Assembly (NCBI GenBank): GCA_017550285.1
Contig: JAFZPP010000016.1
Coordinates: 62,001-126,000 of the forward strand
DNA: 64,000 bases
Origin: Oscillospiraceae bacterium
GTDB taxonomy: Bacteria > Bacillota > Clostridia > Oscillospirales > Ruminococcaceae
Reading direction: 5' to 3'
In this document: one piece after another, positions 1-64,000 of the stretch
How the letters are laid out: every line of letters begins with the position of its first letter
How positions within the stretch are numbered: the first letter of the stretch is position 1
The notes under the pieces: model-generated
The model's database searches: none
Told to the model about the DNA's origin: nothing
Seen by the model: the letters and a program-made list of their open reading frames with translations, nothing else
Made by a program: the position numbers and the translations under genes

Positions 1-150
1 GAGGACATTGCAGCCGATGCCGCTGCCCATATCAATATAAGTTTTGCCGTTTTCATCGGTACAGGTGCAGTTATGCCCCTGCGCCTCGACCAGCGGGATT
101 CTGCCGAAGGCTTTCATCGTGTGCTGATCGGTTGCTTGTATTGTATTCAT
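1..150 (-). CDS. argD: Acetylornithine aminotransferase, N-terminal fragment
   Basis: Only the first 50 codons are present; the gene runs off the left edge. ArgD is a PLP-dependent enzyme that transaminates N-acetylglutamate semialdehyde to N-acetylornithine. The visible N-terminus resembles the family start: a basic opening, then TDENGKTYIDMGSGIG, the conserved DxxGKxYlD-SGIG stretch. The ATG at 150 is preceded by AAGGAG at good spacing. It is the last visible gene of an arginine cluster (argC, argJ, argB, lipoprotein, argD). Its start lies inside the 3' end of the upstream lipoprotein gene, with 80 bases shared in a different frame. Identity rests on the N-terminus plus context. Confidence 0.88.
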   Translation of the reverse strand, partial: MNTIQATDQHTMKAFGRIPLVEAQGHNCTCTDENGKTYIDMGSGIGCNVL

Positions 151-682
151 GTTCGGATTCTCCTTTATCTGATTCATCATCCATATAGAAGCCGTGACTG
201 AACAGCACGGCGTTCAGTTCATCGTATCCCTGCTTTTTATGATGTGCCGGACGTGCGGAATACACATATTCTACGCCGTCCTTCGGATACGTATGGACAA
301 CCAGTGTGTCTTCATATCCTGCATAATCATCCTGCCAGTTATAGAAATAACAGGTATTGAGCGCACTAGCTATTTCCTCTGCATGTGCTTCTGAGATCGT
401 TTTTTCGACATTATAAACAATCTCGGAATTCCGGTTGACACGGTGTGTGTAGGTCATTGTCTCGAAATCCCAGATATAGATTGCTTCTTCATGCGGCAGA
501 TCACGGTTGACATAGAAATACACAGACGAAATCTCGTTTATGCTGTACGAGATTCGATCAGTTTCATCCGGAACAGGAGGTACGCTGTCAGGGTCAATCA
601 CCTGATAGGTGATCGTATCCTTTTTTTGACAGCCGCAAAGCAGGAGGGCGGCTGAGAGGATTGCGCAGCAGATGCGGCGCAT
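71..682 (-). CDS. Putative lipoprotein embedded in the arginine cluster
   Basis: 203 residues with a lipoprotein signal: short basic start, hydrophobic core, then LLLCGCQKKD, giving a lipobox Cys near residue 18. The rest is soluble and acidic and I recognise no family. The ATG at 682 lies one base after the argB stop (TGAG ATG), so translation is probably coupled to argB. The reading frame continues 80 bases past the argD start codon, so the last 26 or so residues are read from argD DNA in another frame and have a low-complexity, shadow-like composition. Either the overlap is genuine or the true stop has been lost by mutation. Why a lipoprotein sits between argB and argD is unclear. Confidence 0.7.
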   Translation of the reverse strand: MRRICCAILSAALLLCGCQKKDTITYQVIDPDSVPPVPDETDRISYSINEISSVYFYVNRDLPHEEAIYIWDFETMTYTHRVNRNSEIVYNVEKTISEAHAEEIASALNTCYFYNWQDDYAGYEDTLVVHTYPKDGVEYVYSARPAHHKKQGYDELNAVLFSHGFYMDDESDKGESEHEYNTSNRSAHDESLRQNPAGRGAGA

Positions 683-683
683 C

Positions 684-1574
684 TCAGTATACGCTCAGGA
701 ACTGTGTGCCGACACCCTCGTTCGAGCAAATTTCGACGAGAATGGAATGCGGCACTCTGCCGTCGATAATGACAGCCTTTTTGACACCGCGGCGGATTGC
801 TTCGACGCAGCAGTCGATCTTCGGGATCATACCGCCGGAGATAACGCCCTGACGCTTTAGGTTCTGCACTTCACTGATATTGACTGACGGGATCAGCGTG
901 GACGGGTCATCCTTATCGCGGAGCAGACCGGCAATATCGGTCATGAGAATGAGATTCTCTGCGCCGAGTGCAGCTGCAATGGAAGCCGCAGCCGTGTCTG
1001 CATTGACATTGTAAACCTGACCGTCCGGACCGCAGGCTACTGTCGCAATGACAGGAATATAGCCGTTATTGAGTGCAGTAAGAATCGGCTTGGTATTGAC
1101 ATCAGTGATCTCGCCGACGAGACCGAGGTCCGGCTTGGAATCCTTCTTTTTCGCCTGGAGAAGCGCGCCGTCGATGCCGGAGAGACCGATTGCCTGACCG
1201 GAGTGCCGTGTCAGATGTGATACAAGCTCCTTATTGACCTTGCCGGCAAGTACCATCCGGACAACATCAGCCGTTTCAGCATCCGTGTAGCGCAGTCCGC
1301 CGATGAATTTGCTTTCAATATTGAGACGGTGCAGCATATCGCTGATTTCCGGACCGCCGCCGTGTACGAGGACAACTCGGATGCCGACCAGCGACAGCAG
1401 TACAATATCACTCATAACGGCTTCTTTCAGCGCTTCATTGGTCATTGCATTGCCGCCGTACTTGACGACGATGATCTTCTGATTGTAGCGCTGGATATAG
1501 GGGAGCGCGTCAATCAGTACCTGCGAGCGGATTTTCGTGGAAATGCTCTCAGGAATCTCCATTTTATCTAACAT
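684..1574 (-). CDS. argB: Acetylglutamate kinase
   Basis: 296 residues. Phosphorylates N-acetyl-L-glutamate with ATP, the second step of arginine synthesis. The amino-acid-kinase fold is clear: VVKYGGNAM at the N-terminus (catalytic Lys and Gly-rich loop), LVHGGGPEIS, GLSGIDG, NVNADTAA and LTDIAGLL. Length matches the family. The ATG at 1574 follows AAAGGAG about 11 bases upstream; a longer in-frame start eight codons earlier lacks such a site. It lies 41 bases after argJ. The N-terminal extension before the kinase core resembles that of arginine-sensitive enzymes, so feedback inhibition is possible but not shown. Confidence 0.97.
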   Translation of the reverse strand: MLDKMEIPESISTKIRSQVLIDALPYIQRYNQKIIVVKYGGNAMTNEALKEAVMSDIVLLSLVGIRVVLVHGGGPEISDMLHRLNIESKFIGGLRYTDAETADVVRMVLAGKVNKELVSHLTRHSGQAIGLSGIDGALLQAKKKDSKPDLGLVGEITDVNTKPILTALNNGYIPVIATVACGPDGQVYNVNADTAAASIAAALGAENLILMTDIAGLLRDKDDPSTLIPSVNISEVQNLKRQGVISGGMIPKIDCCVEAIRRGVKKAVIIDGRVPHSILVEICSNEGVGTQFLSVY

Positions 1575-1615
1575 ATTGCTTGAAACTCCTTTCCGCAAAC
1601 GCGGATTATATTCTA

Positions 1616-2926
1616 TCAGCTTCTGTAATCGCCGTTGATTTTCACGTAGTCATACGTGAGGTCGCAGCCCCATGCCACAGCGGCAGCATCGCCGTCGCCG
1701 AGAGAAATCAGTACCTGCACTTCATCTTCGAGCAGAATTTTCTTTGCCTTCTCCTCGGAGAACGGTACGCCGCAGCCGTTTTCTGCAACCGTGATGCGCC
1801 CCTTTTCCGATGCCAGATCAACGCTGACCTTATTTACATCATACTCGCAGTCTGAATAGCCCATTGCACAGGCAATTCTGCCCCAGTTTGCATCGGCGCC
1901 GAACATTGCAGCCTTAAAAAGGCTCGATTCGATGACGCTTTTTGCAATGGTCTCTGCGACCTGCTCGCTCGGCGCTTCACTGACAACGCATTCAATCAGC
2001 TTGGTTGCGCCTTCGCCGTCGGCTGCACACATTCTTGCAAGATTCAGCATGACCGCATAGAGTGCACCGCGAAATGCAGCATAATCTGCGGATTCATCCT
2101 TGATCTCGCTGTTGCCAGCCATGCCGTTTGCCATGACACAGACCATATCGTTTGTGGACTGGTCGCCGTCAACCGAAACACGGTTCAGTGTGACACGTAC
2201 CACATCGGACAGTGCCTGCCGGAGCATTGCAGAGGAAATTGCGCAGTCGGTGGTCAGGAACGTAAGCGTTGTTGCCATGTTCGGATGAATCATGCCGCTG
2301 CCCTTGAGCATACCGCCGAGCGTGACAGTCTTCCTGCCGAGCTTGAATCTGACTGCGACCTGCTTTTCACATGTATCAGTCGTCATGATCGCGTGTACAG
2401 CTTCCTCATTGCCTTCATAGCTTAAACCGTCAACGAGTGCGGGAATTGCATCTCGGATCGGTTCAATCGGGAGAATCTGTCCAATGACGCCGGTCGAAGC
2501 GACAACAACATCCTCTGCATCGAGCCGGAGTGCTTTCGCAGCGAGTTCGCACATTTTTTCAGCCTTCTCAACGCCGTCCGCGTTGCAGGTGTTGGCATTG
2601 ACAGAGTTGACGATCACAGCCTGTGCGATGCCGTTTTTCAAATGTTCCTTCGTCACAAGAATCGGCGCGCCCTTGACCTTGTTGGATGTGTAGACCGCTG
2701 CCGTATTGCACGGGCAGTCAGCAAGAATCATCGCAAGATCATTCTTTTTCGGTGCATTGTCTTCTTCCGGCAGTGCATTGTTCGCTGCGAGATTCTGCTC
2801 CGATACAGTATCCTCGGGCAGTGCATTATGTTTCAGACCGCAGCAGACGCCGTTTGCCTTGAAGCCCTGTGCCGCACAGACACCGCCGTCGGTAAATGTA
2901 TATCCGGGAAATGTTTGCAGTTTCAT
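1616..2926 (-). CDS. argJ: Bifunctional ornithine acetyltransferase / N-acetylglutamate synthase
   Basis: 436 residues. ArgJ recycles the acetyl group from N-acetylornithine to glutamate; in bifunctional forms it also makes N-acetylglutamate from acetyl-CoA. The self-cleavage site is visible in GMIHPNMATTLTF, where the Thr after MAT-level Ala becomes the nucleophile of the beta chain. Other family motifs are GVCAAQGFKANGV near the N-terminus and ADGEGATK late in the protein. The ATG at 2926 is preceded by AGGAG; the longer open frame lacks a site. It starts 14 bases after argC. No separate argA or argE is seen in the window, consistent with the cyclic pathway. Confidence 0.97.
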   Translation of the reverse strand: MKLQTFPGYTFTDGGVCAAQGFKANGVCCGLKHNALPEDTVSEQNLAANNALPEEDNAPKKNDLAMILADCPCNTAAVYTSNKVKGAPILVTKEHLKNGIAQAVIVNSVNANTCNADGVEKAEKMCELAAKALRLDAEDVVVASTGVIGQILPIEPIRDAIPALVDGLSYEGNEEAVHAIMTTDTCEKQVAVRFKLGRKTVTLGGMLKGSGMIHPNMATTLTFLTTDCAISSAMLRQALSDVVRVTLNRVSVDGDQSTNDMVCVMANGMAGNSEIKDESADYAAFRGALYAVMLNLARMCAADGEGATKLIECVVSEAPSEQVAETIAKSVIESSLFKAAMFGADANWGRIACAMGYSDCEYDVNKVSVDLASEKGRITVAENGCGVPFSEEKAKKILLEDEVQVLISLGDGDAAAVAWGCDLTYDYVKINGDYRS

Positions 2927-2940
2927 TATTATTGACTCCT

Positions 2941-3891
2941 TTATTCCAGTCCGGTTTCTTCCGGTGCGCCGGTCATAATGTTGAAGCACTGGAGTGCTGC
3001 GCCCGAAGCGCCTTTGCCGAGATTATCAAGTCTGGCTGCGAGCAGAATCTGCTCATCGTTGCCGCAGACGAATACCTCAAGCAGATTTGTTCCTGCAAGC
3101 GTATTCGCAGGGAGGAATCCGTTTTCGAGAACATCTGCACCCTGCAAAGCACGAACTTTGACGAATCTCTGTCCGGCATAATGCTTTTCAAACATCGCAT
3201 GGATTTCTTCCAGAGAGGGATTGCCGCTGAGCAGTCTGCGGTGCAGCGGAACGGATACGACCATACCGGCAAAATAATCACAGACAAGCGGGTTAAACAT
3301 CGGCGGATAAGTCAGCCCCGAGATTTTCTGCATTTCCGGCTGATGCTTATGCTTCTGACCGAGTGCATACTGCCGCGGGCTTTCATAATCCGACGGTTTT
3401 TCATCCGATTCGTAAACGGCGATTGCATTTTTGCCTGCACCGCTGTAACCGGATACCGCATGGCACGTGACCGGATAATCCTTCGGCATCATGCCGCTCT
3501 GAATCATCGGATACACGAGTGATGCAAAGCCGGATGCATAGCAGCCGGGGACAGCAACGCGCTTGGATGTGCGGATTTTCTCGCGGTGTGCAGCAGAGAG
3601 TTCCGGAAAGCCGTATGCCCAGTCCGGATTCGTGCGGTGTGCCGTCGAGGCGTCTATGATGCGCGTTGCCGGATTCTCGACAAACGATACCGCTTCAATC
3701 GAAGCTGCATCCGGCAGGCAGAGGAATGTGACATCCGATTCATTGATCAGTCTTGCACGCTCTGCATTGTCACGGTGCAGCGCAGGATCAATCGTCAGCA
3801 GCTCGATGTCGCTGCGATTCCTGATGCGCTCAAAGAGTTTCAGTCCGGTTGTGCCTGCCTGACCGTCAATATATACCTTTGTATTCTTCAT
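2941..3891 (-). CDS. argC: N-acetyl-gamma-glutamyl-phosphate reductase (class 2)
   Basis: 316 residues. NADPH-dependent reduction of N-acetylglutamyl phosphate to the semialdehyde. The N-terminus has a Rossmann loop DGQAGTTGLKL, and the active-site Cys is in VAVPGCYASGF. The roughly 310-residue length and TTGLK loop indicate the shorter class 2 type. The ATG at 3891 follows AGGAAAAGG; the upstream ATG in the open frame is not supported. The first 26 bases overlap the end of the small membrane protein gene. It is the first arg gene of the argC-J-B-(lipoprotein)-D run. Confidence 0.95.
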   Translation of the reverse strand: MKNTKVYIDGQAGTTGLKLFERIRNRSDIELLTIDPALHRDNAERARLINESDVTFLCLPDAASIEAVSFVENPATRIIDASTAHRTNPDWAYGFPELSAAHREKIRTSKRVAVPGCYASGFASLVYPMIQSGMMPKDYPVTCHAVSGYSGAGKNAIAVYESDEKPSDYESPRQYALGQKHKHQPEMQKISGLTYPPMFNPLVCDYFAGMVVSVPLHRRLLSGNPSLEEIHAMFEKHYAGQRFVKVRALQGADVLENGFLPANTLAGTNLLEVFVCGNDEQILLAARLDNLGKGASGAALQCFNIMTGAPEETGLE

Positions 3892-4099
3892 TTTCCTTTT
3901 CCTCACGTTTCTTCTTTGCGGCACGGTAAAAATGCATCAGATTCCAGATGCAAGCAGATGCCAGTACCACGATCACCCAGATGCGTGATGCAAGCAGACC
4001 GGAATCCGGAAATTTGAACATCAGAATCAACTGACCGGTCAGCCAGATGATAAATGCAATCAGAGTGACAATGAAAATATAGCGGATACGCTGCTTCAT
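3866..4099 (-). CDS. Small two-helix membrane protein in the arginine cluster
   Basis: 77 residues with two predicted membrane helices (about residues 7-29 and 39-58) and a highly charged, Lys/Glu-rich C-terminal tail. I recognise no family. Its ATG overlaps the argH stop as ATGA and its 3' end overlaps the start of argC by 26 bases, so it is tightly locked into the operon, which argues for a real gene. The tail probably faces the cytoplasm by the positive-inside rule. A role in transport or in tethering a pathway enzyme is possible but only a guess. Confidence 0.75.
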   Translation of the reverse strand: MKQRIRYIFIVTLIAFIIWLTGQLILMFKFPDSGLLASRIWVIVVLASACIWNLMHFYRAAKKKREEKENEEYKGIY

Positions 4100-5481
4100 A
4101 CGGATAATTCCTCAATCGCCGTTTTTGCAGCAGTCAGCTGCTCTCTGACAGCCGAGGCGGAAGGACCGCCCTCAGAGATTCTTCCGTTCAGACAGGTTTC
4201 AAGCGCGATTGCATCGTATACATCCTGATCGAATGCTTCACTGGCTTCCTGATAGGCTTCGAGCGGCAGGGTTTCGAGCGTGACACCCTCACGGATGCAT
4301 CTTGCAACGAGTGTACCCGTAATTTTATAGGCATCGCGGAAGGGGAGTCCCTTCTTGACGAGGTAGTCCGCGCAGTCCGTGGCATTGATGAAGCCCTTTG
4401 CAGCGGCAGCACGCATATTCTCCTTGTTGACGCGCATCGTTGCGAGCATCGGGTCAAAGGTCTTGAGGCAGAGCTTTGCCTGATCAATCGCATCAAAAAT
4501 CGCTTCCTTGTCCTCCTGCATATCCTTATTATATGCGAGCGGCAGACCTTTCAGCATCGAGAGCAGCGTTGTCAGATCGCCGATGACTCTGCCGGTCTTG
4601 CCGCGAATCAGCTCCGTGACATCCGGATTCTTTTTCTGCGGCATGATTGAGGAGCCGGTTGCATAGGCGTCGTCGAGTTCAATAAACTTGAACTCCCACG
4701 AACACCAGAGGATGATTTCCTCGGAGAATCGGGAAAGATGTACCATCAGCAGGGAAAGTGCATTTGCAAGCTCCACGCAGAAATCACGGTCGGATACAGC
4801 ATCCAGCGAATTCGGGACAGGCGCCGTGAATGCAAGAAGCTCTGCGGTCTGTTTCCGGTTAATCGGATAGGTCGTGCCGGCAAGTGCGCCTGCACCGAGC
4901 GGGCAGTAGTTCATACGCTTTGCGGTATCGACCAGTCTGCCGTCGTCGCGCAGGAGCATCCAGACATATGCAAGGATATGATGTGCGAGCGTGACCGGCT
5001 GTGCGCGTTGGAGATGCGTATACCCCGGCATGATTGTTTCGGTGTGCTGCTCTGCGATTTTGACAAGCGTTCTGAGCAGATTATGCAGCAGCTTTCGGAT
5101 TTCTGCAATCTCGTCACGGAGAATCAGACGTACATCCAGCGCGACCTGATCGTTTCTGGAACGTGCGGTATGCAGACGCTTGCCTGCATCGCCGATGCGC
5201 TTCGTCAGCTCTGCCTCGACGAACATATGGATATCTTCTGCTGTCGGGTCCATCAGCAGCGCACCGGAATCCAGATCGGCGAGAATGCCTTTCAGTCCTA
5301 CGATGATCTTCTGTGCATCATCCTTCGGGATAATGCCACAGTCTCCGAGCATCGTTGCATGTGCGATGCTGCCGCGGATATCCTGTGCATACATTCTTCC
5401 GTCAAAGGAGATCGAGGAATTGAATGCATTGACAGTTTCATCGACCTCTTTTGAAAATCTGCCTGCCCACATTTTTGCCAT
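4096..5481 (-). CDS. argH: Argininosuccinate lyase
   Basis: 461 residues, normal length. Splits argininosuccinate to arginine and fumarate, the last step of the pathway. The fumarase/aspartase superfamily signature GSSIMPQKKNPD is intact, with the N-terminal MWAGRFSKEVD and RSRNDQVALD motifs (substrate and catalytic residues) and TxLQRAQP. The ATG at 5481 follows GAAGGAAAGGA. An intrinsic terminator lies between argG and this gene, so argH expression may depend on readthrough. Confidence 0.97.
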   Translation of the reverse strand: MAKMWAGRFSKEVDETVNAFNSSISFDGRMYAQDIRGSIAHATMLGDCGIIPKDDAQKIIVGLKGILADLDSGALLMDPTAEDIHMFVEAELTKRIGDAGKRLHTARSRNDQVALDVRLILRDEIAEIRKLLHNLLRTLVKIAEQHTETIMPGYTHLQRAQPVTLAHHILAYVWMLLRDDGRLVDTAKRMNYCPLGAGALAGTTYPINRKQTAELLAFTAPVPNSLDAVSDRDFCVELANALSLLMVHLSRFSEEIILWCSWEFKFIELDDAYATGSSIMPQKKNPDVTELIRGKTGRVIGDLTTLLSMLKGLPLAYNKDMQEDKEAIFDAIDQAKLCLKTFDPMLATMRVNKENMRAAAAKGFINATDCADYLVKKGLPFRDAYKITGTLVARCIREGVTLETLPLEAYQEASEAFDQDVYDAIALETCLNGRISEGGPSASAVREQLTAAKTAIEELSV

Positions 5482-5507
5482 ATTGATTGATCCTTTCCTT
5501 CGGGATG

Positions 5508-5551
5508 AAAAAACAGACAGGGCGACCTGCGAAAGCCGCCCTTTCCGTCTG
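5508..5551 (-). terminator. Intrinsic terminator between argG and argH
   Basis: On the minus strand, CAGAC and AGGGCG arms pair with CGCCCT and GTCTG, followed by six T. It lies 15 bases after the argG stop and before the argH ribosome binding site. It would make argG more abundant than the downstream arg genes, unless the hairpin is regulated. Confidence 0.75.
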
Positions 5552-5565
5552 AAATGTTTGTTTGA

Positions 5566-6798
5566 TTATTTGCCGCGCTTCTGGTTGAGCTTTGCGCGAA
5601 CCTTGATCGGCAGACCGTACAGATTGATGAAGCCTGCGGAATCCTTCTGATCGTAGACATCGTCCTCATCGAAGGTTGCGACTTCCTCATCATAGAGCGT
5701 ATCAGGCGAGGTAATGCCTGCGGTGATGATATTGCCCTTGTAGAGCTTCAGCTTGACTGTACCGTTGACGTTCTGCTGTGTGCTGTCTACAAATGCATCC
5801 AGTGCCTCACGGAGCGGGGTAAACCATTGACCGTTGTAAACGAGGTCTGCATACTGATGCGAGAGCTGCTCCTTGACTCTTGCGGTCTGCTTATCGAGCG
5901 TAATGGTTTCGAGTGCAGCGTGTGCATAGTAGAGGATCGTGCCGCCGGGAGTCTCATAGACGCCGCGGCTCTTCATGCCGACCAGACGGTTTTCGACAAT
6001 ATCGGTGATGCCGATGCCGTTTGCGCCGCCGAGTGCATTCAGCTTGCGGACAATATCGCTGCCCTTCATCTTGACGCCGTCCACAGCGACCGGAACGCCC
6101 TTTTCAAAGTCGATTGTAACATAGGTCGGGGTATCGGGCGCCTGCTCCGGAGAAACGCCGAGCTCCAGGAAGCCGGGCTTATTGTACTGCGGCTCATTTG
6201 CCGGATTTTCGAGGTCAAGACCCTCGTGGGAGATATGCCAGAGGTTCTTATCCTTGGAATAGTTGGTCTCACGGGAAATCTTCAGCGGGATGTTATGTGC
6301 CTCAGCGTAGTCGATCTCCTCATCACGGGACTTGATATCCCAGATTCTCCACGGTGCGATGATTTTCATATCAGGGCAGAATGCCTTAATCGTCAGCTCA
6401 AAACGAACCTGATCGTTGCCCTTGCCTGTGCAGCCGTGGCAGATCGCATCTGCGCCTTCCTTCATGGCAATTTCCGCGATTCTCTTTGCAATAATCGGGC
6501 GGGCAAAGGAGGTGCCGAGCAGATATTTGCCCTCATAGACAGCGCCTGCCTTGACAGTCGGGAAGACATAATCGTCGATGAATTCATCGGTAAGGTCTTC
6601 GATGTACAGCTTGGAAGCGCCGGTCTTGATTGCCTTTTCCTCGAGACCGTCAAGCTCTGTACCCTGTCCGACGTCGCCGGAAACAGCGATGACCTCGCAG
6701 CCCGGATAGGTTTCCTTCAGCCACGGAATGATAATCGAGGTATCGAGACCGCCTGAATATGCAAGTACGATTTTCTTCGGAATTTTGGTTTCAGCCAT
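5566..6798 (-). CDS. argG: Argininosuccinate synthase
   Basis: 410 residues, normal length. Joins citrulline and aspartate with ATP to argininosuccinate. The PP-loop AYSGGLDTS is at residues 13-21, and [13 protein letters not shown], a hallmark of the family, is in the middle. Also seen are the [10 protein letters not shown] and [10 protein letters not shown] stretches. ATG at 6798 is preceded by AGAAAGGAAG. It is the first gene of the cluster, directly behind a consensus promoter and two palindromes that could bind ArgR. A terminator follows. Confidence 0.98.
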
Positions 6799-6853
6799 GA
6801 TAATGATCTTCCTTTCTGACAGTCAGTTGAAACTGTCTGTAAAATCCTTTTCT

Positions 6854-6881
6854 ATTATACACGTATTTCTGAATTTGTCAA
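6854..6881 (-). promoter_or_regulatory. Sigma-A promoter for argG
   Basis: Minus strand: TTGACA (6876-6881) and TATAAT (6854-6859), 16 bases apart, both perfect consensus. It lies about 55 bases upstream of the argG start. Confidence 0.88.
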
Positions 6882-6902
6882 GGGATATTTGCATAATTCC
6901 GG

Positions 6903-6949
6903 AATATTCATGAATATTATTCGTTATATGCATAAATTGATGCATATAA
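6903..6949. promoter_or_regulatory. Tandem palindromes upstream of argG, candidate ArgR/AhrC operators
   Basis: Two AT-rich inverted repeats in a row. AATATTCATGAATATT (6903-6918) is a perfect 16-base palindrome. A second has 10-base arms TTATATGCAT/ATGCATATAA around a 6-base centre (6924-6949). Both contain TGAAT- or TGCAT-like half-sites as in ARG boxes. They lie just upstream of the argG -35 element. ArgR is the natural candidate, but spacing differs from the textbook ARG box. Confidence 0.5.
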
Positions 6950-8158
6950 TCAATCAGGGAAGAATGAGCAGAAATCCTGTGTGCCGTAAAAGTAGCCGTC
7001 TGCGTCCTTGTTGTAGGCGAATCCGACGCCGATATGCGTGAAATCGGTACTGAGCAGGTTTTCGCGGTGCACATCGGAGCCGAGCCAGCCGTCGAGCGCA
7101 TCAAATGTATCAAACTGACCGCGGTCGATGTTTTCACCGCCCGCCATGTAGTCGATGCCGGCGTTGAGCATTCTGTCCTTACGCGAGGTGCCGTCGGAGC
7201 TGTGATGCTCGAACATATTATTTGCAGCCATATCGACACTGTGTGCGCGCGCGATTTTTGCAAGCTCCGGATGCCATTCCAGCACAGGGAGACCGTTGCG
7301 GGCACGCAGACCGTTCAGTGCATAATAATTGAGTTTTGAAAGCACCTCCAGATCATCGCGGTTTGCCAGCTTATCAAAGCGGATGCTGACATCGGCGCGC
7401 AGGACCGTGACAGCGTAAAGCTCACCGGTTTCACTGTTGAATTCGTCGCGGTATTCGCGGACAGAATAGCCGGAAGGCGGAGTATATTCACTGCAAATCC
7501 TGTAATAGCCGACGATATCGTCCTGATAGGCGATTGCGACCGTCGTATTTTTCGGATCATTTGCAAAGATTGCAAAAATGATGTTGCCGATTTCATAATT
7601 CACGGTCAGCATTTCATTCGGTTCCGTTTTGCCCGAAAGAACAGAGATCGAAACACCGAGCGGATACTGCGTCTGATCTGCGGTGAAATCAGAGTTTTCC
7701 GGCTGTGCCGGTTCGGTATCTGATATCGAAACAGTGGTCGTCACTGTTGCGGTGCTGACTGTAGACTCGACAGATGTTGTCTCTGTTTCTGCGGAAGTTG
7801 TTTCCATTCCCGGTGCGGTCTCAATGTACGGATTCGGCGGCATCGGAACCTGTTTTGCGATCATGCGCAGAATATGAAGGGAATCCTGATCGTCGATGGT
7901 CTGATCCTGATTCGCGTCTGCGTTTGTCATGCCCTGCCTGGAGATCATTGCGTTCGGATCCTCGGCGCAGAATCTGGAAAGCAGAACGGCATCCGATACG
8001 TCGATTGATTTGTCAACGTTCACATCACCCGGATAAAATACGCCGCCGAATGCATGGAGCGCAAGCAGTGAGATCAAAACTGCAAAGGAAACCGCTGCTG
8101 GTATGATTATCTTGTAAAGCCGCGGCTTTCGCTTCGATGCAGTACAGTTCGTATTCAT
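6950..8158 (-). CDS. Membrane-anchored protein with dockerin and CAP/SCP domain
   Basis: 402 residues. Basic N-terminus and hydrophobic segment (16-38), either an uncleaved anchor or a signal peptide. A complete dockerin follows at about 43-103: first calcium loop DVNVDKSIDVSD, second DANQDQTIDDQD. Then a Ser/Thr linker (115-150), an unassigned beta-rich region (160-265), and a C-terminal CAP domain (about 275-398) with the usual His306, His318/319, Glu342 and His364 cavity residues (FEHHSSDG, GENID, DVHRENLL). The dockerin is unusual in being N-terminal, near the membrane. CAP domains occur in secreted bacterial proteins of mostly unknown function. The ATG at 8158 follows AAAGGGGT. Confidence 0.88.
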   Translation of the reverse strand: MNTNCTASKRKPRLYKIIIPAAVSFAVLISLLALHAFGGVFYPGDVNVDKSIDVSDAVLLSRFCAEDPNAMISRQGMTNADANQDQTIDDQDSLHILRMIAKQVPMPPNPYIETAPGMETTSAETETTSVESTVSTATVTTTVSISDTEPAQPENSDFTADQTQYPLGVSISVLSGKTEPNEMLTVNYEIGNIIFAIFANDPKNTTVAIAYQDDIVGYYRICSEYTPPSGYSVREYRDEFNSETGELYAVTVLRADVSIRFDKLANRDDLEVLSKLNYYALNGLRARNGLPVLEWHPELAKIARAHSVDMAANNMFEHHSSDGTSRKDRMLNAGIDYMAGGENIDRGQFDTFDALDGWLGSDVHRENLLSTDFTHIGVGFAYNKDADGYFYGTQDFCSFFPD

Positions 8159-8241
8159 GGAAATACCCCTTTCAAATTGCAGAACATCAAAACAGTCGGA
8201 TTGTCAGTTGCGGCAGCGGAATACGGCGAGGTCTGATGATT

Positions 8242-8270
8242 ATTCTATTTATATATTTATACAGGATCAA
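8242..8270 (-). promoter_or_regulatory. Candidate promoter for the dockerin-CAP gene
   Basis: Minus strand TTGATC (8265-8270), 17 bases, TAGAAT (8242-8247), in the gap behind hpt and about 85 bases before the start. The match to consensus is moderate. Confidence 0.5.
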
Positions 8271-8288
8271 AATCCGGACTGAATATAA

Positions 8289-8843
8289 TCAGTCTTCTGC
8301 ATCCGGATTGTAGATCATGATATCCGGCAGCAGACGGAAATCTTCATTATAATCAAGACCCCAGCCGATGACGAAATGATCCTCGATTGAGAAACCGATG
8401 TAATCCGGAACAACCGTGCCGATCAGATGCGGATAACGGCGCGAAGGCTTGTCCAGCATCGTTGCAATGCGGATGCTTGCTGCACCCTTGTCTGCAAAGT
8501 TGTGCATCACGGTATCCATGGTCTGACCGGTATCGACAATGTCCTCGACAATGAGAACCTCTCTTCCGCGAACGTCGATCTGTTCTCCGAATTCAAAAAT
8601 CGGGGAACCGGCAGGTCTTGTACCTTGATAGGACTTTACCTTGATAAAATTGATCTCGCAGGGAATCGTCAGCGCACGGACCAGATCGGCGGAGAAGAAG
8701 ATTGCACCGCGCAGCGTGCAGAGTACAAGCAGCGGATTCTCCGGCTTGATGTGCTGATAATCTTTTGAGATGTCAGCGGCAAGCTCTTTGATTCTTGCGC
8801 GGATTTCGGCATCGGTTTTCAGTACGGTAAAACGTTCATTCAT
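8289..8843 (-). CDS. hpt: Hypoxanthine phosphoribosyltransferase
   Basis: 184 residues, normal length. Salvages hypoxanthine and guanine to IMP and GMP using PRPP. The PRPP-binding motif VLIVEDIVDTGQTMD is intact, and the early LCTLRGAIFF loop and C-terminal IGWGLDYNEDFR fit the family. ATG at 8843 follows AGAAAGGA. It has its own promoter and stands as a single gene divergent from tRNA-Pro. Confidence 0.96.
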   Translation of the reverse strand: MNERFTVLKTDAEIRARIKELAADISKDYQHIKPENPLLVLCTLRGAIFFSADLVRALTIPCEINFIKVKSYQGTRPAGSPIFEFGEQIDVRGREVLIVEDIVDTGQTMDTVMHNFADKGAASIRIATMLDKPSRRYPHLIGTVVPDYIGFSIEDHFVIGWGLDYNEDFRLLPDIMIYNPDAED

Positions 8844-8908
8844 GATTATTCTGTTCCTTTCTGCCCTTTTGGAAATGATGTTTGGTATGATACTACATAA
8901 CTATTTAT

Positions 8909-8937
8909 AGTATAGCATACATTGACGAAAAAGTCAA
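8909..8937 (-). promoter_or_regulatory. Promoter for hpt
   Basis: Minus strand TTGACT (8932-8937), 17-base spacer, TATACT (8909-8914), about 65 bases upstream of the hpt start. Confidence 0.8.
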
Positions 8938-9028
8938 TGATTTCCGGTGTATTTTTGTTTGTAATGCACTCTGCGTAGATTCGGAAATGGGTTATACTCA
9001 TAGTATAACAGTTTTTGTATACGAATAC

Positions 9029-9057
9029 TTGACAAATAGACAGAAACATGATAAAAT
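9029..9057 (+). promoter_or_regulatory. Promoter for tRNA-Pro(TGG)
   Basis: TTGACA (9029-9034), 17-base spacer, TAAAAT (9052-9057), ending 10 bases before the tRNA. Confidence 0.88.
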
Positions 9058-9067
9058 ATTTTCATAA

Positions 9068-9140
9068 CGGGGTGTAGCGCAGTTGGTAGCGCGCCTGCTT
9101 TGGGAGCAGGATGCCGCAGGTTCGAATCCTGTCACTCCGA
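9068..9140 (+). tRNA. tRNA-Pro, anticodon TGG
   Basis: 73 bases. The acceptor stem CGGGGTG pairs with CACTCCG (one G-T), with discriminator A. The anticodon arm has the CCTGC/GCAGG stem with loop TTTGGGA, giving anticodon TGG. GGTTCGAATCC forms the T arm. The 3' CCA is not encoded. The C1-G72 pair is typical of bacterial tRNA-Pro. Confidence 0.97.
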
Positions 9141-9167
9141 TTGTCCGGCAGGCGCCGGTTTACAGGC

Positions 9168-9200
9168 TTGCGTTCTGTATGCAAGATACAGAACGCGCAA
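9168..9200 (+). terminator. Hairpin after tRNA-Pro(TGG), probable terminator
   Basis: GCGTTCTGTAT (9170-9180) pairs perfectly with ATACAGAACGC (9186-9196) around a 5-base loop. Only a weak T tract follows, so termination may be partial. Confidence 0.55.
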
Positions 9201-9335
9201 TATTTCTATCTGACGGGACTCCTGATTCAGCAGACTGTTTGGACGCAGTGATCTCTATTATACCAAACATAGCAGAATGACAGAAAGCTGCCAAGCAGGA
9301 AAATCCCCAATTTCATTACAGGGGGTATAAACCTT

Positions 9336-10400
9336 ATGAAAGTTAAACCGCGCGGAATCGAAATTCCACTCATTATCGTATTGGTCGTTCTGTCGATCTT
9401 TGTGCTCGGCACGCTTGGTCTGATTATCATGCGTCTCGGCAAGACCGGCGTTTTCAGTCAGCAGGCAGCCTATACCGAGGAGGTCACGACACGCGCTGAG
9501 GATGATGAGGTTATCACCACCAAGCGTGTGACAACCACTGCCGCAGAGGTCACTACGACCGAAAAGGCTGCGGAGACCGAGAAGGAGACTGAAAAGGAAA
9601 CCGAGACTACCGAAAAGAAATCCGAAACAACTACCGTTGTGACAACGACGGAAACGAAACCGGAAGAGACGAAGGCGCCTGAAACCAAAGCGTCTGAGGC
9701 GAAGACGGAAAAGTCTGATACCACAAAGAAGACGGATACCACGAAGAAGGAAGAAAAGACCGAAAATACAACGACAACTGCGAAGGAAAGCGACGAGAAG
9801 GATCCGTTTGCGCTTTATAAGAAGTACGTGAATGATGAGCTTGTGCCGAAATACGGTCTGGCTGCTGCCGGTGAAGAGAAGCGTGCGCTCGACAATAAGG
9901 GTATCGCAAGTGTGATGATTCGTGATTTCTCGAATTCTGGCGACCAGGAGATGCTTTTGATCCGCATTGAACCATCTAATCAGTATTATGCTGCATATCC
10001 GATCTTTGAACTTTACGGCATCAAGGACGGCAAGGTTGAGATGCTGAACAGTGTAGCTTGTAATGATATGATGCGTGAGTGGGATTTCCATTTGATGTCT
10101 GAGTGGAATATCCGCAATGACGGCAACTCTGTTTATCTCTGGGCTACGCAGGCTGACGTCGGTGGTGCAGAAGAAAATCTCCGCATCAGTGAAATTGCTC
10201 TGAGCCTGGCGAACCACAAGCTGCAGGCAGTCAAGAAATCGACCGCGACCGGCGATCCGAATGGTCCGGAAAAGTCCTACTCTGTTGAGGCATTCTGGGT
10301 TTGTGAGATTGTCAACCGTCTGTCTGAGACTGACAACGGCAACGAGGGCCGTGTCTACAAGATGAACGATTACACCGGTCTGCGCGACTGGATCAAGTAA
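9336..10400 (+). CDS. Membrane-anchored protein with long Thr/Glu/Lys linker
   Basis: 354 residues. One N-terminal membrane helix (about 11-33) anchors it outside the cell. It is followed by a long, repetitive, charged Thr/Glu/Lys linker (about 48-155), then a soluble domain of about 195 residues with no family I recognise. The linker resembles those of the dockerin enzymes but no dockerin is present. The C-terminal domain reads like a small secreted alpha/beta domain (FALYKKYVNDELVPKYG and similar). The ATG follows AGGGGGT. It is a single gene with its own terminator. Function unknown; a surface or cell-wall role is likely. Confidence 0.8.
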   Translation: MKVKPRGIEIPLIIVLVVLSIFVLGTLGLIIMRLGKTGVFSQQAAYTEEVTTRAEDDEVITTKRVTTTAAEVTTTEKAAETEKETEKETETTEKKSETTTVVTTTETKPEETKAPETKASEAKTEKSDTTKKTDTTKKEEKTENTTTTAKESDEKDPFALYKKYVNDELVPKYGLAAAGEEKRALDNKGIASVMIRDFSNSGDQEMLLIRIEPSNQYYAAYPIFELYGIKDGKVEMLNSVACNDMMREWDFHLMSEWNIRNDGNSVYLWATQADVGGAEENLRISEIALSLANHKLQAVKKSTATGDPNGPEKSYSVEAFWVCEIVNRLSETDNGNEGRVYKMNDYTGLRDWIK

Positions 10401-10416
10401 TTCAAAAAAAATACGG

Positions 10417-10453
10417 AATCCGCGAGCTGTGCAAAGCAGTTCGCGGATTTTTT
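10417..10453 (+). terminator. Intrinsic terminator
   Basis: AATCCGCGA and CTG arms pair with CAG and TCGCGGATT around a 7-base loop, followed by a T run, just after the Thr-rich protein gene. Confidence 0.88.
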
Positions 10454-10574
10454 ATGATGAAGATGCATTGGCAGCCGGACGGTTTCTTGACTTTCAGGCG
10501 ATTTCGTGGTATACTGTTTTTGTTTGATGCCGGTGATAATGCCGGTAAAGCTGCTAACGAATGGAGTAAACAAT

Positions 10575-12203
10575 ATGAATAAAATGAAGAACTGCATTCT
10601 GCTTGCCGCGGCAGGATGTCTGCTGATCAGCTGCACGCCGCAGACGCCTTCCGGAGAGAGTCAGGCGGAATCCTCTGCTGCGGAATCTTCTGTACAGGAT
10701 AACAGTTCCGCGGAACAGAAGGAAACTGACGAAAAACGTCAGCCGACGACGATGCCGGTGATATCCATTCAGACAGTCAATCAGGATCCCGATGTGCTTG
10801 ATTTTGTAAATGTTCCGGTTGCGCAGCATGTTGCCGAAGATATTGCATCGTGGACGCCGGGATATAAAATTCCGCCTGCGCCGTATTACGAAACCTGCAA
10901 GGTCTCATTGCGCAGCCCTGACGGCGGTATTCAGCTCGAAGAAGCGGAAGCAGAGGTCAAGGTGCGCGGCAACTGGACAACGACCTATGATAAAAAGCCG
11001 CTTCGTATGAAATTTACAAAGAAACAGAAGCTGATGAACGCGGAAGGCGGCGCCGAAGCGAAAAACTGGCTCCTGCTTGCCTGCTATAAGGATGCATCCA
11101 TGCTGCGTGATAAGACGGCGCTGCAAATTGCCCGTGAGATTCTGGAGCCGGACGGTTTCTATGCTTCGGATGCAGAGCTTGTTGAGGTTGAGATCAACGG
11201 TGCATACTGGGGTGTCTATCTGCTGACGGATATGCAGCAGGTGCATCCCGACCGAGTGGATATCAACGATCCGGAGAAGGATTATCAGGGAACGGATATC
11301 GGATATTTCCTCGAATTTGACGGCTATTACTATCACGAGGATCCGCTGCATCAGTTCTATGTTGATTATATGGATAATGCGCCGCTGAAACCCTATGACG
11401 GCAATGACGGCTCCGGCAGGACGATTACCTGTCTGCCGGAGGATAAGGATGATATGCGGACGGAGACCGGTATTACAATCAAGAGCGATATCTACTCTCA
11501 GGAACAGCATGATTTCATTGCATCCTATGTCAATAATGTGTATGATATCATGTATCATGCGGCATATGACAACAAGGCTTACAGCTTCACACAGGATTAC
11601 ACAAAGATCGAAGAGAATGCTGATCTGACGCCGCAGGAGGCTGTCGAGGCTGTTGTCAATATTGATTCGCTGGCAGATATGTATATCATCAGCGAACTGA
11701 CCTGTGATGCAGATATTTACTGGAGCAGTTTCTTTATGGATGTTGATTTCAGTGCGGACGGTGACAAGAAGCTGACCTTTGAAGCGCCGTGGGATTTTGA
11801 TTCCGGTCTTGGCAATAAGAAGCGCTGTGTGGACGGTAGCGGCTTCTATGCAGGCAATATTGTACCGGATGTCAACGGTGAAGATGAATATTGCAACCCG
11901 TGGCTGACAGTTCTGATGTATCAGGACTGGTATCAGGATGTGATCCGTCACAAGTGGTCGGCTGTGTATGATGCAGGCGTTTTTGACAGAGCGATTCAGC
12001 AGATTACCGCGGATAAGAATCAGTATGCTGATGCATTCAAGGAAAATGACAAGAAATGGGGTATGTGCATGACAAATCCGTCGATTGCAAATGAACTCAG
12101 CGCAAAGGCGAAAAAATGCGTTTCGGAAAAACTTGCGGCGGATTATCTGACCGATTGGCTGACTGCGCGCGTTGCATTCATGAATGAGCAGTGGCATATA
12201 TGA
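10575..12203 (+). CDS. CotH-family lipoprotein
   Basis: 542 residues with a lipoprotein signal (lipobox LLISC, Cys about residue 20) and a Ser/Glu-rich spacer. The rest matches the CotH kinase-like fold: VKVRGNWTTTYDKKPLRMKF (Lys in the ATP pocket), NWLLLACYKDASMLRDK, EVEINGAYWGVYLLTD and the FEAPWDFDSGLGN stretch corresponding to the DFD metal-binding motif. CotH proteins are atypical kinases known in spore coats and often found with cellulosomal modules in ruminococci; here it is lipid-anchored outside the cell. Start chosen at 10575 (GGAG upstream) over a longer frame. Its stop overlaps the next start as ATGA. Confidence 0.88.
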   Translation: MNKMKNCILLAAAGCLLISCTPQTPSGESQAESSAAESSVQDNSSAEQKETDEKRQPTTMPVISIQTVNQDPDVLDFVNVPVAQHVAEDIASWTPGYKIPPAPYYETCKVSLRSPDGGIQLEEAEAEVKVRGNWTTTYDKKPLRMKFTKKQKLMNAEGGAEAKNWLLLACYKDASMLRDKTALQIAREILEPDGFYASDAELVEVEINGAYWGVYLLTDMQQVHPDRVDINDPEKDYQGTDIGYFLEFDGYYYHEDPLHQFYVDYMDNAPLKPYDGNDGSGRTITCLPEDKDDMRTETGITIKSDIYSQEQHDFIASYVNNVYDIMYHAAYDNKAYSFTQDYTKIEENADLTPQEAVEAVVNIDSLADMYIISELTCDADIYWSSFFMDVDFSADGDKKLTFEAPWDFDSGLGNKKRCVDGSGFYAGNIVPDVNGEDEYCNPWLTVLMYQDWYQDVIRHKWSAVYDAGVFDRAIQQITADKNQYADAFKENDKKWGMCMTNPSIANELSAKAKKCVSEKLAADYLTDWLTARVAFMNEQWHI

Positions 12204-13132
12204 GCAATAAGCAAATCGGACTGGTACTCAGCGGCGGCGGTGCGAAGGGTGCTTATGAGATTGGCGTCTGGCGCGCACTGGAAAATCTGCAAGTAACGGA
12301 ACTGATTGACGGCATCATCGGTTCATCTGTCGGCGCAATGAATGCCGTACTGCTCGATACCGCCGGTCTGGAACGTGCGGCAGCGGTCTGGGCAAATCTG
12401 AAACAGAGTGATTTGCTGCACATGAATCCGGATAAGAGCTTTCAGGTAACGGAAACACAGATTTCATCGATGAACAAGGCTGATTATCCGCGGCTTTCTT
12501 CCTCCGATCCGGAGGAACAGCGTATTCTGCAATTTTACAGGTATTATTCGATGCTGCAAAATGATGTCCCGAAGGATGCGCTCTTGCAGCTGGCAACGAA
12601 TATCGTGCATTCCGGATTTCCGATTTCGCAGGAAAAGATCAATGATCTGATTACGAAGAATATCCGTTTTGCATCGCAGAAACGAAAACTGTTTGCAGTT
12701 TGTACCGAAAGCAAATCTCCGTGGAATCCGAAAGTATTTGATCTTTCTGAATACTCGCTTGATGAGCGCCGCAGAATCATTCTTGCATCCTCGGCAATTC
12801 CTGTCGTTTATGAAGGGGCGGACGGCGTCCGGATTCAGGGCAGGGGATATTTTGACGGCGGAATCAGTGCAAATACGCCGGTTCTGCAAATGCACCGGCT
12901 TGGCTGGACGAAAACAATCACTGTCTGGCTGCATCATAAAATCAAACCGGTTCAGCTGCCGGATGGGCATGAAAACATTGATATTATTCCGCCTCATACG
13001 CTCGGCGGTCATTTCGGCACGATCTGGGTCAACCGCTCCAAAAAGGCGATTGATCAGATGCGCGGCGCTTATGATACGATGCGGATGAAAGAGCAGATTC
13101 TCAGTCTTGCAGAACGTGTCAGAGCGGAGTAA
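12200..13132 (+). CDS. Patatin-like phospholipase
   Basis: 310 residues, no signal peptide. All patatin motifs are present: oxyanion loop LSGGGAKGAYE, the nucleophile Ser in GSSVGAM, and the catalytic Asp in FDGGISANTP. It would hydrolyse acyl esters of membrane lipids in the cytoplasm or at the inner membrane face. The start overlaps the CotH gene stop (ATGA), so translation is probably coupled and the two are one operon. Substrate unknown. Confidence 0.93.
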   Translation: MSNKQIGLVLSGGGAKGAYEIGVWRALENLQVTELIDGIIGSSVGAMNAVLLDTAGLERAAAVWANLKQSDLLHMNPDKSFQVTETQISSMNKADYPRLSSSDPEEQRILQFYRYYSMLQNDVPKDALLQLATNIVHSGFPISQEKINDLITKNIRFASQKRKLFAVCTESKSPWNPKVFDLSEYSLDERRRIILASSAIPVVYEGADGVRIQGRGYFDGGISANTPVLQMHRLGWTKTITVWLHHKIKPVQLPDGHENIDIIPPHTLGGHFGTIWVNRSKKAIDQMRGAYDTMRMKEQILSLAERVRAE

Positions 13133-13213
13133 TATAAACAGGGTATATGGTCCATGATAATAATATAAAAATGCAGCTGAATCCGGCATTTTGATTTGAT
13201 TCGGAGTGAGATT

Positions 13214-13810
13214 TTGAAAAAGCTGATATGGATTCTCTGCGGCATGTTCGTGCTGCTGATGCCGGTATGTGCGGAGGCAGCTAGTGTCGGCGATGTGTAT
13301 GCAGCGCTGCGCGATATCGGTGTGCCGGAGGAATATGTTTCACAGGCTGCCGGTGTACTGGCGCGCGGTACCTCGGACGGGGCAGGCGTTTACCGCAGTG
13401 ACGGCAGTTATTATGCATACAGCGACATGGTCGGGTATATTTATGCAAACCGCGAAACGATTCTTGCGTTCTGCGGCGTCGGCGCAGAAACGGCTCAGAC
13501 TGCAATCACTGCCGGAGAATCGGCTGCTGTAACCGTAACGTCAAATGTTTCCGCGAATACGGAAACAACCACAGCAGAAACCGTTACATCGACAACGGCG
13601 ACTGCTGCTTGCACAACAACAGTTTCGACTAATTTTTCGGTTTCTGCGGAAGCCATTGCGGAAACATCGGCTGCAAATCCGGAAATCGAACCGCATTCGC
13701 GTAATTTAGCCCCAATAGCGGTTATATGCATTGTACTGGGGCTTAGCGGATTTACCGGAATGATTCTGCTGCTTCGCAGACAGGAGCGCGGGCATAATGC
13801 AGAACATTAG
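13214..13810 (+). CDS. Small secreted protein with C-terminal membrane anchor
   Basis: 198 residues. Signal peptide (about 1-23), a 75-residue globular region (SVGDVYAALRDIG onward), a Ser/Thr/Ala-rich linker (about 95-155), and a C-terminal membrane helix (about 163-185) followed by an Arg-rich tail. There is no LPxTG. I chose a TTG start at 13214 because GGAGTGAG lies seven bases before it; a TTG six codons upstream has no such site. No family recognised. The architecture matches a wall-spanning protein held in the membrane. It follows the patatin gene and ends at a terminator. Confidence 0.75.
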   Translation: MKKLIWILCGMFVLLMPVCAEAASVGDVYAALRDIGVPEEYVSQAAGVLARGTSDGAGVYRSDGSYYAYSDMVGYIYANRETILAFCGVGAETAQTAITAGESAAVTVTSNVSANTETTTAETVTSTTATAACTTTVSTNFSVSAEAIAETSAANPEIEPHSRNLAPIAVICIVLGLSGFTGMILLLRRQERGHNAEH

Positions 13811-13842
13811 GCGTGCCGGATCAGCATATGAAATTAAAAAAG

Positions 13843-13875
13843 CAGGCATCGAATCAACTCCGGTGCCTGTATCTT
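13843..13875 (+). terminator. Intrinsic terminator
   Basis: CAGGCA pairs with TGCCTG around a short loop with internal pairing, followed by ATCTTTGTT. It ends the CotH-patatin-anchored protein unit. Confidence 0.65.
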
Positions 13876-13908
13876 TGTTATGTAATTATGTATTATTCTA
13901 TATAAAAC

Positions 13909-13943
13909 GAAAAAGCCTTCCGTTCAGAGAACGAAAGGCTTTT
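13909..13943 (-). terminator. Terminator of tRNA-Pro(GGG)
   Basis: Minus strand AAAAGCCTT and CGTTC arms pair with GAACG and AAGGCTTTTT, with T-rich flank. It sits 25 bases past the tRNA 3' end. Confidence 0.85.
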
Positions 13944-13967
13944 CGCGGCGGGGTTTTTTACCGCATA

Positions 13968-14040
13968 TCTGAGTGACCCGACTTGAACGGGCGGCCTCTA
14001 CCACCCCAAGGTAGCGCGCTACCAACTGCGCCACACCCAG
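13968..14040 (-). tRNA. tRNA-Pro, anticodon GGG
   Basis: 73 bases on the minus strand. The acceptor stem CTGGGTG pairs with CACTCAG, discriminator A. The anticodon stem CTACC/GGTAG closes the loop TTGGGGT, giving anticodon GGG. The T arm holds GTTCAAGTC. CCA is not encoded. It is the second proline isoacceptor in the window. Confidence 0.96.
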
Positions 14041-14051
14041 ACAACAGAAAT

Positions 14052-14080
14052 ATTATATCATAAATCCAGTGATTTGTCAA
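14052..14080 (-). promoter_or_regulatory. Consensus promoter for tRNA-Pro(GGG)
   Basis: Minus strand TTGACA (14075-14080), 17 bases, TATAAT (14052-14057): perfect in all 12 positions and spacing. Confidence 0.92.
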
Positions 14081-14090
14081 GCGTTTTCAG

Positions 14091-14128
14091 AAAAAAACAG
14101 CGGACTCTGTTTTGAGGCAGAGTCCGCT
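14091..14128 (-). terminator. Terminator of the DUF805 pair
   Basis: Minus strand AGCGGACTCTG pairs with CAGAGTCCGCT around an 8-base loop, followed by seven T. It lies just after the 14143 gene end. Confidence 0.9.
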
Positions 14129-14142
14129 CTGTAATTTATGGA

Positions 14143-14547
14143 TTAAACGATCGAGGTCGGAACCGGACCATACTGGTTCTCTTCCGGATGGCTCTTCTGT
14201 GTGCAGAAGTACAGCGGAACGAGACCGCCGAAAACGGTCAGGCAGAGCAGCAGCCACGGCCACGGCTTGTTGACATCATGCAGACGGCGAACCGACATAG
14301 ACAGGGAAAGGAATGCGCCTGCCAGGTATGCAAGCTCATAAAGCCAGACGATAATCTTGTCAAGAAACTTCAGCGGACTGACAACGAGAAGCAGAATTGC
14401 AACCAGACGAACAGCAAACAGCACAATTACAATACCGAGAACAGCCCACCAGTATTCGCCGGAAGCGGTTCTGCCCTTGAAGTCCATGCATTCACCGATC
14501 ATCTTCATCAGTGCCTTGAAGGGTTTGAATTCTAACAGTTTTTCCAT
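14143..14547 (-). CDS. DUF805 membrane protein (downstream copy)
   Basis: 134 residues with three or four membrane helices. The DUF805 pattern is clear: cytoplasmic start, FKGRTASGEYWWAV, hydrophobic helices, RRLHDVNKPWPWLLL. Function of the family is unknown. The ATG at 14547 follows AGGAGG; the longer open frame runs into the neighbouring gene and is not supported. It lies 28 bases after a second DUF805 gene, so the two form a paralogous pair and may act together. Confidence 0.88.
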   Translation of the reverse strand: MEKLLEFKPFKALMKMIGECMDFKGRTASGEYWWAVLGIVIVLFAVRLVAILLLVVSPLKFLDKIIVWLYELAYLAGAFLSLSMSVRRLHDVNKPWPWLLLCLTVFGGLVPLYFCTQKSHPEENQYGPVPTSIV

Positions 14548-14575
14548 AGTTTCTTTTCCTCCTGAAATGAAAGTT

Positions 14576-14998
14576 TTAATATTGTCTGATCGGGTGAGGA
14601 TCAGAACCAAACAGATTTGTGTCCTCCGTGCCGACGGTGCAGTACCAGATCAGCAGTAGAATTGAGCCGAAGCCCGTTCCGGAAAACAGCAGCCACCAGC
14701 CGCTGCGGTTCACATCATGCAGACGCCGAACCTGAAGCGCATACATCGGAACGATGATAAACAGCGAGTAGAGCGACTGAATTGCCGATAACAGCATATT
14801 GATTACCGCTATGCCGGTTCGGCTGCCGGTGAACCCGATGATTGCGATTATGACTCCACGAACCAGATTCAGTGCCAGCACAATGAGGCAGTTCATCGCA
14901 ACTGCCAGCCAGTATTCGCTGCGGCTTGCTCTTCCGGTAAAGGTTGCATAATTCCGAATCATTTTAATATAGTTTTGAACGAGCGGTGTATTCAGCAT
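14576..14998 (-). CDS. DUF805 membrane protein (upstream copy)
   Basis: 140 residues. Same family as the next gene: YATFTGRASRSEYWLAV, membrane helices, RRLHDVNRSGWWLL. The two copies have clearly diverged outside the motifs, so this is an old duplication. ATG at 14998 follows AAAGGA. It starts 27 bases after the glycogen phosphorylase gene and may share that transcript. Confidence 0.87.
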   Translation of the reverse strand: MLNTPLVQNYIKMIRNYATFTGRASRSEYWLAVAMNCLIVLALNLVRGVIIAIIGFTGSRTGIAVINMLLSAIQSLYSLFIIVPMYALQVRRLHDVNRSGWWLLFSGTGFGSILLLIWYCTVGTEDTNLFGSDPHPIRQY

Positions 14999-15025
14999 AT
15001 GTCATGTTCCTTTCCGGTGTCTCGT

Positions 15026-17383
15026 TCAGACTGGCGAAATATGCCAGCATTCTGCGGCGTACTGCCGGATTGTGCGGTCGGAACTGAACGGTCCGGCTGC
15101 GCAGGCATTGCGCCATTGCTTCTGCGAAAATGCTGTTGTATTGCGGTAATCGGAAAGCGCCCTGAGCTTTGTTTCAACATAATCCGGCAGATCGAGCAGC
15201 AGATAATAATGATCCGGCTGATGCCAGCTTGCACCGTCCAGCAGTGCAAAATACAGCTCACGGAATTCACCCGTACCGCCGTCGGATACGGTTCCGTCAA
15301 TCAGACTTCTGACCACACGCGCGGTCATCGGATTTTTTGCCATGACAGAGCGGCTGCAATAATCTGTCAGCTTTTCGAGCTCCTCAACAGTTGCGCCGAA
15401 GATATAATTGTTCTCTTTGCCGGCAGCATCGACGATTTCGATGTTTGCTCCGTCGAGTGTACCGAGCGTAACAGCACCGTTCAGCATCATTTTCATATTG
15501 CCTGTACCGGATGCCTCGGTTCCGGCTGTTGAAATCTGCTCAGAGATATCACATGCTGCTACGAGTTTTTCCGCATAGGAGACATTGTAGTTTGTCACAA
15601 AATGCACCTGCATCAGACCGCGTACATCAGGATCGTTGTCAATGAGATTTGCAATCTCGTTGATATACTTGATGATCGCTTTTGCCCTGCGATAGCCCGG
15701 TGCGGATTTTGCACCGAACAGGAAGGTTGTCGGTGTGAAATCCTTGATCGTGCCTTCCTTGATGCCATAATAAATCCACAGAATCGAAAATGCATTCAGC
15801 AGCTGCCGTTTATATTCGTGCAGACGCTTAATCTGAATGTCAAAGCAGGTTTCAGGATCAATGCGGACGCCTTCCGTTTGCAGGATATAGTCTGCAAGCT
15901 GCCGCTTCTTTTCCTGCTTAATCAAATGAAACCGCTCCATGATGCCGGCATCGTCTGCATAATGCGACAACGATCTGAGATCATCAAGCTCCGTCAGGAA
16001 ATGCTGCGAGCCGGAGAGCTCTGTGAACAGTGCCGTCAGCTCCGGATTGCAGACACCGAGCCAGCGGCGCTGCGTGATGCCGTTTGTTTTATTCTGGAAT
16101 TTATCGGGGAACAGCGCATACCATTCTTTCAGGACTGTTGTTTTCAGCAGCTCCGTGTGAATTGCTGCGACACCGTTGACATATCTTCCCGCATACATCG
16201 CAAGATTTGCCATATGCACCTGATCGTTTTTGATAATGCGCAGTGCATTGATCTGTTCCTGCGGTGTATCACATGCATAAAGCTCTGTCAGGAAATGCTC
16301 GGAAATCTGAAGCGTGATCGCGTAGATTTCCGGCAGAATTTCCTCTACAAGATCACAGCTCCACTTTTCGAGTGCTTCCTGCATGATTGTATGATTCGTA
16401 TACGAGAAAATCTGCTTCGCCATGGCAAGTGCAGCTTCAAATGAATAGCCCTCATTTTTCAGAAGACGAATGAGTTCAGGAATCGAAATGACAGGATGTG
16501 TATCGTTCAGCTGAATTGCCAGATGTTCCGGCAGGGTATCAAGTGTGCCGAACTGCGCCTTGTGTTTTTGCAGACAGTCTGCAAGCGATGCGGCACAGAA
16601 GAAATACTGCTGTTTCAGCCGCAGCAGCTTACCTGCTCTGGTGTCATCATTCGGATAGAGACAGCGTGAGATATCCTCTGCGGCGATTGTCTCAGCGGAT
16701 GCTGCAAGATAATTCTGCTGATTGAAGGTACCGAAATCGAATGCTTCGACCGGCTCCGCCTGCCATAGACGCAGGGTTCCGATGTGCGGCTCACTGCCTT
16801 TCTCTGCGTATCCGATTACCGGCATATCATAGGGGACAGCGCGGACATTCTGACCGCGGTAGCTGACTGTGACTGCCTCTGAATCCTTCCGGATACTCCA
16901 CGGATCACCGAAGCGTGACCAGTCATCACCGGTTTCGGTCTGCCTGCCGTCTGCAAAGCCCTGCTTGAATAAACCGTAGCGGTAACGGATGCCGTAGCCG
17001 TCTACGGGGAGCGAACAAGTCGCTGCACTGTCAAGAAAACATGCCGCCAGTCTTCCGAGGCCGCCGTTTCCGAGCGCTGCGTCTTCAATCTCCTCAAAGA
17101 CGGAAAGTGATGTGCCGGATTCCTGCATTGCATGCTCCATGTCCTCGAGCAATCCCAGACAGTAGAGGTTATTATAAACCGCTCTGCCCATGAGAAACTC
17201 CATGGAAAAGTAGCAGACACGCCGGTTTGCCAGATGTGCTCTGCGGCAGGCATTCCAGCGCGGCAGAATTCTGGACATCACTGCTTCACCGATTGCATTG
17301 TGCAGGACATGTACCTCTGCCTCAGCAGCCGGCTGCCCGATTGCGGATTCTGCACTTTTTAAAATTGCTTCTGCCTGAGTCAT
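15026..17383 (-). CDS. glgP: Glycogen/starch phosphorylase
   Basis: 785 residues. Removes glucose-1-phosphate from alpha-1,4-glucan ends by phosphorolysis, using PLP. Seen are GNGGLGRLAACFLDS (substrate loop), RRWLGVCNP, KRLHEYKRQ, and the PLP-lysine segment EASGTGNMKMMLNGA followed by LGTLDGANIEI. Length fits the shorter bacterial type without the eukaryotic regulatory N-terminus. ATG at 17383 follows AAAGGAGTG; the start eleven codons upstream lacks a site. It serves storage-carbon use. DUF805 genes follow. Confidence 0.97.
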   Translation of the reverse strand: MTQAEAILKSAESAIGQPAAEAEVHVLHNAIGEAVMSRILPRWNACRRAHLANRRVCYFSMEFLMGRAVYNNLYCLGLLEDMEHAMQESGTSLSVFEEIEDAALGNGGLGRLAACFLDSAATCSLPVDGYGIRYRYGLFKQGFADGRQTETGDDWSRFGDPWSIRKDSEAVTVSYRGQNVRAVPYDMPVIGYAEKGSEPHIGTLRLWQAEPVEAFDFGTFNQQNYLAASAETIAAEDISRCLYPNDDTRAGKLLRLKQQYFFCAASLADCLQKHKAQFGTLDTLPEHLAIQLNDTHPVISIPELIRLLKNEGYSFEAALAMAKQIFSYTNHTIMQEALEKWSCDLVEEILPEIYAITLQISEHFLTELYACDTPQEQINALRIIKNDQVHMANLAMYAGRYVNGVAAIHTELLKTTVLKEWYALFPDKFQNKTNGITQRRWLGVCNPELTALFTELSGSQHFLTELDDLRSLSHYADDAGIMERFHLIKQEKKRQLADYILQTEGVRIDPETCFDIQIKRLHEYKRQLLNAFSILWIYYGIKEGTIKDFTPTTFLFGAKSAPGYRRAKAIIKYINEIANLIDNDPDVRGLMQVHFVTNYNVSYAEKLVAACDISEQISTAGTEASGTGNMKMMLNGAVTLGTLDGANIEIVDAAGKENNYIFGATVEELEKLTDYCSRSVMAKNPMTARVVRSLIDGTVSDGGTGEFRELYFALLDGASWHQPDHYYLLLDLPDYVETKLRALSDYRNTTAFSQKQWRNACAAGPFSSDRTIRQYAAECWHISPV

Positions 17384-17437
17384 GTGAATTGAATCACTCC
17401 TTTGTGTCAGTACCATATTTTCATATGATATTAGTTT

Positions 17438-17466
17438 ATTATAGCATATATCAGAGAAAAATGCAA
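17438..17466 (-). promoter_or_regulatory. Promoter for glgP
   Basis: Minus strand TTGCAT (17461-17466), 17 bases, TATAAT (17438-17443), about 55 bases before the start. Confidence 0.78.
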
Positions 17467-17505
17467 GTGTTTTCCGCAGGCATTTTCAAAAAATATGCAA
17501 ACCGG

Positions 17506-18366
17506 TTACTGCTCCTTCGGCTGATAGAATCTGCCGGAGAGCTTTTGTGTTTTCATCTCATTGATAAATGCATCCGGATCGGCGTCCCGCACGACACGGA
17601 TAACCTTCTTTGATTCTGCCGCGGAAACAACAGAATATACGACATTGCGTTCACAGTGTTCATAGGAGCCTTTCCCTTCGAGAACGGTAGCGCCGTGCTG
17701 ACTGATATTATAAATCGCATTGCAGACTGCCACAGGCTTTGTCGTTACAATGAATAATGTGCTCTGCTGGAACTTTTTATAGAGTACACGGATAACAGCG
17801 GTTGAACTGTACTGAAAGATAATAGAATACAGTGCCTTATCCCAGCCGAACAGAAATCCGGCGACGCAGAGAATTCCTGCATCGAATAACAGTATTATAG
17901 AAAAAGAATCTACTCCGCGGCGTTCTGACAGGAAAATTGAAATGAAATCAGTTCCGCCGGATGTTGTACCTGCATTGAGACAGAGCGCAACAGATGCGCC
18001 CTGAATGATGCCGCCGAATATACTGATCAGCAGGATATCCTCTGTGATAATATGCGAGGGGAGCAGATCAGTAAAGAGACTGTTCAGCAGAATCATCAGA
18101 CAGGAATACAGTGTGAAATTCTTGCCGATGAAACGGAAACCGATATAAACCGGAACTGAATTCAGAATCAGGTTGATCAAAGTGAAGGGCGGCATGAAGT
18201 GAAAGGAATCCGACACAAAACGCTGAATCAAAATTGTCAGTCCTGCCACACCGCCCGGATACAGTCCGGCGGTATCGACAAATGTGTTTTTATTCACCGC
18301 CATGACAAATGCTGCGGCTGTGACAGCAAGAACAGTCAGGAGATGTTTTTTGAAAGAAGATTTCAT
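17506..18366 (-). CDS. YitT family membrane protein (DUF161/DUF2179)
   Basis: 286 residues. Five or six membrane helices in the first 200 residues with the family loops GLYPGGVAGL and GTTSGGTDFIS, then a cytoplasmic DUF2179 domain (about 205-286, STLFIVTTKPVAVCNAI onward). Family proteins are widespread in Firmicutes; a transport or regulatory role is suspected but not proven. ATG follows AGAAAGGAT. It has its own promoter. Confidence 0.92.
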   Translation of the reverse strand: MKSSFKKHLLTVLAVTAAAFVMAVNKNTFVDTAGLYPGGVAGLTILIQRFVSDSFHFMPPFTLINLILNSVPVYIGFRFIGKNFTLYSCLMILLNSLFTDLLPSHIITEDILLISIFGGIIQGASVALCLNAGTTSGGTDFISIFLSERRGVDSFSIILLFDAGILCVAGFLFGWDKALYSIIFQYSSTAVIRVLYKKFQQSTLFIVTTKPVAVCNAIYNISQHGATVLEGKGSYEHCERNVVYSVVSAAESKKVIRVVRDADPDAFINEMKTQKLSGRFYQPKEQ

Positions 18367-18429
18367 TTGTGATCATCCTTTCTGCATCCGTAATAAAAAT
18401 AAAAATGATTTGTTGCGGTTCATAATCGT

Positions 18430-18458
18430 ATTATAACACAATTCTGCGCCCGTTTCAA
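18430..18458 (-). promoter_or_regulatory. Promoter for the YitT-family gene
   Basis: Minus strand TTGAAA (18453-18458), 17 bases, TATAAT (18430-18435). Confidence 0.8.
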
Positions 18459-18550
18459 TGGAATTTGTACTTTTTTTCTGCTTCCTTTTTGATGGTTGAA
18501 AATTATGAAATAAAATCGTTTATATTTTTTTATTTCTGATGTCATAACAC

Positions 18551-18579
18551 TTGACATTGTGTGAATAATATGCTATAAT
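18551..18579 (+). promoter_or_regulatory. Consensus promoter for the histone-like gene
   Basis: TTGACA (18551-18556), 17 bases, TATAAT (18574-18579): a perfect strong promoter, suggesting an abundant product. Confidence 0.92.
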
Positions 18580-18627
18580 GCAAATATGGCTGAAAGCCGT
18601 ATATTTTAAAGAAAGGATATGATTGAA

Positions 18628-19089
18628 ATGGCAGATAAGGCGACTGATGCAAAGAAGGCACCGGCTGAAAAAAAGACCGCTGCAAAGAAAGCACCGGCTG
18701 AGAAGAAGACTGCTGCAAAGAAGGCACCGGCTGAAAAGAAGGCTGCTGCTGCAAAGGCACCGGCTGAAAAGAAGGCTGCTGCTGCAAAGGCTCCGGCTGC
18801 AAAGAAGGCTGCTGCCGCAAAGGCTCCGGCTGCAAAGAAAGCTGCTGCAAAAGCTCCGGCTGCAAAGAAGGCTGCGAAAAAAGCTGAGCCGGTCATTAAG
18901 ACCATTCTTCAGGTTGAGGGCAAGGATTTTGACCTCAGCACCGTTGCTGTGGATGCACTGAAAAAGTATAAGTCCACGCACAAGAGAAAGGTTGTCAACG
19001 AGTTTGTTGTTTATGTCAAGCCCGAGGACAATGCTGCTTACTTCACCGTGAACGGCGAAGGTCAGGAAGATTTCAAGGTTGAGCTTTGA
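18628..19089 (+). CDS. Histone-H1-like Lys/Ala/Pro-repeat protein with DUF6465 domain
   Basis: 153 residues. Residues 1-90 are tandem repeats built on KKAPAEKKTAA and KAPAAKKAAA, very basic, like eukaryotic histone H1 tails and bacterial nucleoid proteins. The C-terminal 60 residues (ILQVEGKDFDLSTVAV onward) form a small acidic domain of the DUF6465 type. The ATG at 18628 is about ten bases from AAAGGA; an in-frame ATG three codons earlier is too close to it. The strong promoter and terminator make it a single, probably highly expressed gene. DNA or RNA binding by the tail is likely; the domain's role is unknown. Confidence 0.85.
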   Translation: MADKATDAKKAPAEKKTAAKKAPAEKKTAAKKAPAEKKAAAAKAPAEKKAAAAKAPAAKKAAAAKAPAAKKAAAKAPAAKKAAKKAEPVIKTILQVEGKDFDLSTVAVDALKKYKSTHKRKVVNEFVVYVKPEDNAAYFTVNGEGQEDFKVEL

Positions 19090-19109
19090 GAATCTGAATG
19101 TTCACAACG

Positions 19110-19147
19110 GAAAGCACTCTTCTTTATGAAGGGTGCTTTCATTTTAT
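19110..19147 (+). terminator. Intrinsic terminator of the histone-like gene
   Basis: GAAAGCACTCTTC (19110-19122) pairs with GAAGGGTGCTTTC (19128-19140), one wobble, then ATTTTAT. Confidence 0.88.
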
Positions 19148-19168
19148 AATACATAGGATGATTGATAC

Positions 19169-19197
19169 TTGCAATTCCTGTGAAAATGCAGTATAAT
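19169..19197 (+). promoter_or_regulatory. Promoter for the EamA transporter gene
   Basis: TTGCAA (19169-19174), 17 bases, TATAAT (19192-19197), 32 bases before the start. Confidence 0.8.
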
Positions 19198-19229
19198 AGA
19201 CGGAGTGATCAGAAAGGACGCGAATACCA

Positions 19230-20102
19230 TTGAACCACAAAGCAAAATCCGATACCGCATACGGTATCATGTTTATCATTGCATCGGCATTCTGTTTTGC
19301 GCTGATGAATCTGTTTATCCGTCTGACGGGTGATGTTCCGACACTGCAAAAATGTTTTTTCCGCAATTTCTTTGCATTGTTGATTGCAGTATCCTCTTTG
19401 CTGCGGACGAAAACTAAATTTCAGATCGGAAAGGGGAATCTGAAATATTTGGTTGCGCGGTCGCTTGCAGGCGGAATCGGTATGGTCGGCAATTTTTACG
19501 CTGTCGATCATATGGCGATTTCGGATGCATCCATGCTCAATAAGCTGTCTCCGTTCTGTGCAATTATTTTTTCGTATTTTCTCCTGAATGAAAAAGCAAA
19601 TCTGTTTGAATGGGGTTCTGTTGTAATTGCATTTATCGGTGCGCTGTTTGTTGCAAAGCCGACCTTCGGCATGGAAATGTTGCCTGCCGCTGCCGGAATA
19701 ATGGGAGGAGTCGGTGCTGGTCTTGCATATACGAATGTGCGGGCACTCGGCAAGCGCGGTGAAAACAGTATGATTATTGTTGCATTCTTTTCTGCATTTA
19801 CGACGTTGATGCTGCTTCCGCCGCTGATTATCAATTATCAGCACATGACGCCGCAGCAATGGCTCTTCCTGCTTCTGACCGGAACCGCTGCGGCAGGCGG
19901 TCAGATTTTCATTACAAAGGCATATTCCAAGGCACCCGCAAAAGAAATCTCCGTGTATGATTTTTCGATTGTTATATTTGCCGCTGTGTTCGGATTTATG
20001 TTTCTCGGTCAGCTGCCGGACGGCTGGAGTATCCTCGGCTATATTATAATCATCGGAACGGCTGTCGTCAAGTGGCGTTACAGCATGAAACAGCATTCAT
20101 AA
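19230..20102 (+). CDS. EamA/DMT-family transporter
   Basis: 290 residues with about ten membrane helices in two EamA repeats (about 10-140 and 150-288). Drug/metabolite-transporter proteins export or import small metabolites; the substrate cannot be told from sequence. The start is TTG at 19230 with AGAAAGGA eleven bases upstream, and no ATG fits better. It is a single gene with its own promoter and terminator. Confidence 0.9.
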   Translation: MNHKAKSDTAYGIMFIIASAFCFALMNLFIRLTGDVPTLQKCFFRNFFALLIAVSSLLRTKTKFQIGKGNLKYLVARSLAGGIGMVGNFYAVDHMAISDASMLNKLSPFCAIIFSYFLLNEKANLFEWGSVVIAFIGALFVAKPTFGMEMLPAAAGIMGGVGAGLAYTNVRALGKRGENSMIIVAFFSAFTTLMLLPPLIINYQHMTPQQWLFLLLTGTAAAGGQIFITKAYSKAPAKEISVYDFSIVIFAAVFGFMFLGQLPDGWSILGYIIIIGTAVVKWRYSMKQHS

Positions 20103-20108
20103 CGAAAC

Positions 20109-20133
20109 GCCCCTCCCAGCAGGGGCATTTTTA
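20109..20133 (+). terminator. Intrinsic terminator
   Basis: GCCCCT and AGGGGC arms around a six-base loop, then ATTTTTA, right after the EamA gene. Confidence 0.88.
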
Positions 20134-20138
20134 TATCG

Positions 20139-20167
20139 TGTCACCTTGACGGATGATTTGTTGTCTA
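20139..20167 (+). promoter_or_regulatory. Candidate ECF-type autoregulatory promoter
   Basis: TGTCACC (20139-20145), 16 bases, TGTCTA (20162-20167). This resembles ECF sigma promoters (TGTCAC-like -35, GTC-type -10) and lies upstream of the sigma gene itself. A TTGACG overlaps but has no matching -10 at the right distance. Confidence 0.5.
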
Positions 20168-20200
20168 TATGGGTAAGGAAACAGAAAGGCGGTGAGCGAT

Positions 20201-20764
20201 ATGCAGACCGATGAGAAACAACTGATCGCACAGATTCAGGCGCGCGATGAACATGCACTCGAAGTAATGTACGATGCATACGGTGATTTGTGCAGACGCA
20301 CGGCATACAATATTCTGAATAATGAACGTGATGCCGAGGAAGCATTCAACGATGTACTGTATAATGCATGGAATGCGATTCCTGCAAATCCGCCGGCGCA
20401 TTTGCAGGCATATCTGCTGACACTGACGCGGCACATTGCAATCAACCGATACCGGACAGAGACAAGGCAGAAGCGCGGCGGCGGACAGGTTCCGGTCGCG
20501 CTGGAAGAGCTTAATGAATGTCTTGCGTCCGGCGAGAATGTCGAAGCGCAGATCAGCCGGAATGCCATGCTTGCGGAGATGAACCGGTTTCTCGGTTCTG
20601 TTTCATCTTCCAAGCGGCGCATATTTCTTGCGCGGTACGGTGCACTGATGTCGGTGCGGGAGATCGCCGCGGAGTACGGCATGTCTGAGGACGCAGTCAA
20701 GAAGGCGCTCAGCCGGATGCGGCAGGCGCTCCGGAAGCATCTGGAACAGGAGGGATATTTATGA
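20201..20764 (+). CDS. ECF-type RNA polymerase sigma factor
   Basis: 187 residues. Sigma-70 region 2 (about 10-80, with YDAYGDLCRRTAY and ERDAEEAFNDVLYNAW) and region 4 (about 125-180, with SVREIAAEYGMSEDAVKKAL as the helix-turn-helix). There is no region 3, as in ECF sigmas. The ATG at 20201 was chosen because AGGCGGTGAG before it matches the anti-SD in eight of nine positions; the GTG three codons earlier lies within that site. Its stop overlaps the next start as ATGA, pairing it with a membrane anti-sigma. Its own promoter looks ECF-type, suggesting autoregulation. Confidence 0.9.
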   Translation: MQTDEKQLIAQIQARDEHALEVMYDAYGDLCRRTAYNILNNERDAEEAFNDVLYNAWNAIPANPPAHLQAYLLTLTRHIAINRYRTETRQKRGGGQVPVALEELNECLASGENVEAQISRNAMLAEMNRFLGSVSSSKRRIFLARYGALMSVREIAAEYGMSEDAVKKALSRMRQALRKHLEQEGYL

Positions 20765-21897
20765 AAAATACAGATTTGCTTGATGTGATCGGCGAAGTGA
20801 ATGCGGCTTACTATGAAGACATGGCGCAGCATTTCTCCGGTAAACGTCAGCGGATTCGCAGTATTGTGATGCGGTTTGGCGCGGCGGCTGCGGTGATCGG
20901 CGTCATGACAGTCACTGCCGTAACATTTGCAAGTGTATTCCGTGAGGGGATTCAGACAACACAGCAGCCTGCAAGCAGCGGGATACAGACTGCGTCATCG
21001 GATACGCAGGCAACGGATCGCAGCGAATCGTCCAAGCCGGAACAAACGCTTCCGACAGATTTATTTGAGGTTGTGCAGAACACAACCGTTACGGAAACAA
21101 GCGCATCTGCCGAAACAACAACGGAACGGATTATCCCGTTTCCGTCAGATACGGAAATGCCGGATAATAGTCTGGAGCAGGATGTCGGCAGCCGGTTTCT
21201 TGTAAATCAGTTTTGCAGGAGCGGTATACTTGCAATGACGGTCAATGAAGCGCATTTATATGATTCTCTTGCCGATGCCGGTCTGACTTTTGATGATCTG
21301 ACAGAATCCTTCCGAACTGATAACGAGGCACTGAGAGATTTTTATGAAGGTCGAACCAATACGGTCAGTACAGAAACGGCGAATTCGGCATTGATTCTGA
21401 TGATGAATCCGGACGGCGGAGAAGAAAACCAGCAGAACTGGCGATTCATTAAAGCGACAATCACAGTAGAAAATATCAACGCAGTTTCCGGATTGGGGGG
21501 AGCAACCGGGCTGACTTTTTCGGACGGAACCCATGTCACATACAGCGATTTTGATTTCCCAATCAATTCCTTTGGATTTGGTGTCCTTCCGAATCGGGAA
21601 GTGATCGAATCGCAGGGCAAATCGTTTTACGGTGCGACGCTGACAATGTGGGGAATGCAGTACAATACATCTGAAAAACAATTTTACACGGATTCATACC
21701 GCCTAAGCATGATTCATCTGGAACCAGGCGAAGCGATCACTTTTGAGGTCGGTGCATTTGTACCCAAGATTTATACGCAGTTCATAGACAGTCATCTCAA
21801 CAGTATCGGTTGTGAGATCGGCACCGATCTGAAACAATATTATATGTTCGGTACCGAACTGTCCAGACCGTATGTGCACTTCAATTTTGATGAATAA
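20761..21897 (+). CDS. Membrane-bound anti-sigma factor with outside sensor domain
   Basis: 378 residues. About 35 cytoplasmic residues (likely sigma-binding), a membrane helix (about 37-60), a Ser/Thr/Gln-rich linker (about 65-150), and an extracellular domain of about 225 residues of no family I know. Its layout and ATGA overlap with the sigma gene mark it as the anti-sigma. In clostridia, RsgI-type anti-sigmas carry sugar-binding modules outside and control cellulosome genes; this domain is different, but its location beside GH43 and GH9 genes suggests an analogous role. Inference only. Confidence 0.75.
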   Translation: MKNTDLLDVIGEVNAAYYEDMAQHFSGKRQRIRSIVMRFGAAAAVIGVMTVTAVTFASVFREGIQTTQQPASSGIQTASSDTQATDRSESSKPEQTLPTDLFEVVQNTTVTETSASAETTTERIIPFPSDTEMPDNSLEQDVGSRFLVNQFCRSGILAMTVNEAHLYDSLADAGLTFDDLTESFRTDNEALRDFYEGRTNTVSTETANSALILMMNPDGGEENQQNWRFIKATITVENINAVSGLGGATGLTFSDGTHVTYSDFDFPINSFGFGVLPNREVIESQGKSFYGATLTMWGMQYNTSEKQFYTDSYRLSMIHLEPGEAITFEVGAFVPKIYTQFIDSHLNSIGCEIGTDLKQYYMFGTELSRPYVHFNFDE

Positions 21898-21910
21898 CTA
21901 ATGAACGGAC

Positions 21911-21943
21911 AAAAACAATCCCCCTGAATTGCTCAGGGGGATT
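21911..21943. terminator. Bidirectional terminator between anti-sigma and GH43 genes
   Basis: AATCCCCCTGA (21917-21927) pairs perfectly with TCAGGGGGATT (21933-21943). The minus direction is followed by GTTTTTG, the stronger T tract; plus-strand flank is weaker. Confidence 0.88.
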
Positions 21944-21950
21944 CGTTCAT

Positions 21951-24887
21951 TTATTCCGCTTCGGGCAGGGTAATTATCTTTGCAATATGCTTGAGAATCA
22001 GTATAACATCCTCCGATGCGGGCTGACCGTCCTGATCACAGTCTGCATTTTTCTTGCCTTGTGCCGAAACCTCTGCTCCCGCATCCTCTGCAACAAACCG
22101 TGCCAGCAGCACCGCATCAGAAACGTCTACCTTCGTATCGCAGTTGACGTCACCGAGATGCACCTTTTCCTTTGCGGTTGTGACGGTGGTCGTTTCGCTT
22201 GTATCAGAGGAAGTTGTTGTTGTTTCGGTGACAGTGGTGGTAGTAGAAGTAGTTGTTGTTTCGGTTGTCGTGGTAGTTGTGGTAGTTTCCGTTTCTTTCG
22301 GCTTCGGTTCCGCAGCAGGCGAGAGGACAAAGCTGTCGCCTGCGGTGCCGGTATATTTGATCTGCATGAGCTGATCGCCTTCCGCCGTGGTGATAAAGCC
22401 GATGCCGAGCTCCGTTGATTTGGAAATCAGACCGTAACTGCCGTCTGCATTGCAGAAGGTCTTGAACTTCTGATTATTCTTGCCGGTAAACGGTTCAACG
22501 GTCAGAGCTGCCGGTGCATTGCCGTCAGAAGCGGTGAGACAGTTGCCGTCTGCATCGGAGATCGTAAAATACGAATCGTCATGCATTTTGAAAATCCATG
22601 CGGTCTCGGATGTGCTCTGTGTGACTTTACTGTCGTCGGCTCCGACGAACTGACCCGTATGCAGATTTCGGATTGTATAGCTGTGTGCCGGAACCATTGC
22701 ATAGGTCGGGGTGATCTTCCAGAGCTGGCATTCGCCGCCCCAGAATTCCCACTGCTTGATTGCGCCGCCGTTTTCCTTTGACCACTCATATACATCGAGA
22801 CCGGCTGCATCGTTTGCGGATTTTGCGACAATCCCGAAATAGCTGCCGGACTTCACGAGCTTCCATTTCTGATTATCTGCACCGGTATATTTCTCAAAGT
22901 CAATTTCCAGACCGTCCTCAGCGGTATTGCCTTTGACTGTGATGCAGTAATCCTCATTGACCATTGAGGTGATGCGGCAGTATCCGCCGCCGACCTCGGT
23001 CAGACGGAAATCCTGATTTCTGTCTCCGGATTTATTGCCGCGTTTATTCCACTGCTGAATGCCTGTGCCGTCTGTCATGTCATCCGGCACGGATTCAAGC
23101 ACGAGACCGCTGTTGACATTTGTAATCGTATACGGAACATTGCTCAGCAGACCGGAATCGCCGATATAGACCTTGCCGCTGTTATCTGCAACGGCATTTT
23201 TATCATAGACCAGTGTACCGCTGCCGATATGATTGAAGGTGACATCACGCTCGCTGCCGTTCCATGCATCCGTCCCGACACCCCAGATCGACTGATTGTC
23301 ATTTCCGACTGCGGTAAATGTCATGACCTGTTTGCCGGTGCCGGTCTCGTCATACTGGGGATTGAAGAAGCCCTGAAAGCTGACATTACCGATTGTGAAT
23401 GTCGCAGCGGCAGTGTCATTGCTTTCAGTCCATTTACCGCTGACTGCACCGGAGATTGAGCCGTCTGCATTCAGCGTGATCTTCTGCGCAGTCGTGATTT
23501 TGCCGTCCGTTCCGGTGCCGTGATTGATGAATTCATAGCTGCCGGCGAGTGCAGAGGGCTCATATCCTTTTTTCGACCACTGCTCACCGCTGTATTCATA
23601 CGGCATCACAACCGGCCAGCCGGCTTCATTAAAGTTCATCGTATGGACGCGGACCTCATGGAATTCTGCGCCGTCATCGAAGCGCGTATGGTTGACAAGG
23701 TACCATTGCCCGTCATCATCGCGCAGAACAGAATTGTGTCCGGGTGCCATATATGCTTTCTGCAAGGATGAGAACTTGTAGTTTGTCATGACCTTCAGTC
23801 CGACGGCATTCAGATTCGGATTCGCCGGCAGCACCATATCCTTGCCGGAGGGATCCTTGAACGGTCCGAGCGGCGATTTCGAGCGTCCGACACGCATATT
23901 GTAGCCGCCGGTCGAGGTCAGTCCGCCATAGGTGACCCAGAGATAGTAATATCCTGTATCAGCATTGTATTCGATGAACGGACCCTCGCCGGATTTTCCG
24001 TATCCGCCGGAGATTTTTGTGCCGAAATAGCTGTCGATCATTCTGCCGTCGGCGGTCTGACCGGATTTCGGGTGTATGCATTTACCGGTCGTCTTGTCGA
24101 GCTCCAGGGTGAAGATGCCGCCCGACCATGAACCGTAGCACATATACATTTTTCCGTCGGTATCAAAATAGATATTCGGGTCGATTGCATTCGGGAAGAG
24201 CTGATTGTTGAAGTTGTGATTGTTAAACCACTGGTTATTAAACGTGACCTGTCCGGCGTCAATCAGCTCCTGCACATTCGTATTGGAATACCGGCGGTTG
24301 ACATTCTTCGTGGAGCTTGTTGCCATGACAGTCGTATCTGTGAAGCCGGAGTAAATCAGCGTATCAACAAACGTATACGGACCCTCGATATTCTTCGATG
24401 ATGCATAGGCAATGACCGATGTACGGTAATCAGAGGAGGTGCAGAAGTACATGAGGTATGCGCCTTTTGAGCCGTCCGGATTGACGAAATCCGGATTCCA
24501 GACGACATCCGGTGCCCAGACCGCAAAACCGCCGACGCAGTCACCGAGGTCTTCACCTGCCCATGCAAACGCCTTTTTCAGATTGTCGGACAGATTGCCG
24601 AAAATCTTGTTGTTCTGACGCGCATAGCCGTTTGCAAAGGATGTCCAGCTTTGCAGGTTCTGCGATTTCGCCGCTTCAATGTGCGATCCGAAGATGTAGT
24701 ACATACCGGTCTGCTCATCTTTTACGACAGAAGGGTCATGTACCGAGACACGCGCTTTTTTCAGATCGACGGTCGGTTTGCCGCCGACACTGTTGTCTGC
24801 CGCAGTCACAGCAGGCAGATATACGGTCAGCGACGCACAGAATAATGCTGCGGCAGCAAACAGTGCTTTTATTTTTTTGTTTATCAT
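21951..24887 (-). CDS. GH43 arabinanase-like enzyme with CBM13-like repeats and dockerin
   Basis: 978 residues. Signal peptide (1-30); GH43 five-blade propeller (about 38-445) with catalytic Asp51 (HDPSVV), Asp236 (NAIDPNIYFD) and Glu301 (SGEGPFIEY), resembling endo-1,5-alpha-arabinanases; a beta-barrel, lipocalin-like domain (about 450-565) often attached to such enzymes; two ricin-type, CBM13-like repeats (about 590-865); a Thr/Glu linker; and a C-terminal dockerin with loops DVNCDTKVDVSD and DCDQDGQPASED. Loop 2 has Ala at the ninth position instead of Asp. It would cut arabinan side chains of pectin in the cellulosome. ATG follows GGGGGT, which sits in a hairpin loop. Confidence 0.93.
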   Translation of the reverse strand: MINKKIKALFAAAALFCASLTVYLPAVTAADNSVGGKPTVDLKKARVSVHDPSVVKDEQTGMYYIFGSHIEAAKSQNLQSWTSFANGYARQNNKIFGNLSDNLKKAFAWAGEDLGDCVGGFAVWAPDVVWNPDFVNPDGSKGAYLMYFCTSSDYRTSVIAYASSKNIEGPYTFVDTLIYSGFTDTTVMATSSTKNVNRRYSNTNVQELIDAGQVTFNNQWFNNHNFNNQLFPNAIDPNIYFDTDGKMYMCYGSWSGGIFTLELDKTTGKCIHPKSGQTADGRMIDSYFGTKISGGYGKSGEGPFIEYNADTGYYYLWVTYGGLTSTGGYNMRVGRSKSPLGPFKDPSGKDMVLPANPNLNAVGLKVMTNYKFSSLQKAYMAPGHNSVLRDDDGQWYLVNHTRFDDGAEFHEVRVHTMNFNEAGWPVVMPYEYSGEQWSKKGYEPSALAGSYEFINHGTGTDGKITTAQKITLNADGSISGAVSGKWTESNDTAAATFTIGNVSFQGFFNPQYDETGTGKQVMTFTAVGNDNQSIWGVGTDAWNGSERDVTFNHIGSGTLVYDKNAVADNSGKVYIGDSGLLSNVPYTITNVNSGLVLESVPDDMTDGTGIQQWNKRGNKSGDRNQDFRLTEVGGGYCRITSMVNEDYCITVKGNTAEDGLEIDFEKYTGADNQKWKLVKSGSYFGIVAKSANDAAGLDVYEWSKENGGAIKQWEFWGGECQLWKITPTYAMVPAHSYTIRNLHTGQFVGADDSKVTQSTSETAWIFKMHDDSYFTISDADGNCLTASDGNAPAALTVEPFTGKNNQKFKTFCNADGSYGLISKSTELGIGFITTAEGDQLMQIKYTGTAGDSFVLSPAAEPKPKETETTTTTTTTETTTTSTTTTVTETTTTSSDTSETTTVTTAKEKVHLGDVNCDTKVDVSDAVLLARFVAEDAGAEVSAQGKKNADCDQDGQPASEDVILILKHIAKIITLPEAE

Positions 24888-24888
24888 T

Positions 24889-24908
24889 TTATACTACCCC
24901 CAGTATAA
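24889..24908 (-). promoter_or_regulatory. Hairpin presenting the GH43 ribosome binding site
   Basis: Minus strand TTATACT-GGGGGT-AGTATAA: a perfect 7-base stem with the SD-like GGGGGT as loop, one base before the ATG. It may control or help ribosome access. Confidence 0.6.
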
Positions 24909-24923
24909 CATATTTATATTCCT

Positions 24924-24952
24924 ATTATACAATGAAGTGTGTTTTTTGTAAA
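24924..24952 (-). promoter_or_regulatory. Promoter for the GH43 gene
   Basis: Minus strand TTTACA (24947-24952), 17 bases, TATAAT (24924-24929), 37 bases before the start. Confidence 0.78.
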
Positions 24953-25005
24953 TGCTATTTTAGAATATCTGCGTGACGGATTGTTGCATTTCCGCAAGAA
25001 TCCAC

Positions 25006-25034
25006 TTGACAATCTGTGAAAATTATGGCATAAT
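25006..25034 (+). promoter_or_regulatory. Promoter for the GH9-CBM3c gene
   Basis: TTGACA (25006-25011), 17 bases, CATAAT (25029-25034), divergent from the GH43 promoter 54 bases away. Confidence 0.8.
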
Positions 25035-25042
25035 ATAAAATA

Positions 25043-25058
25043 GCGGTGGTATGACCGC
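25043..25058 (+). promoter_or_regulatory. 5'-terminal stem-loop of the GH9-CBM3c mRNA
   Basis: GCGGT-GGTATG-ACCGC, starting within a base or two of the predicted transcription start, ahead of GAGGAGGGG. Such 5' hairpins commonly protect mRNA from decay. Confidence 0.55.
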
Positions 25059-25082
25059 AAATTACGAGGAGGGGATTTTTCA

Positions 25083-27476
25083 ATGAAACTGAAACGGGCT
25101 ACGGCTTTTCTGTCAGCTGTCGCCATGCTTGCAGGCTCAATGCAGCTTGTACCGGCTGCATCAGTCTCGGCAGAGGGCAAATACGATTACGCCAAGGCGC
25201 TTCAGATGTCGCTCTATTTTTATGAGTGTCAGCAGGCAGGACATCTGCCGGAATGGAACCGTGTGGAATGGCGCGGTGATTCCAATGTCAATGATGAGGT
25301 AGACGGCGGCTGGTATGATGCAGGTGACCATGTCAAATTCAATCTGCCGATGTCTTATACGGCAGCGATGCTTGCGTGGGGTCTGTATGCATATCCGGAA
25401 GGTGTTGAAGCATGCGGCGAAATGACGAATTATATCAATAATCTGAAATGGGTTCTGGATTACCTTGCAGCCTGCGATCTCGGTGACAGCGTGGTCTATC
25501 AGGTCGGCATCGGTCAGAAAGACCATTCCTGGTGGGGCTCTGTCGAAGTGTATGAATACGGCATGGCAGATCAGAATATCACCGGTGCGCGGGAGATCAT
25601 CTCCGGACGCAAGGCATCCGCTGTTACGGCGGAAATGGGTGCAGCGCTTGCTGCCGGTGCCTGTGCGCTCAAGGGCAAAGTTGATGATTCCGTTTTGCAG
25701 GATTATATCAAACACGCAAAGAATTACCTGAAAATGGCTGACGCCGATAAGAGCGATGACGGCTATAACGATACTGACGCGCAGGGCTTCTATCAGTCGA
25801 GACAGTTCTATGACGATCTGTTCTACTGTGCAAACTGGCTGTACATTGCAACCGGTGACAGCGCATATCTCGACCAGGCAAAGGGCTATATCCCGAATCT
25901 CGGTCATGAGCTCGGTCAGGGCGATACACTGAAATATTCATGGTCTCAGTGCTGGGATGATGTGCAGCAGGGCGGCACGCTGCTTTATGCAATCAATACC
26001 GGTGATAAAACATGGGTCGAACAGATTAAGAAGCATCTGGATTACTGGTCTGATCCGTCCCGCCATAAGGCAGGCGGGCTGGTTTATGTTGATTCCTGGG
26101 GCTGCCTCCGCTATGCAAATACAGTCGGTTTTATTACCGCAGTTGCAGCGGATACGCTGTTCAAGGATGATGCAAACTACAGCACCTACAAGGAACTTTA
26201 CGAAAATCAGATGAATTATACGCTCGGCGACAACCCGAACAAGATTCCTTACGTTGTCGGTTATGCAGAAAATTCACCGCGCAATCCGCATCACCGTACC
26301 GCGCACGGCTCTTGGAAAAATGATTTCAAGATGCCGGAAAACAGCCGTCACATCCTGTACGGTGCACTGGTCGGCGGTCCGGATGAATCCGGTAAATATG
26401 TTGACGACCGCAACAACTACATCAACAATGAGGTTGCGACGGACTATAACGCAGGCTTTACTGCGCTGCTCTGCAAGATGGTCTTGGAATACGGCGGTAA
26501 GGGCGATCCGGCGTTCCCGTATCCGGATGAACGTGATGATGAATTCTTCGTTGAGGCGAAGGCAACCCATGATTCCGGCGGAACGACGGTCAGCATGAAG
26601 CTGACAAACCATACCGCATGGCCGGCACGCTGTGTGGACAATCTCTCGATTCGTTATTTCTTCGATGCGAGCGAACTGAAAACCGCAGGCTATGATCCGA
26701 CGAAGGTCGTTTTGCGCTGCGACCGCAATCAGTCCGAGATGTATGCCGGCGTGAAACCGGCAGTCGTTTCTGAACCGAAGCAGTATGACGGCGATATCTA
26801 CTATGTAGAGGTCACATTCCCGGACGGCAGAGCGATTCTGCCGGTTTCCGAGGGTGCGCAGCAATGCGAGATTCTGCTTGCAATCGTTTGTCCGGATTAC
26901 GGCAAGGGCTGGGATGCGACGAACGACTACTCTGCAAAGGGTCTGCCGGATGAAGGCGGCAAAAAGACTGCAAATATTCCGGTTTACGAGAGCGGCAAGC
27001 TGATTTTCGGTACTGAGCCGGACGGCTCCACCGGTAAGGGTTCGATCAGTGCAAATCCTGCACCGGACGGTTCTCCGCGTGTGACACAGCCGAATATTGA
27101 TGTGACAACGCCGTCCACGGAATCGACAACGAAGACAACATCTGAGACAACTGTGACAACATCGAGCTCCGAAAAGGAAACCTCTGACACGACGCAGACT
27201 ACACCGAAGCAGAGCGAGCCGTCGAGCGAAAACTCCGCCTCTCAGACGAACACACCTGTATGGGGTGATGCAAATCTCGATTCGGAGATTGATGTTTCGG
27301 ATGCAGTTCTTGTTGCCAGATTCGCAGCGGAAGACCCCAAGGCTGAGATTACGGCGCAGGGCAAAATCAATGCAGATGTCAACGGCAACGGCAATGTTGA
27401 CAGCGAGGATACGCTGAAAATCCTTCGTGCGATTGCAAAACTCATCTCTGCGGAAGAGCTTGCGCCTTCCAAATAA
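25083..27476 (+). CDS. GH9 endoglucanase with CBM3c and dockerin
   Basis: 797 residues. Signal peptide (1-30); GH9 (alpha/alpha)6 domain (about 33-480) with WYDAGDHVKF (Asp79, Asp82), NPHHRTAHGS and the general-acid Glu in NNEVATDYNAG; CBM3c-like module (about 487-640, FFVEAKATHDSGG onward), which guides single chains to the site in processive GH9 enzymes; a Thr/Ser linker (about 650-722); and a C-terminal dockerin (DANLDSEIDVSD, DVNGNGNVDSED, both intact). This is the theme-B GH9 layout, typical of processive endocellulases. ATG follows GAGGAGGGG. Secreted cellulosome component, single gene. Confidence 0.96.
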   Translation: MKLKRATAFLSAVAMLAGSMQLVPAASVSAEGKYDYAKALQMSLYFYECQQAGHLPEWNRVEWRGDSNVNDEVDGGWYDAGDHVKFNLPMSYTAAMLAWGLYAYPEGVEACGEMTNYINNLKWVLDYLAACDLGDSVVYQVGIGQKDHSWWGSVEVYEYGMADQNITGAREIISGRKASAVTAEMGAALAAGACALKGKVDDSVLQDYIKHAKNYLKMADADKSDDGYNDTDAQGFYQSRQFYDDLFYCANWLYIATGDSAYLDQAKGYIPNLGHELGQGDTLKYSWSQCWDDVQQGGTLLYAINTGDKTWVEQIKKHLDYWSDPSRHKAGGLVYVDSWGCLRYANTVGFITAVAADTLFKDDANYSTYKELYENQMNYTLGDNPNKIPYVVGYAENSPRNPHHRTAHGSWKNDFKMPENSRHILYGALVGGPDESGKYVDDRNNYINNEVATDYNAGFTALLCKMVLEYGGKGDPAFPYPDERDDEFFVEAKATHDSGGTTVSMKLTNHTAWPARCVDNLSIRYFFDASELKTAGYDPTKVVLRCDRNQSEMYAGVKPAVVSEPKQYDGDIYYVEVTFPDGRAILPVSEGAQQCEILLAIVCPDYGKGWDATNDYSAKGLPDEGGKKTANIPVYESGKLIFGTEPDGSTGKGSISANPAPDGSPRVTQPNIDVTTPSTESTTKTTSETTVTTSSSEKETSDTTQTTPKQSEPSSENSASQTNTPVWGDANLDSEIDVSDAVLVARFAAEDPKAEITAQGKINADVNGNGNVDSEDTLKILRAIAKLISAEELAPSK

Positions 27477-27487
27477 ACAGGATATAC

Positions 27488-27530
27488 AAAACCGCGGAAT
27501 GCAGATCCGGTCTGTATTCCGCGGTTTTCT
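27488..27530. terminator. Convergent terminator after GH9-CBM3c
   Basis: AAAACCGCGGAAT pairs with ATTCCGCGGTTTT, with CAGA/TCTG inside: a long, nearly perfect hairpin usable by both the GH9 gene and the DUF1294 gene. Confidence 0.92.
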
Positions 27531-27531
27531 G

Positions 27532-27807
27532 TTATGATTTGAGCTTTGTGCCGAGATACCAAAGTACAATTATCTGCCATGACAAACCGAGCAGATTGAC
27601 GAGCCAGAAATAGAATTTTCTTGTCTTGTGATGAAAGACGAGCATACCGAGCAATCCGCCGGCTGCGCCGCCGGCAAATCCGAAGAGCAGCAGTCTGCGT
27701 TCGGGTGTGCGCCATGTTTTTGCTTTTGCCGCATGCTTATCGAGTCCGTAGACAATAAAAGTCAGTACACTCATTACAAGCAAAATGACCGCGAAGATTT
27801 TAACCAT
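27532..27807 (-). CDS. DUF1294 small membrane protein
   Basis: 91 residues with three hydrophobic helices and the family core YGLDKHAAKAKTWRTPERRL, GGAAGGLLGMLVFHHKTRK. Function unknown in the family. ATG at 27807 follows GGAAAGGA; the longer open frame crosses a terminator and is rejected. The terminator upstream separates it from the protease gene, so it may be expressed by readthrough or a weak local promoter not seen. Confidence 0.88.
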   Translation of the reverse strand: MVKIFAVILLVMSVLTFIVYGLDKHAAKAKTWRTPERRLLLFGFAGGAAGGLLGMLVFHHKTRKFYFWLVNLLGLSWQIIVLWYLGTKLKS

Positions 27808-27822
27808 ATAAATCCTTTCCGT

Positions 27823-27856
27823 AAAAAACAGCACCCTGTCACACGGCAGGGTGCTG
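27823..27856 (-). terminator. Terminator of the clostripain-family gene
   Basis: Minus strand CAGCACCCTG pairs perfectly with CAGGGTGCTG around an 8-base loop, then six T. Confidence 0.92.
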
Positions 27857-27862
27857 TGAAGA

Positions 27863-30217
27863 TTACTGCATAATTGCCTCGGACCAGTATTCCTCATTGT
27901 ACATATCGGTGAAGCGGTACATAATCTTGATTGCGCCTTCGCCGACATTGACATTGCTGAGTGTCAGATTGCCTTTGACGGTCAGTTGTTCACTCATCAT
28001 GTAGCTGTCCTGATACTGACCATCATAGGTATAGTAGTCACAGACAAAATCAAGCACATCGCCGTCTTTGATTTCAGTCATGCTCTTTGCTACAGTTTCT
28101 GTTTCGTTGTTGCGGTAATCGGTTTCCGCACCGATTATATAGCCGTCCGGATTGCTGTTATCAAATGCAACAAGCAGCTTGACGCGGTCGCCGTTCAGCA
28201 GAGCCGGAATATAACCGGAATGCGTGTAATTATCGCCGTTGTAGATCGAATCGGTATGATAATACGCAACAATCTGACCATTGACTGCAAGCCAGTCGCG
28301 TCCGGTATCTGCAATAAGGTTGCCCTTATCATCAAAATCAAAGGTGTTGTCCAAACCGAGATCGACATAGCCTTCACCGTCATCATAGAAGACGTTTTTA
28401 TCGAGAGAGTTAATGAGCTTCCATTGCTGCTTGTCCAGGCTCATAACATACTGACCGTTTGATTCGGTCCAGTGCAATGCGCTGGTATCAAAATAGTTCA
28501 GGGAGAGGTATTCTGCGGTAGCCTGTTCAGAGAGCGGAGATTCAGAAAGGAATCCGATGTTATCCTGTGTCAGACCTTCGATGCTTCTGCCGCCGCTCAT
28601 CGCGGTCGTCAGGAATCCGCTCAGCAGCGAGCCGATCACCTCGGAGCTGCCGGAGGAACCGCCGGAAACGCCGCCGAACAGGGAAGTCAGCGGAGAACCG
28701 GAACCGCCGGCTGCGATCTGACCGCTGGTTTCAAGGCTTGCAAACTGCTTGATGCACTTCATATAGGACTGATCCATATTGATCTGACTGTAGGTGCTGC
28801 ATGCATTGTCCACATACGACGCACGCTTGTACGGGAAGAAGATCGAAACACCGTGCGCATTCGTCATATTTGTCGATGTACGGTTGTACTTGACAGCCTT
28901 TTTGAGTGCATCCGCGAGCTTTTTGCCCTCAGTGGTATTCATATTGAGCGCGAGATCGACAAGGTCAACCTGATCAATTCTCGAGGAGGTAGCAAATTCT
29001 CTGGTGTTATTTCGTGCACTGGAGACTTCCTGATATTCCTCTTTCGCCATTTTTGCACTGACAGAATCTGCAAATGCAGACAGCTCCTTCGGAACTGTGT
29101 TCGCAAATTCTGCGAGGTCGATCACAGAGAGCGTGGTCTTCTGACCGGGGCACTTCATCGCGCAGGCATCGGTGAAATCATCACAGATTTTCTTGCCGAT
29201 TTCAGCAGAAGGCATGGAGGTATTGCTGCCGAGGCTGGAAAGCCATTCCTTGTAATACCAGCCGATGCCGGGCTCCGTTTCTTCGGATGCAACCATATAG
29301 TCAGCGTAATTGTTCAGCATCAGTGCGGTTTCCGCAGTTGCCATGAGGCAGGCGTCGAAGCCGACGATATCGAATTTGACGCCGCCGTCTTTCAGCGCCT
29401 TGCTGATGCCGGCAAGATCCATAGAGCCGCCGTTGCGGAGCTTTTCGTCATATCCGTAGCCTGTGACAGAGCCGCCGCCGTGATCCCAGAAATCAAGAAT
29501 GTAGCGGTTTGCAGGGAATGTTTTTGCACAATACTGAATGAACTCCGTAAGGGTTGCAGGATCAGTCATTGCTTTGTTGCCCATATCAGTAACAAGCGGC
29601 TCAAGCCCGCGGTCCTTGACGCGGTAAATCTGGTTGACACTGTTGCTGATACCGCTTGTACGCCATTGTTTGCATCCGCCGGTATAGACGATGATATTGA
29701 CGTTATCACCGTAAGTTGCGGCAGCCATCTCACCGAGGTCAGAGGATGCCATGCCGCTTTTGGATTCAAGGTCGGTACCGCAGAGATAGACCATCATTGT
29801 GACGGTATCCTGATTGTTGCCGAGAATCTTGGTGTATTTCTCACGCGAGCCGGAAGCAACTGTATTGTCATAGTCTTCCGTAGCCGGTGCGACATACTGC
29901 TGAGACTGCTGCTGTTCGGTATGATAGGGGAGCTGTCCGCTGCCGTCGTCGGTCATGCCGCCGAGCATGCTGCCGATATCTCCGGCTCCGCCGCAGCTTT
30001 TCAGAAGAACCAGTCCGACGAGCACGAGCAGCAGTGTTCCGCCGCCGCCTGCTGCCGCTGCACGTTTGCCGGCACCGGAACTGTGTCCTCCTGTTTTACC
30101 GGCATATCCGTCCTGCGAGCCGACCGGACCCGTTCCGAGCCCTTCACCGCGGCGATGAACGCCGGAACCGCCGGCTGTTACGTTTTTTTCTCTGCCCTTT
30201 GGGCGATTTTGATCCAT
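27863..30217 (-). CDS. Clostripain-family (C11) cysteine protease, membrane-anchored
   Basis: 784 residues. A Gly/Arg-rich cytoplasmic start (1-55), one membrane helix (about 58-75), a spacer, and an extracellular C11 peptidase domain (about 130-490) with catalytic His in FWDHGGGS and Cys in GFDACLMAT. A Gly/Ser-rich insert (about 500-540) leads to a C-terminal domain of about 230 residues, rich in beta strands, not recognised. C11 enzymes cut after Arg or Lys and often self-process. I chose the ATG at 30217, eight bases from AGGAGG, over one only two bases away. It could mature surface proteins, but no target is evident. Confidence 0.9.
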   Translation of the reverse strand: MDQNRPKGREKNVTAGGSGVHRRGEGLGTGPVGSQDGYAGKTGGHSSGAGKRAAAAGGGGTLLLVLVGLVLLKSCGGAGDIGSMLGGMTDDGSGQLPYHTEQQQSQQYVAPATEDYDNTVASGSREKYTKILGNNQDTVTMMVYLCGTDLESKSGMASSDLGEMAAATYGDNVNIIVYTGGCKQWRTSGISNSVNQIYRVKDRGLEPLVTDMGNKAMTDPATLTEFIQYCAKTFPANRYILDFWDHGGGSVTGYGYDEKLRNGGSMDLAGISKALKDGGVKFDIVGFDACLMATAETALMLNNYADYMVASEETEPGIGWYYKEWLSSLGSNTSMPSAEIGKKICDDFTDACAMKCPGQKTTLSVIDLAEFANTVPKELSAFADSVSAKMAKEEYQEVSSARNNTREFATSSRIDQVDLVDLALNMNTTEGKKLADALKKAVKYNRTSTNMTNAHGVSIFFPYKRASYVDNACSTYSQINMDQSYMKCIKQFASLETSGQIAAGGSGSPLTSLFGGVSGGSSGSSEVIGSLLSGFLTTAMSGGRSIEGLTQDNIGFLSESPLSEQATAEYLSLNYFDTSALHWTESNGQYVMSLDKQQWKLINSLDKNVFYDDGEGYVDLGLDNTFDFDDKGNLIADTGRDWLAVNGQIVAYYHTDSIYNGDNYTHSGYIPALLNGDRVKLLVAFDNSNPDGYIIGAETDYRNNETETVAKSMTEIKDGDVLDFVCDYYTYDGQYQDSYMMSEQLTVKGNLTLSNVNVGEGAIKIMYRFTDMYNEEYWSEAIMQ

Positions 30218-30252
30218 AATCATATCCTCCTGTATCGAAGATTTCTGCTATT

Positions 30253-30281
30253 ATTTTACATGATGAATGCGATTTTGTCAA
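30253..30281 (-). promoter_or_regulatory. Promoter for the clostripain-family gene
   Basis: Minus strand TTGACA (30276-30281), 17 bases, TAAAAT (30253-30258). Confidence 0.83.
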
Positions 30282-30324
30282 GTATATTGCAGAAATTCCG
30301 CGAATTATCATGGTAAAACGCGGG

Positions 30325-32946
30325 TTATGTCCGGACTGTCAGCGTGCTGCCGGATTCCGTTTTGCTGATAATGATCTGCGAAGGGATTGCCTCACGCAGC
30401 TCAGCGACATGCGAAATGACGCCGATCAGACGGGAACCGTCAGCGAGTTTTGAGAGCATCTGCATTGCAAGAGACAGCAGATTTTCGTCCAGTGAGCCGA
30501 AACCCTCGTCAATAAACATCGCATCGAGCCGGATCCCGCCGCTCTGTGCCTGTACGACATCCGAAAGCCCGAGTGCCAGCGCAAGCGACGCAAGGAACGA
30601 TTCACCGCCGGAAAGCGATGAAACATCGCGCCATGCACCGGTACCGCTGTCAAAAACTTCGAGATCAAGACCGGTCTGTGCATGCTTCTGATCGGCAGTT
30701 TTGCGGCAGCGCAGTGAGTAGGTATCGTTTGTCAGGAAACGCAGCCGCTGATTTGCAGCCGTTACCACATGCCGGAAGTAGAATTGCTGCACATAGGCTT
30801 CGAGGCTGATTTTCGCCTTGCCGCTGAGCTGTCCGCTGACGGTATAATAGAGGTCCCGAAGCTGTTTTTCGTAGCTGACGGCTTCTTTTCGACTGTCAGC
30901 AAGCGGTTTGAGCCGTTCAAGCACGGTTTCATTGGTATCGCAGATACGGTCGGCATTGCGGTACGCCTGATCGAGCACTGTCTGCTTTGCGGTCAGCTCA
31001 GCGATATCCGTTTCGATTTCGTTCAGCGGCAGCGGTTCACTGATTGTACACTGTGTCCGCAGATTTTCAAGCTGTCCGCGCAGCGTATTTCTGCGCTCAA
31101 GATAGGTCTGTACCTGATTTTGCAGCTGTACCTGCGTTTCCGGCGGCATGACCGCTTGCAGGAATGCTGCTTCATTTTGGAAAACAGAACCGGTCAGTGC
31201 ATCGGCATAGTTTTTGCGGCATTGCTCTGCATTGGCTCTTGCGCGTTCATAGTTTGCCTGAGATTCTTCGGCAGCAGCTTTTTTCGCCGCTTCATTCCGT
31301 TCTGCTGCGGCAGCATGCTCCTGTGCGGATTTCAATGCTTTGCTGCGCGCTGCAATCTCACGGTCAGCCTGTTCAGCAGCTTCACATAATGCATCTTCTG
31401 TCGGAATTTCATCGCCGCAGCACTTCTGCAAATCCTCTAGGAATGCATCCAGCACATTTTTGCGTTCTTCCACAGTCTGTTTCTGCTTGACATAGGCTGC
31501 GAGTGCATCGCTCGTCTTCTGCCGGATATCGTTGAGTTCTGAATCGGTCGGCGTATGCTCGGATTGCATTGCCGGATGCGGATGCTCTGTTGCACCGCAG
31601 ACCGGACACGGCTTGCCGTCCTCCAATCCTGCGGCGAGCAGACCTGCCTGTCCTTCATTGTATGCATCCATGCAGATGCGTTCTGCCTCGGCTGCGCGTC
31701 TGTATGCCTCTGATTTTGCTTGCAGGAGCGAGGCAGCCTGACGGTGCGCATCGCGCAGCATGATGCTTTTTCGCAGCAGCTCCAGTGATTTCTGAGCCAG
31801 TGCTTTCTGTTCCTGCAATACAGGGATATGCTCCGCTGCTTTCTGTGCATCTGCTGCTTCTAGTGCTGATGCTTCTTTTGCGGCAGTCAGTTCCGGCAGT
31901 GCATCGAGCAGCATCTGCATGTTTTTCTTTGCAGCATCAGCCTGCCGGTCAGCCGCATCCACCGCCTGATATGCATGCATCAGGGCAGCTGCATGCCGCG
32001 CAAGGTCGAGCTGTTTCTCACGGCATTCAATTTCGGTTTCCTGTGCCGCAAGCTGCTCTGACTGCAATTCGGCATTGTTCAGTTCGGCAAGGAGTTTGTT
32101 TTGCAGCTTTGCATGTTCCGCTTCCTTTGTTACCTTTGCAAGCGTATCCGCGCAGCGTTTTTTATCCTCTGCAAGTGTTTCCAGCAGAATGCGCTGTTTT
32201 TTGCAGATTTCTTTCAGCGGACCGACTGCCTTTTCCGCGTAGGCAGCTTCTGTTTGCAGATTGATCAATATTTCCGAATCTGCTGCATTTTCCGGTAGGA
32301 TCAGATCGCGCACTGTCAGAAGAATTTCCTGTTCCAATGCGGCAATCTTCAATTTGGCTTCGGATTCCATTGCAGAAAGCATATCCTGAAAATCGGCATA
32401 TCTGACCGTATGAAACAGCTTCTGAAAAATAGCCTTGCGGTCGGCGGAGGATGCTGTCAGAATTTTGCGGAAATCACCCTGCGCAATCATGACCGTCTGC
32501 GCAAACTGTGCGCGTGTCAGACCGATCAGATTCTGGATTTCCGTATTGACATCCTTGATATTTTCGAGGATTCTTCCGTCCGGCAGCCGGAGCACTGCGG
32601 TACGCTTGCTGACCTTCATGCCCTCGCCGACTTTTTTGGGGCAGAGATATTCCGGAGTCCTGCGTACCTGATACAGCGCGCCGCGGTGTTCAAATTCAAG
32701 TTCTGCATATGTCTCTGTTTCCGGTGCGGCGTAATCCGAGCGGAAACTGTCCGCACTGCGCCGCTCCGGACCGCCGCTTGCCTCGCCGAATAATGCATAT
32801 GCTATCGCATCGAATATGGTTGTTTTTCCGGCGCCGGTTGCACCGCAGACCAGAAAGAGTCCGTCACGTTCCAGCGCTGTGAAATCAACCGTTGTTTTCT
32901 TTGCATACGGACCAAATGCCTGTATTGTCAGAATTCTCGGTTTCAT
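30325..32946 (-). CDS. sbcC: Exonuclease subunit SbcC
   Basis: 873 residues. SMC-like ATPase that, with SbcD, opens DNA hairpins and cuts double-strand ends. Walker A CGATGAGKTT is at residues 34-43, the ABC signature LSGGESFLASLALALG near 780, and Walker B MFIDEGFGSLDE near 815. Two long coiled coils flank the zinc hook CPVCGATEHPHP near residue 460. It is somewhat shorter than E. coli SbcC (about 1,050), the coiled coils being shorter. The start overlaps the sbcD stop as ATGA. Last gene of a five-gene operon. Confidence 0.97.
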   Translation of the reverse strand: MKPRILTIQAFGPYAKKTTVDFTALERDGLFLVCGATGAGKTTIFDAIAYALFGEASGGPERRSADSFRSDYAAPETETYAELEFEHRGALYQVRRTPEYLCPKKVGEGMKVSKRTAVLRLPDGRILENIKDVNTEIQNLIGLTRAQFAQTVMIAQGDFRKILTASSADRKAIFQKLFHTVRYADFQDMLSAMESEAKLKIAALEQEILLTVRDLILPENAADSEILINLQTEAAYAEKAVGPLKEICKKQRILLETLAEDKKRCADTLAKVTKEAEHAKLQNKLLAELNNAELQSEQLAAQETEIECREKQLDLARHAAALMHAYQAVDAADRQADAAKKNMQMLLDALPELTAAKEASALEAADAQKAAEHIPVLQEQKALAQKSLELLRKSIMLRDAHRQAASLLQAKSEAYRRAAEAERICMDAYNEGQAGLLAAGLEDGKPCPVCGATEHPHPAMQSEHTPTDSELNDIRQKTSDALAAYVKQKQTVEERKNVLDAFLEDLQKCCGDEIPTEDALCEAAEQADREIAARSKALKSAQEHAAAAERNEAAKKAAAEESQANYERARANAEQCRKNYADALTGSVFQNEAAFLQAVMPPETQVQLQNQVQTYLERRNTLRGQLENLRTQCTISEPLPLNEIETDIAELTAKQTVLDQAYRNADRICDTNETVLERLKPLADSRKEAVSYEKQLRDLYYTVSGQLSGKAKISLEAYVQQFYFRHVVTAANQRLRFLTNDTYSLRCRKTADQKHAQTGLDLEVFDSGTGAWRDVSSLSGGESFLASLALALGLSDVVQAQSGGIRLDAMFIDEGFGSLDENLLSLAMQMLSKLADGSRLIGVISHVAELREAIPSQIIISKTESGSTLTVRT

Positions 32947-34079
32947 TGCGCACCTGCTTTCTGATCAAGCGTTTCCAGAACCTTCTGCACAATCAGAGTC
33001 TGTGCTTCGGAAAGCGCCGCGCCTTCGTGCTGCGCTGCGTAAAATTCTTTCAGCAGCGTGAGAAAATCGGATTTTTCGGGTGCATGTACAGTACCGGTGA
33101 ACATCTCGCTGTTTCCGTCAGCATTCCCGAAGAGCGTTTGCAGACAGTTCGGGAAAACTGTATGCAATGAGCGGGCAGCATTGGCAGGGGGATCGGCATC
33201 TGTGACATTGAGCTGTACATAGTCTTCACATCGCGGCATTTCCATGAGCTCTGCAAAGCTGCCGGAGATCACCTGCATTTCCCGAAGCGGTTTCAGCTGT
33301 ACAGTTTCAATGCTGACACAGCCTTTTTCTTTGATGTGAACAATCGTGACCGATTTATGCTGATGTACTTCTGAAAAGGAATATTTCAGCGGTGAACCGG
33401 CGTAGCGAATTTCGGGGCGAGTGACCTGCTGCGGTCCGTGCAGATGTCCGAGCGCGGTGTAATCATACGCATCAAACAGGGAAGCAGAAATATTATCCAG
33501 TCCGCCGATTGCAAGTTCTTCTGAATCGCAGACCTGTGCACCGGTCAGAAACTGGTGTGCGATCATAATATTGCGCTTATCCGGATCAACCGCAAGATGC
33601 TGCATCAGAATCCGGATCGCATCATTATAATTCTGAATCTCATCCGCCTGCTCCGGATAGGCAGCACGAACCTGCAAGGGTGTTGTAAACGGCATCATAT
33701 GAATGACGATTTCACCGTATTCATCATGCAGCGTTTGCTTGTAGATTTTCGCTGTATCGGCACCGGAAATATGCACGCCGGATAATGCCGCAAGTGGTGC
33801 AAGATAAGCAACACGCTCTGCGGAGTCATGGTTGCCGCTGATAATCATACAGGGCAGTTTTCGTTCTGCAAGCGCGGTGACAAAGCTGCTGAACAGGCTC
33901 ATCGCTTCGGCAGAGGGTGTATTCCGCTGATAGACGTCTCCGGCAATGAGAACGGCGTCCACCTGCTGCTCGTCCGCTATTTGCAGAATCTGATCAAGAA
34001 TATATCTCTGATCTGAAAGGAGATTTTGCTTGTGCAGAACCTTTCCGAGGTGCAGATCAGCTAAGTGCAGAAATCGCAT
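32943..34079 (-). CDS. sbcD: Exonuclease subunit SbcD
   Basis: 378 residues. Mre11-type metallophosphoesterase, the nuclease partner of SbcC. The phosphodiesterase motifs are present: LADLHLG, LIAGDVYQRN, ISGNHDSAE, MIAHQF and LGHLHGPQ. The ATG at 34079 (MRFLHLADLH) follows GGAGGA; the longer open frame lacks a site. It sits 17 bases after pepD and overlaps sbcC by four bases. Confidence 0.97.
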   Translation of the reverse strand: MRFLHLADLHLGKVLHKQNLLSDQRYILDQILQIADEQQVDAVLIAGDVYQRNTPSAEAMSLFSSFVTALAERKLPCMIISGNHDSAERVAYLAPLAALSGVHISGADTAKIYKQTLHDEYGEIVIHMMPFTTPLQVRAAYPEQADEIQNYNDAIRILMQHLAVDPDKRNIMIAHQFLTGAQVCDSEELAIGGLDNISASLFDAYDYTALGHLHGPQQVTRPEIRYAGSPLKYSFSEVHQHKSVTIVHIKEKGCVSIETVQLKPLREMQVISGSFAELMEMPRCEDYVQLNVTDADPPANAARSLHTVFPNCLQTLFGNADGNSEMFTGTVHAPEKSDFLTLLKEFYAAQHEGAALSEAQTLIVQKVLETLDQKAGAQ

Positions 34080-34096
34080 ATAATATCCTCCGCCTG

Positions 34097-35524
34097 TCAG
34101 AGTGCTTTCAGCAGCGCAAGCAGGAATTCCCATGTGCGCGCTGCGGATGCGATGGAGAGCCGTTCCCGCGGCGTGTGAATATCAAGCAGATCGGGACCGA
34201 TTGAGATGCATTGCAGATTCGGGGCTTTTGCGCTGAGAATGCCGCATTCAAGTCCTGCGTGAATTGTCTGGATGACCGGCGGCTTTCTGTAGAGTGCTTC
34301 AAATACGGCAGATGCGGTATGTTCCAGCGCAGTATCGGGGATGTATTCCCATGCAGGATAACTGCCTGATTCCGAAGATGAGCCGCCTGCCGCCCGTACA
34401 TAGCTGTGCAGCTTGTCTGCGAGTAACTGTTTTTCCGCATTGATACCGCTGCGCAGAAGTGCATCAATATGCATGGCATGATCCTTCAATGAGAAAATGC
34501 CGAGATTGAGAGAGGTTTCCGGCATATTGAGCGTATCGTTCATTTTCTGTACGCCGTTTGGCAGCCGCTGCATTTCTTGCAGCAAAGCAAGCGTCGATTC
34601 ACAGGTCAAAGCGGACTGAACGGACGCTTCTGCCATTTTGCACGAAACGGAAAAAACTGTTTCATGCGGATAAGTTTCGGCGATTAGCTGCTGCTGCGCC
34701 GTCACTGCATTCTGTATTGCTTTTGTATCTTCTGTATTGCAGTACACTGTCACAGAGCATTCCGTCGGAATGACATTGTCGCGGACGCCGCCCTCCCATG
34801 CAGCAAGATAAAACGGTACCTGTATTGCAGAAAGCAGCCTGATCATGACAACATTTGCATTGAGCAGCGGCTTATGAATCTCAGCACCGGAATGACCGCC
34901 TGTCAGTCCGGAGATTGCAATGCACAAAGCAGTGCCGTCTGCTGTATCGGTTTCGACCGGATATTGCATATGCACACGCACTCCGCCTGCACAGCCGACA
35001 GTGAAGATGCCTTCCTCCTCCGAATCAATATTGATCAGATAAGTGCCGTCCAGTGCTTCGGGGCTGAGCGCATTAGCGCCGTCCATGCCGGTTTCTTCAT
35101 CTACGGTGAAAACAGCGGTCAGCGGGGGATGCGGAATCGAATCATCTTCGAGAATCGCAAACGCATACGCAATCGCAATGCCGTCATCACCGCCGAGCGT
35201 TGTGCCGTCGGCGCTGAGATATTCCTCTCCCCAGATCAGATCGAGTCCTTCGGTTTCCATATTTTTCGGGCAATCCGGCAGCTTGGCACATACCATATCC
35301 ATATGCCCCTGCAAAATGACACGGGGATGATTCTCATAGCCATTTGATGCTGCTTTGCGGATGATCACATTTCCGGCAGCATCGGAAGAATGCTCGAGAC
35401 CAAGCCGTTCGGCTGTATTCAGTGCCCAGCGGCGTATGCCTTCTGTATGACCGGAGCCGTGCGGAATTGCAGCAAGCTCGGAAAAATACCGGAATACAGC
35501 TTCCGGCTGCGGATATTTCGTCAT
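34097..35524 (-). CDS. pepD: Aminoacyl-histidine dipeptidase
   Basis: 475 residues. M20 metallopeptidase cleaving Xaa-His and other dipeptides in the cytoplasm, typical length for the family. Metal-site motifs seen are LQGHMDMV (first His/Asp), GGDDGIAIAYA (bridging Asp) and DEETGMDGA (catalytic Glu). The ATG follows TGAGGT. It lies nine bases after the YkgJ-type gene in the same operon. Confidence 0.95.
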   Translation of the reverse strand: MTKYPQPEAVFRYFSELAAIPHGSGHTEGIRRWALNTAERLGLEHSSDAAGNVIIRKAASNGYENHPRVILQGHMDMVCAKLPDCPKNMETEGLDLIWGEEYLSADGTTLGGDDGIAIAYAFAILEDDSIPHPPLTAVFTVDEETGMDGANALSPEALDGTYLINIDSEEEGIFTVGCAGGVRVHMQYPVETDTADGTALCIAISGLTGGHSGAEIHKPLLNANVVMIRLLSAIQVPFYLAAWEGGVRDNVIPTECSVTVYCNTEDTKAIQNAVTAQQQLIAETYPHETVFSVSCKMAEASVQSALTCESTLALLQEMQRLPNGVQKMNDTLNMPETSLNLGIFSLKDHAMHIDALLRSGINAEKQLLADKLHSYVRAAGGSSSESGSYPAWEYIPDTALEHTASAVFEALYRKPPVIQTIHAGLECGILSAKAPNLQCISIGPDLLDIHTPRERLSIASAARTWEFLLALLKAL

Positions 35525-35533
35525 ATATATACC

Positions 35534-36004
35534 TCACAGAAAGTGATAATTCGGATGGAAGGGAAGAATCAGGGAAGGGTCTGCCTTTGCTTCTGCCATG
35601 ATGCGGTCTCGCAGACCGTTGTCGAGCAGTCGATTCAGTGCATCATGTTTCGCTGCCGGAACACCGGCACAGCCCTGATAGAGTGCGAGATGCGGCATGC
35701 CGTCTGTATCGCGCATAACGCGGACAGGCCAGATTGAGCAGGCAAACGGCTTCTCCGATGCCGGCAGCGTACAGCCGGAATCCGGATCAAGAAAAGGGCA
35801 TGGTTTTGCTGTATGTGTTTCGTCATAGGGCAGTGTGATGCGGTATCTGCCGTTGTCTTCGATCATCGGATAATCCGGATGATCGGCAAGCCTTGCGGCG
35901 GCTCCGACGGAAAAAGCCGGCAGCTCCCATGCACTTTGCTCCTCAAATACGCAGCAGTTTTTGCATTTTGCACAGGTTTCGGATGAAAGAATATCACTCA
36001 GCAT
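35534..36004 (-). CDS. YkgJ-family cysteine-cluster protein
   Basis: 156 residues. The N-terminal CAKCKNCC, a central CPFLDPDSGC and ACSIWPVRV followed by a late Cys match the YkgJ/FliB-type cluster family thought to bind a metal or Fe-S centre. Exact function unknown. Its ATG overlaps the end of the DUF2156 gene by seven bases and has AAAGGAG within that gene. Confidence 0.85.
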   Translation of the reverse strand: MLSDILSSETCAKCKNCCVFEEQSAWELPAFSVGAAARLADHPDYPMIEDNGRYRITLPYDETHTAKPCPFLDPDSGCTLPASEKPFACSIWPVRVMRDTDGMPHLALYQGCAGVPAAKHDALNRLLDNGLRDRIMAEAKADPSLILPFHPNYHFL

Positions 36005-36912
36005 AAGTCAGACTCCTTTCCGTGCCATTCCGCGTTGAATTTTTCATTGAGCAAGTCGGGGCGATAGGATTGTTTTGATGTGCGCATGCCGTTTTCTCCG
36101 AGGTCTTCTTCGCGGTTGAGATACCGCGCACCGGTCAGACATTTCGCCATTTCATTCGCTACCACGCTCCATGCATGCGGATAATCCGGAATGACTTTTT
36201 CATAATGAACATCGAAGATGCCGGATGATATTTCAGAAACCATTGTCATGCCGACCGGTTTGTCATCTGCATAGAGCAGCAGACCCGAAAGCCCGAGCGC
36301 ATCCATATTCTCGCATGCTTCGGCGATACAGCTTCGTTCATACAGAAGCGAAGGTTCATACGGGTCGGGACGAGCCGCAAGCCATTGATCGGCAATTCCC
36401 AGTGCAAATGACATATTTTCCGGAATCAGCGGCTGAATATAAGCATCGGGATTTGCACGCCAGAACTGCGAGATATGATTCCGCTTCCCGTGGTAACGGC
36501 TCCCGCGCAGTTCTGCCAGATTATCGCGCAGATACAGATATTCTGTATACTTCTCGGCACATGTGAATGTAAAGCAATCAGGAAATGCAGCCGCGAGAAG
36601 ATTACACTGGGATTTTGTCAGCAGTGATAAACGCAACGGCAGGTTGCGTTCGTCTGCATCCGCATACAGCAATCTGACTGCCGTGCGGAGATCGCCTTCA
36701 CCGAGCGGAAAACCGTATGTACCTGCACGCAGTCCGTCTGAATAACGCCGCAGAAGCAATTTTTCTGAGAAAGCAATTTCAGTGCCGTATTTTGCCCGAA
36801 GCAGGTAGAGATTGACAAAGGAAGCGTCATTTTCAACAGCCTTTGCATATGCAGCCGCATCACAGACAGCCTTCCGGTCCGAGAGGGCAGGGGGTGCAAA
36901 ATGTATCGCCAT
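35998..36912 (-). CDS. DUF2156 protein (GNAT-like, phosphatidylglycerol lysyltransferase-related)
   Basis: 304 residues, soluble, no membrane helices. It matches the DUF2156 double acetyltransferase-like fold related to the C-terminal part of MprF (aminoacyl transfer to lipids). Seen are ELRGSRYHGKRNHISQF (conserved Lys/Arg-rich loop) and YLNREEDLGENGMRTSK near the end. Without the MprF flippase part its acceptor is unknown. ATG follows GAAAGGCGG. First gene of the operon with YkgJ, pepD, sbcD and sbcC. Confidence 0.88.
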   Translation of the reverse strand: MAIHFAPPALSDRKAVCDAAAYAKAVENDASFVNLYLLRAKYGTEIAFSEKLLLRRYSDGLRAGTYGFPLGEGDLRTAVRLLYADADERNLPLRLSLLTKSQCNLLAAAFPDCFTFTCAEKYTEYLYLRDNLAELRGSRYHGKRNHISQFWRANPDAYIQPLIPENMSFALGIADQWLAARPDPYEPSLLYERSCIAEACENMDALGLSGLLLYADDKPVGMTMVSEISSGIFDVHYEKVIPDYPHAWSVVANEMAKCLTGARYLNREEDLGENGMRTSKQSYRPDLLNEKFNAEWHGKESDLC

Positions 36913-36947
36913 GCGGAAATCCGCCTTTCGTTTTGGGTTATCATTAT

Positions 36948-36976
36948 ATTATACCATGATCGTCAGTATTTGTCAA
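36948..36976 (-). promoter_or_regulatory. Promoter of the DUF2156-ykgJ-pepD-sbcDC operon
   Basis: Minus strand TTGACA (36971-36976), 17 bases, TATAAT (36948-36953), perfect consensus. A second TATAAT overlaps just downstream. Confidence 0.88.
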
Positions 36977-36989
36977 ACCGCAGATATAT

Positions 36990-37025
36990 GAAAAAGCAAG
37001 CTGTGTACAGCTCCACAGCCTGCTT
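36990..37025 (-). terminator. Terminator of the two-component operon
   Basis: Minus strand AAGCAGGCTGTG pairs with CACAGCTTGCTT (one mismatch) and is followed by TTTTC. It begins at the kinase stop codon. Confidence 0.82.
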
Positions 37026-38019
37026 ATACGACAGAATGATAAAAACGGATGTCGAACTGTGCCCCGTGCGGTTCAATATTCCGCACCTGAATACTGCCGC
37101 CCTGTGATGTGATAATACGCCGCGCAAACGAAAGTCCGATACCGTAGCCTGTTTTGGAGAAGGGCGTGCCGCGGTAGAAGCGTTCAAATACGTGCGGCAA
37201 ATCCGTTTCGGAGATTCCGGAGCCGGAATCCGTAATCAGAATGCCGGTGTATATTGCATTTGTCTCGGAGGAGATTGCGATTGTGCCGCCTTCCGGTGTG
37301 TGCTCCATACAGTTTTTGAGCAGATTGCAGAAGGCTTCGGTACAGTAGGGCAGATCGCCGGTGATTTTATCTTCGTCGCCGATATCGAGATTGACCGCAA
37401 TATCTTTCAATTCCAGCGCGATTGAGATCGGCTCGAGTGCATCGGCAATCAGAGTGCGGCAGGAAAATTCTGTTTTCTGGAATGTCACTGATCCGGCATC
37501 CAGACGGGACAGTCCGAGGAGCGTTTCAATCATCCATTGCATCCGCGAAAGCATGGATTGCAGCTCCTGCAAATTTTCATATTGCTGTGCTTTTGTCAAA
37601 TTCGGCTTCCGCATCAGATCAACCAGCAGGATTACGGAGGTCAGCGGAGTCCGAAGCTGATGCGAAATATCTTCCAGCGATTCCTGCATGAAACTGCGTT
37701 CCTGCCGGAGTGCGGCATTTTGTTCACGCAGTCTTGCGGTCATTTTTCCGATTTCCGATGCAAGGATACTCAGTTCGCCTTCACTGTAGGAATCAAAAGT
37801 GACCTGTTCTGCGCCGTGCAGAATGCTGCTGATTTCATCGCATAATTTGCTGATTTGCCGTCTGCGGAGCGCATCAAAATATTTGCGGAGAAATACGGCA
37901 GTCAGTCCGGTACACAGGACAATGACCGATGCGACCGGATGCAGCAGCCAGCAGATTGCTGCGGTAATTGCCAGAAGCACAAGATAAAGTGCTGTTTCGA
38001 TACCTTTATAATCCTTCAT
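37024..38019 (-). CDS. Sensor histidine kinase
   Basis: 331 residues. Two membrane helices near the N-terminus (about 9-27 and 29-45) with almost no extracellular loop, so it probably senses the membrane or a partner. A HAMP-like and coiled region leads to the H box EDISHQLRTPLTS, then the N box NLLKNCMEHTPEGG, G1 DSGSGI and G2 GYGIGLSFARRI. Intramembrane-sensing kinases of this type often answer cell-envelope stress. Start overlaps the regulator stop by four bases. Confidence 0.93.
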   Translation of the reverse strand: MKDYKGIETALYLVLLAITAAICWLLHPVASVIVLCTGLTAVFLRKYFDALRRRQISKLCDEISSILHGAEQVTFDSYSEGELSILASEIGKMTARLREQNAALRQERSFMQESLEDISHQLRTPLTSVILLVDLMRKPNLTKAQQYENLQELQSMLSRMQWMIETLLGLSRLDAGSVTFQKTEFSCRTLIADALEPISIALELKDIAVNLDIGDEDKITGDLPYCTEAFCNLLKNCMEHTPEGGTIAISSETNAIYTGILITDSGSGISETDLPHVFERFYRGTPFSKTGYGIGLSFARRIITSQGGSIQVRNIEPHGAQFDIRFYHSVV

Positions 38020-38690
38020 TGTGATACGACCTTATAGCCCATGCCGCGAACGGTTTTGATGATCTTCGGATTCTGCGGATCATCCTCGATTTTTTCGCGC
38101 AGTCGTTTCATATAGACATTCAGCGTGTTGTCTGAGACAAATTGACTGGATACCGACCAAAGCTCGTCAATCAGTCTGTCACGCGAAAGAAGCTGATCCT
38201 TGTTGGTCATCAGAATGAGCAGCAGACGGTATTCGAGTGCCGAGAGAAAAAGCTCTGTACCGTTTTTGGCGACGGTTCCTTTCGTCTGATCCAGAACAAG
38301 CTCCTGACAGATTATCTGACCGGAGCCGCGCTGTGAACGCCGCAGTGCATTTTTGATGCGTGCAATCAATTCACGCGGACGGAAAGGTTTGCCGATATAG
38401 TCATCCGCACCGACATCGAATCCCGCGACTGTGCAGGCTTCATCAGCAGATGCGGTGAGAAAGATTACGGGTACATCCGATTCTTTTTTGATTGCGCCGC
38501 AGACAGAGAAGCCGTTTCCGTCTTGCAAGGATACATCGAGCAGAACGCAGTCAAAGCTGTTTTTTTCAAACAGCGTAAGGCCGTCTGTCTGACCGGCTGC
38601 ATGTGTCACCTGAAATCCCTCGGACATCAGAAATCGAATCAGTGTGCGCGCGAGCTGTTCATCATCTTCCACAAGCAGAATATTCGGCAA
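38016..38690 (-). CDS. OmpR-family response regulator
   Basis: 224 residues. Receiver domain (1-118) with acidic pocket EDDE, phospho-Asp in LLDVSLQDG, Thr in LTASAD, Lys in IGKPF. Winged-helix DNA-binding domain (about 128-222) ending in IKTVRGMGYKV. Partner of the adjacent kinase. Its promoter region is shared with the divergent GH10 gene, so control of that gene is conceivable but not shown. Confidence 0.95.
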   Translation of the reverse strand: MPNILLVEDDEQLARTLIRFLMSEGFQVTHAAGQTDGLTLFEKNSFDCVLLDVSLQDGNGFSVCGAIKKESDVPVIFLTASADEACTVAGFDVGADDYIGKPFRPRELIARIKNALRRSQRGSGQIICQELVLDQTKGTVAKNGTELFLSALEYRLLLILMTNKDQLLSRDRLIDELWSVSSQFVSDNTLNVYMKRLREKIEDDPQNPKIIKTVRGMGYKVVSQ

Positions 38691-38724
38691 GAGATCACTC
38701 CCTTTCGGCGTATTTGATAATACA

Positions 38725-38753
38725 ATTATATCATATTACGATGCAAAAAGCAA
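38725..38753 (-). promoter_or_regulatory. Promoter of the two-component operon
   Basis: Minus strand TTGCTT (38748-38753), 17 bases, TATAAT (38725-38730). Confidence 0.75.
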
Positions 38754-38868
38754 GCTGAGAATGGTTTCTTTAATGCAGCAGCTGAACAGCCGGAGAGCTT
38801 TAGATCAACGGAGCCGCGCACGGCGCGGTCGCAATATTTGCAAGAATTGCGATGTTTGGTGTATTTCG

Positions 38869-38897
38869 TTGACTTTATGCACAATATATGCTATGAT
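38869..38897 (+). promoter_or_regulatory. Promoter for the GH10 gene
   Basis: TTGACT (38869-38874), 17 bases, TATGAT (38892-38897), 55 bases before the start. Confidence 0.78.
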
Positions 38898-38903
38898 ATA
38901 AAT

Positions 38904-38925
38904 GGCGTTATATGGTCATAATACC
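38904..38925 (+). promoter_or_regulatory. 5'-terminal stem-loop of the GH10 mRNA
   Basis: GGCGTTAT (38904-38911) pairs with ATAATACC (38918-38925) with one C-A mismatch and one G-T. It begins at the predicted transcription start. Confidence 0.5.
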
Positions 38926-38952
38926 GCAATATTATTTTAAAGGGGAAGGCGA

Positions 38953-41900
38953 ATGATGAAAGGCAAGAGAATCTTCAGCGCGGCAGGTGCTGCGGCAGTT
39001 CTGCTTGGAACCGTTTCTGTATTACCGGTACAGATGACTGTTTATGCAGAACCGACCGAGCTGTTCTCGGATGATTTCGAGGACGGAAATTCCTGCGGCT
39101 GGGCATCACACGGCGGAGCAGCGACTGTTTCGCTCACGACCGATCAGGCACACAGCGGTAAATCGAGTATGTTTATTACAGACCGTGAGCAGGACTGGCA
39201 GGGTGCGGAATGCAGTAAGGTCGGAAAGTTCTATGCCGGTGAAACCTACAGCTGTTCGATCTGGTTCTACTATGATGATGCTTCGGCAAATGAACAGCAG
39301 AGCTTCCAGCTTGGTTATAAGTATGTTCAAAACGGTGAAACGAAGTACAGCAGTGTCGGACAGGTCAATGCTGAAAAAGGCGAATGGAGCGAGATGAAGG
39401 CGGATGTGACGTTCCCGGAAGGCGTGACGGGCATTACGCTTTATACGCAGTGCAGTGATACGGATTTGCCGTACTATATTGATGACTGTACGGCAACCGG
39501 CGAACCGCATGAAGGCAGTGATGCTGAGGGTTTTTCATACGATTTTGAGGACGGCAAGGTCGGAGACTGGTACGGCAGATCATGTGATGTCAAAATCAGT
39601 GAGAAAATGGCTCACAGCGGCGATTATTCAATTTATACAAGCAACCGTTCCGAGCTCTGGATGAGCCCTGCTGTTGACTGTACGCTTTACTGCAAGCCGG
39701 GCGGCTACTACTCTTTCTCGTGCTGGGTTGCATACGACGGTGAAAACTGGACCGACACTGCGGCATTCCAGAGCTATCTGATGTACAATCTCGGCGGTGA
39801 AACGCAGTATATGAATCTTGCGGACGAAATGACAGCACGCGGCGAGTGGGTACAGATTTCGACACGCTATACGATTCCCGAAGGTGCGACGAATATTGCA
39901 TTCTATGTGCAGCCGAAGTGGTCGAGCAATCCGTCCGATCAGGATCTGCGAATGGATTTCTATCTGGATGATGTCGAATGCAAGGCACTTGCCGATCCGG
40001 AAATCGAGAAGGATATCCCGAATCTGAAGGATACATATGAAAAGCAGTTCAAACTCGGCTGTGCGGCAACCGTTTCGGAGATTACACCGCAAGCCGCGCA
40101 GGATATTGTCTTAAAGCATTTCAATTCACTGACACTCGGCAATGAACTGAAGCCGGAAGCATTGTTGGATGCCAAGAAAATGCAGGCATCCGGCAGCGAG
40201 ACAGATGTTTCTGTCAATTTGCAGGGAGCAGATAAGCTCCTGACCTTTGCAAAAGAGAATCATCTGCCGGTTCGCGGTCATACGCTTGTCTGGCATAGTC
40301 AGACTCCGGATTGGTTCTTCCGCAAGGGATACAAAGAGGGCGGCGAATGGGCTTCGCGCGAAACTATGCTCAAGCGCATGGAGAACTACATCAAGGCAGT
40401 TTTCGCACAGCTTAAATCGCAGTATCCGGATGTCGATTTCTATTGCTGGGATGTCGTCAATGAGGCGTTTCTCGATGACGGCTCCTACCGCAAGCCCGGT
40501 TCAACCGAGGAAAACGAGGCATATTCTCCGTGGATCAAGACAATCGGCGAGGACTATATTACCTATGCGTTCCGGTATGCAAGAGAATATGCGCCGGAGC
40601 GCACAAAGCTGTTTTACAATGACTTCAATGAGTATACGCCGGCAAAGCGTGATGCGATCATTAAAATGGTCAAGGGCTTGCAGGAGGAGGAGCTGATTGA
40701 CGGCATCGGCATGCAGTCGCATTTGCAGATGAGTTCACCGACACCGGACAGCTATGCAGAAGCGCTAAAAAAATACGGCGCGCTCGGTCTTGAGATTCAT
40801 GTGACCGAGCTGGATATCAACACGAAGGACGGCTCCCGTTCCGGTCAGCTTGAGCTTGCGCAGCGCTATCGTGATATCATGAATACGATTCTCAGCGCAA
40901 AGAAAGACGGCGTCAATGTCACGGCAGTTGTTATCTGGGGCATCACCGATTCGACAAGCTGGATCGGCGGTTATCCGGTACTCTTTGATGAGGATTACCA
41001 CGCGAAGCCTTCTTTCTACGCAGTGCAGGACCCTTCGCAGAATATCCAGACCGTGAAGAATAAGGACGCGATTTCTGCCGGAAAAGAACAAGGCTTTGAC
41101 TTGCAGGCACCGGCGAAAATCGGTGACAAGGGTACATTCAAAGCAGTTTATGACAATGAGGGCAATCTGGTGATTTCCGTGACTGCGACAGCCGCAGCCG
41201 ATCTGAAAATCATGCTTGACGGAAAAGAAGTCGTCTCCAAGAGCATGACGGCAGGGCAGACCTATGAAGCAGAGATTCCGGTCACAGAGCATAAAATCGG
41301 CACGCAGTACAGCTTTGATATTGCACTCGGCGATACCGCATGGAACAGCCTCGACGGCAAGCTCTCCGCTGAGAACTGCGGTACGCTTACGGTTGCGGCG
41401 GAACCTGTATGCGGTGAGGCTGCATCCGGTGCACCCGTGATTGACGGCAAGATCGACGACATCTGGCAGAATGCGAAGGAACTGAAAATCGACAATTTTA
41501 CCATGGGCAAAAAGGGAACCAATGCACAGGGAACGGCAAGAGTGCTCTGGGACAGCAAAAATCTCTATGTTCTGGTTGAGGTTACCGATCCGAACGGTAC
41601 AAACGCATCCAGCGGCAATCACTGGGAATGCGATACGGTCGAGGTGTTCTTTGACCAGAATAACGAAAAGACTGCTTCCTATCAGAATGATGACATTCAG
41701 TGCCGCGTCGGTTATGATAACAGCAAATCGGTTTCCGATAACCGTTCTGTGGACGATTTCACCTCTGCTGCTGCAAAGACTTCGTCGGGCTATCTCGTGG
41801 AGATTGCAATTCCGGCAGTGAACGGCACGCTGAAATCCGGTCAGACAGTCGGCTTTGATATTCAGATCAATGACGATGCGGGTACCGGTGAACGTGCAGG

Positions 41901-42192
41901 TTCTGTCATCTGGAGCGGCGATAAATCCGGCATGGGCTATACTGACGCGCGCTGCTTCGGCGTATTGAAGCTGACAGGACAGTCCTCCGCAAATCTGGGA
42001 GATGTCAATCTCGACGGCGATGTCGATGTATCGGATGCAGTTCTGCTGGCACGCTATGTCGCAGAGGACAGCGGAGCAAATATTCAGGCGCAGGGCAAGA
42101 TCAATGCCGATGTGGACGGCGTAACCGGCCTGACCGGCGATGATGTGATTCAGATTCTCAAATACATTGCAAAGATCATCAAAACATTTTAA
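38953..42192 (+). CDS. GH10 xylanase with CBM22-like, CBM9 and dockerin modules
   Basis: 1,079 residues. Signal peptide (1-31); two CBM22-like beta-sandwich modules (about 36-175 and 190-350), both opening with a DDFEDGN/YDFEDGK motif; GH10 barrel (about 360-695) with LVWHSQTPDWFF, acid/base Glu in WDVVNEAF and nucleophile Glu in EIHVTELDIN; a linker domain of about 100 residues; CBM9 (about 815-1010, VIDGKIDDIWQNA onward); and dockerin (DVNLDGDVDVSD). Dockerin loop 2, DVDGVTGLTGDD, departs from the calcium consensus. Secreted cellulosomal xylanase. Starts at ATGATG after AAAGGGGAAGG; either could initiate. Confidence 0.95.
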   Translation: MMKGKRIFSAAGAAAVLLGTVSVLPVQMTVYAEPTELFSDDFEDGNSCGWASHGGAATVSLTTDQAHSGKSSMFITDREQDWQGAECSKVGKFYAGETYSCSIWFYYDDASANEQQSFQLGYKYVQNGETKYSSVGQVNAEKGEWSEMKADVTFPEGVTGITLYTQCSDTDLPYYIDDCTATGEPHEGSDAEGFSYDFEDGKVGDWYGRSCDVKISEKMAHSGDYSIYTSNRSELWMSPAVDCTLYCKPGGYYSFSCWVAYDGENWTDTAAFQSYLMYNLGGETQYMNLADEMTARGEWVQISTRYTIPEGATNIAFYVQPKWSSNPSDQDLRMDFYLDDVECKALADPEIEKDIPNLKDTYEKQFKLGCAATVSEITPQAAQDIVLKHFNSLTLGNELKPEALLDAKKMQASGSETDVSVNLQGADKLLTFAKENHLPVRGHTLVWHSQTPDWFFRKGYKEGGEWASRETMLKRMENYIKAVFAQLKSQYPDVDFYCWDVVNEAFLDDGSYRKPGSTEENEAYSPWIKTIGEDYITYAFRYAREYAPERTKLFYNDFNEYTPAKRDAIIKMVKGLQEEELIDGIGMQSHLQMSSPTPDSYAEALKKYGALGLEIHVTELDINTKDGSRSGQLELAQRYRDIMNTILSAKKDGVNVTAVVIWGITDSTSWIGGYPVLFDEDYHAKPSFYAVQDPSQNIQTVKNKDAISAGKEQGFDLQAPAKIGDKGTFKAVYDNEGNLVISVTATAAADLKIMLDGKEVVSKSMTAGQTYEAEIPVTEHKIGTQYSFDIALGDTAWNSLDGKLSAENCGTLTVAAEPVCGEAASGAPVIDGKIDDIWQNAKELKIDNFTMGKKGTNAQGTARVLWDSKNLYVLVEVTDPNGTNASSGNHWECDTVEVFFDQNNEKTASYQNDDIQCRVGYDNSKSVSDNRSVDDFTSAAAKTSSGYLVEIAIPAVNGTLKSGQTVGFDIQINDDAGTGERAGSVIWSGDKSGMGYTDARCFGVLKLTGQSSANLGDVNLDGDVDVSDAVLLARYVAEDSGANIQAQGKINADVDGVTGLTGDDVIQILKYIAKIIKTF

Positions 42193-42201
42193 TTGCAAAG
42201 A

Positions 42202-42241
42202 AAACAGCACGGCAGATTCTCCCTGCCGTGCTGTTTCTTTT
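42202..42241 (+). terminator. Terminator of the GH10 gene
   Basis: AAACAGCACGGCAG (42202-42215) pairs perfectly with CTGCCGTGCTGTTT (42223-42236), followed by CTTTTAT. Confidence 0.93.
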
Positions 42242-42336
42242 ATGCATCTTTCATATGTTTATCACAATGGCATGGTAAGATAATCGTATAGAAAAAAGCA
42301 CATCCATTCTACAGCTTAATGAAACGAGGAAAAGAT

Positions 42337-42993
42337 ATGAAACACTTAGGGGCAGTTCTGCTGTTTACCGGCGGTTTGCTGCTGAGCGCATGCGGATTAT
42401 CCTCCCTGCCGGAAATCAGTATCGCAGATTCTCAGCATGAAGCTGCTGCGCCTTCCGGAACCGATGCGTCCGCAGATATCCGGAATGAAAACAGCAGCAA
42501 TACGGCATCCTCTGAAACGGAGTCTGATTTCCCTGATCTTGTCAGCTTTACCGCATCTACCATTGACGGAAGCAGCTTTTCGCCGGAGGACTTTGCTGCT
42601 GCGGATGTGACGGCAATCAATATCTGGTCTACGACATGCGGACCCTGTGTCCGCGAAATGCCGGAGCTGGCGGAATATGCAAAGACACTTCCGGAGAATC
42701 TGCGGATTATAACATGGTGTCTGGATGCGAATATTTCAGCGACATGTTCTGAAATCGAAAAATATCTGAACGAATGCGGCTTTACCGGCATCACGCTGGC
42801 GTCCGGTGACGGTGATTTGCAGAAGCTGTATGAACAACTGATGTATACGCCGACAACAGTTTTTGTCGATGCAAACGGCAATCAGGTCGGCGAGCCGCTG
42901 ATCGGTGCGGGCAATATCTCCGAACGATATTCGGCGCAGTTCGAGGCAGCACTGCATCAGCTCGGAATTGAATCTACACTGAAATCTGAATAA
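42337..42993 (+). CDS. Thioredoxin-fold (TlpA/ResA-like) lipoprotein
   Basis: 218 residues. Lipoprotein signal with lipobox LLSAC, a Ser/Glu spacer, then a thioredoxin-like domain (about 70-215) with redox motif TTCGPC and cis-Pro region YTPTTVFVD. Outside the membrane it would reduce or form disulfides in secreted proteins or cytochromes. No ccdA-type partner lies beside it. ATG at 42337 is six bases from GAGGA; the ATG six codons upstream has no site. Confidence 0.92.
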   Translation: MKHLGAVLLFTGGLLLSACGLSSLPEISIADSQHEAAAPSGTDASADIRNENSSNTASSETESDFPDLVSFTASTIDGSSFSPEDFAAADVTAINIWSTTCGPCVREMPELAEYAKTLPENLRIITWCLDANISATCSEIEKYLNECGFTGITLASGDGDLQKLYEQLMYTPTTVFVDANGNQVGEPLIGAGNISERYSAQFEAALHQLGIESTLKSE

Positions 42994-42999
42994 ACGGAG

Positions 43000-43031
43000 A
43001 CCGCAGAGCTTTCACCGGCTCTGCGGTTTTG
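43000..43031. terminator. Convergent terminator
   Basis: ACCGCAGAGC (43000-43009) pairs with GCTCTGCGGT (43018-43027), then TTTTGC, between the thioredoxin-like and GHL10 genes. Confidence 0.88.
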
Positions 43032-43032
43032 C

Positions 43033-44259
43033 TTACAATTCATGATGATGCGCAGTTAGTACCTGTTTCAGTGCATCGCGTTCATCCGGCGGCAGACTGC
43101 GAACGGCATCTCCGTGATAGAGCGCAATGCCGCTGACCGCAGAATTGCCTAGCGCATCCGCAGCCTGCCCTGCCGGAAGATATTTTTCCTCCAGCCATTC
43201 GTCTGCACCGCTGCCCGCAAACGGGTCTGACTGTCCGTATTTATACACAGCAAGGCCGGTCAGCAGCTTTACGTTTTCATTTCGGGGCAGCGCTGCCCAT
43301 TGACGAAGTAATTCCGAAAACGGCAATGACTCATTTTCATATCCGTAATACAGCTGCGGTATGATCCAGTCGCAGCACTGTGTTTCGCCGATCCATGCAG
43401 GCACATCGGCAAACTGTGTCTCGCTGTTTGCCTTTGGATTGCCCTGCGGACTGACGGAGAACACGATATCCGGATCGGCGTTTTTGACAGCCGCGTACAT
43501 CTGCTGTATGAGGCTTGTAATTATGCCGCGGCGCCACGCAGCAAGATCGTCAGCGCCGGACGCACGGAATACAGGTGCATCAAATTCCGGTGAAACAGTC
43601 GGATAGAAATAGTCGTCGATGTGGATGCCGTCCGGATGATATGTTTCGATCAGTTCTGTGATCGCACCGACCAGGAATGCCCCTGTGGATTCTGCCGCAG
43701 GATTCAGATAATACCTGCCGTCCCATTCCGAAAGATTTTCAGCACGCAGTTCAGGATTCCGATGCCATTTTTGCAGCAGGGAATCTCCTGACTGTGCTTC
43801 GGTGTATTCCTTTGTTTGCAGACGCAGCGGATTGAGCCATGCATGGAATGAAAGACCGAGTTCTCTGCATGCATCCGAAAAAAGCTGCATCAGGTCGAAC
43901 TGCTCTGCCGCAGGCAGCTGCGGATAATAAGCAGACGGGTAAATGCTTTCCCCGAATGCGCATACATGCACGAATACCGTATTGATGCCGGTATCCTGCA
44001 AATCGCGCAGATAATTCATGATATTGTCCCGCGTTGTATGCTGATCGGATGAGATGAGCTCCGTGACGGTAAAATACGGAATCCATGCAGCAATGGCTGG
44101 CTCGGGCTCCGGTTCTGTATCAGGCTGGAGCAGATGAAGCTGCGCATAGGACTGTCCGCAGAAGCAGTCCTGTTCTTCCGCTGCGGTATCCTTGCGGCAG
44201 CCTGTGAACAGCAGCAGAATCAGCAGAACCGAAATCAAAATGCGGAAACCGATATGCAT
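43033..44259 (-). CDS. GHL10 (DUF187) glycoside-hydrolase-like lipoprotein
   Basis: 408 residues. Lipobox LLFTGC near residue 20, then a TIM-barrel domain of the glycosyl-hydrolase-like 10 family (about 55-405): IAAWIPYFTVTEL, GINTVFVHVCAFGES, FHAWLNPLR, DGIHIDDYFYP (conserved acidic pair), SVSPQGNP and IIPQLYYGY. Members are thought to act on cell-wall or envelope glycans, but activity is largely unproven. ATG at 44259 follows GAAAGGAG; an upstream ATG in frame is unsupported. Confidence 0.92.
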   Translation of the reverse strand: MHIGFRILISVLLILLLFTGCRKDTAAEEQDCFCGQSYAQLHLLQPDTEPEPEPAIAAWIPYFTVTELISSDQHTTRDNIMNYLRDLQDTGINTVFVHVCAFGESIYPSAYYPQLPAAEQFDLMQLFSDACRELGLSFHAWLNPLRLQTKEYTEAQSGDSLLQKWHRNPELRAENLSEWDGRYYLNPAAESTGAFLVGAITELIETYHPDGIHIDDYFYPTVSPEFDAPVFRASGADDLAAWRRGIITSLIQQMYAAVKNADPDIVFSVSPQGNPKANSETQFADVPAWIGETQCCDWIIPQLYYGYENESLPFSELLRQWAALPRNENVKLLTGLAVYKYGQSDPFAGSGADEWLEEKYLPAGQAADALGNSAVSGIALYHGDAVRSLPPDERDALKQVLTAHHHEL

Positions 44260-44350
44260 ATGAAAGACTCCTTTCAGGTACTGTCCTTCTATGATACCGC
44301 ATTCCTTCCGCGAATGCAGTCGAAGCTGCATAGGATGCAAAAAATACAGC

Positions 44351-44387
44351 GAAAAGGCGCCCCGTACACAGGATACAGGGCGCCTTG
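44351..44387 (-). terminator. Terminator of the MoxR-DUF58-cohesin operon
   Basis: Minus strand AAGGCGCCC pairs with GGGCGCCTT around a 15-base partly paired loop and is followed by TTCG after CCTT. It lies five bases past the cohesin gene stop. Confidence 0.78.
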
Positions 44388-44391
44388 CATT

Positions 44392-44940
44392 TTATTCGAT
44401 TGTCAGAGTGCCTTCCACCGTTTTCGGATTCAGGTGATCCTTGTTATAATTGTTCAGCGAATCCATATTGCATGAAAATTTGTACTGCTGTCCGCTCGCA
44501 GCATTATCCGGAATATCAAAATACACTGTAAACATTGTACCGCTTGTCTTGCAGTCCTCTGAGGTCATAGCACCGAATGCAATCAAATGATTCTCCTCGC
44601 CGATCAGACAGGATTTCATAAAGCCCTGCGCAGCTTCGCCAAGATCACATTTTGCATACGGAAAATTGGAATTAGGTGAGGTTTCGCCGGTTTTCTGCGG
44701 TGTGAGCGCAGGATCGTAAACCAGCTGCAAGCCGGTCGCAGCATAGCCGGGATTGTTCCAGATTCTGACACTGACCGGAACGCCTTTGTCGCCGGCATGT
44801 GCGGTACAGTTTTCGACACCGATTGTCAGCTCGGAGCCGATCTTTTGTTCATTGCCGGCTGCCGTACTGCCGCCGCATGCCGTCAGCAGGGCAGTAGCGG
44901 TCAGCAGCGCGAGTGCAGAAGCGCAAAATACATATTTCAT
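44392..44940 (-). CDS. Single-cohesin-like lipoprotein
   Basis: 182 residues. Lipoprotein signal with lipobox LLTAC (Cys about 22), a 12-residue spacer, then one domain of about 145 residues that reads as a cohesin: first strand ELTIGVENC, AGDKGVPVSVRIWNNPGYA, GLQLVYDPALTP, central LIAFGAMTSED, GTMFTVYFDIPDNA and a final VEGTLTIE. These are the normal positions of cohesin landmarks (xGdxVxVPVxl, YDPxxL, FxVk). It would anchor a dockerin protein directly to the membrane. Its ATG overlaps the DUF58 stop by four bases. Alternative: another carbohydrate-binding beta-sandwich of the same superfamily. Confidence 0.72.
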   Translation of the reverse strand: MKYVFCASALALLTATALLTACGGSTAAGNEQKIGSELTIGVENCTAHAGDKGVPVSVRIWNNPGYAATGLQLVYDPALTPQKTGETSPNSNFPYAKCDLGEAAQGFMKSCLIGEENHLIAFGAMTSEDCKTSGTMFTVYFDIPDNAASGQQYKFSCNMDSLNNYNKDHLNPKTVEGTLTIE

Positions 44941-46052
44941 GAAGCAGATTTCCTTTCTTGCTGTAAAGTGATATGCCTGATATTGGCAGAATAAACCGTT
45001 TCGGGAAGCGGTTTCAGGGAAAGAACCGTGATACGGGTGTCTGAGCGTGCAATTTGCATCAGTTCCTCAGAAACAAACGGCGTCAGAACAATGGCAGCGG
45101 AATTCTGATTCTCGGCAAGATACCGCCGCAGCATTCTTGTGAATTTGCAGGAGATCGTATCCTGCATGGCAGCGAGCATCCGCAGCAGCTTCGGCAGATG
45201 ATCTGCGCCGCCGGAAGTGCGTGATTCGGCAGGCATGCCGTCAATTTCAGTATTGGCAAGCAGCCTTACCGGCAGATGCAGTTGTGCAGCAGAGCCGAGC
45301 AGTGCAGCACAGAGTCGAATCTCATCCTCAAACAGTGCACGGTCTGACAGCCTGTCACGGTCTGTGATTCTGGTCTCCAGATTGAGCAGCAGCGTAAACT
45401 CCGGCGATGCCGTTTCCTGATATTGCCAGACCATCGGGCTGACCGATCTTGCAGATGCAGTCCAGCAGATATCACGCACCGGATCGCCGTCAGCATATTC
45501 CCGAATGCCGCAGACTGCATAGCGGTCCGGAATCACAGTCCGTCTGCGCACGATTTCACCGCCGAACTGCTGCGGCAGTTCTGTCAGCTGATCCAGTCGC
45601 CTGACAGCAGGCAGTACGGTCAGATACACAACAGTATCGGGCAGCGGTTTTGACCATTCCGCCGTACCGAACAGATCGCTGATCACGAGCACTGCATGCG
45701 ATACCGTAAACATACCGCGTTTCGTGCACACAACATGCCAGTGCCGTTCGATTTTTTTATAAGGAAACAGGCAGAAGCAGCTGGAAACAAACCTTGTTTC
45801 TTCCGATACGGATGACTGTGCACAGGCAAACAGAAGTGATGCATCTGTTGTGAGCTCCGCCTTAACCCATGGCAGCGGAACCGGTTTCCGGCTGATAATT
45901 GTTTCAATCAGTTCGACAGTATCACCTTCGGAAACCTCATCGGCTGTAAAGCGCAAATGATACTCAAGATTCCGGAAGCCGAAGCGTTCGATGAGCTGCT
46001 GCGTGGCCCAGACCGTGATGCCGATAATCAGCAGCAGCAACAGCAGCTTCAT
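44937..46052 (-). CDS. DUF58 membrane-associated protein
   Basis: 371 residues. One N-terminal hydrophobic helix (1-18), a beta-rich region (about 30-165), then the DUF58 core with the signature GIREYADGDPVRDICWTASAR and a von Willebrand A-like domain after it (FTLLLNLETRI onward). DUF58 proteins pair with MoxR ATPases and are thought to aid assembly or maturation of envelope proteins. Starts within the moxR stop (ATGA overlap) and overlaps the cohesin lipoprotein gene. Confidence 0.92.
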   Translation of the reverse strand: MKLLLLLLIIGITVWATQQLIERFGFRNLEYHLRFTADEVSEGDTVELIETIISRKPVPLPWVKAELTTDASLLFACAQSSVSEETRFVSSCFCLFPYKKIERHWHVVCTKRGMFTVSHAVLVISDLFGTAEWSKPLPDTVVYLTVLPAVRRLDQLTELPQQFGGEIVRRRTVIPDRYAVCGIREYADGDPVRDICWTASARSVSPMVWQYQETASPEFTLLLNLETRITDRDRLSDRALFEDEIRLCAALLGSAAQLHLPVRLLANTEIDGMPAESRTSGGADHLPKLLRMLAAMQDTISCKFTRMLRRYLAENQNSAAIVLTPFVSEELMQIARSDTRITVLSLKPLPETVYSANIRHITLQQERKSAS

Positions 46053-47014
46053 TGCTTGGGTACCTCAACCGTCCTGAGAATATCAGTCAGAACAGCTTCG
46101 GATGCCTTACGGTCAGAGAGCAGACCGTCCGACGCTTGCAGACGGTGACCGCATACCGGTATCCAGACTGCCTTGACATCATCAGGAAGCAGGTAATCTC
46201 TGCCTTCCATTGCGGCAACTGCCTGTGCCGCATGACGCAAAGCAAGTGCTGCACGGGTGCTCAGACCGAAACGGAGCTTCGGATGAGAACGGGTCGCATC
46301 AACAAGCGACAGCAGATAATCCAGTACCGCTTCGGAAGCGGAAACCTCCCGAACAGTATTCTGTGCAGCGATCAGCTTTTCCGGAGCCATGACAGGGGAC
46401 AGCGTGTCTAGCGGATCTGTCAGCTGACGGTCGGCAAGGATCGCAAGCTCCTGATTACGATTCGGAGTCCCCATGGAAAGCCGCATAAAAAACCGGTCAA
46501 GCTGCGCTTCCGGCAGTGGAAATGTGCCCTGTAATTCAATCGGATTCTGCGTTGCAATGACAAAAAAAGGTTCCGGAAGCGGATAGGTTTTGCCGCCCGC
46601 CGTGACCTGATGTTCCGCCATGCATTCGAGCAGACCTGCCTGTGAGCGCGGTGCCATACGGTTGATCTCATCGGCAAGCAGCAGATTTGTGAAAACCGGA
46701 CCCTGCCGGAATTCCATTTTCCGGCTGCCGGTCGAATCCTGCTGCAATATTTCAAAACCTGTCAGATCGGCAGGCATCAGATCAGGGGTACACTGTACAC
46801 GACGGCTTTCGCATCCGGTCAGAACAGCAATCGCCTTGACAAGTGTCGTCTTGCCGGTGCCGGGCAGATCCTCGAGCAGAACATGTCCGCCGCAGAGCAG
46901 TGCGGCAGTCAGCATCCGGATTGTGTCGGGTGCGCCGACAATGACGCGGGCTGTTTCAGTCATAAGCTGTTCAGTCAGCAATTTTAATTCAGAGATACGG
47001 ATGATATCAGTCAT
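46049..47014 (-). CDS. MoxR-type AAA+ ATPase
   Basis: 321 residues. Walker A LPGTGKTT (about residues 50-57), Walker B LLADEINRM, sensor 1 ATQNPIE, and arginine finger region, followed by the C-terminal lid domain. MoxR ATPases act as chaperones with DUF58/VWA partners. ATG follows GGAAAGGAG. First gene of the operon with DUF58 and the cohesin lipoprotein. Confidence 0.95.
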   Translation of the reverse strand: MTDIIRISELKLLTEQLMTETARVIVGAPDTIRMLTAALLCGGHVLLEDLPGTGKTTLVKAIAVLTGCESRRVQCTPDLMPADLTGFEILQQDSTGSRKMEFRQGPVFTNLLLADEINRMAPRSQAGLLECMAEHQVTAGGKTYPLPEPFFVIATQNPIELQGTFPLPEAQLDRFFMRLSMGTPNRNQELAILADRQLTDPLDTLSPVMAPEKLIAAQNTVREVSASEAVLDYLLSLVDATRSHPKLRFGLSTRAALALRHAAQAVAAMEGRDYLLPDDVKAVWIPVCGHRLQASDGLLSDRKASEAVLTDILRTVEVPKQ

Positions 47015-47045
47015 AAGGCGCTCCTTTCCTGCTTATCAATTATAT

Positions 47046-47074
47046 AGTATATCACGCGAACGGACTTTTGTCAA
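47046..47074 (-). promoter_or_regulatory. Promoter of the MoxR-DUF58-cohesin operon
   Basis: Minus strand TTGACA (47069-47074), 17 bases, TATACT (47046-47051), 32 bases before the moxR start. Confidence 0.85.
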
Positions 47075-47130
47075 ATTTCACGCTTAACTATACTCTTTGT
47101 ACAGATTCACATGAGATTTACAATAATTGA

Positions 47131-47332
47131 TTCCGGCAGCGATCCGGAAACAAAATTTATTGATTGAAAATATATTGCGAATAAACGCATTTTCGGCATA
47201 TTTAACAACCAAAAGAATGATTTGTTATACAGAATGTGCAATCTATAAGTGAACAGAATGACAAATGTTCGATGTTTATTCATAAAGTGTTCATATATTA
47301 TCCATATAATACAGATTGTTTTCGGCTATAAT
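47131..47332 (+). promoter_or_regulatory. Upstream control region of the second GH9 gene
   Basis: Part of the 396-base AT-rich gap between moxR and GH9, which holds no gene. TATAAT is at 47327-47332, but none of the hexamers 16-18 bases upstream resembles a -35, so an activator may be needed. An inverted repeat TTCCGG-(7)-CCGGAA lies at 47131-47149. TTGTTA/TATAAG at 47222-47249 is a weaker alternative promoter. Confidence 0.45.
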
Positions 47333-47338
47333 AAAGAT

Positions 47339-47378
47339 GTCGGCTTTCCGACTGCCGGATGAGAGGGAACTTCCGGCA
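47339..47378 (+). promoter_or_regulatory. Paired 5'-terminal stem-loops of the GH9 mRNA
   Basis: GTCGG-CTTT-CCGAC (47339-47352) is directly followed by TGCCGG-(14)-CCGGCA (47353-47378). The first begins about seven bases after the TATAAT. They are likely to stabilise the mRNA or control translation. Confidence 0.6.
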
Positions 47379-47410
47379 ACACATTTCTAATCTTTGAGAG
47401 GGGATTCTAC

Positions 47411-49552
47411 ATGAAAAAACATTTTCTCCACCGCGTCGGCGCTGCCTGTACCAGTGCTGTTATGTCCGTCGGAACCCTGATTGCGGTCGGTGCAACACCG
47501 ATGACCGCAAGTGCCGCGGATACTGAAAACTACGCAAAGCTCCTTCAGTACAGCCTTTATCTTTATGATGCCAACATGTGCGGCAAGGACGTTGAGTCTA
47601 TCGGCGCAATGAGCTGGCGCGGCAACTGCCATACGGACGATGAGGTTCCGGGCGGATACCATGATGCCGGTGACCACGCAATGTTCGGTCTGCCGCAGGG
47701 CTATTCGGCATCTACGCTTCTCTGGTCCTACTATGAGTTCAAGGATTCCTATGATTCGCTCGGTCTTACCCCGCATCTGAAGGTGATCACCGACCGCTTC
47801 ATGGACTTCTTCAAGCGTTCGACTGTTCTGAACGGTGACAGTGTCTCCAAGTTCCTTTATCAGAAGGGAGACGGCACAGCTGACCATTCCTACTGGGGCG
47901 CACCTGAGCAGCAGGGCGGCGGCAGAAAGATGTTCTGGACAAGCGGCGGCGCAAGTGATATTGCTGCTGAATACGCAGCTGCGCTTGCACTGGATGCGAT
48001 CTGCTTCGGCAATCAGGATTCTCTGAAATACGCCAAAGCGCTTTATAAGTTCTCTACGCAGCACAATCAGTGTGCGACAGACGGTCCGACGGGTTTCTAT
48101 CCGTCCGATAACTGCAAGGATGATCAGGCTTGGGCTGCTGCCTGGCTGCATATCGCAACCAAGGAAGGAAGTTACAAGGATGACTGTACTTCCAAGGTCA
48201 CACAGTACCTCGGCTGGGCACATGCATGGGGCAATGTCGATCTCGGCGCCGCGACTGTTCTTGCAGAAATCACCGGAGACTGGAACAAGGTCAAGGGCTA
48301 TCTCGGCAGCACATGCAGCGGCAGCGGCTATCTCTGCATGGATGACTGGGGCAGCGCACGTTACAACTGCGGCATGCAGTTTGTTTCCATGGTTGCAACC
48401 AAGCGCGGCGCAGCAGATTACAAGAACTGGGCAAAGGGTCAGATGAACTACATCCTCGGTGCAAACGGTCCGTGTCTTGTTGTCGGCTTTGCTGCAAATT
48501 CCCCGACGCACTGCCACCACAGAGCAGCTTCCGGCATGACCGACTGCAACAACAACGAGCCGAATAAGTATGTTCTTGTCGGCGCACTTGTCGGCGGTCC
48601 GAACAAGGGCGGCACCTATGTTGACCAGCGCTATGATGAAATTGGTTATCAGGTAAATGAGGTTGCGCTTGACTATCAGGCATGCCTCGTCGGCGCAGCA
48701 GCAGCTCTGTATGATGCATACAAGACCGGTTCGACTGTTACCTCGATTGAGGGCGTCAAGAGCGTACAGCTCGGTGAGGCTACGCAGCAGACCACGCCGG
48801 AGCAGACGACTGCTACCACGCAGGATACACAGAACACACAGCCGACCCAGAATACGCAGCCTACTCAGAACACGCAGCCGTCTCAGAATACACAGAATAC
48901 CAATCAGCCCGGCGGTTCTCTGACCTTTACCAAGGCTGAAGATATGGATAACAACCCGAAGTGGGTTGTTCAGACCGGCGGCGCAAGCAAGGTTGTATTC
49001 AATCTCAAGACCAATTCTAACGATACCGAGGCAAACGGCTGCTTCGAGATCAACGGCAAGATGACAGAGTGGTCGGCAGCTCCGTCCGGCGGCGAGATGA
49101 CTGTTGAGTGCGAGGTTCCGTCCGGCGCAAATGAGGTCTCGATCACTGTCTGGTGGCCGACCAGCGCAACACTCGAGTCCGTAACCGGCAACGGCAGCGG
49201 TACACAGCAGACCCAGCCGACGCAGCAGACACAGCAGTCCACTACCACCACCACAACAACTACTACAACGACCACGACTACCACCACAACGACGACGACA
49301 TCTTCCTCCTCTTCTTCTGAGCGCAAGGATGAAGTGACCATGTGGGGCGATGCAAACCTCAGCGGCAAGGTTGACGTTTCGGATGCAGTTCTGGTTGCAC
49401 GCTTCTGTGCCGAGGATTCTTCTGCCAACATTACGTCTGTCGGCCGTCTGAATGCAGATGTGACGCATAACAACAATGTTGATACGGAAGATGTCACAAA
49501 GATTCTCCAGTTTGTTGCAAAGCTGATTACAGCTGATGATCTTGCACACTGA
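47411..49552 (+). CDS. GH9 endoglucanase with novel-looking module, poly-Thr linker and dockerin
   Basis: 713 residues. Signal peptide (1-35); GH9 domain (about 38-440) with YHDAGDHA (Asp85, Asp88), the His-containing SPTHCHHRAASG and the acid Glu in QVNEVALDYQ; Gln/Thr/Asn linker with NTQPTQ repeats (about 458-497); a module of about 95 residues (LTFTKAEDMDNNPKWVV onward), a probable carbohydrate-binding beta-sandwich of undetermined family; a linker with 20 consecutive Thr then six Ser; and a dockerin (DANLSGKVDVSD, DVTHNNNVDTED). No CBM3c, so different from the GH9 at 25 kb. ATG follows GAGAGGGG. The gene stands alone. Confidence 0.94.
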   Translation: MKKHFLHRVGAACTSAVMSVGTLIAVGATPMTASAADTENYAKLLQYSLYLYDANMCGKDVESIGAMSWRGNCHTDDEVPGGYHDAGDHAMFGLPQGYSASTLLWSYYEFKDSYDSLGLTPHLKVITDRFMDFFKRSTVLNGDSVSKFLYQKGDGTADHSYWGAPEQQGGGRKMFWTSGGASDIAAEYAAALALDAICFGNQDSLKYAKALYKFSTQHNQCATDGPTGFYPSDNCKDDQAWAAAWLHIATKEGSYKDDCTSKVTQYLGWAHAWGNVDLGAATVLAEITGDWNKVKGYLGSTCSGSGYLCMDDWGSARYNCGMQFVSMVATKRGAADYKNWAKGQMNYILGANGPCLVVGFAANSPTHCHHRAASGMTDCNNNEPNKYVLVGALVGGPNKGGTYVDQRYDEIGYQVNEVALDYQACLVGAAAALYDAYKTGSTVTSIEGVKSVQLGEATQQTTPEQTTATTQDTQNTQPTQNTQPTQNTQPSQNTQNTNQPGGSLTFTKAEDMDNNPKWVVQTGGASKVVFNLKTNSNDTEANGCFEINGKMTEWSAAPSGGEMTVECEVPSGANEVSITVWWPTSATLESVTGNGSGTQQTQPTQQTQQSTTTTTTTTTTTTTTTTTTTTSSSSSSERKDEVTMWGDANLSGKVDVSDAVLVARFCAEDSSANITSVGRLNADVTHNNNVDTEDVTKILQFVAKLITADDLAH

Positions 49553-49594
49553 TCCGGTTCGCTGAACCTTTATATACAACTTCACATTCGGACA

Positions 49595-49675
49595 CGGATA
49601 CGGCTTCTATAGCCGTATCCGCGTTCGCATATACGTGATCGCGCGGGTTTTCGCCTGCGCGGTTTCGGTTTGTCT
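49595..49675 (+). terminator. Two hairpins after the second GH9 gene
   Basis: GGATACGGC/GCCGTATCC (49596-49620) with no T tract, then CGCGCGGG/CCTGCGCG (49640-49661) followed by GTTTCGGTTTG. The second is the likelier terminator. Confidence 0.6.
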
Positions 49676-49710
49676 CAAAGATATCCCATTATACGCAGGA
49701 GGACTTCCGT

Positions 49711-50607
49711 ATGCAGAAACAGAGCAGCGCAGAGCAGATTCAGAAAAAAAGCAGAAGAGCATATATTATACGCAGAATCGGAATGTGGATTCTGGTGCTT
49801 TTTCTGCTTGATGTCATGACCTTCGGCGCGAATAACCGGATAGATATCACGAAGTATACATATAAAACAGATGCACTTTCTGTTTCGTTCAACGGTTTCC
49901 GCATCGTGCATCTGACTGATCTGCATAATAAAGTGTTCATGGAAAACAACGAGGCACTTTTGCGTGAAATCCGTGCGTTGAATCCGGATATCATTGTGAT
50001 GACCGGTGATACCATTGATGCCAGCAATCATACCAATGTCGCCGATGCGGTGATGTTCATGGAACAAATTCCCGAGATTGCACCAACGTACTTTGTTCAC
50101 GGAAATCATGAGCATAATCTGCCGAAATCCGTTCTGAGCGGCTTTGAGGAGAAGATAACGAATCTCGAAAATGTGCATTTTCTGAATAATGAATGTGTTC
50201 AGATTGAATCTCATACCGGACAGACGCTCTCACTGATCGGTCTCGATGATCTATCCTTGCAGGCAAATATTCTGAAAACACTGGCTGATGAGGCGCCGGA
50301 TGATTTTCAGATTTTACTTGCACATGAGCCGCAGTATCTGAAAGATTATTACGCAGAAACCGGCGTTGATCTGGTGTTTTCCGGTCATGTGCACGGCGGT
50401 CAGTGGCGGATTCCGTTTACGCATCAGGGCTTGTACGGACCGGATCAGGGATTATTCCCAAAATATTCCGACGGCGTCTATACGGAAGGGGATACAACGA
50501 TGTATCTCAGCCGCGGTCTCGGCAACAGCGGTTTTCCGGTTCGTCTGTTCAATCATCCGGAGATTGTCTGCGTCACATTGGAAACGGTTTCCGGTGATGC
50601 TTCGTAA
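49711..50607 (+). CDS. Membrane-anchored metallophosphoesterase (YkuE-like)
   Basis: 298 residues. One N-terminal helix (about 19-36) with the catalytic domain outside. Dimetal phosphoesterase motifs: HLTDLHN, VMTGDTID, VHGNHEHN, LAHEPQY and FSGHVHGGQW. Related B. subtilis YkuE is a cell-wall-associated phosphodiesterase; UDP-sugar hydrolysis or wall functions are possible. ATG follows GCAGGAGGA. It is 15 bases before the asparaginase gene, likely one operon. Confidence 0.92.
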   Translation: MQKQSSAEQIQKKSRRAYIIRRIGMWILVLFLLDVMTFGANNRIDITKYTYKTDALSVSFNGFRIVHLTDLHNKVFMENNEALLREIRALNPDIIVMTGDTIDASNHTNVADAVMFMEQIPEIAPTYFVHGNHEHNLPKSVLSGFEEKITNLENVHFLNNECVQIESHTGQTLSLIGLDDLSLQANILKTLADEAPDDFQILLAHEPQYLKDYYAETGVDLVFSGHVHGGQWRIPFTHQGLYGPDQGLFPKYSDGVYTEGDTTMYLSRGLGNSGFPVRLFNHPEIVCVTLETVSGDAS

Positions 50608-50622
50608 GATCGGGGGAAGGAT

Positions 50623-51648
50623 ATGCGGATTGCTTTGATTCTGACCGGCGGTACGATTTGCAGCCGCGCCGGTTCCGACGGCACACGCCGCAGTGATGTC
50701 GGTTCGGCATGTACAGTACTGGAACAGCATTACCGGCTTGCGCATCCGTATTCATCTGTGCAGTTTGATGTGCAGATGCCGCTGAACCGTCTTAGTGAGG
50801 ACCTGACACCGGATGACTGGTGCACGATCCTGCAAACGGTTGCTGCGCTTGATCTTCGGAGATATGACGGCATCATTATCGCACACGGAACGGATACGCT
50901 TGATCAGACTGCGGCAATGCTTTCAGCCGCACTGATTGGTATTTCTGTTCCGGTCATTCTTGTTTCAGCGATTGAACCGCTGGATGAGCCGCAAACGAAC
51001 GGTCATGCGAATTTTGAGGCTGCCGTCAAGCTGATCTGCAAGCATCTGTCCGGCGGTGTCTGGGTCGTATATGAAAACAGTGACGGCGAAATGTATCTGC
51101 ACCGCGGTTTTGATCTGCTGCCGTGTCAGCATGAAAGCCGCTCTTTTTACAGCGGTGCGATGCAGAAGGTAAGTGCTGTATATGATGCACCGCCGGAGCA
51201 TAAAAAAAGCACCTGCGCAGATTTGCAGATGCTTGCGGCACATGCCAAGGCTGCACCGGAGGTGCTGTTGATCCGACCGTATAACGGTTTAAGGTATGAT
51301 AAAATCCTGCTTGAAGGCGCTGCTGCCGTTGTTCACGGAACCTATCATTCCGAGACGGCAAATTCAGTGCGTTTTTCGCCGTATGCGGTGCAGATACTCA
51401 TACAGCGCTGCCGCAGCCTTGCAATACCATGCTTTCTTGCGCCGTGTCATGAACAGAATCAGAGCTACGGCTCGGGATATGATCTTGTGCAGGAGGGCGC
51501 GATCCCGCTGGAGCACATGACACTGCCGTTTGCATACGGTGCGGTCTGGGTCAGGTGTCTGCTCGGAGATCAGGGCGAGCACCTGATCAGCCGCGTCCGG
51601 CAAATGCGTCAGTCACTCGAAAGCCAGCGCTTCCGCTGCTGCATGTAA
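50623..51648 (+). CDS. L-asparaginase / glutaminase family protein
   Basis: 341 residues, cytoplasmic. Deamidates asparagine to aspartate and ammonia. The two signature regions are intact: ILTGGTICS (nucleophile Thr) and IIAHGTDTLDQTA (second Thr, Asp). Length suits type I. ATG follows GGGGGAAGG. Its last 40 bases overlap the tail of the convergent DUF4416 gene. Confidence 0.88.
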   Translation: MRIALILTGGTICSRAGSDGTRRSDVGSACTVLEQHYRLAHPYSSVQFDVQMPLNRLSEDLTPDDWCTILQTVAALDLRRYDGIIIAHGTDTLDQTAAMLSAALIGISVPVILVSAIEPLDEPQTNGHANFEAAVKLICKHLSGGVWVVYENSDGEMYLHRGFDLLPCQHESRSFYSGAMQKVSAVYDAPPEHKKSTCADLQMLAAHAKAAPEVLLIRPYNGLRYDKILLEGAAAVVHGTYHSETANSVRFSPYAVQILIQRCRSLAIPCFLAPCHEQNQSYGSGYDLVQEGAIPLEHMTLPFAYGAVWVRCLLGDQGEHLISRVRQMRQSLESQRFRCCM

Positions 51649-52151
51649 ATTGTGCGTACCTGTGACAAAAATTCATGCACCTGCGGCAGCTTGAAATCCA
51701 TATACGTCCACGGAAACGGATTCCATGCATGCCGCGCATAAAAGAGCGTCAGTTCGGCGTAGATACCGTCAGAGAGCGGAATGCGGTGTCCGGCATTCTT
51801 GGTTGTTGCGAGGGAAAGTCTGCCCGCGCTGACAAATCCGGGATCGAGATTGATATGCCGGTTTCCTGCATCAGCAGTTTCCTGCTCAATCGCATTGGTA
51901 AATGCTTTGATTGCAGCAAGCTCCTGTGGATTGCGGCATTCAGTAAAGGACAGCATCAAGCGGTAGACTTTGCCGTTCATTTCACTGTCATAGTAGGGTG
52001 AGATATCCGAAAAGCTGTAGGGCTCCGATTCAAGATCAGTCTCGCCGTATGCAGATTTCAGCTTAACGATTGCGGCATCGGCTGTTGCTTTGTCAGTATA
52101 TAGAACTGCGCAGATGAGCTTTTCCGGCTCAAACTGATGTGCTGTTCCCAT
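51609..52151 (-). CDS. DUF4416 protein
   Basis: 180 residues, soluble. Matches the DUF4416 pattern: YSFSDISPYYDSEMNG, NLDPGFVSAGRLSLATTKN, HRIPLSDGIYAELTLFYAR and a late FPWTYMDFK. Function unknown. ATG follows AAGGAG. Tail-to-tail overlap of 40 bases with the asparaginase gene. It has its own promoter. Confidence 0.88.
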   Translation of the reverse strand: MGTAHQFEPEKLICAVLYTDKATADAAIVKLKSAYGETDLESEPYSFSDISPYYDSEMNGKVYRLMLSFTECRNPQELAAIKAFTNAIEQETADAGNRHINLDPGFVSAGRLSLATTKNAGHRIPLSDGIYAELTLFYARHAWNPFPWTYMDFKLPQVHEFLSQVRTIYMQQRKRWLSSD

Positions 52152-52182
52152 AGTATTTCAACTCCTTATGCAGTCTCGTCTA

Positions 52183-52211
52183 ATGATAACATGAATTCGG
52201 AAAGATGTCAA
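52183..52211 (-). promoter_or_regulatory. Promoter for the DUF4416 gene
   Basis: Minus strand TTGACA (52206-52211), 17 bases, TATCAT (52183-52188). Confidence 0.78.
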
Positions 52212-52229
52212 GTACGGGAGGAAACGAAC

Positions 52230-52415
52230 ATGAAAGAATACAAAATCATTAAGGTTGAACGCAGATTTATCAAGAGCGATTACACCTATGCAGAAGTTGT
52301 CATGGAGCGTGAGTCAACAGACGGCTGGGAGCTGATCAGCACGGCATTTGATCCCGCAAAAGACATTCGCGGTGATATGGTTCTGACATTCAGCCGTGAG
52401 AAGGTGCCGCAATGA
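52230..52415 (+). CDS. DUF4177-type small protein
   Basis: 61 residues, soluble, starting MKEYKIIKVERRF and containing DGWELISTAFDP, the usual pattern of DUF4177 proteins. Function unknown. ATG follows GGGAGGA. Its stop overlaps the nth start as ATGA, so the two are translationally linked. Confidence 0.82.
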   Translation: MKEYKIIKVERRFIKSDYTYAEVVMERESTDGWELISTAFDPAKDIRGDMVLTFSREKVPQ

Positions 52416-53083
52416 ATAAACTGCAAAAGAAGGCAGCAGAGATCTGCGATGTGCTGGACAGTGTATATCCGGACGCAGTATGCTCGCTGCAATATGATAA
52501 GCCTTATGAACTGATGATTGCCACGCGGCTTTCGGCACAGTGTACGGATGCACGCGTCAATATCGTGACGAAGGATTTGTTCCGGATTTTTCCGACGCTG
52601 GATTCGTTTGCGAATGCGGATATTACTGCGCTGGAGGAAGCGGTGAAGCCCTGCGGTTTTTACCGTGCAAAAGCGAAAAGCATCAAGGAAATGTGCCAGC
52701 GTGTGCGGGATGTATACGGCGGCGTTGTGCCGGATAATATGGATGATCTGCTCACACTTTCCGGCATTGGGCGCAAGACGGCAAATCTGCTGCTCGGCGA
52801 TGTCTACGGTCAGCCTTCTGTTGTGACGGATACGCACTGTATCCGGATTTCCGGCAGACTCGGTCTGACAAAACGGCATGCGCCGGAGCATGTGGAGGAA
52901 GACCTGCGGAAGATTCTCCCGCCGGATCGTTCCTCGCGCTATTGTCACCAGATTGTGCATTTCGGACGCGATATCTGTACGGCAAGAAATCCGAAATGCG
53001 CTGATTGTCCGCTGAAATCTTACTGTGTCGATCCCGAATTTACAAAAATCGAAAAAAAGTTTGAAAAAGGGCTTGACAAATAA
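52412..53083 (+). CDS. nth: Endonuclease III
   Basis: 223 residues. Base-excision repair glycosylase/AP lyase for oxidised pyrimidines. The helix-hairpin-helix LSGIGRKTANLLLG carries the catalytic Lys, the catalytic Asp is in VVTDTHCIR, and the 4Fe-4S loop is C-x6-C-x2-C-x5-C (CTARNPKCADCPLKSYC). Length typical. The promoter of the following T-box overlaps its last codons. Confidence 0.97.
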   Translation: MNKLQKKAAEICDVLDSVYPDAVCSLQYDKPYELMIATRLSAQCTDARVNIVTKDLFRIFPTLDSFANADITALEEAVKPCGFYRAKAKSIKEMCQRVRDVYGGVVPDNMDDLLTLSGIGRKTANLLLGDVYGQPSVVTDTHCIRISGRLGLTKRHAPEHVEEDLRKILPPDRSSRYCHQIVHFGRDICTARNPKCADCPLKSYCVDPEFTKIEKKFEKGLDK

Positions 53084-53101
53084 TCGTTTTTATGTTACAA
53101 T
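53073..53101 (+). promoter_or_regulatory. Promoter of the T-box transcript
   Basis: TTGACA (53073-53078), 17 bases, TACAAT (53096-53101). It overlaps the nth stop codon. Confidence 0.85.
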
Positions 53102-53109
53102 AACACACG

Positions 53110-53377
53110 TTAAAGGCTGTGAGGAAGCCAAGCAGAGGATTGCCAATGTCTTCAGAGAGCCGACGGTCGGTGTGAGTCGGTGTCAAGCAATGCTGTGTAT
53201 CCCTTCTGAGCCGGAACGCTGAAAGGTCAAAGTAAGTGTTCCCGTGATTCTGCGTGAATGAATAGGGCTTGTCGGAGCCTGAAAGAGGTGTTACGCAATA
53301 GCGGCACAATTTGAGTGGTACCGCGGGTTATCGTGAATGATGCTCGTCTCAAAGTTCATCTTTGAGACGAGTTTTTT
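53110..53377 (+). ncRNA. T-box riboswitch
   Basis: A 268-base leader with the parts of a T-box. Stem I base GGC/GCC with K-turn-like GTGA and CTGAG; upper arms CAG...ATTGC with GCAAT...CTG; distal loop AGAGAGCCGACGGTCGGTG. The T-box core is GAGTGGTACCGCGGG-like at 53313-53326. The terminator is a perfect 12-base stem (53343-53354 with 53360-53371) and six T. The specifier loop lies near 53195-53201 (TGTATC). The codon could be ATC (Ile), TAT (Tyr) or TGT (Cys); I could not settle it. Uncharged matching tRNA would allow transcription of the acyl-CoA synthetase gene. Confidence 0.93.
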
Positions 53378-53412
53378 ATTTTCATATCATATTTAAGTAA
53401 GGAGAGATTTCA

Positions 53413-55749
53413 ATGAGCGACCAGAAGAACCTTCAGAATGCCGAAGCCAGAATCAAAGAGGTTGCAGAGCGAATTGCACGTCTGCGTGAAGACCTCGGTA
53501 TTTCTGTTGAAGAAATGGCTGCAAAGACGGACTATTCCGTCGAGGATTATAAGAAGTTTGAAGCCGGTGAAAAGGATTTCAGCTTCACCTTCATTTACAA
53601 ATGCGCAAATGCATTCCACGTTGAAATTTCTGAGATTATGGAAGGAAGCAGTCCGGAACTGAGCGGCTATACCGTGACGCGCAAGGGTGAGGGTGTTCCG
53701 ATTGTCCGCAGAGAAGGATTTGTGTATAACCGTCTTGCAACGAAGTTCAAGAATAAAACCGTTGAGCCGTTTCATGTTGTGATCCCGTATTCAGAGGAGG
53801 CACTGTCCAAGCCGCTGCACCTCGCAAGCCATGCCGGTCAGGAAATGGATATCGTATTGAAAGGTACTGTCCGCATGATCATCGGTTCGCATTCTGAGAT
53901 TCTGCACGAGGGCGACTGCATCTACTACGACAGCTCGATGCCGCATGACGAGGTAGCGCTCGGCGGCGAGGATTGCGAGATCTATGCATTTGTTATGGCG
54001 CCGCACGGCACGACCGGTCTTTCCGAGTATCATGAGCATGTGGCAGAGCATCATTCGACCAATGTGGATAAGGCAGGTCTCATGCATCCGGTTGCTGAAA
54101 AGTTTGTGACCTGCGAAACGAATGAGGAGGGCATCCTCAGCGGCGTCCATTTCCAGCATCAGGATGAATTCAACTTTGCATATGATATTGTTGATGCAAT
54201 GGCGGAAAAATGTCCGGATAAGACCGCGATGATCTATGTTGATGTCAATAAGAATGAGCGCCGCTTTACGTTCAAGGACATCAAGAAATATTCCTGCCAG
54301 ACTGCAAACTACTTCAAGTCGCTCGGCATCAAGAAGGGCGACCGCGTCATGCTTGTTTTGAAGCGTCACTATCAGTTCTGGTTCTCAATCGTTGCGCTGC
54401 ACCGGATCGGCGCACTGGTTATTCCCGCTTCCAATATGCTGAAAAAGCATGATTTTGAATATCGTTTTAACTCTGCGGAGGTCTCCGCAATCGTATGTAC
54501 CGCAGACGGCGATGTTGCTTCGGAAGTCGATCTTGCATGTGCAAACTGCCCGTCGCTGAAAACAAAGGTGCTGGTCAACGGTCAGCGCGAGGGCTGGCAT
54601 GATTTCAACGCAGAACTGCCGGCATACAGCACACACTTTGCCCGCACTGCCGATACGCCCTGCGGCAAGGATCCGATGCTGATCTTTTTCAGCTCCGGTA
54701 CATCCGGCAACCCGAAACTCGTCCTGCACAGCTATCAGTATCCGCTCGGTCATTATGTAACCGCGCGCTATTGGCAGAACGCCGATCCGAACGGTCTGCA
54801 CTTCACGATCTCTGATACCGGCTGGGGCAAAGCGCTCTGGGGCAAGCTCTACGGTCAGTGGATGTGCGAATCTGCCGTATTCGTCTATGACTTTGAACGC
54901 TTCCATGCGGATGATATTCTTCCGATGTTCAAGAAGTATCATGTCACGAGCTTCTGTGCACCGCCGACCATGTATCGCTTCTTTATCAAGGAGGATCTCG
55001 GCAGATATGACCTGTCTTCGCTGAAATATGCATGTATTGCAGGTGAGGCGCTGAATCCGGAGGTATTCCACCAGTTCTACCGTGCAACCGGCATCAAGCT
55101 CATGGAAGGCTTCGGTCAGACCGAAACGACACTGTCCATTGCGAATGTTGTCGGCATGGAGCCGAAACCTGGCAGTATGGGCAAGCCGAATCCGCAGTAT
55201 GATGTGCAGATTCTTCTGCCTGACGGTACACCGGCAGGCGTCGGTGAGACCGGCGAAATCTGCATCAAGCTCAAGGATGAGGGCGTACCGGGACTGGCAC
55301 TCTGCTATTACGGTGATGAGGAAACAACTGCCGAGACATGGCGCGACGGCTTCTATCATACCGGTGATACCGCATGGGTCGATGAGGACGGCTATTTCTG
55401 GTATGTCGGCAGAGTCGATGATGTCATCAAGTCCTCCGGTTACCGCATCGGACCGTTTGAGATCGAGAGTGTGCTCATGGAGCTGCCGTATGTGCTTGAA
55501 TGTGCTGTGACAGGCGTGCCTGATGAAATCCGCGGTCAGGTTGTCAAAGCGACAATCGTGCTGACAAAGGGTACTGTTCCGTCCGATCAGCTTGTCAAGG
55601 ATATTCAGGAATATGTCAAGAAGGGTACTGCTCCGTATAAATATCCGCGTGTTGTCGAGTTCGTTGAAGAACTGCCGAAGACTGTCGGCAGCGGCAAGAT
55701 CCGCCGTGCTGCAATCCGTGAAATGGACAAGGCAAAATATCAGAAATAA
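53413..55749 (+). CDS. XRE-cupin-acyl-CoA synthetase fusion protein
   Basis: 778 residues with three domains. An XRE-type helix-turn-helix (about 12-70, LREDLGISVEEMAAKTDYS), a cupin (about 110-195, with LHLASHAGQEMDIVL and GDCIYYDSSMPHDEV), and an AMP-forming acyl-CoA synthetase (about 225-775). The synthetase shows the P-loop FFSSGTSGNPK, GFGQTETT, YHTGDTAW and the catalytic Lys in GSGKIRRAA, and most resembles medium-chain or aryl acid ligases. XRE-cupin proteins usually regulate genes by ligand binding; here the unit is fused to the enzyme. ATG follows AAGGAGAG. Controlled by the T-box above. Acid substrate unknown. Confidence 0.93.
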   Translation: MSDQKNLQNAEARIKEVAERIARLREDLGISVEEMAAKTDYSVEDYKKFEAGEKDFSFTFIYKCANAFHVEISEIMEGSSPELSGYTVTRKGEGVPIVRREGFVYNRLATKFKNKTVEPFHVVIPYSEEALSKPLHLASHAGQEMDIVLKGTVRMIIGSHSEILHEGDCIYYDSSMPHDEVALGGEDCEIYAFVMAPHGTTGLSEYHEHVAEHHSTNVDKAGLMHPVAEKFVTCETNEEGILSGVHFQHQDEFNFAYDIVDAMAEKCPDKTAMIYVDVNKNERRFTFKDIKKYSCQTANYFKSLGIKKGDRVMLVLKRHYQFWFSIVALHRIGALVIPASNMLKKHDFEYRFNSAEVSAIVCTADGDVASEVDLACANCPSLKTKVLVNGQREGWHDFNAELPAYSTHFARTADTPCGKDPMLIFFSSGTSGNPKLVLHSYQYPLGHYVTARYWQNADPNGLHFTISDTGWGKALWGKLYGQWMCESAVFVYDFERFHADDILPMFKKYHVTSFCAPPTMYRFFIKEDLGRYDLSSLKYACIAGEALNPEVFHQFYRATGIKLMEGFGQTETTLSIANVVGMEPKPGSMGKPNPQYDVQILLPDGTPAGVGETGEICIKLKDEGVPGLALCYYGDEETTAETWRDGFYHTGDTAWVDEDGYFWYVGRVDDVIKSSGYRIGPFEIESVLMELPYVLECAVTGVPDEIRGQVVKATIVLTKGTVPSDQLVKDIQEYVKKGTAPYKYPRVVEFVEELPKTVGSGKIRRAAIREMDKAKYQK

Positions 55750-55754
55750 GATAC

Positions 55755-55791
55755 AGGCGCCTTTGCAAAAAAGCAGGGGCGCCTTATTTTT
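55755..55791 (+). terminator. Terminator of the acyl-CoA synthetase gene
   Basis: AGGCGCC (55755-55761) pairs with GGCGCCT (55778-55784), then TATTTTTA. Confidence 0.8.
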
Positions 55792-55822
55792 ACGGATGTC
55801 TTATATTTCAGCTCGAATGCCA

Positions 55823-55851
55823 TTGAAATTTGCGATCAAATGTGTTATAAT
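55823..55851 (+). promoter_or_regulatory. Promoter for the AsnB-like gene
   Basis: TTGAAA (55823-55828), 17 bases, TATAAT (55846-55851). Transcription would begin near 55858, after an in-frame ATG at 55840, which therefore cannot be the start. Confidence 0.85.
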
Positions 55852-55920
55852 ATCACTGTAAAGCATACATATTCTTTAGTGCGTGAGCAGAAATCATACG
55901 CACGGAACGGAGTATTTCAA

Positions 55921-57459
55921 ATGATTCAACTGAAAACCTACCGCGGTCATATCCGCAACTGGGAGGCGCTTTGTACGGAGCTTTCCATTGACAAAACACT
56001 TTCGCGTGAAGCGCGTGAGCAGGAAATCCTGATCAGAGGTTATGAGACATGGGGCAATGCGCTGCCGGATCACCTATACGGCATGTTCGCATTTGCACTG
56101 TATGATACGGATTCCGAAAATCTGATCTGTGTCCGTGACCAGTTCGGTACAAAGCCGTTTTATTATTATCAGACTGCGGACGGCAGGCTGCTTTACGGTA
56201 CGATGATTCGGGATATCCTCTCACAGGAAGGTTTTGTGAAGGAACTGAATGAGGAAATGCTTCAGATTTATCTGACGCTGACGTATGTTGCCGGTGAGGA
56301 TACATTCTTCAAGGGGCTGAAAAAGCTGATGCCGGGCTGTCTGCTGGAGTACACAAGCGGCAAAATCAATATCACGCGCTACTGGAAACCGGTGTTTCAT
56401 CCGGACGACAGCAAGTCGCTGGATGAATATGCAGATGAGATTCATGCAACACTGACGCAGATGATGCAGGAGGTCAAAACACCGGATGAAACAGCGGAAT
56501 CCTTCCTGTCCGGCGGTGTGGATTCCTCGTATGTACTCGCAATGTCTGACGCAAAACGTGCGGATTCCTGCGGATATGACGAAGAACGGTTTGACGAATC
56601 ACGCATTGCATCGAAGACCGCAGAGCTGTTGGGCGTTGAGCATTCTGTAGCGAAAATTACGCCGAAGCAATACTTTGACATTGTTCCCTATGTGATGTAC
56701 AATATGGAACAGCCGCTCGGTGACGCTTCAGCGATTGTCTTTACGCTTGGATGCCTTGCAACTGCGGAGCATACAAAGCTGTGCTATTCCGGCGAAGGCG
56801 CGGACGAATTCTTTGGCGGATACAATATGTACCGTAACGCAGAGCGATACGGAGACAATCTCAAAACCTTCTATGTCGGCAATACGAACATCATGAAGGA
56901 AGATGAAAAAGAACGCATTTTGCAGCATTATAATCCGGAGATTCTGCCGATTAAGCTCGTTCAGCATATCTACGAGGAAACAGAAGGGCTTGATCCGCTG
57001 ACGAAGATGTCCGATGTAGATATTCAGATCTGGCTTGAAGGCGATATTTATCTGAATGTGGATAAGATGAGTACGGCTGCCGGTCTGGAAATCCGTATGC
57101 CGCTGACAGACCGACGTATTTTTGATATTGCTTCGCGGATGCCTTCAAAATACAAGGTCAATGAGGAGCAGAATAAAGTGGCATTCCGGACGGCTGCAGC
57201 GAAGGTTCTGCCGGAAGAAATTGCATTCCGCAAAAAGCTCGGCTTTATCGTGCCGATTCGGCTTTGGCTTGCAGATGAGCAGTATAACGGTGATGTCCGC
57301 AGACTGCTCGGCAGCGACCTCTGCGCAAAATTCTTCAAACCGGATGAGATCAAAGCGATCTATGATGAATATCTCGGCGGCAATTCTGATTTGTGGCGCA
57401 AGATCTGGACGATTTATTCCTTCCTTGTCTGGTATGAGGAATACTTCGTCAAGCGCTGA
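55921..57459 (+). CDS. Asparagine synthetase-like protein lacking the glutaminase Cys
   Basis: 512 residues. The C-terminal synthetase domain is intact, with PP-loop LSGGVDSSY and GEGADEFFGGY. The N-terminal part begins in the middle of the glutaminase domain (MIQLKTYRGHIRNWEAL, then GYETWGNALPDHLYGMFAFAL and RDQFGTKPFYYY). The first 50 or so residues, with the catalytic Cys2 and Arg of normal AsnB, are missing. The ATG at 55921 has ACGGAG upstream, and the promoter lies too far downstream for a longer start. It may use free ammonia, or make another amide. Real function uncertain. Followed by two small genes. Confidence 0.85.
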   Translation: MIQLKTYRGHIRNWEALCTELSIDKTLSREAREQEILIRGYETWGNALPDHLYGMFAFALYDTDSENLICVRDQFGTKPFYYYQTADGRLLYGTMIRDILSQEGFVKELNEEMLQIYLTLTYVAGEDTFFKGLKKLMPGCLLEYTSGKINITRYWKPVFHPDDSKSLDEYADEIHATLTQMMQEVKTPDETAESFLSGGVDSSYVLAMSDAKRADSCGYDEERFDESRIASKTAELLGVEHSVAKITPKQYFDIVPYVMYNMEQPLGDASAIVFTLGCLATAEHTKLCYSGEGADEFFGGYNMYRNAERYGDNLKTFYVGNTNIMKEDEKERILQHYNPEILPIKLVQHIYEETEGLDPLTKMSDVDIQIWLEGDIYLNVDKMSTAAGLEIRMPLTDRRIFDIASRMPSKYKVNEEQNKVAFRTAAAKVLPEEIAFRKKLGFIVPIRLWLADEQYNGDVRRLLGSDLCAKFFKPDEIKAIYDEYLGGNSDLWRKIWTIYSFLVWYEEYFVKR

Positions 57460-57480
57460 AATTTGAAAGGATGATTGCAG

Positions 57481-57786
57481 ATGGAGAACGGTTTTTCTGT
57501 ATTGATGCTGATTTTCGGTGCGGCAATTCTGCTCTATGCTGCGATTCTCTCCGGCGGCAATGATAAGCTGCTGCCGGTTCGGGTTCAGCCTACTCTGAAA
57601 AAACGCAATAAAAAAGGACAGACGAAACGCATCGCCAAGATTACGGCTGTTGTCGGACTGTCCCCGCTGCTTGGCGGACTGGCAGGATTATGGCGCGGCA
57701 ATCTCGCATGCCTGATCGGCATGGGCGTTACAGCGGTTATTTGTATCATAATTGCCGTACTTCGCGCACGGGGGAAGAAAAAATGA
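57481..57786 (+). CDS. Small membrane protein after the AsnB-like gene
   Basis: 101 residues with an N-terminal helix (about 6-24), a basic middle (KKRNKKGQTKR), and two further hydrophobic stretches (about 52-70 and 76-96), ending in basic residues. No family recognised. ATG at 57481 is about ten bases after GAAAGGA. It lies 21 bases after the AsnB-like gene and overlaps the next gene by four bases, so the three form an operon. Confidence 0.78.
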   Translation: MENGFSVLMLIFGAAILLYAAILSGGNDKLLPVRVQPTLKKRNKKGQTKRIAKITAVVGLSPLLGGLAGLWRGNLACLIGMGVTAVICIIIAVLRARGKKK

Positions 57787-57953
57787 ATGAGTGTGATACC
57801 TGCGCTTATAATGCATATGATGAAGACTGGGACTGCTATGTCTGCGAAATGAATCTGGATGAGGATGAATATGCGCGATTCATGCAGGATTCTCACGCAC
57901 ATTGTCCCTATTACCGTGACGGCGACGAGTATAAAATCGCCGGTAAACAGTAA
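57783..57953 (+). CDS. DUF6472-type small Cys-rich protein
   Basis: 56 residues, acidic, with CDTCAYNAYDEDWDCYVC and a later CPYYRDGDEY: two Cys pairs plus one, likely a metal-binding or disulfide knuckle. It matches a small family in clostridia (DUF6472). Function unknown. ATG overlaps the previous stop (ATGA) and it ends just before a strong terminator. Confidence 0.82.
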   Translation: MNECDTCAYNAYDEDWDCYVCEMNLDEDEYARFMQDSHAHCPYYRDGDEYKIAGKQ

Positions 57954-57957
57954 ATCT

Positions 57958-57988
57958 ACAGCCCGTATGCGGAATACGGGCTGTTTTT
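57958..57988 (+). terminator. Terminator of the AsnB-like operon
   Basis: ACAGCCCGTAT (57958-57968) pairs perfectly with ATACGGGCTGT (57974-57984), then TTTTT. Confidence 0.93.
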
Positions 57989-58001
57989 CTCGGATTGCAT
58001 C

Positions 58002-58030
58002 TTGCATTTTTTCGGAGAATGTGCTATAAT
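58002..58030 (+). promoter_or_regulatory. Promoter for prfC
   Basis: TTGCAT (58002-58007), 17 bases, TATAAT (58025-58030). Confidence 0.82.
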
Positions 58031-58080
58031 AGTAATGTTATGCAAATCTGACAATGAATCACTGAACGGAGGAATTCAGC

Positions 58081-59673
58081 TTGCCTACTATGGAAGAAGA
58101 AATCCGGCGCAGAAGAACTTTTGCGATCATTTCACATCCGGATGCCGGTAAAACGACCCTGACCGAAAAGCTGCTGCTTTACGGCGGTGCGATTGCAATG
58201 GCAGGTGCCGTAAAAGGAAAAAAGAATGCACGCCATGCAGTATCTGACTGGATGGAAATTGAGAAACAGCGCGGTATTTCTGTTACTTCGTCTGTCATGC
58301 AGTTTGAATATGACGGCTGCTGTATCAATATTCTTGACACGCCGGGACATCAGGATTTTTCGGAGGATACCTACCGCACGCTCATGGCTGCCGATGCCGC
58401 GATCATGGTCATTGATGCGGCAAAAGGCGTCGAGCCGCAGACCAGAAAGCTGTTCCATGTCTGCGTGATGCGGCATATCCCGATTTTTACGTTTGTCAAT
58501 AAAATGGACCGTGAAGCGCAGAATCCGTTTGATCTGCTCGAAGAGATCGAACGTGAGCTCGGCATCAAAACCTATGCAGTAAACTGGCCGATTGGCTGCG
58601 GCAAGGATTTCCGCGGCGTTTTTGATCTGGAAACGAGGCATATTCTCTCCTTTGAGGGGACAGGCGGTATGCATACCGTCTCGCAGACTGAGGTCACGCC
58701 GGATGATCCTGCGCTGGCGGCGCTGATCGGAAAGGATAACCATGCACAGCTGGCTGAGGATATCGAACTGCTCGACGGTGCATCCGAGGAATTCGATATT
58801 CAGGCGATTCATTCCGGAGAACTCTCTCCGGCGTTTTTCGGTTCTGCACTGACAAATTTCGGTGTTGAACCGTTCCTGAAGCGTTTTCTCGAACTCACGC
58901 CGCCGCCGCTCGCACGCAATGTCGCAGACGGCGGAACTGTCTCGCCGTTTGATGAGAGCTTTTCTGCGTTCGTTTTCAAGATTCAGGCGAATATGAATAA
59001 GGCGCATCGTGACCGTGTAACATTTCTGCGTATCTGCTCAGGAAAGTTTACAAGAGATATGGAAGTATATCATGTGCAGGGCGACAAGAAAATGCGCCTT
59101 TCTCAGCCGCAGATGATGATGGCTGAGAACCGCGAGATTATTGATGAGGCTTTTGCCGGAGATATTATCGGCGTTTTCGATCCCGGTATCTTCTCAATCG
59201 GCGATACGATCTGTGCACCGAATAAGAAAGTATGCTTTGAGGGAATTCCGACCTTTGCACCGGAGCATTTTGCGAGGGTACGCCATAAGGATACAATGAA
59301 GCGCAAGCAGTTTGTCAAGGGCGTTATGCAGATTGCGCAGGAAGGTGCCATTCAGATTTTCCATGAACCGGAAACCGGTATGGAAGAGGTGATTGTCGGC
59401 GTGGTCGGCGTCCTGCAATTTGAGGTATTTGAGCATCGGATGCGGACGGAATACAATGTTGAGATTATTCGTGAGCCGTTGAGCTATCAGTATATCCGCT
59501 GGATCGGCGGAATCCCGACTGACAAGAAACCGCAGCTGATCATCAGCGAGGATACGAAATTGGTGCAGGATTTCCGAGACCAGTATCTCCTGCTTTTTAC
59601 CAGCGAATGGAATATCCGCTGGGCACTTGAACGCAACGAAGGTCTGGAACTTCGTGATTTCAGCAAAAACTAA
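58081..59673 (+). CDS. prfC: Peptide chain release factor 3
   Basis: 530 residues, normal length. GTPase that recycles RF1/RF2 from ribosomes after termination. G1 SHPDAGKTT, switch II DTPGHQDFSEDT, G4 NKMDRE, followed by RF3-type domains 2 and 3. The start is TTG at 58081, seven bases from GGAGGA; the ATG three codons later is too far. Single gene with its own promoter and terminator. Confidence 0.97.
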   Translation: MPTMEEEIRRRRTFAIISHPDAGKTTLTEKLLLYGGAIAMAGAVKGKKNARHAVSDWMEIEKQRGISVTSSVMQFEYDGCCINILDTPGHQDFSEDTYRTLMAADAAIMVIDAAKGVEPQTRKLFHVCVMRHIPIFTFVNKMDREAQNPFDLLEEIERELGIKTYAVNWPIGCGKDFRGVFDLETRHILSFEGTGGMHTVSQTEVTPDDPALAALIGKDNHAQLAEDIELLDGASEEFDIQAIHSGELSPAFFGSALTNFGVEPFLKRFLELTPPPLARNVADGGTVSPFDESFSAFVFKIQANMNKAHRDRVTFLRICSGKFTRDMEVYHVQGDKKMRLSQPQMMMAENREIIDEAFAGDIIGVFDPGIFSIGDTICAPNKKVCFEGIPTFAPEHFARVRHKDTMKRKQFVKGVMQIAQEGAIQIFHEPETGMEEVIVGVVGVLQFEVFEHRMRTEYNVEIIREPLSYQYIRWIGGIPTDKKPQLIISEDTKLVQDFRDQYLLLFTSEWNIRWALERNEGLELRDFSKN

Positions 59674-59678
59674 TATGG

Positions 59679-59717
59679 AAACCGCCTGTGTACAAACTGC
59701 GTACACAGGCGGTTTTT
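59679..59717. terminator. Convergent terminator after prfC
   Basis: AAACCGCCTGTGTAC (59679-59693) pairs with GTACACAGGCGGTTT, then TTC. It serves prfC and perhaps the convergent membrane protein gene. Confidence 0.92.
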
Positions 59718-59731
59718 CGGTTATGATAGGT

Positions 59732-61554
59732 TCAATTCAGGATCGGAATATCTGTATCAGGAATAACCGTCAGATTCAATTTATCGGCGATTTCCTTCCG
59801 AACGTAAATCGCTGAATAGCCGGTTCTGGTTTTGCCTAATTTCCAGCTCATGGCGTATGTATCAAGATATACACGCTTATAATCAGCTTCTTTGACGGCT
59901 TCCTCTCCCCAGATCGGCGTCAGATAATAGTGTTCAAGATTTTCAAAAAGCGCAGACCCGATTAGGACATCAGGCTGACCGATTTGCTTACAGCGTTCAA
60001 CAAACTCCTGATATTCTTCATCGCTCAGGATGCGATGCTCCGTGTAAGCGCGCGACGAATCAGGATTCAGCGTATAGTCAACGGTATTATGCCCCATATA
60101 CGCATTGATCGGTTCCGTACAAGGCATGACACCGGGCATATAATATTCAACCTCAGGGAAATAGAAGAAATAGGATGATGAATTTCTGTCAGGCGCCTGT
60201 TCATCGTCGGATTTATCAACCGTTGACCAGGAACTCAGTATATTGTACTGTTCCAGCTGATATTTCTTGATAAAATCAGCTTCGTGTTTACCAATCGAAT
60301 AATTCCACTGCCAATCATGAACACATGCGACGAATCCGTACAGAATCGAAACAAGCATGCATAACGCCGCAAAGTTTACAGTGCCGGATCTGATAATTCT
60401 TTGATTTGAAAACTTGCAGGGACGGTCTTCTTTGGAGGAGAACGTGATCATCAACCAGAATATCATATAAAGGAAGGGGATTCCGATGTGATGCTGATAA
60501 AAATATACAACAGATGAAAAGCCTGCAAACAACAGTGTCGGAATCCAGTAGTAAAGCAGCGTGTTTTTCTTGTAACCGTAGTAACTGATAAAGAATAACA
60601 CCATTGCGCCGACAAGAGCACAGGGAATCACGGATGCTGCATTGGTATAAACATATTTCAGAAGGCACTGGAAAGCAAAAATGTTCGTCAATACGCTTTC
60701 GATCGGCATAATAAAGACACAGTAAACAATACGGAACAGGAAGGAGTTTGTATCTCCTTCACTCACCATTGCAAAGGTTTGTTTGTTCGGGAGAAATTCC
60801 CAGATCATCAGAAGTACGGCAACGAGCAGAACCGCAAGCAGATAAAACCGTTTATCCTTGAGAATGGACATAAGATTCTTTGCAGTGATCTTTTCGCGCA
60901 GAATCTCAATGCTCCATACAATGCAGATTCCGCCCGCAACAATGATTCCGTAGGCGCTTGTCATACAGAGCAGCAGCAGACAGAGCACATATCGAAACGG
61001 TTTCTGATTTCGTTCATTGTGATTCAGTCCGAGCAGAAGCAGCGCCAGAGCCATAACACAATAGTGCCTTGTTATGACCGCATACTGATAAATCAGGAAG
61101 AAACTGAAAGGCAGTGTCAGCCGGACGATTCTCGGCAGCGGATTCTTTCTCAGAAGAAGAAATACAAAAAGGCCCATGAAAGCATAACTGATGATCGTCA
61201 TAGACAGATGATACGGCATTCCGAGCTTTGCAAAGACCGCAAGCAGCAGATGCCAGAACGGCGGATGCCCTTCAAGCGGCGGAATCGTCGTCAATATTTC
61301 ACGGATCGTTGCATTTTTCGCAATTTGCCATGAAACAGCTTCATCAAACCAGCGCTCATGGAGCGCCGATGTCACAAAGAATATGACCGACCACAGTATA
61401 GTATAAATACGAAAAATTCCGGCAGATTGCCTTTCTTCTGCTCTGTATTATTTGCGAGCCGGATAATTTTATCCGACAGAGATTGCAGCTTGTCAAGCAG
61501 CGGTGTTGCCTGCTGTCCGCTGTTTTGACTGACCTTTGCAGCACTTTTACTCAT
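59732..61554 (-). pseudogene. GT-C-like integral membrane glycosyltransferase with a frameshift
   Basis: Two open frames that belong together. The first starts at ATG 61554 (AGAGGTG upstream), encodes MSKSAAKVSQNSG to NLPEFF, and ends at 61372 after a frame change. The second (from 61375, GTG) runs 547 residues to 59732. Adding one T to the T5 run at 61412-61416 gives LPEFFRIYTILWSVIFFVTS, joining a complete first membrane helix to HERWFDEAVSW. The protein has about ten helices, an early DE motif near HERWFDEA and a C-terminal soluble domain (about 385-547), as in GT-C glycosyltransferases. Could be a pseudogene, slippage, or sequencing error. Confidence 0.7.
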
Positions 61555-61582
61555 TCCAATTCACCTCTGTCTGTATCAAATG

Positions 61583-62500
61583 TTACTTCAGGAATCCGTT
61601 GATAATCTGTTCCTCAGCCTCTGCTTCCGTCAGACCGAGGGTCATCAGCTTGATCAGCTGATCACCTGCGATCTTACCGATTGCAGCTTCATGCACCAGT
61701 GCAGCGTCAATATTGTTCGCTTCGAGGGAAGGAACTGCAAGGATTTTGCCTTGATCCATAATAATCGAATCGCATTCGGTATGACCGCTGCACGCAGCGT
61801 TTCCTGCGATGCACATATCGAGCTTCTGATAGGAGCTGTCCCGCGCAACCGAACGGGATACAACATCTGCACTGGAGCCGTCTCCGTTGAGTTCGACCTT
61901 GTAAATACTCAGTGCATGCTGTTCACCGTGGGTCATCAGGCGTTCATGGACAATGAGTTTTGCATCGGCAGCGAGCTTTGCGATTGTTGTGCGCGATGTC
62001 GAATCCACACCTTTGATCTGAACCATTTCCATTTCGCAGGTGCTGCCTTCCTCCATATATACTTCCGTAACAGGATTCAGGATGCGCTTGCCGTCGCCGC
62101 TGCCGGATCCGTAATGCTTTTCAACATAGCGGATTTTTGCGTTTTTGCCGATATAGAAACGGTGAACGCCGTCATGCTCGGAATCCTGCGTGCCGCAGTT
62201 ATCAATGCCGCATCCTGCAACAATCAGCACATCACTGTTTTCGCCGATATAGAAATCGTTGTAAACGGTTTCTTTCAGTCCGCTTTCACTCAGCACAACC
62301 GGAATGTGTACGCTTTCCTTTCGGGTATTCGGCTTGATGCGGATATCAATGCCGCTGACATCAGTTTTAGAGATAATCTCAATATTTGCGGTGGACTTTC
62401 TGCCTACGGATTCACCGTTTGCACGCAGATTATAAGCGCCCTCCGGGATATCATGCAGGTCAGCGACCTCCTGCAAAAGCTGTTTCTGAATAGCATCCAT
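61583..62500 (-). CDS. SufB/SufD-family Fe-S scaffold protein (minimal type)
   Basis: 305 residues, shorter than E. coli SufB (about 495). It has the SufBD beta-helix core: YIGENSDVLIVAGCGIDNCG, MEEGSTCEMEMVQIKG, LNGDGSSADVVSRSVARD and AALVHEAAIGKIAGDQL. With the SufC gene 14 bases upstream it forms a two-gene SufBC system, like minimal Fe-S systems of archaea and clostridia. ATG follows GAGGAGG. The frameshifted membrane protein gene follows after 28 bases. Confidence 0.9.
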   Translation of the reverse strand: MDAIQKQLLQEVADLHDIPEGAYNLRANGESVGRKSTANIEIISKTDVSGIDIRIKPNTRKESVHIPVVLSESGLKETVYNDFYIGENSDVLIVAGCGIDNCGTQDSEHDGVHRFYIGKNAKIRYVEKHYGSGSGDGKRILNPVTEVYMEEGSTCEMEMVQIKGVDSTSRTTIAKLAADAKLIVHERLMTHGEQHALSIYKVELNGDGSSADVVSRSVARDSSYQKLDMCIAGNAACSGHTECDSIIMDQGKILAVPSLEANNIDAALVHEAAIGKIAGDQLIKLMTLGLTEAEAEEQIINGFLK

Positions 62501-62514
62501 GACTGACCGCCTCC

Positions 62515-63243
62515 TCAGGATAATTTCCGGCAGACATCTGCTGCGTACTGTGTGCCGATGATCGAGGGCAGAATCTGCTCCTTCGGTCCCTGCTTTTCGA
62601 TTTTGCCGTCAGCAAGGACGATGATTTCATCTGCGATATTGAGAATTCGTTCCTGATGTGAAATGACAAGAATCGTGCGATCCTTTGCAGTTTCGCGCAT
62701 CTTCTCAAAGATGCGGATGAGATTCTGGAAACTCCAGAGGTCAATACCGGCTTCCGGCTCGTCAAAGATTGCGAGTTTAACATTACGTGCAAGAATCGTT
62801 GCGATCTCAATGCGCTTCAATTCACCGCCGGAGAGCGATGCATTGACCTCGCGGTGGATGTAATCCTTTGCGCAAAGTCCGACCTCAGACAGGTATTCGC
62901 AGGCTTCTGCAATCGTAATCTGCTTGCCGGATGCGATCCGAAGCAGATCGAGTACGGTAAGACCCTTGAAACGAACCGGCTGCTGAAACGCAAAACCGAT
63001 GCCGAGGTTTGCACGGCCTGTAATCGAAAGATTGGTGATATCCTGCCCCTGATAGAGAATGGTACCAGCAGTTGCAGGTTCGATACCGGCAATGATCTTG
63101 GCAAGTGTCGATTTACCGCCGCCGTTCGGACCGGTAATCACAATAAATTTGCTTTTATCAATATGCAGACTGATATCACGGATGATTTCTGCTTTTCCGT
63201 CATTCGATTCCGCGTGAAATGCGATATGATTTAATTGCAGCAT
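62515..63243 (-). CDS. sufC: SufC-type ATPase
   Basis: 242 residues. ABC-type ATPase of Fe-S cluster assembly: Walker A GPNGGGKSTLAK, Q-loop FQQPVRF, signature LSGGELKRIEIA, Walker B LAIFDEPEAGIDLWS and the switch His in ISHQERIL. ATG at 63243 follows GAAAGGAG; the GTG three codons earlier overlaps that site. It is the first gene of the operon, transcribed from its own promoter. Confidence 0.95.
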   Translation of the reverse strand: MLQLNHIAFHAESNDGKAEIIRDISLHIDKSKFIVITGPNGGGKSTLAKIIAGIEPATAGTILYQGQDITNLSITGRANLGIGFAFQQPVRFKGLTVLDLLRIASGKQITIAEACEYLSEVGLCAKDYIHREVNASLSGGELKRIEIATILARNVKLAIFDEPEAGIDLWSFQNLIRIFEKMRETAKDRTILVISHQERILNIADEIIVLADGKIEKQGPKEQILPSIIGTQYAADVCRKLS

Positions 63244-63284
63244 AATCTGCACTCCTTTCGTTTTTTGATATGGTATTACACTAT

Positions 63285-63313
63285 ATTATATCAAAAATCG
63301 GGCAATTCGGCAA
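63285..63313 (-). promoter_or_regulatory. Promoter of the sufCB operon
   Basis: Minus strand TTGCCG (63308-63313), 17 bases, TATAAT (63285-63290). Confidence 0.72.
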
Positions 63314-63413
63314 CAAAAACTCGAATTTTCTGAGATTCAACTAAACAGGCTGTGAAAGATTCCTGAATTATGTGTATTTTGCGGATGCAGATTCTTTTTA
63401 TACGCAGCAAAGC

Positions 63414-63439
63414 AAAAACCGGTATCCGAAGATACCGGT
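63414..63439 (-). terminator. Terminator of the histidine kinase gene
   Basis: Minus strand ACCGGTATC pairs with GATACCGGT around the stable TTCG loop, then TTTT. It lies eight bases after the kinase stop. Confidence 0.9.
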
Positions 63440-63446
63440 CTGCATC

Positions 63447-64000
63447 TTATTTGATTTGTATTTGTGCAATAAACTGCCGGTTTTCCGATTTCACGCGGAA
63501 CCGCAAGCCGTTCAGCGTCATGATCTGTTTTACGATTGACAGTCCCATGCCGCTTCCGGTACGCGCACCTCTTGCCTGATCGCCTTTGACAAACGGCTCG
63601 CTGATCGCGTCTGTATCGGTTGTATCGGCGATATCATTCCGGATTGTCAGCGATTTGTCATCCGCTGTGATTTCGATTCTGCCGCCCTGCGGTGTATAAC
63701 GCACGGCATTGTCAATCAGATTGCCGATTGCCTGCGTCATGGTTGCTTCGTTGCAGGAGGCTGTACATTTTCCGGAGCAAGTGAGTGTGATCTCTTTTTC
63801 TGCAATCGGTTCCGCAAAGCGCTCTGCTGTAACATTTGCAATCTGCACCAGATCGACTGTTGTTTTCTCAGCAGAAGACATCTGCTCGAGCTTTGCAAGA
63901 TCAAGCACATCCGCGATGATGCGGTCCATGTACTGCGCGTTTTCGAGGATTGCATCAGCATATTTTTCACGCTTCTCCGTGTGTACGTTCTCTTGCAGAT
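63447..64000 (-). CDS. Sensor histidine kinase, C-terminal part
   Basis: The open frame continues past the right edge (frame open to 64000), so the N-terminal sensor and H box lie outside. Seen are the end of the dimerisation domain (REKYADAILENAQYMDRII), the N box NLIDNAVRYTPQGG, a G1-type loop with reduced consensus (NDIADTTD), and G2 GSGMGLSIVKQI. The HATPase domain is complete. A response regulator is expected upstream, beyond the window. Confidence 0.9.
   Translation of the reverse strand, partial: LQENVHTEKREKYADAILENAQYMDRIIADVLDLAKLEQMSSAEKTTVDLVQIANVTAERFAEPIAEKEITLTCSGKCTASCNEATMTQAIGNLIDNAVRYTPQGGRIEITADDKSLTIRNDIADTTDTDAISEPFVKGDQARGARTGSGMGLSIVKQIMTLNGLRFRVKSENRQFIAQIQIK

Follow-up and report, generated by a model that had tools for sequence, protein, structure and literature searches.

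How a cell keeps and assembles the many dockerin proteins of its cellulosome once they are exported is largely an open question, and new anchoring mechanisms are named as a key challenge in the accessible part of PMC12484212. The locus described here raises this question at the cytoplasmic membrane. It lies in a 64,000-nucleotide stretch of an Oscillospiraceae genome (hereafter, the window), and its central gene, which we call CohLP, encodes a short predicted lipoprotein carrying one cohesin. A preliminary description had proposed that such a protein would be a lipid-based anchor, holding enzymes one by one at the membrane without a scaffoldin. Is the domain a cohesin, is the anchor a lipid, which genes accompany CohLP, and which dockerins would it bind? 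The same genome holds 21 cohesin matches, 16 of them above the cut-off.

Results

Architecture of CohLP

The gene is an open reading frame with an ATG start, and its translation of 182 residues fits the boundaries already assigned to it (Table 1). The N terminus reads MKYVFCASALALLTATALLTAC|GG, the signal peptide ending in LLTAC|GG, and a 15-residue linker then leads to a single cohesin that runs up to the last residue. Neither a dockerin nor a sorting signal occurs in the 182-residue protein. Its C terminus (GTLTIE) is the end of the cohesin, as in 23 aligned relatives, and a sortase-type C-terminal sorting signal with a hydrophobic tail is absent from CohLP and from these 23. A chance reading frame is ruled out by the presence of the family in 25 genomes.

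Table 1. Features of the CohLP locus, in window coordinates
Feature	Coordinates	Strand	Evidence or remark
CohLP, single-cohesin predicted lipoprotein, 182 aa	44392..44940	-	Translation, Pfam, family alignment, profile search of PDB
CohLP predicted type II (lipoprotein) signal peptide, codons 1-22, ending in lipobox LTAC	44875..44940	-	Translation, conserved Cys, strict lipobox, Lgt and LspA in genome
CohLP Cys22 codon	44875-44877	-	Translation
CohLP cohesin domain, residues 36-182, up to C terminus	44395..44835	-	Pfam PF00963 at residues 46-181; profile match to PDB cohesins
DUF58 protein, 371 aa; stop overlaps CohLP start by 4 bases (ATGA)	44937..46052	-	PF01882, E 1.4e-8; conserved neighbor
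MoxR-type AAA+ ATPase, 321 aa; 4-base overlap with DUF58	46049..47014	-	PF07726 AAA_3, E 6.3e-58
Hairpin just 3' of CohLP stop, candidate intrinsic terminator	44349..44388	-	-25.7 kcal/mol, z -5.05 versus shuffles
Promoter-like TTGACA-17-TATACT with TG, 31 bases 5' of MoxR start	47046..47074	-	11 of 12
GH9 cellulase with dockerin, divergent from operon, position conserved	47411..49552	+	Pfam; named loci
GHL10 (glycosyl-hydrolase-like) protein, downstream	43033..44340	-	PF02638, E 7.3e-32

Cohesin is the sole Pfam family given for CohLP, at E 2.6e-4 and 21.7 bits against a curated cut-off of 24.1, and an NCBIfam scan returned nothing but a signal-peptide match under its cut-off. When the single sequence was searched against the PDB, the "autonomous cohesin" headed the list, but its E value was 0.17 and unrelated chains began at 0.3. 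Scores of this kind would suit an Ig-like module of another sort, for instance one that binds carbohydrate, or a cohesin in decay. The Pfam score is, however, ordinary for such proteins, since L146, a lipoprotein of the sister genus, reaches 21.8 bits in Pfam Cohesin though it aligns with a solved cohesin at 176 bits; an anchoring cohesin of the same genome as CohLP obtains 23.1 against the cut-off of 24.1. The Pfam Cohesin cut-off misses cohesins of the CohLP and L146 kind. This agrees with the accessible part of PMC11557425, according to which standard profiles frequently overlook ruminococcal cohesins.

A profile of 24 relatives of the same architecture, CohLP itself included, matched 10 PDB sequences at E ≤ 0.01 (best E 1.4e-10), among them the autonomous cohesin 4wkz/4n2o at 3e-10 and ScaE (2zf9) at 4e-10. 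The assignment is far above chance, since all 10 are named autonomous cohesin, ScaE, scaffoldin or cell-wall/cellulosome-anchoring protein. Five domain positions (G15, T103, Y105, P109, and G115) are invariant in the 24-member alignment, the domain is kept in all 24 members, and no listed match contains an internal stop, which speaks against decay; the Pfam listing holds no family of carbohydrate-binding modules. Judged by the profile, the domain is a cohesin and not a carbohydrate-binding module, and we regard the latter reading, together with that of a decayed cohesin, as very improbable. The comparison with cohesin families suggested in the preliminary description left the single sequence just under the Pfam cut-off and led the 24-member profile to cohesin and scaffoldin chains only; together with the translation and the lipobox, it establishes the reading frame with a single cohesin on a predicted lipoprotein as real.

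The lipobox of CohLP, LTAC at residues 19 to 22, is of the strict type. All 24 aligned relatives keep its cysteine; a regular-expression search assigns a strict lipobox to 7 of them and a looser one to 16, while one (L042, QTGC) fits neither. Conservation across the genus is thus established for both the predicted lipid-bearing cysteine and the cohesin. The genome has one match each for Lgt (E 1.3e-70) and LspA (E 7.5e-40), as well as seven sortase matches, and two other single-cohesin proteins (L158:4707-5645 and L159:6184-7065) end in a sorting-signal-like tail composed of TGDAG, a hydrophobic stretch and lysines. The bacterium therefore seems to possess both anchors, and the lipobox of CohLP, set against these tails, bears out the earlier suggestion that its anchor is unlike the sortase type.

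The linker between cysteine and cohesin measures 12 to 109 residues in the family (median, 91.5). With only 15 residues in CohLP, the cohesin would lie against the membrane, under the wall, and we infer that this linker is not built to span the wall. We picture CohLP as a predicted lipoprotein anchored on the outer side of the cytoplasmic membrane, its single cohesin kept near that membrane. Display of enzymes at the surface fits poorly with this picture, as a protein with a 15-residue linker should sit beneath the wall.

Another protein of the same genome (L015:586-2022, minus strand) combines one cohesin with a further C-terminal part, which reads like a GH25 lysozyme (GIDVSQYQG...), as we take it to be.

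An operon with MoxR and DUF58 genes

Gene overlaps, the hairpin with its T runs, and the promoter-like site together suggest an operon of three genes, with that of the MoxR ATPase first, DUF58 second and CohLP last. The hairpin at 44349..44388, which on the same strand precedes runs of four and six T residues, is likely the intrinsic terminator of this operon; a terminator scan of the region did not have it among its listed sites. The promoter-like site at 47046..47074 is only suggestive, as the region has 6 such sites against 4.3 expected (sd 2.2), no clear enrichment.

The arrangement recurs in named loci, that is, in metagenome-assembled genomes titled Ruminococcus, Oscillospiraceae or Clostridia, many of which are the same contigs as the genomes of our survey and hence not independent: MoxR precedes DUF58 in 14 of 14 loci with DUF58, and in 9 of the 12 that include MoxR and sequence beyond it, a GH9 gene points away from MoxR in divergent orientation. 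The GHL10 gene lies downstream in 11 of 24 CohLP loci (flanks of at most 1.5 kb) and is thus often, not always, conserved.

A CohLP-related match was obtained in 32 of 100 related genomes, 29 of which are among the 30 genomes of the genus. CohLP itself is present in 25 of these 30, in 24 as the best match and in the 25th (G009) at another match. The remaining five (G005, G006, G012, G022, and G026) showed none. The idea that they hide a weaker copy was rejected: all listed matches of G005, G006 and G012, and those of G026 except one 1269-residue frame, yielded no single-cohesin lipoprotein, and G022, whose genome is 58% complete, has no CohLP match.

Of the 30 genomes of the genus, 22 gave a DUF58 match; CohLP comes after it in 20 of the 22 (G009 included), the exceptions being G007 and G015. 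At 19 loci for which the spacing was determined, 10 show the ATGA overlap and 17 a distance of 20 bases or less, the others having 65 and 169 bases. Conversely, 5 of 24 CohLP loci lack DUF58 (L030, which reaches the contig end, L037, L038, L039, and L042).

The survey outside the genus recovered DUF58 at E ≤ 1e-20 in 35 of 197 family genomes; the best 30 loci were used, 28 of them from other genera. No cohesin lipoprotein lies by DUF58, up to 1.5 kb beyond, in any of these 28 loci (from the best 30 of 35). Another frame starts at the DUF58 stop in 24 of the 28, measuring 422 to 480 residues in 21 cases and 132, 219 and 295 residues in the three that hit the end of the stretch. When three of the 24 frames were scanned, two gave DUF4129 (E 9e-8 and 8e-4, the latter under the cut-off) and the third nothing credible. 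In this genus, CohLP therefore occupies the slot that its relatives give to another, at least sometimes DUF4129-type, protein: the third gene of the MoxR-DUF58 operon is CohLP here, and not one for a DUF4129 membrane protein. The MoxR-DUF58-CohLP operon link is an addition to the preliminary description.

So tight an operon, with the slot filled by other frames elsewhere, suggests that the cohesin fold might serve as an extracytoplasmic partner of MoxR-DUF58, replacing the DUF4129-type protein in envelope stress or quality control and having no dockerin ligand. The partnership is loose in several genomes, however: CohLP occurs without an adjacent DUF58 in G007, G013, G015 and G016, and the MoxR-DUF58 pair without an adjacent CohLP in G007 and G015. 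In G016 (L110:4063-7375), where no DUF58 match was obtained anywhere in the genome, the GH9 gene adjoins CohLP without an intervening MoxR-DUF58 pair, so CohLP is able to do without MoxR-DUF58. An absolute dependence is thereby excluded. Moreover, among the genomes searched, CohLP stands beside the pair only in this cohesin-rich genus, and its sequence is still near cohesins known to bind dockerins. We consider a partner role that dispenses with dockerins unlikely, if worth keeping in view.

Other predicted membrane-bound cohesins

The sister genus (g20) has seven single-cohesin lipoproteins in seven genomes (L145-L151), with a lipobox-like motif in 7 of 7. One of them, L146, matches the solved autonomous cohesin 4wkz at 6e-51; its PDB search further returned two chains of HIV envelope (E 1e-4 and 0.008), which we regard as spurious. 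The lipid-anchored cohesin is therefore not a one-off. Each of the seven genes lies behind a large AAA+ ATPase gene, of Clp type according to Pfam in L146 and with the same N terminus by eye in the other six. Taken with CohLP, they indicate that standalone cohesins with a lipid anchor have a place in more than one kind of operon, in both cases behind an AAA+ ATPase gene. The ATPase encoded upstream of L145-L151 starts with a zinc-finger-like CxxC pair, and CvpA-like and DUF5711 genes precede it at the L146 locus. A third, very divergent single-cohesin-like lipoprotein is encoded in G275 of genus g29 (L153, reverse complement 4803-5393), after a gene that we take to specify nicotinate-nucleotide pyrophosphorylase.

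Cohesins were also seen on transmembrane proteins. At three loci of the same genus, two in G026 and one in G003 (L206:4005-5752, L210:897-3178, and L212:1870-3953), a sigma-factor gene, confirmed by Pfam in L206 and by BLAST in L210 and L212, is followed by an overlapping or adjacent gene for a protein having one apparent transmembrane segment, a long linker rich in S and T and, outside the cell, a cohesin-like domain. BLAST relates these proteins to CohLP at 2.6e-15 (L206), 3.4e-15 (L210) and 2.5e-9 (L212); the L206 protein has no convincing Pfam match, Cohesin included. A fourth transmembrane protein with a cohesin was found in L225. Those of L206, L210 and L212 look like cohesin-tipped anti-sigma factors and could sense the supply of dockerins. 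The accessible part of PMC6056542, on clostridial sigma-I, describes no cohesin-tipped anti-sigma factor. Within the window, the plus-strand stretch 20192-21897 contains an ECF sigma factor gene (Pfam) overlapping one whose product has a single apparent transmembrane segment and a large extracellular part and falls in no Pfam family; this putative sigma/anti-sigma pair has the layout of the cohesin-tipped ones, with no cohesin detected.

Dockerin classes and cohesin phylogeny

The five dockerins announced for the window are present and related, all being type A, asymmetric, and of the pattern DVSDAV..[AS]R..AED. Their listed positions (7, 24, 27, 42, and 49 kb) need one correction: in the gene that starts at 24 kb, the dockerin itself lies at about 22 kb. 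The window gene at 6950-8158 (minus strand) has its dockerin near the N terminus, from residue 44 on, and the C-terminal half of its product presumably is a CAP/SCP domain, which it resembles.

Classes were assigned by regular expressions, only on stretches that had been selected for their dockerins, which cover part of the 3.4-Mb genome and whose reading frames may be cut at the stretch ends; on this basis, 82 dockerin reading frames comprise 24 of type A (DVSDAV, asymmetric), 22 of type B (DAQ, two similar repeats) and 36 of type C. Among cohesin-bearing reading frames with a classed dockerin, 10 of 11 are of the DAQ type (B) and one is of type A, against 12 of 71 type B among the others (Fisher p 2.8e-6); 12 of 23 cohesin reading frames are outside this count, their dockerin being absent or left unclassed by the expressions.

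In a tree of 56 cohesins, for which 11 of 67 rows with long branches had been dropped and whose groups were named after a quick tree had been seen, scaffoldin-type cohesins fall on one side (96/93) and CohLP, the ScaG-like and the anchor cohesins on the other. A clade uniting CohLP with the cohesins of a 1949-residue multi-cohesin scaffoldin is rejected (AU p 0.00035). The poorly resolved quick tree of all 67 rows again sets the scaffoldin-type cohesins apart from CohLP but has the anchor cohesins on the scaffoldin-type side, and because their place differs between the two trees, we claim no kinship of CohLP with sortase-type anchors. Support for monophyly of CohLP is low (43/0). The AU test neither rejects nor establishes such a clade (p 0.072), nor one uniting CohLP with the ScaG-like lipoproteins (p 0.058).

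These results bear on the proposal that CohLP docks single dockerin enzymes of type A, such as the product of the GH9 neighbor, at the membrane without a scaffoldin. The conserved divergent position of GH9, its direct adjacency to CohLP in G016 and the wealth of dockerins in the genome, with at least 149 matches (150 of 296 candidates scored), many in long frames, all accord with it. The window dockerins, however, are exclusively of type A while cohesin-borne dockerins are mostly DAQ, the clade with the scaffoldin cohesins is rejected, and from a short linker under the wall an enzyme would have no reach to its substrate. Docking of the window's enzymes one by one appears to us rather improbable.

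Another kind of ligand is suggested by Ruminococcus flavefaciens. As far as the accessible part of PMC5301203 goes, group-1 enzyme dockerins bind ScaA and ScaB there, whereas group-4 dockerins, carried by scaffoldins and adaptors, are ligands of the anchoring ScaE; their binding by the standalone cohesin G was very weak in microarrays, its support coming from ELISA. Group-4 dockerins are internally symmetric (same source), and type B is alike in this respect. By analogy with ScaE and, more weakly, cohesin G, the ligand of CohLP is likely a scaffoldin or adaptor dockerin of the symmetric DAQ type.

Discussion

Conservation throughout a genus of gut bacteria and an unexpected, chaperone-like gene set make CohLP a probable holding point for exported parts of the cellulosome. 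The explanation that we favor, and to which we give about an even chance, is that CohLP serves dockerin proteins, probably scaffoldins or adaptors, as a transit station next to the membrane. Such proteins, most likely those with DAQ-type dockerins, would be caught by CohLP beneath the wall on emerging from the Sec channel, held there, and then released to sortase-type anchors and scaffoldins further out. The MoxR ATPase and DUF58 protein, made together with CohLP, may assist from the membrane and the cytoplasm, though they are not strictly required. Several points weigh against a transit station: the single sequence scores under the Pfam cut-off, monophyly of the family is poorly supported, microarrays gave cohesin G very weak dockerin binding, the dockerin type is assigned by analogy, five of the 30 genomes showed no CohLP, and MoxR-DUF58 is not obviously cellulosomal. 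A dock for single window enzymes is less likely than a transit station; the preliminary description thus keeps its lipid-anchored cohesin, and loses ground over what that cohesin would hold.

A bolder version of the transit station may be imagined, although we think it quite doubtful: an envelope AAA+ chaperone system which, in one genus, has exchanged its usual membrane partner for a lipid-anchored cohesin, and in which exported cellulosome subunits would be caught at the membrane and checked or loaded with the help of the ATPase. If it were true, membrane cohesins, among them the Clp-linked ones on lipoproteins of the sister genus and those at the tips of the putative anti-sigma proteins, would constitute a general second layer of the cellulosome, devoted to assembly and sensing under the wall and not to display. 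To our knowledge, the role of MoxR-DUF58 systems is poorly known, and the CohLP operon ties cellulosome assembly to such a system. A genus-wide, operon-linked, lipid-anchored cohesin also gives a modest, experimentally tractable entry to the transit of cellulosome parts at the membrane.

Comparison with known systems

We found no description of a ruminococcal lipoprotein cohesin in a literature search conducted mostly without subscription papers. The accessible parts of PMC2721979, PMC4035507 and PMC5817068 describe none; words beginning with "Lipo" are absent from PMC5301203, PMC4081043, PMC11557425 and PMC10701907, as is "lipoprotein" from PMC5590126, PMC6780208, PMC12484212 and PMC3672088.

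ScaE of R. flavefaciens (PDB 2zf9), which fixes dockerin proteins to the cell, resembles CohLP in having a single cohesin. It differs by belonging to the sca cluster and by its LPXTG/sortase wall anchor (accessible part of PMC5301203), whereas CohLP has a predicted lipid anchor in the membrane. Among clostridial single-cohesin proteins, a transit-station or shuttle role has been proposed for OlpC/ScaG and OrfXp; OlpC and the clostridial ScaG use a module that binds the surface (both points from the accessible part of PMC6507058), and OrfXp is encoded within the cip-cel operon (accessible parts of PMC10701907 and PMC3723904).

A close likeness in architecture is to the autonomous cohesin ScaG/CohG (PDB 4wkz and 4n2o), which, like CohLP, consists of one cohesin with nothing after it. 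The sister-genus homologs L145-L151 share with CohLP the signal peptide, the lipobox-like motif, the linker and the one C-terminal cohesin, but these ScaG-like lipoproteins are far from CohLP in sequence, and their neighborhoods are unlike, a Clp-type or large ATPase gene preceding them where MoxR-DUF58 precedes CohLP. We take 4wkz to be the R. flavefaciens protein of Voronov-Goldman 2015. Finally, the MoxR-DUF58 operons of other genera begin as this one does, with an AAA_3 ATPase and then DUF58, mostly closely spaced; their third gene is mostly a frame of about 450 residues, whereas here it encodes a cohesin lipoprotein.
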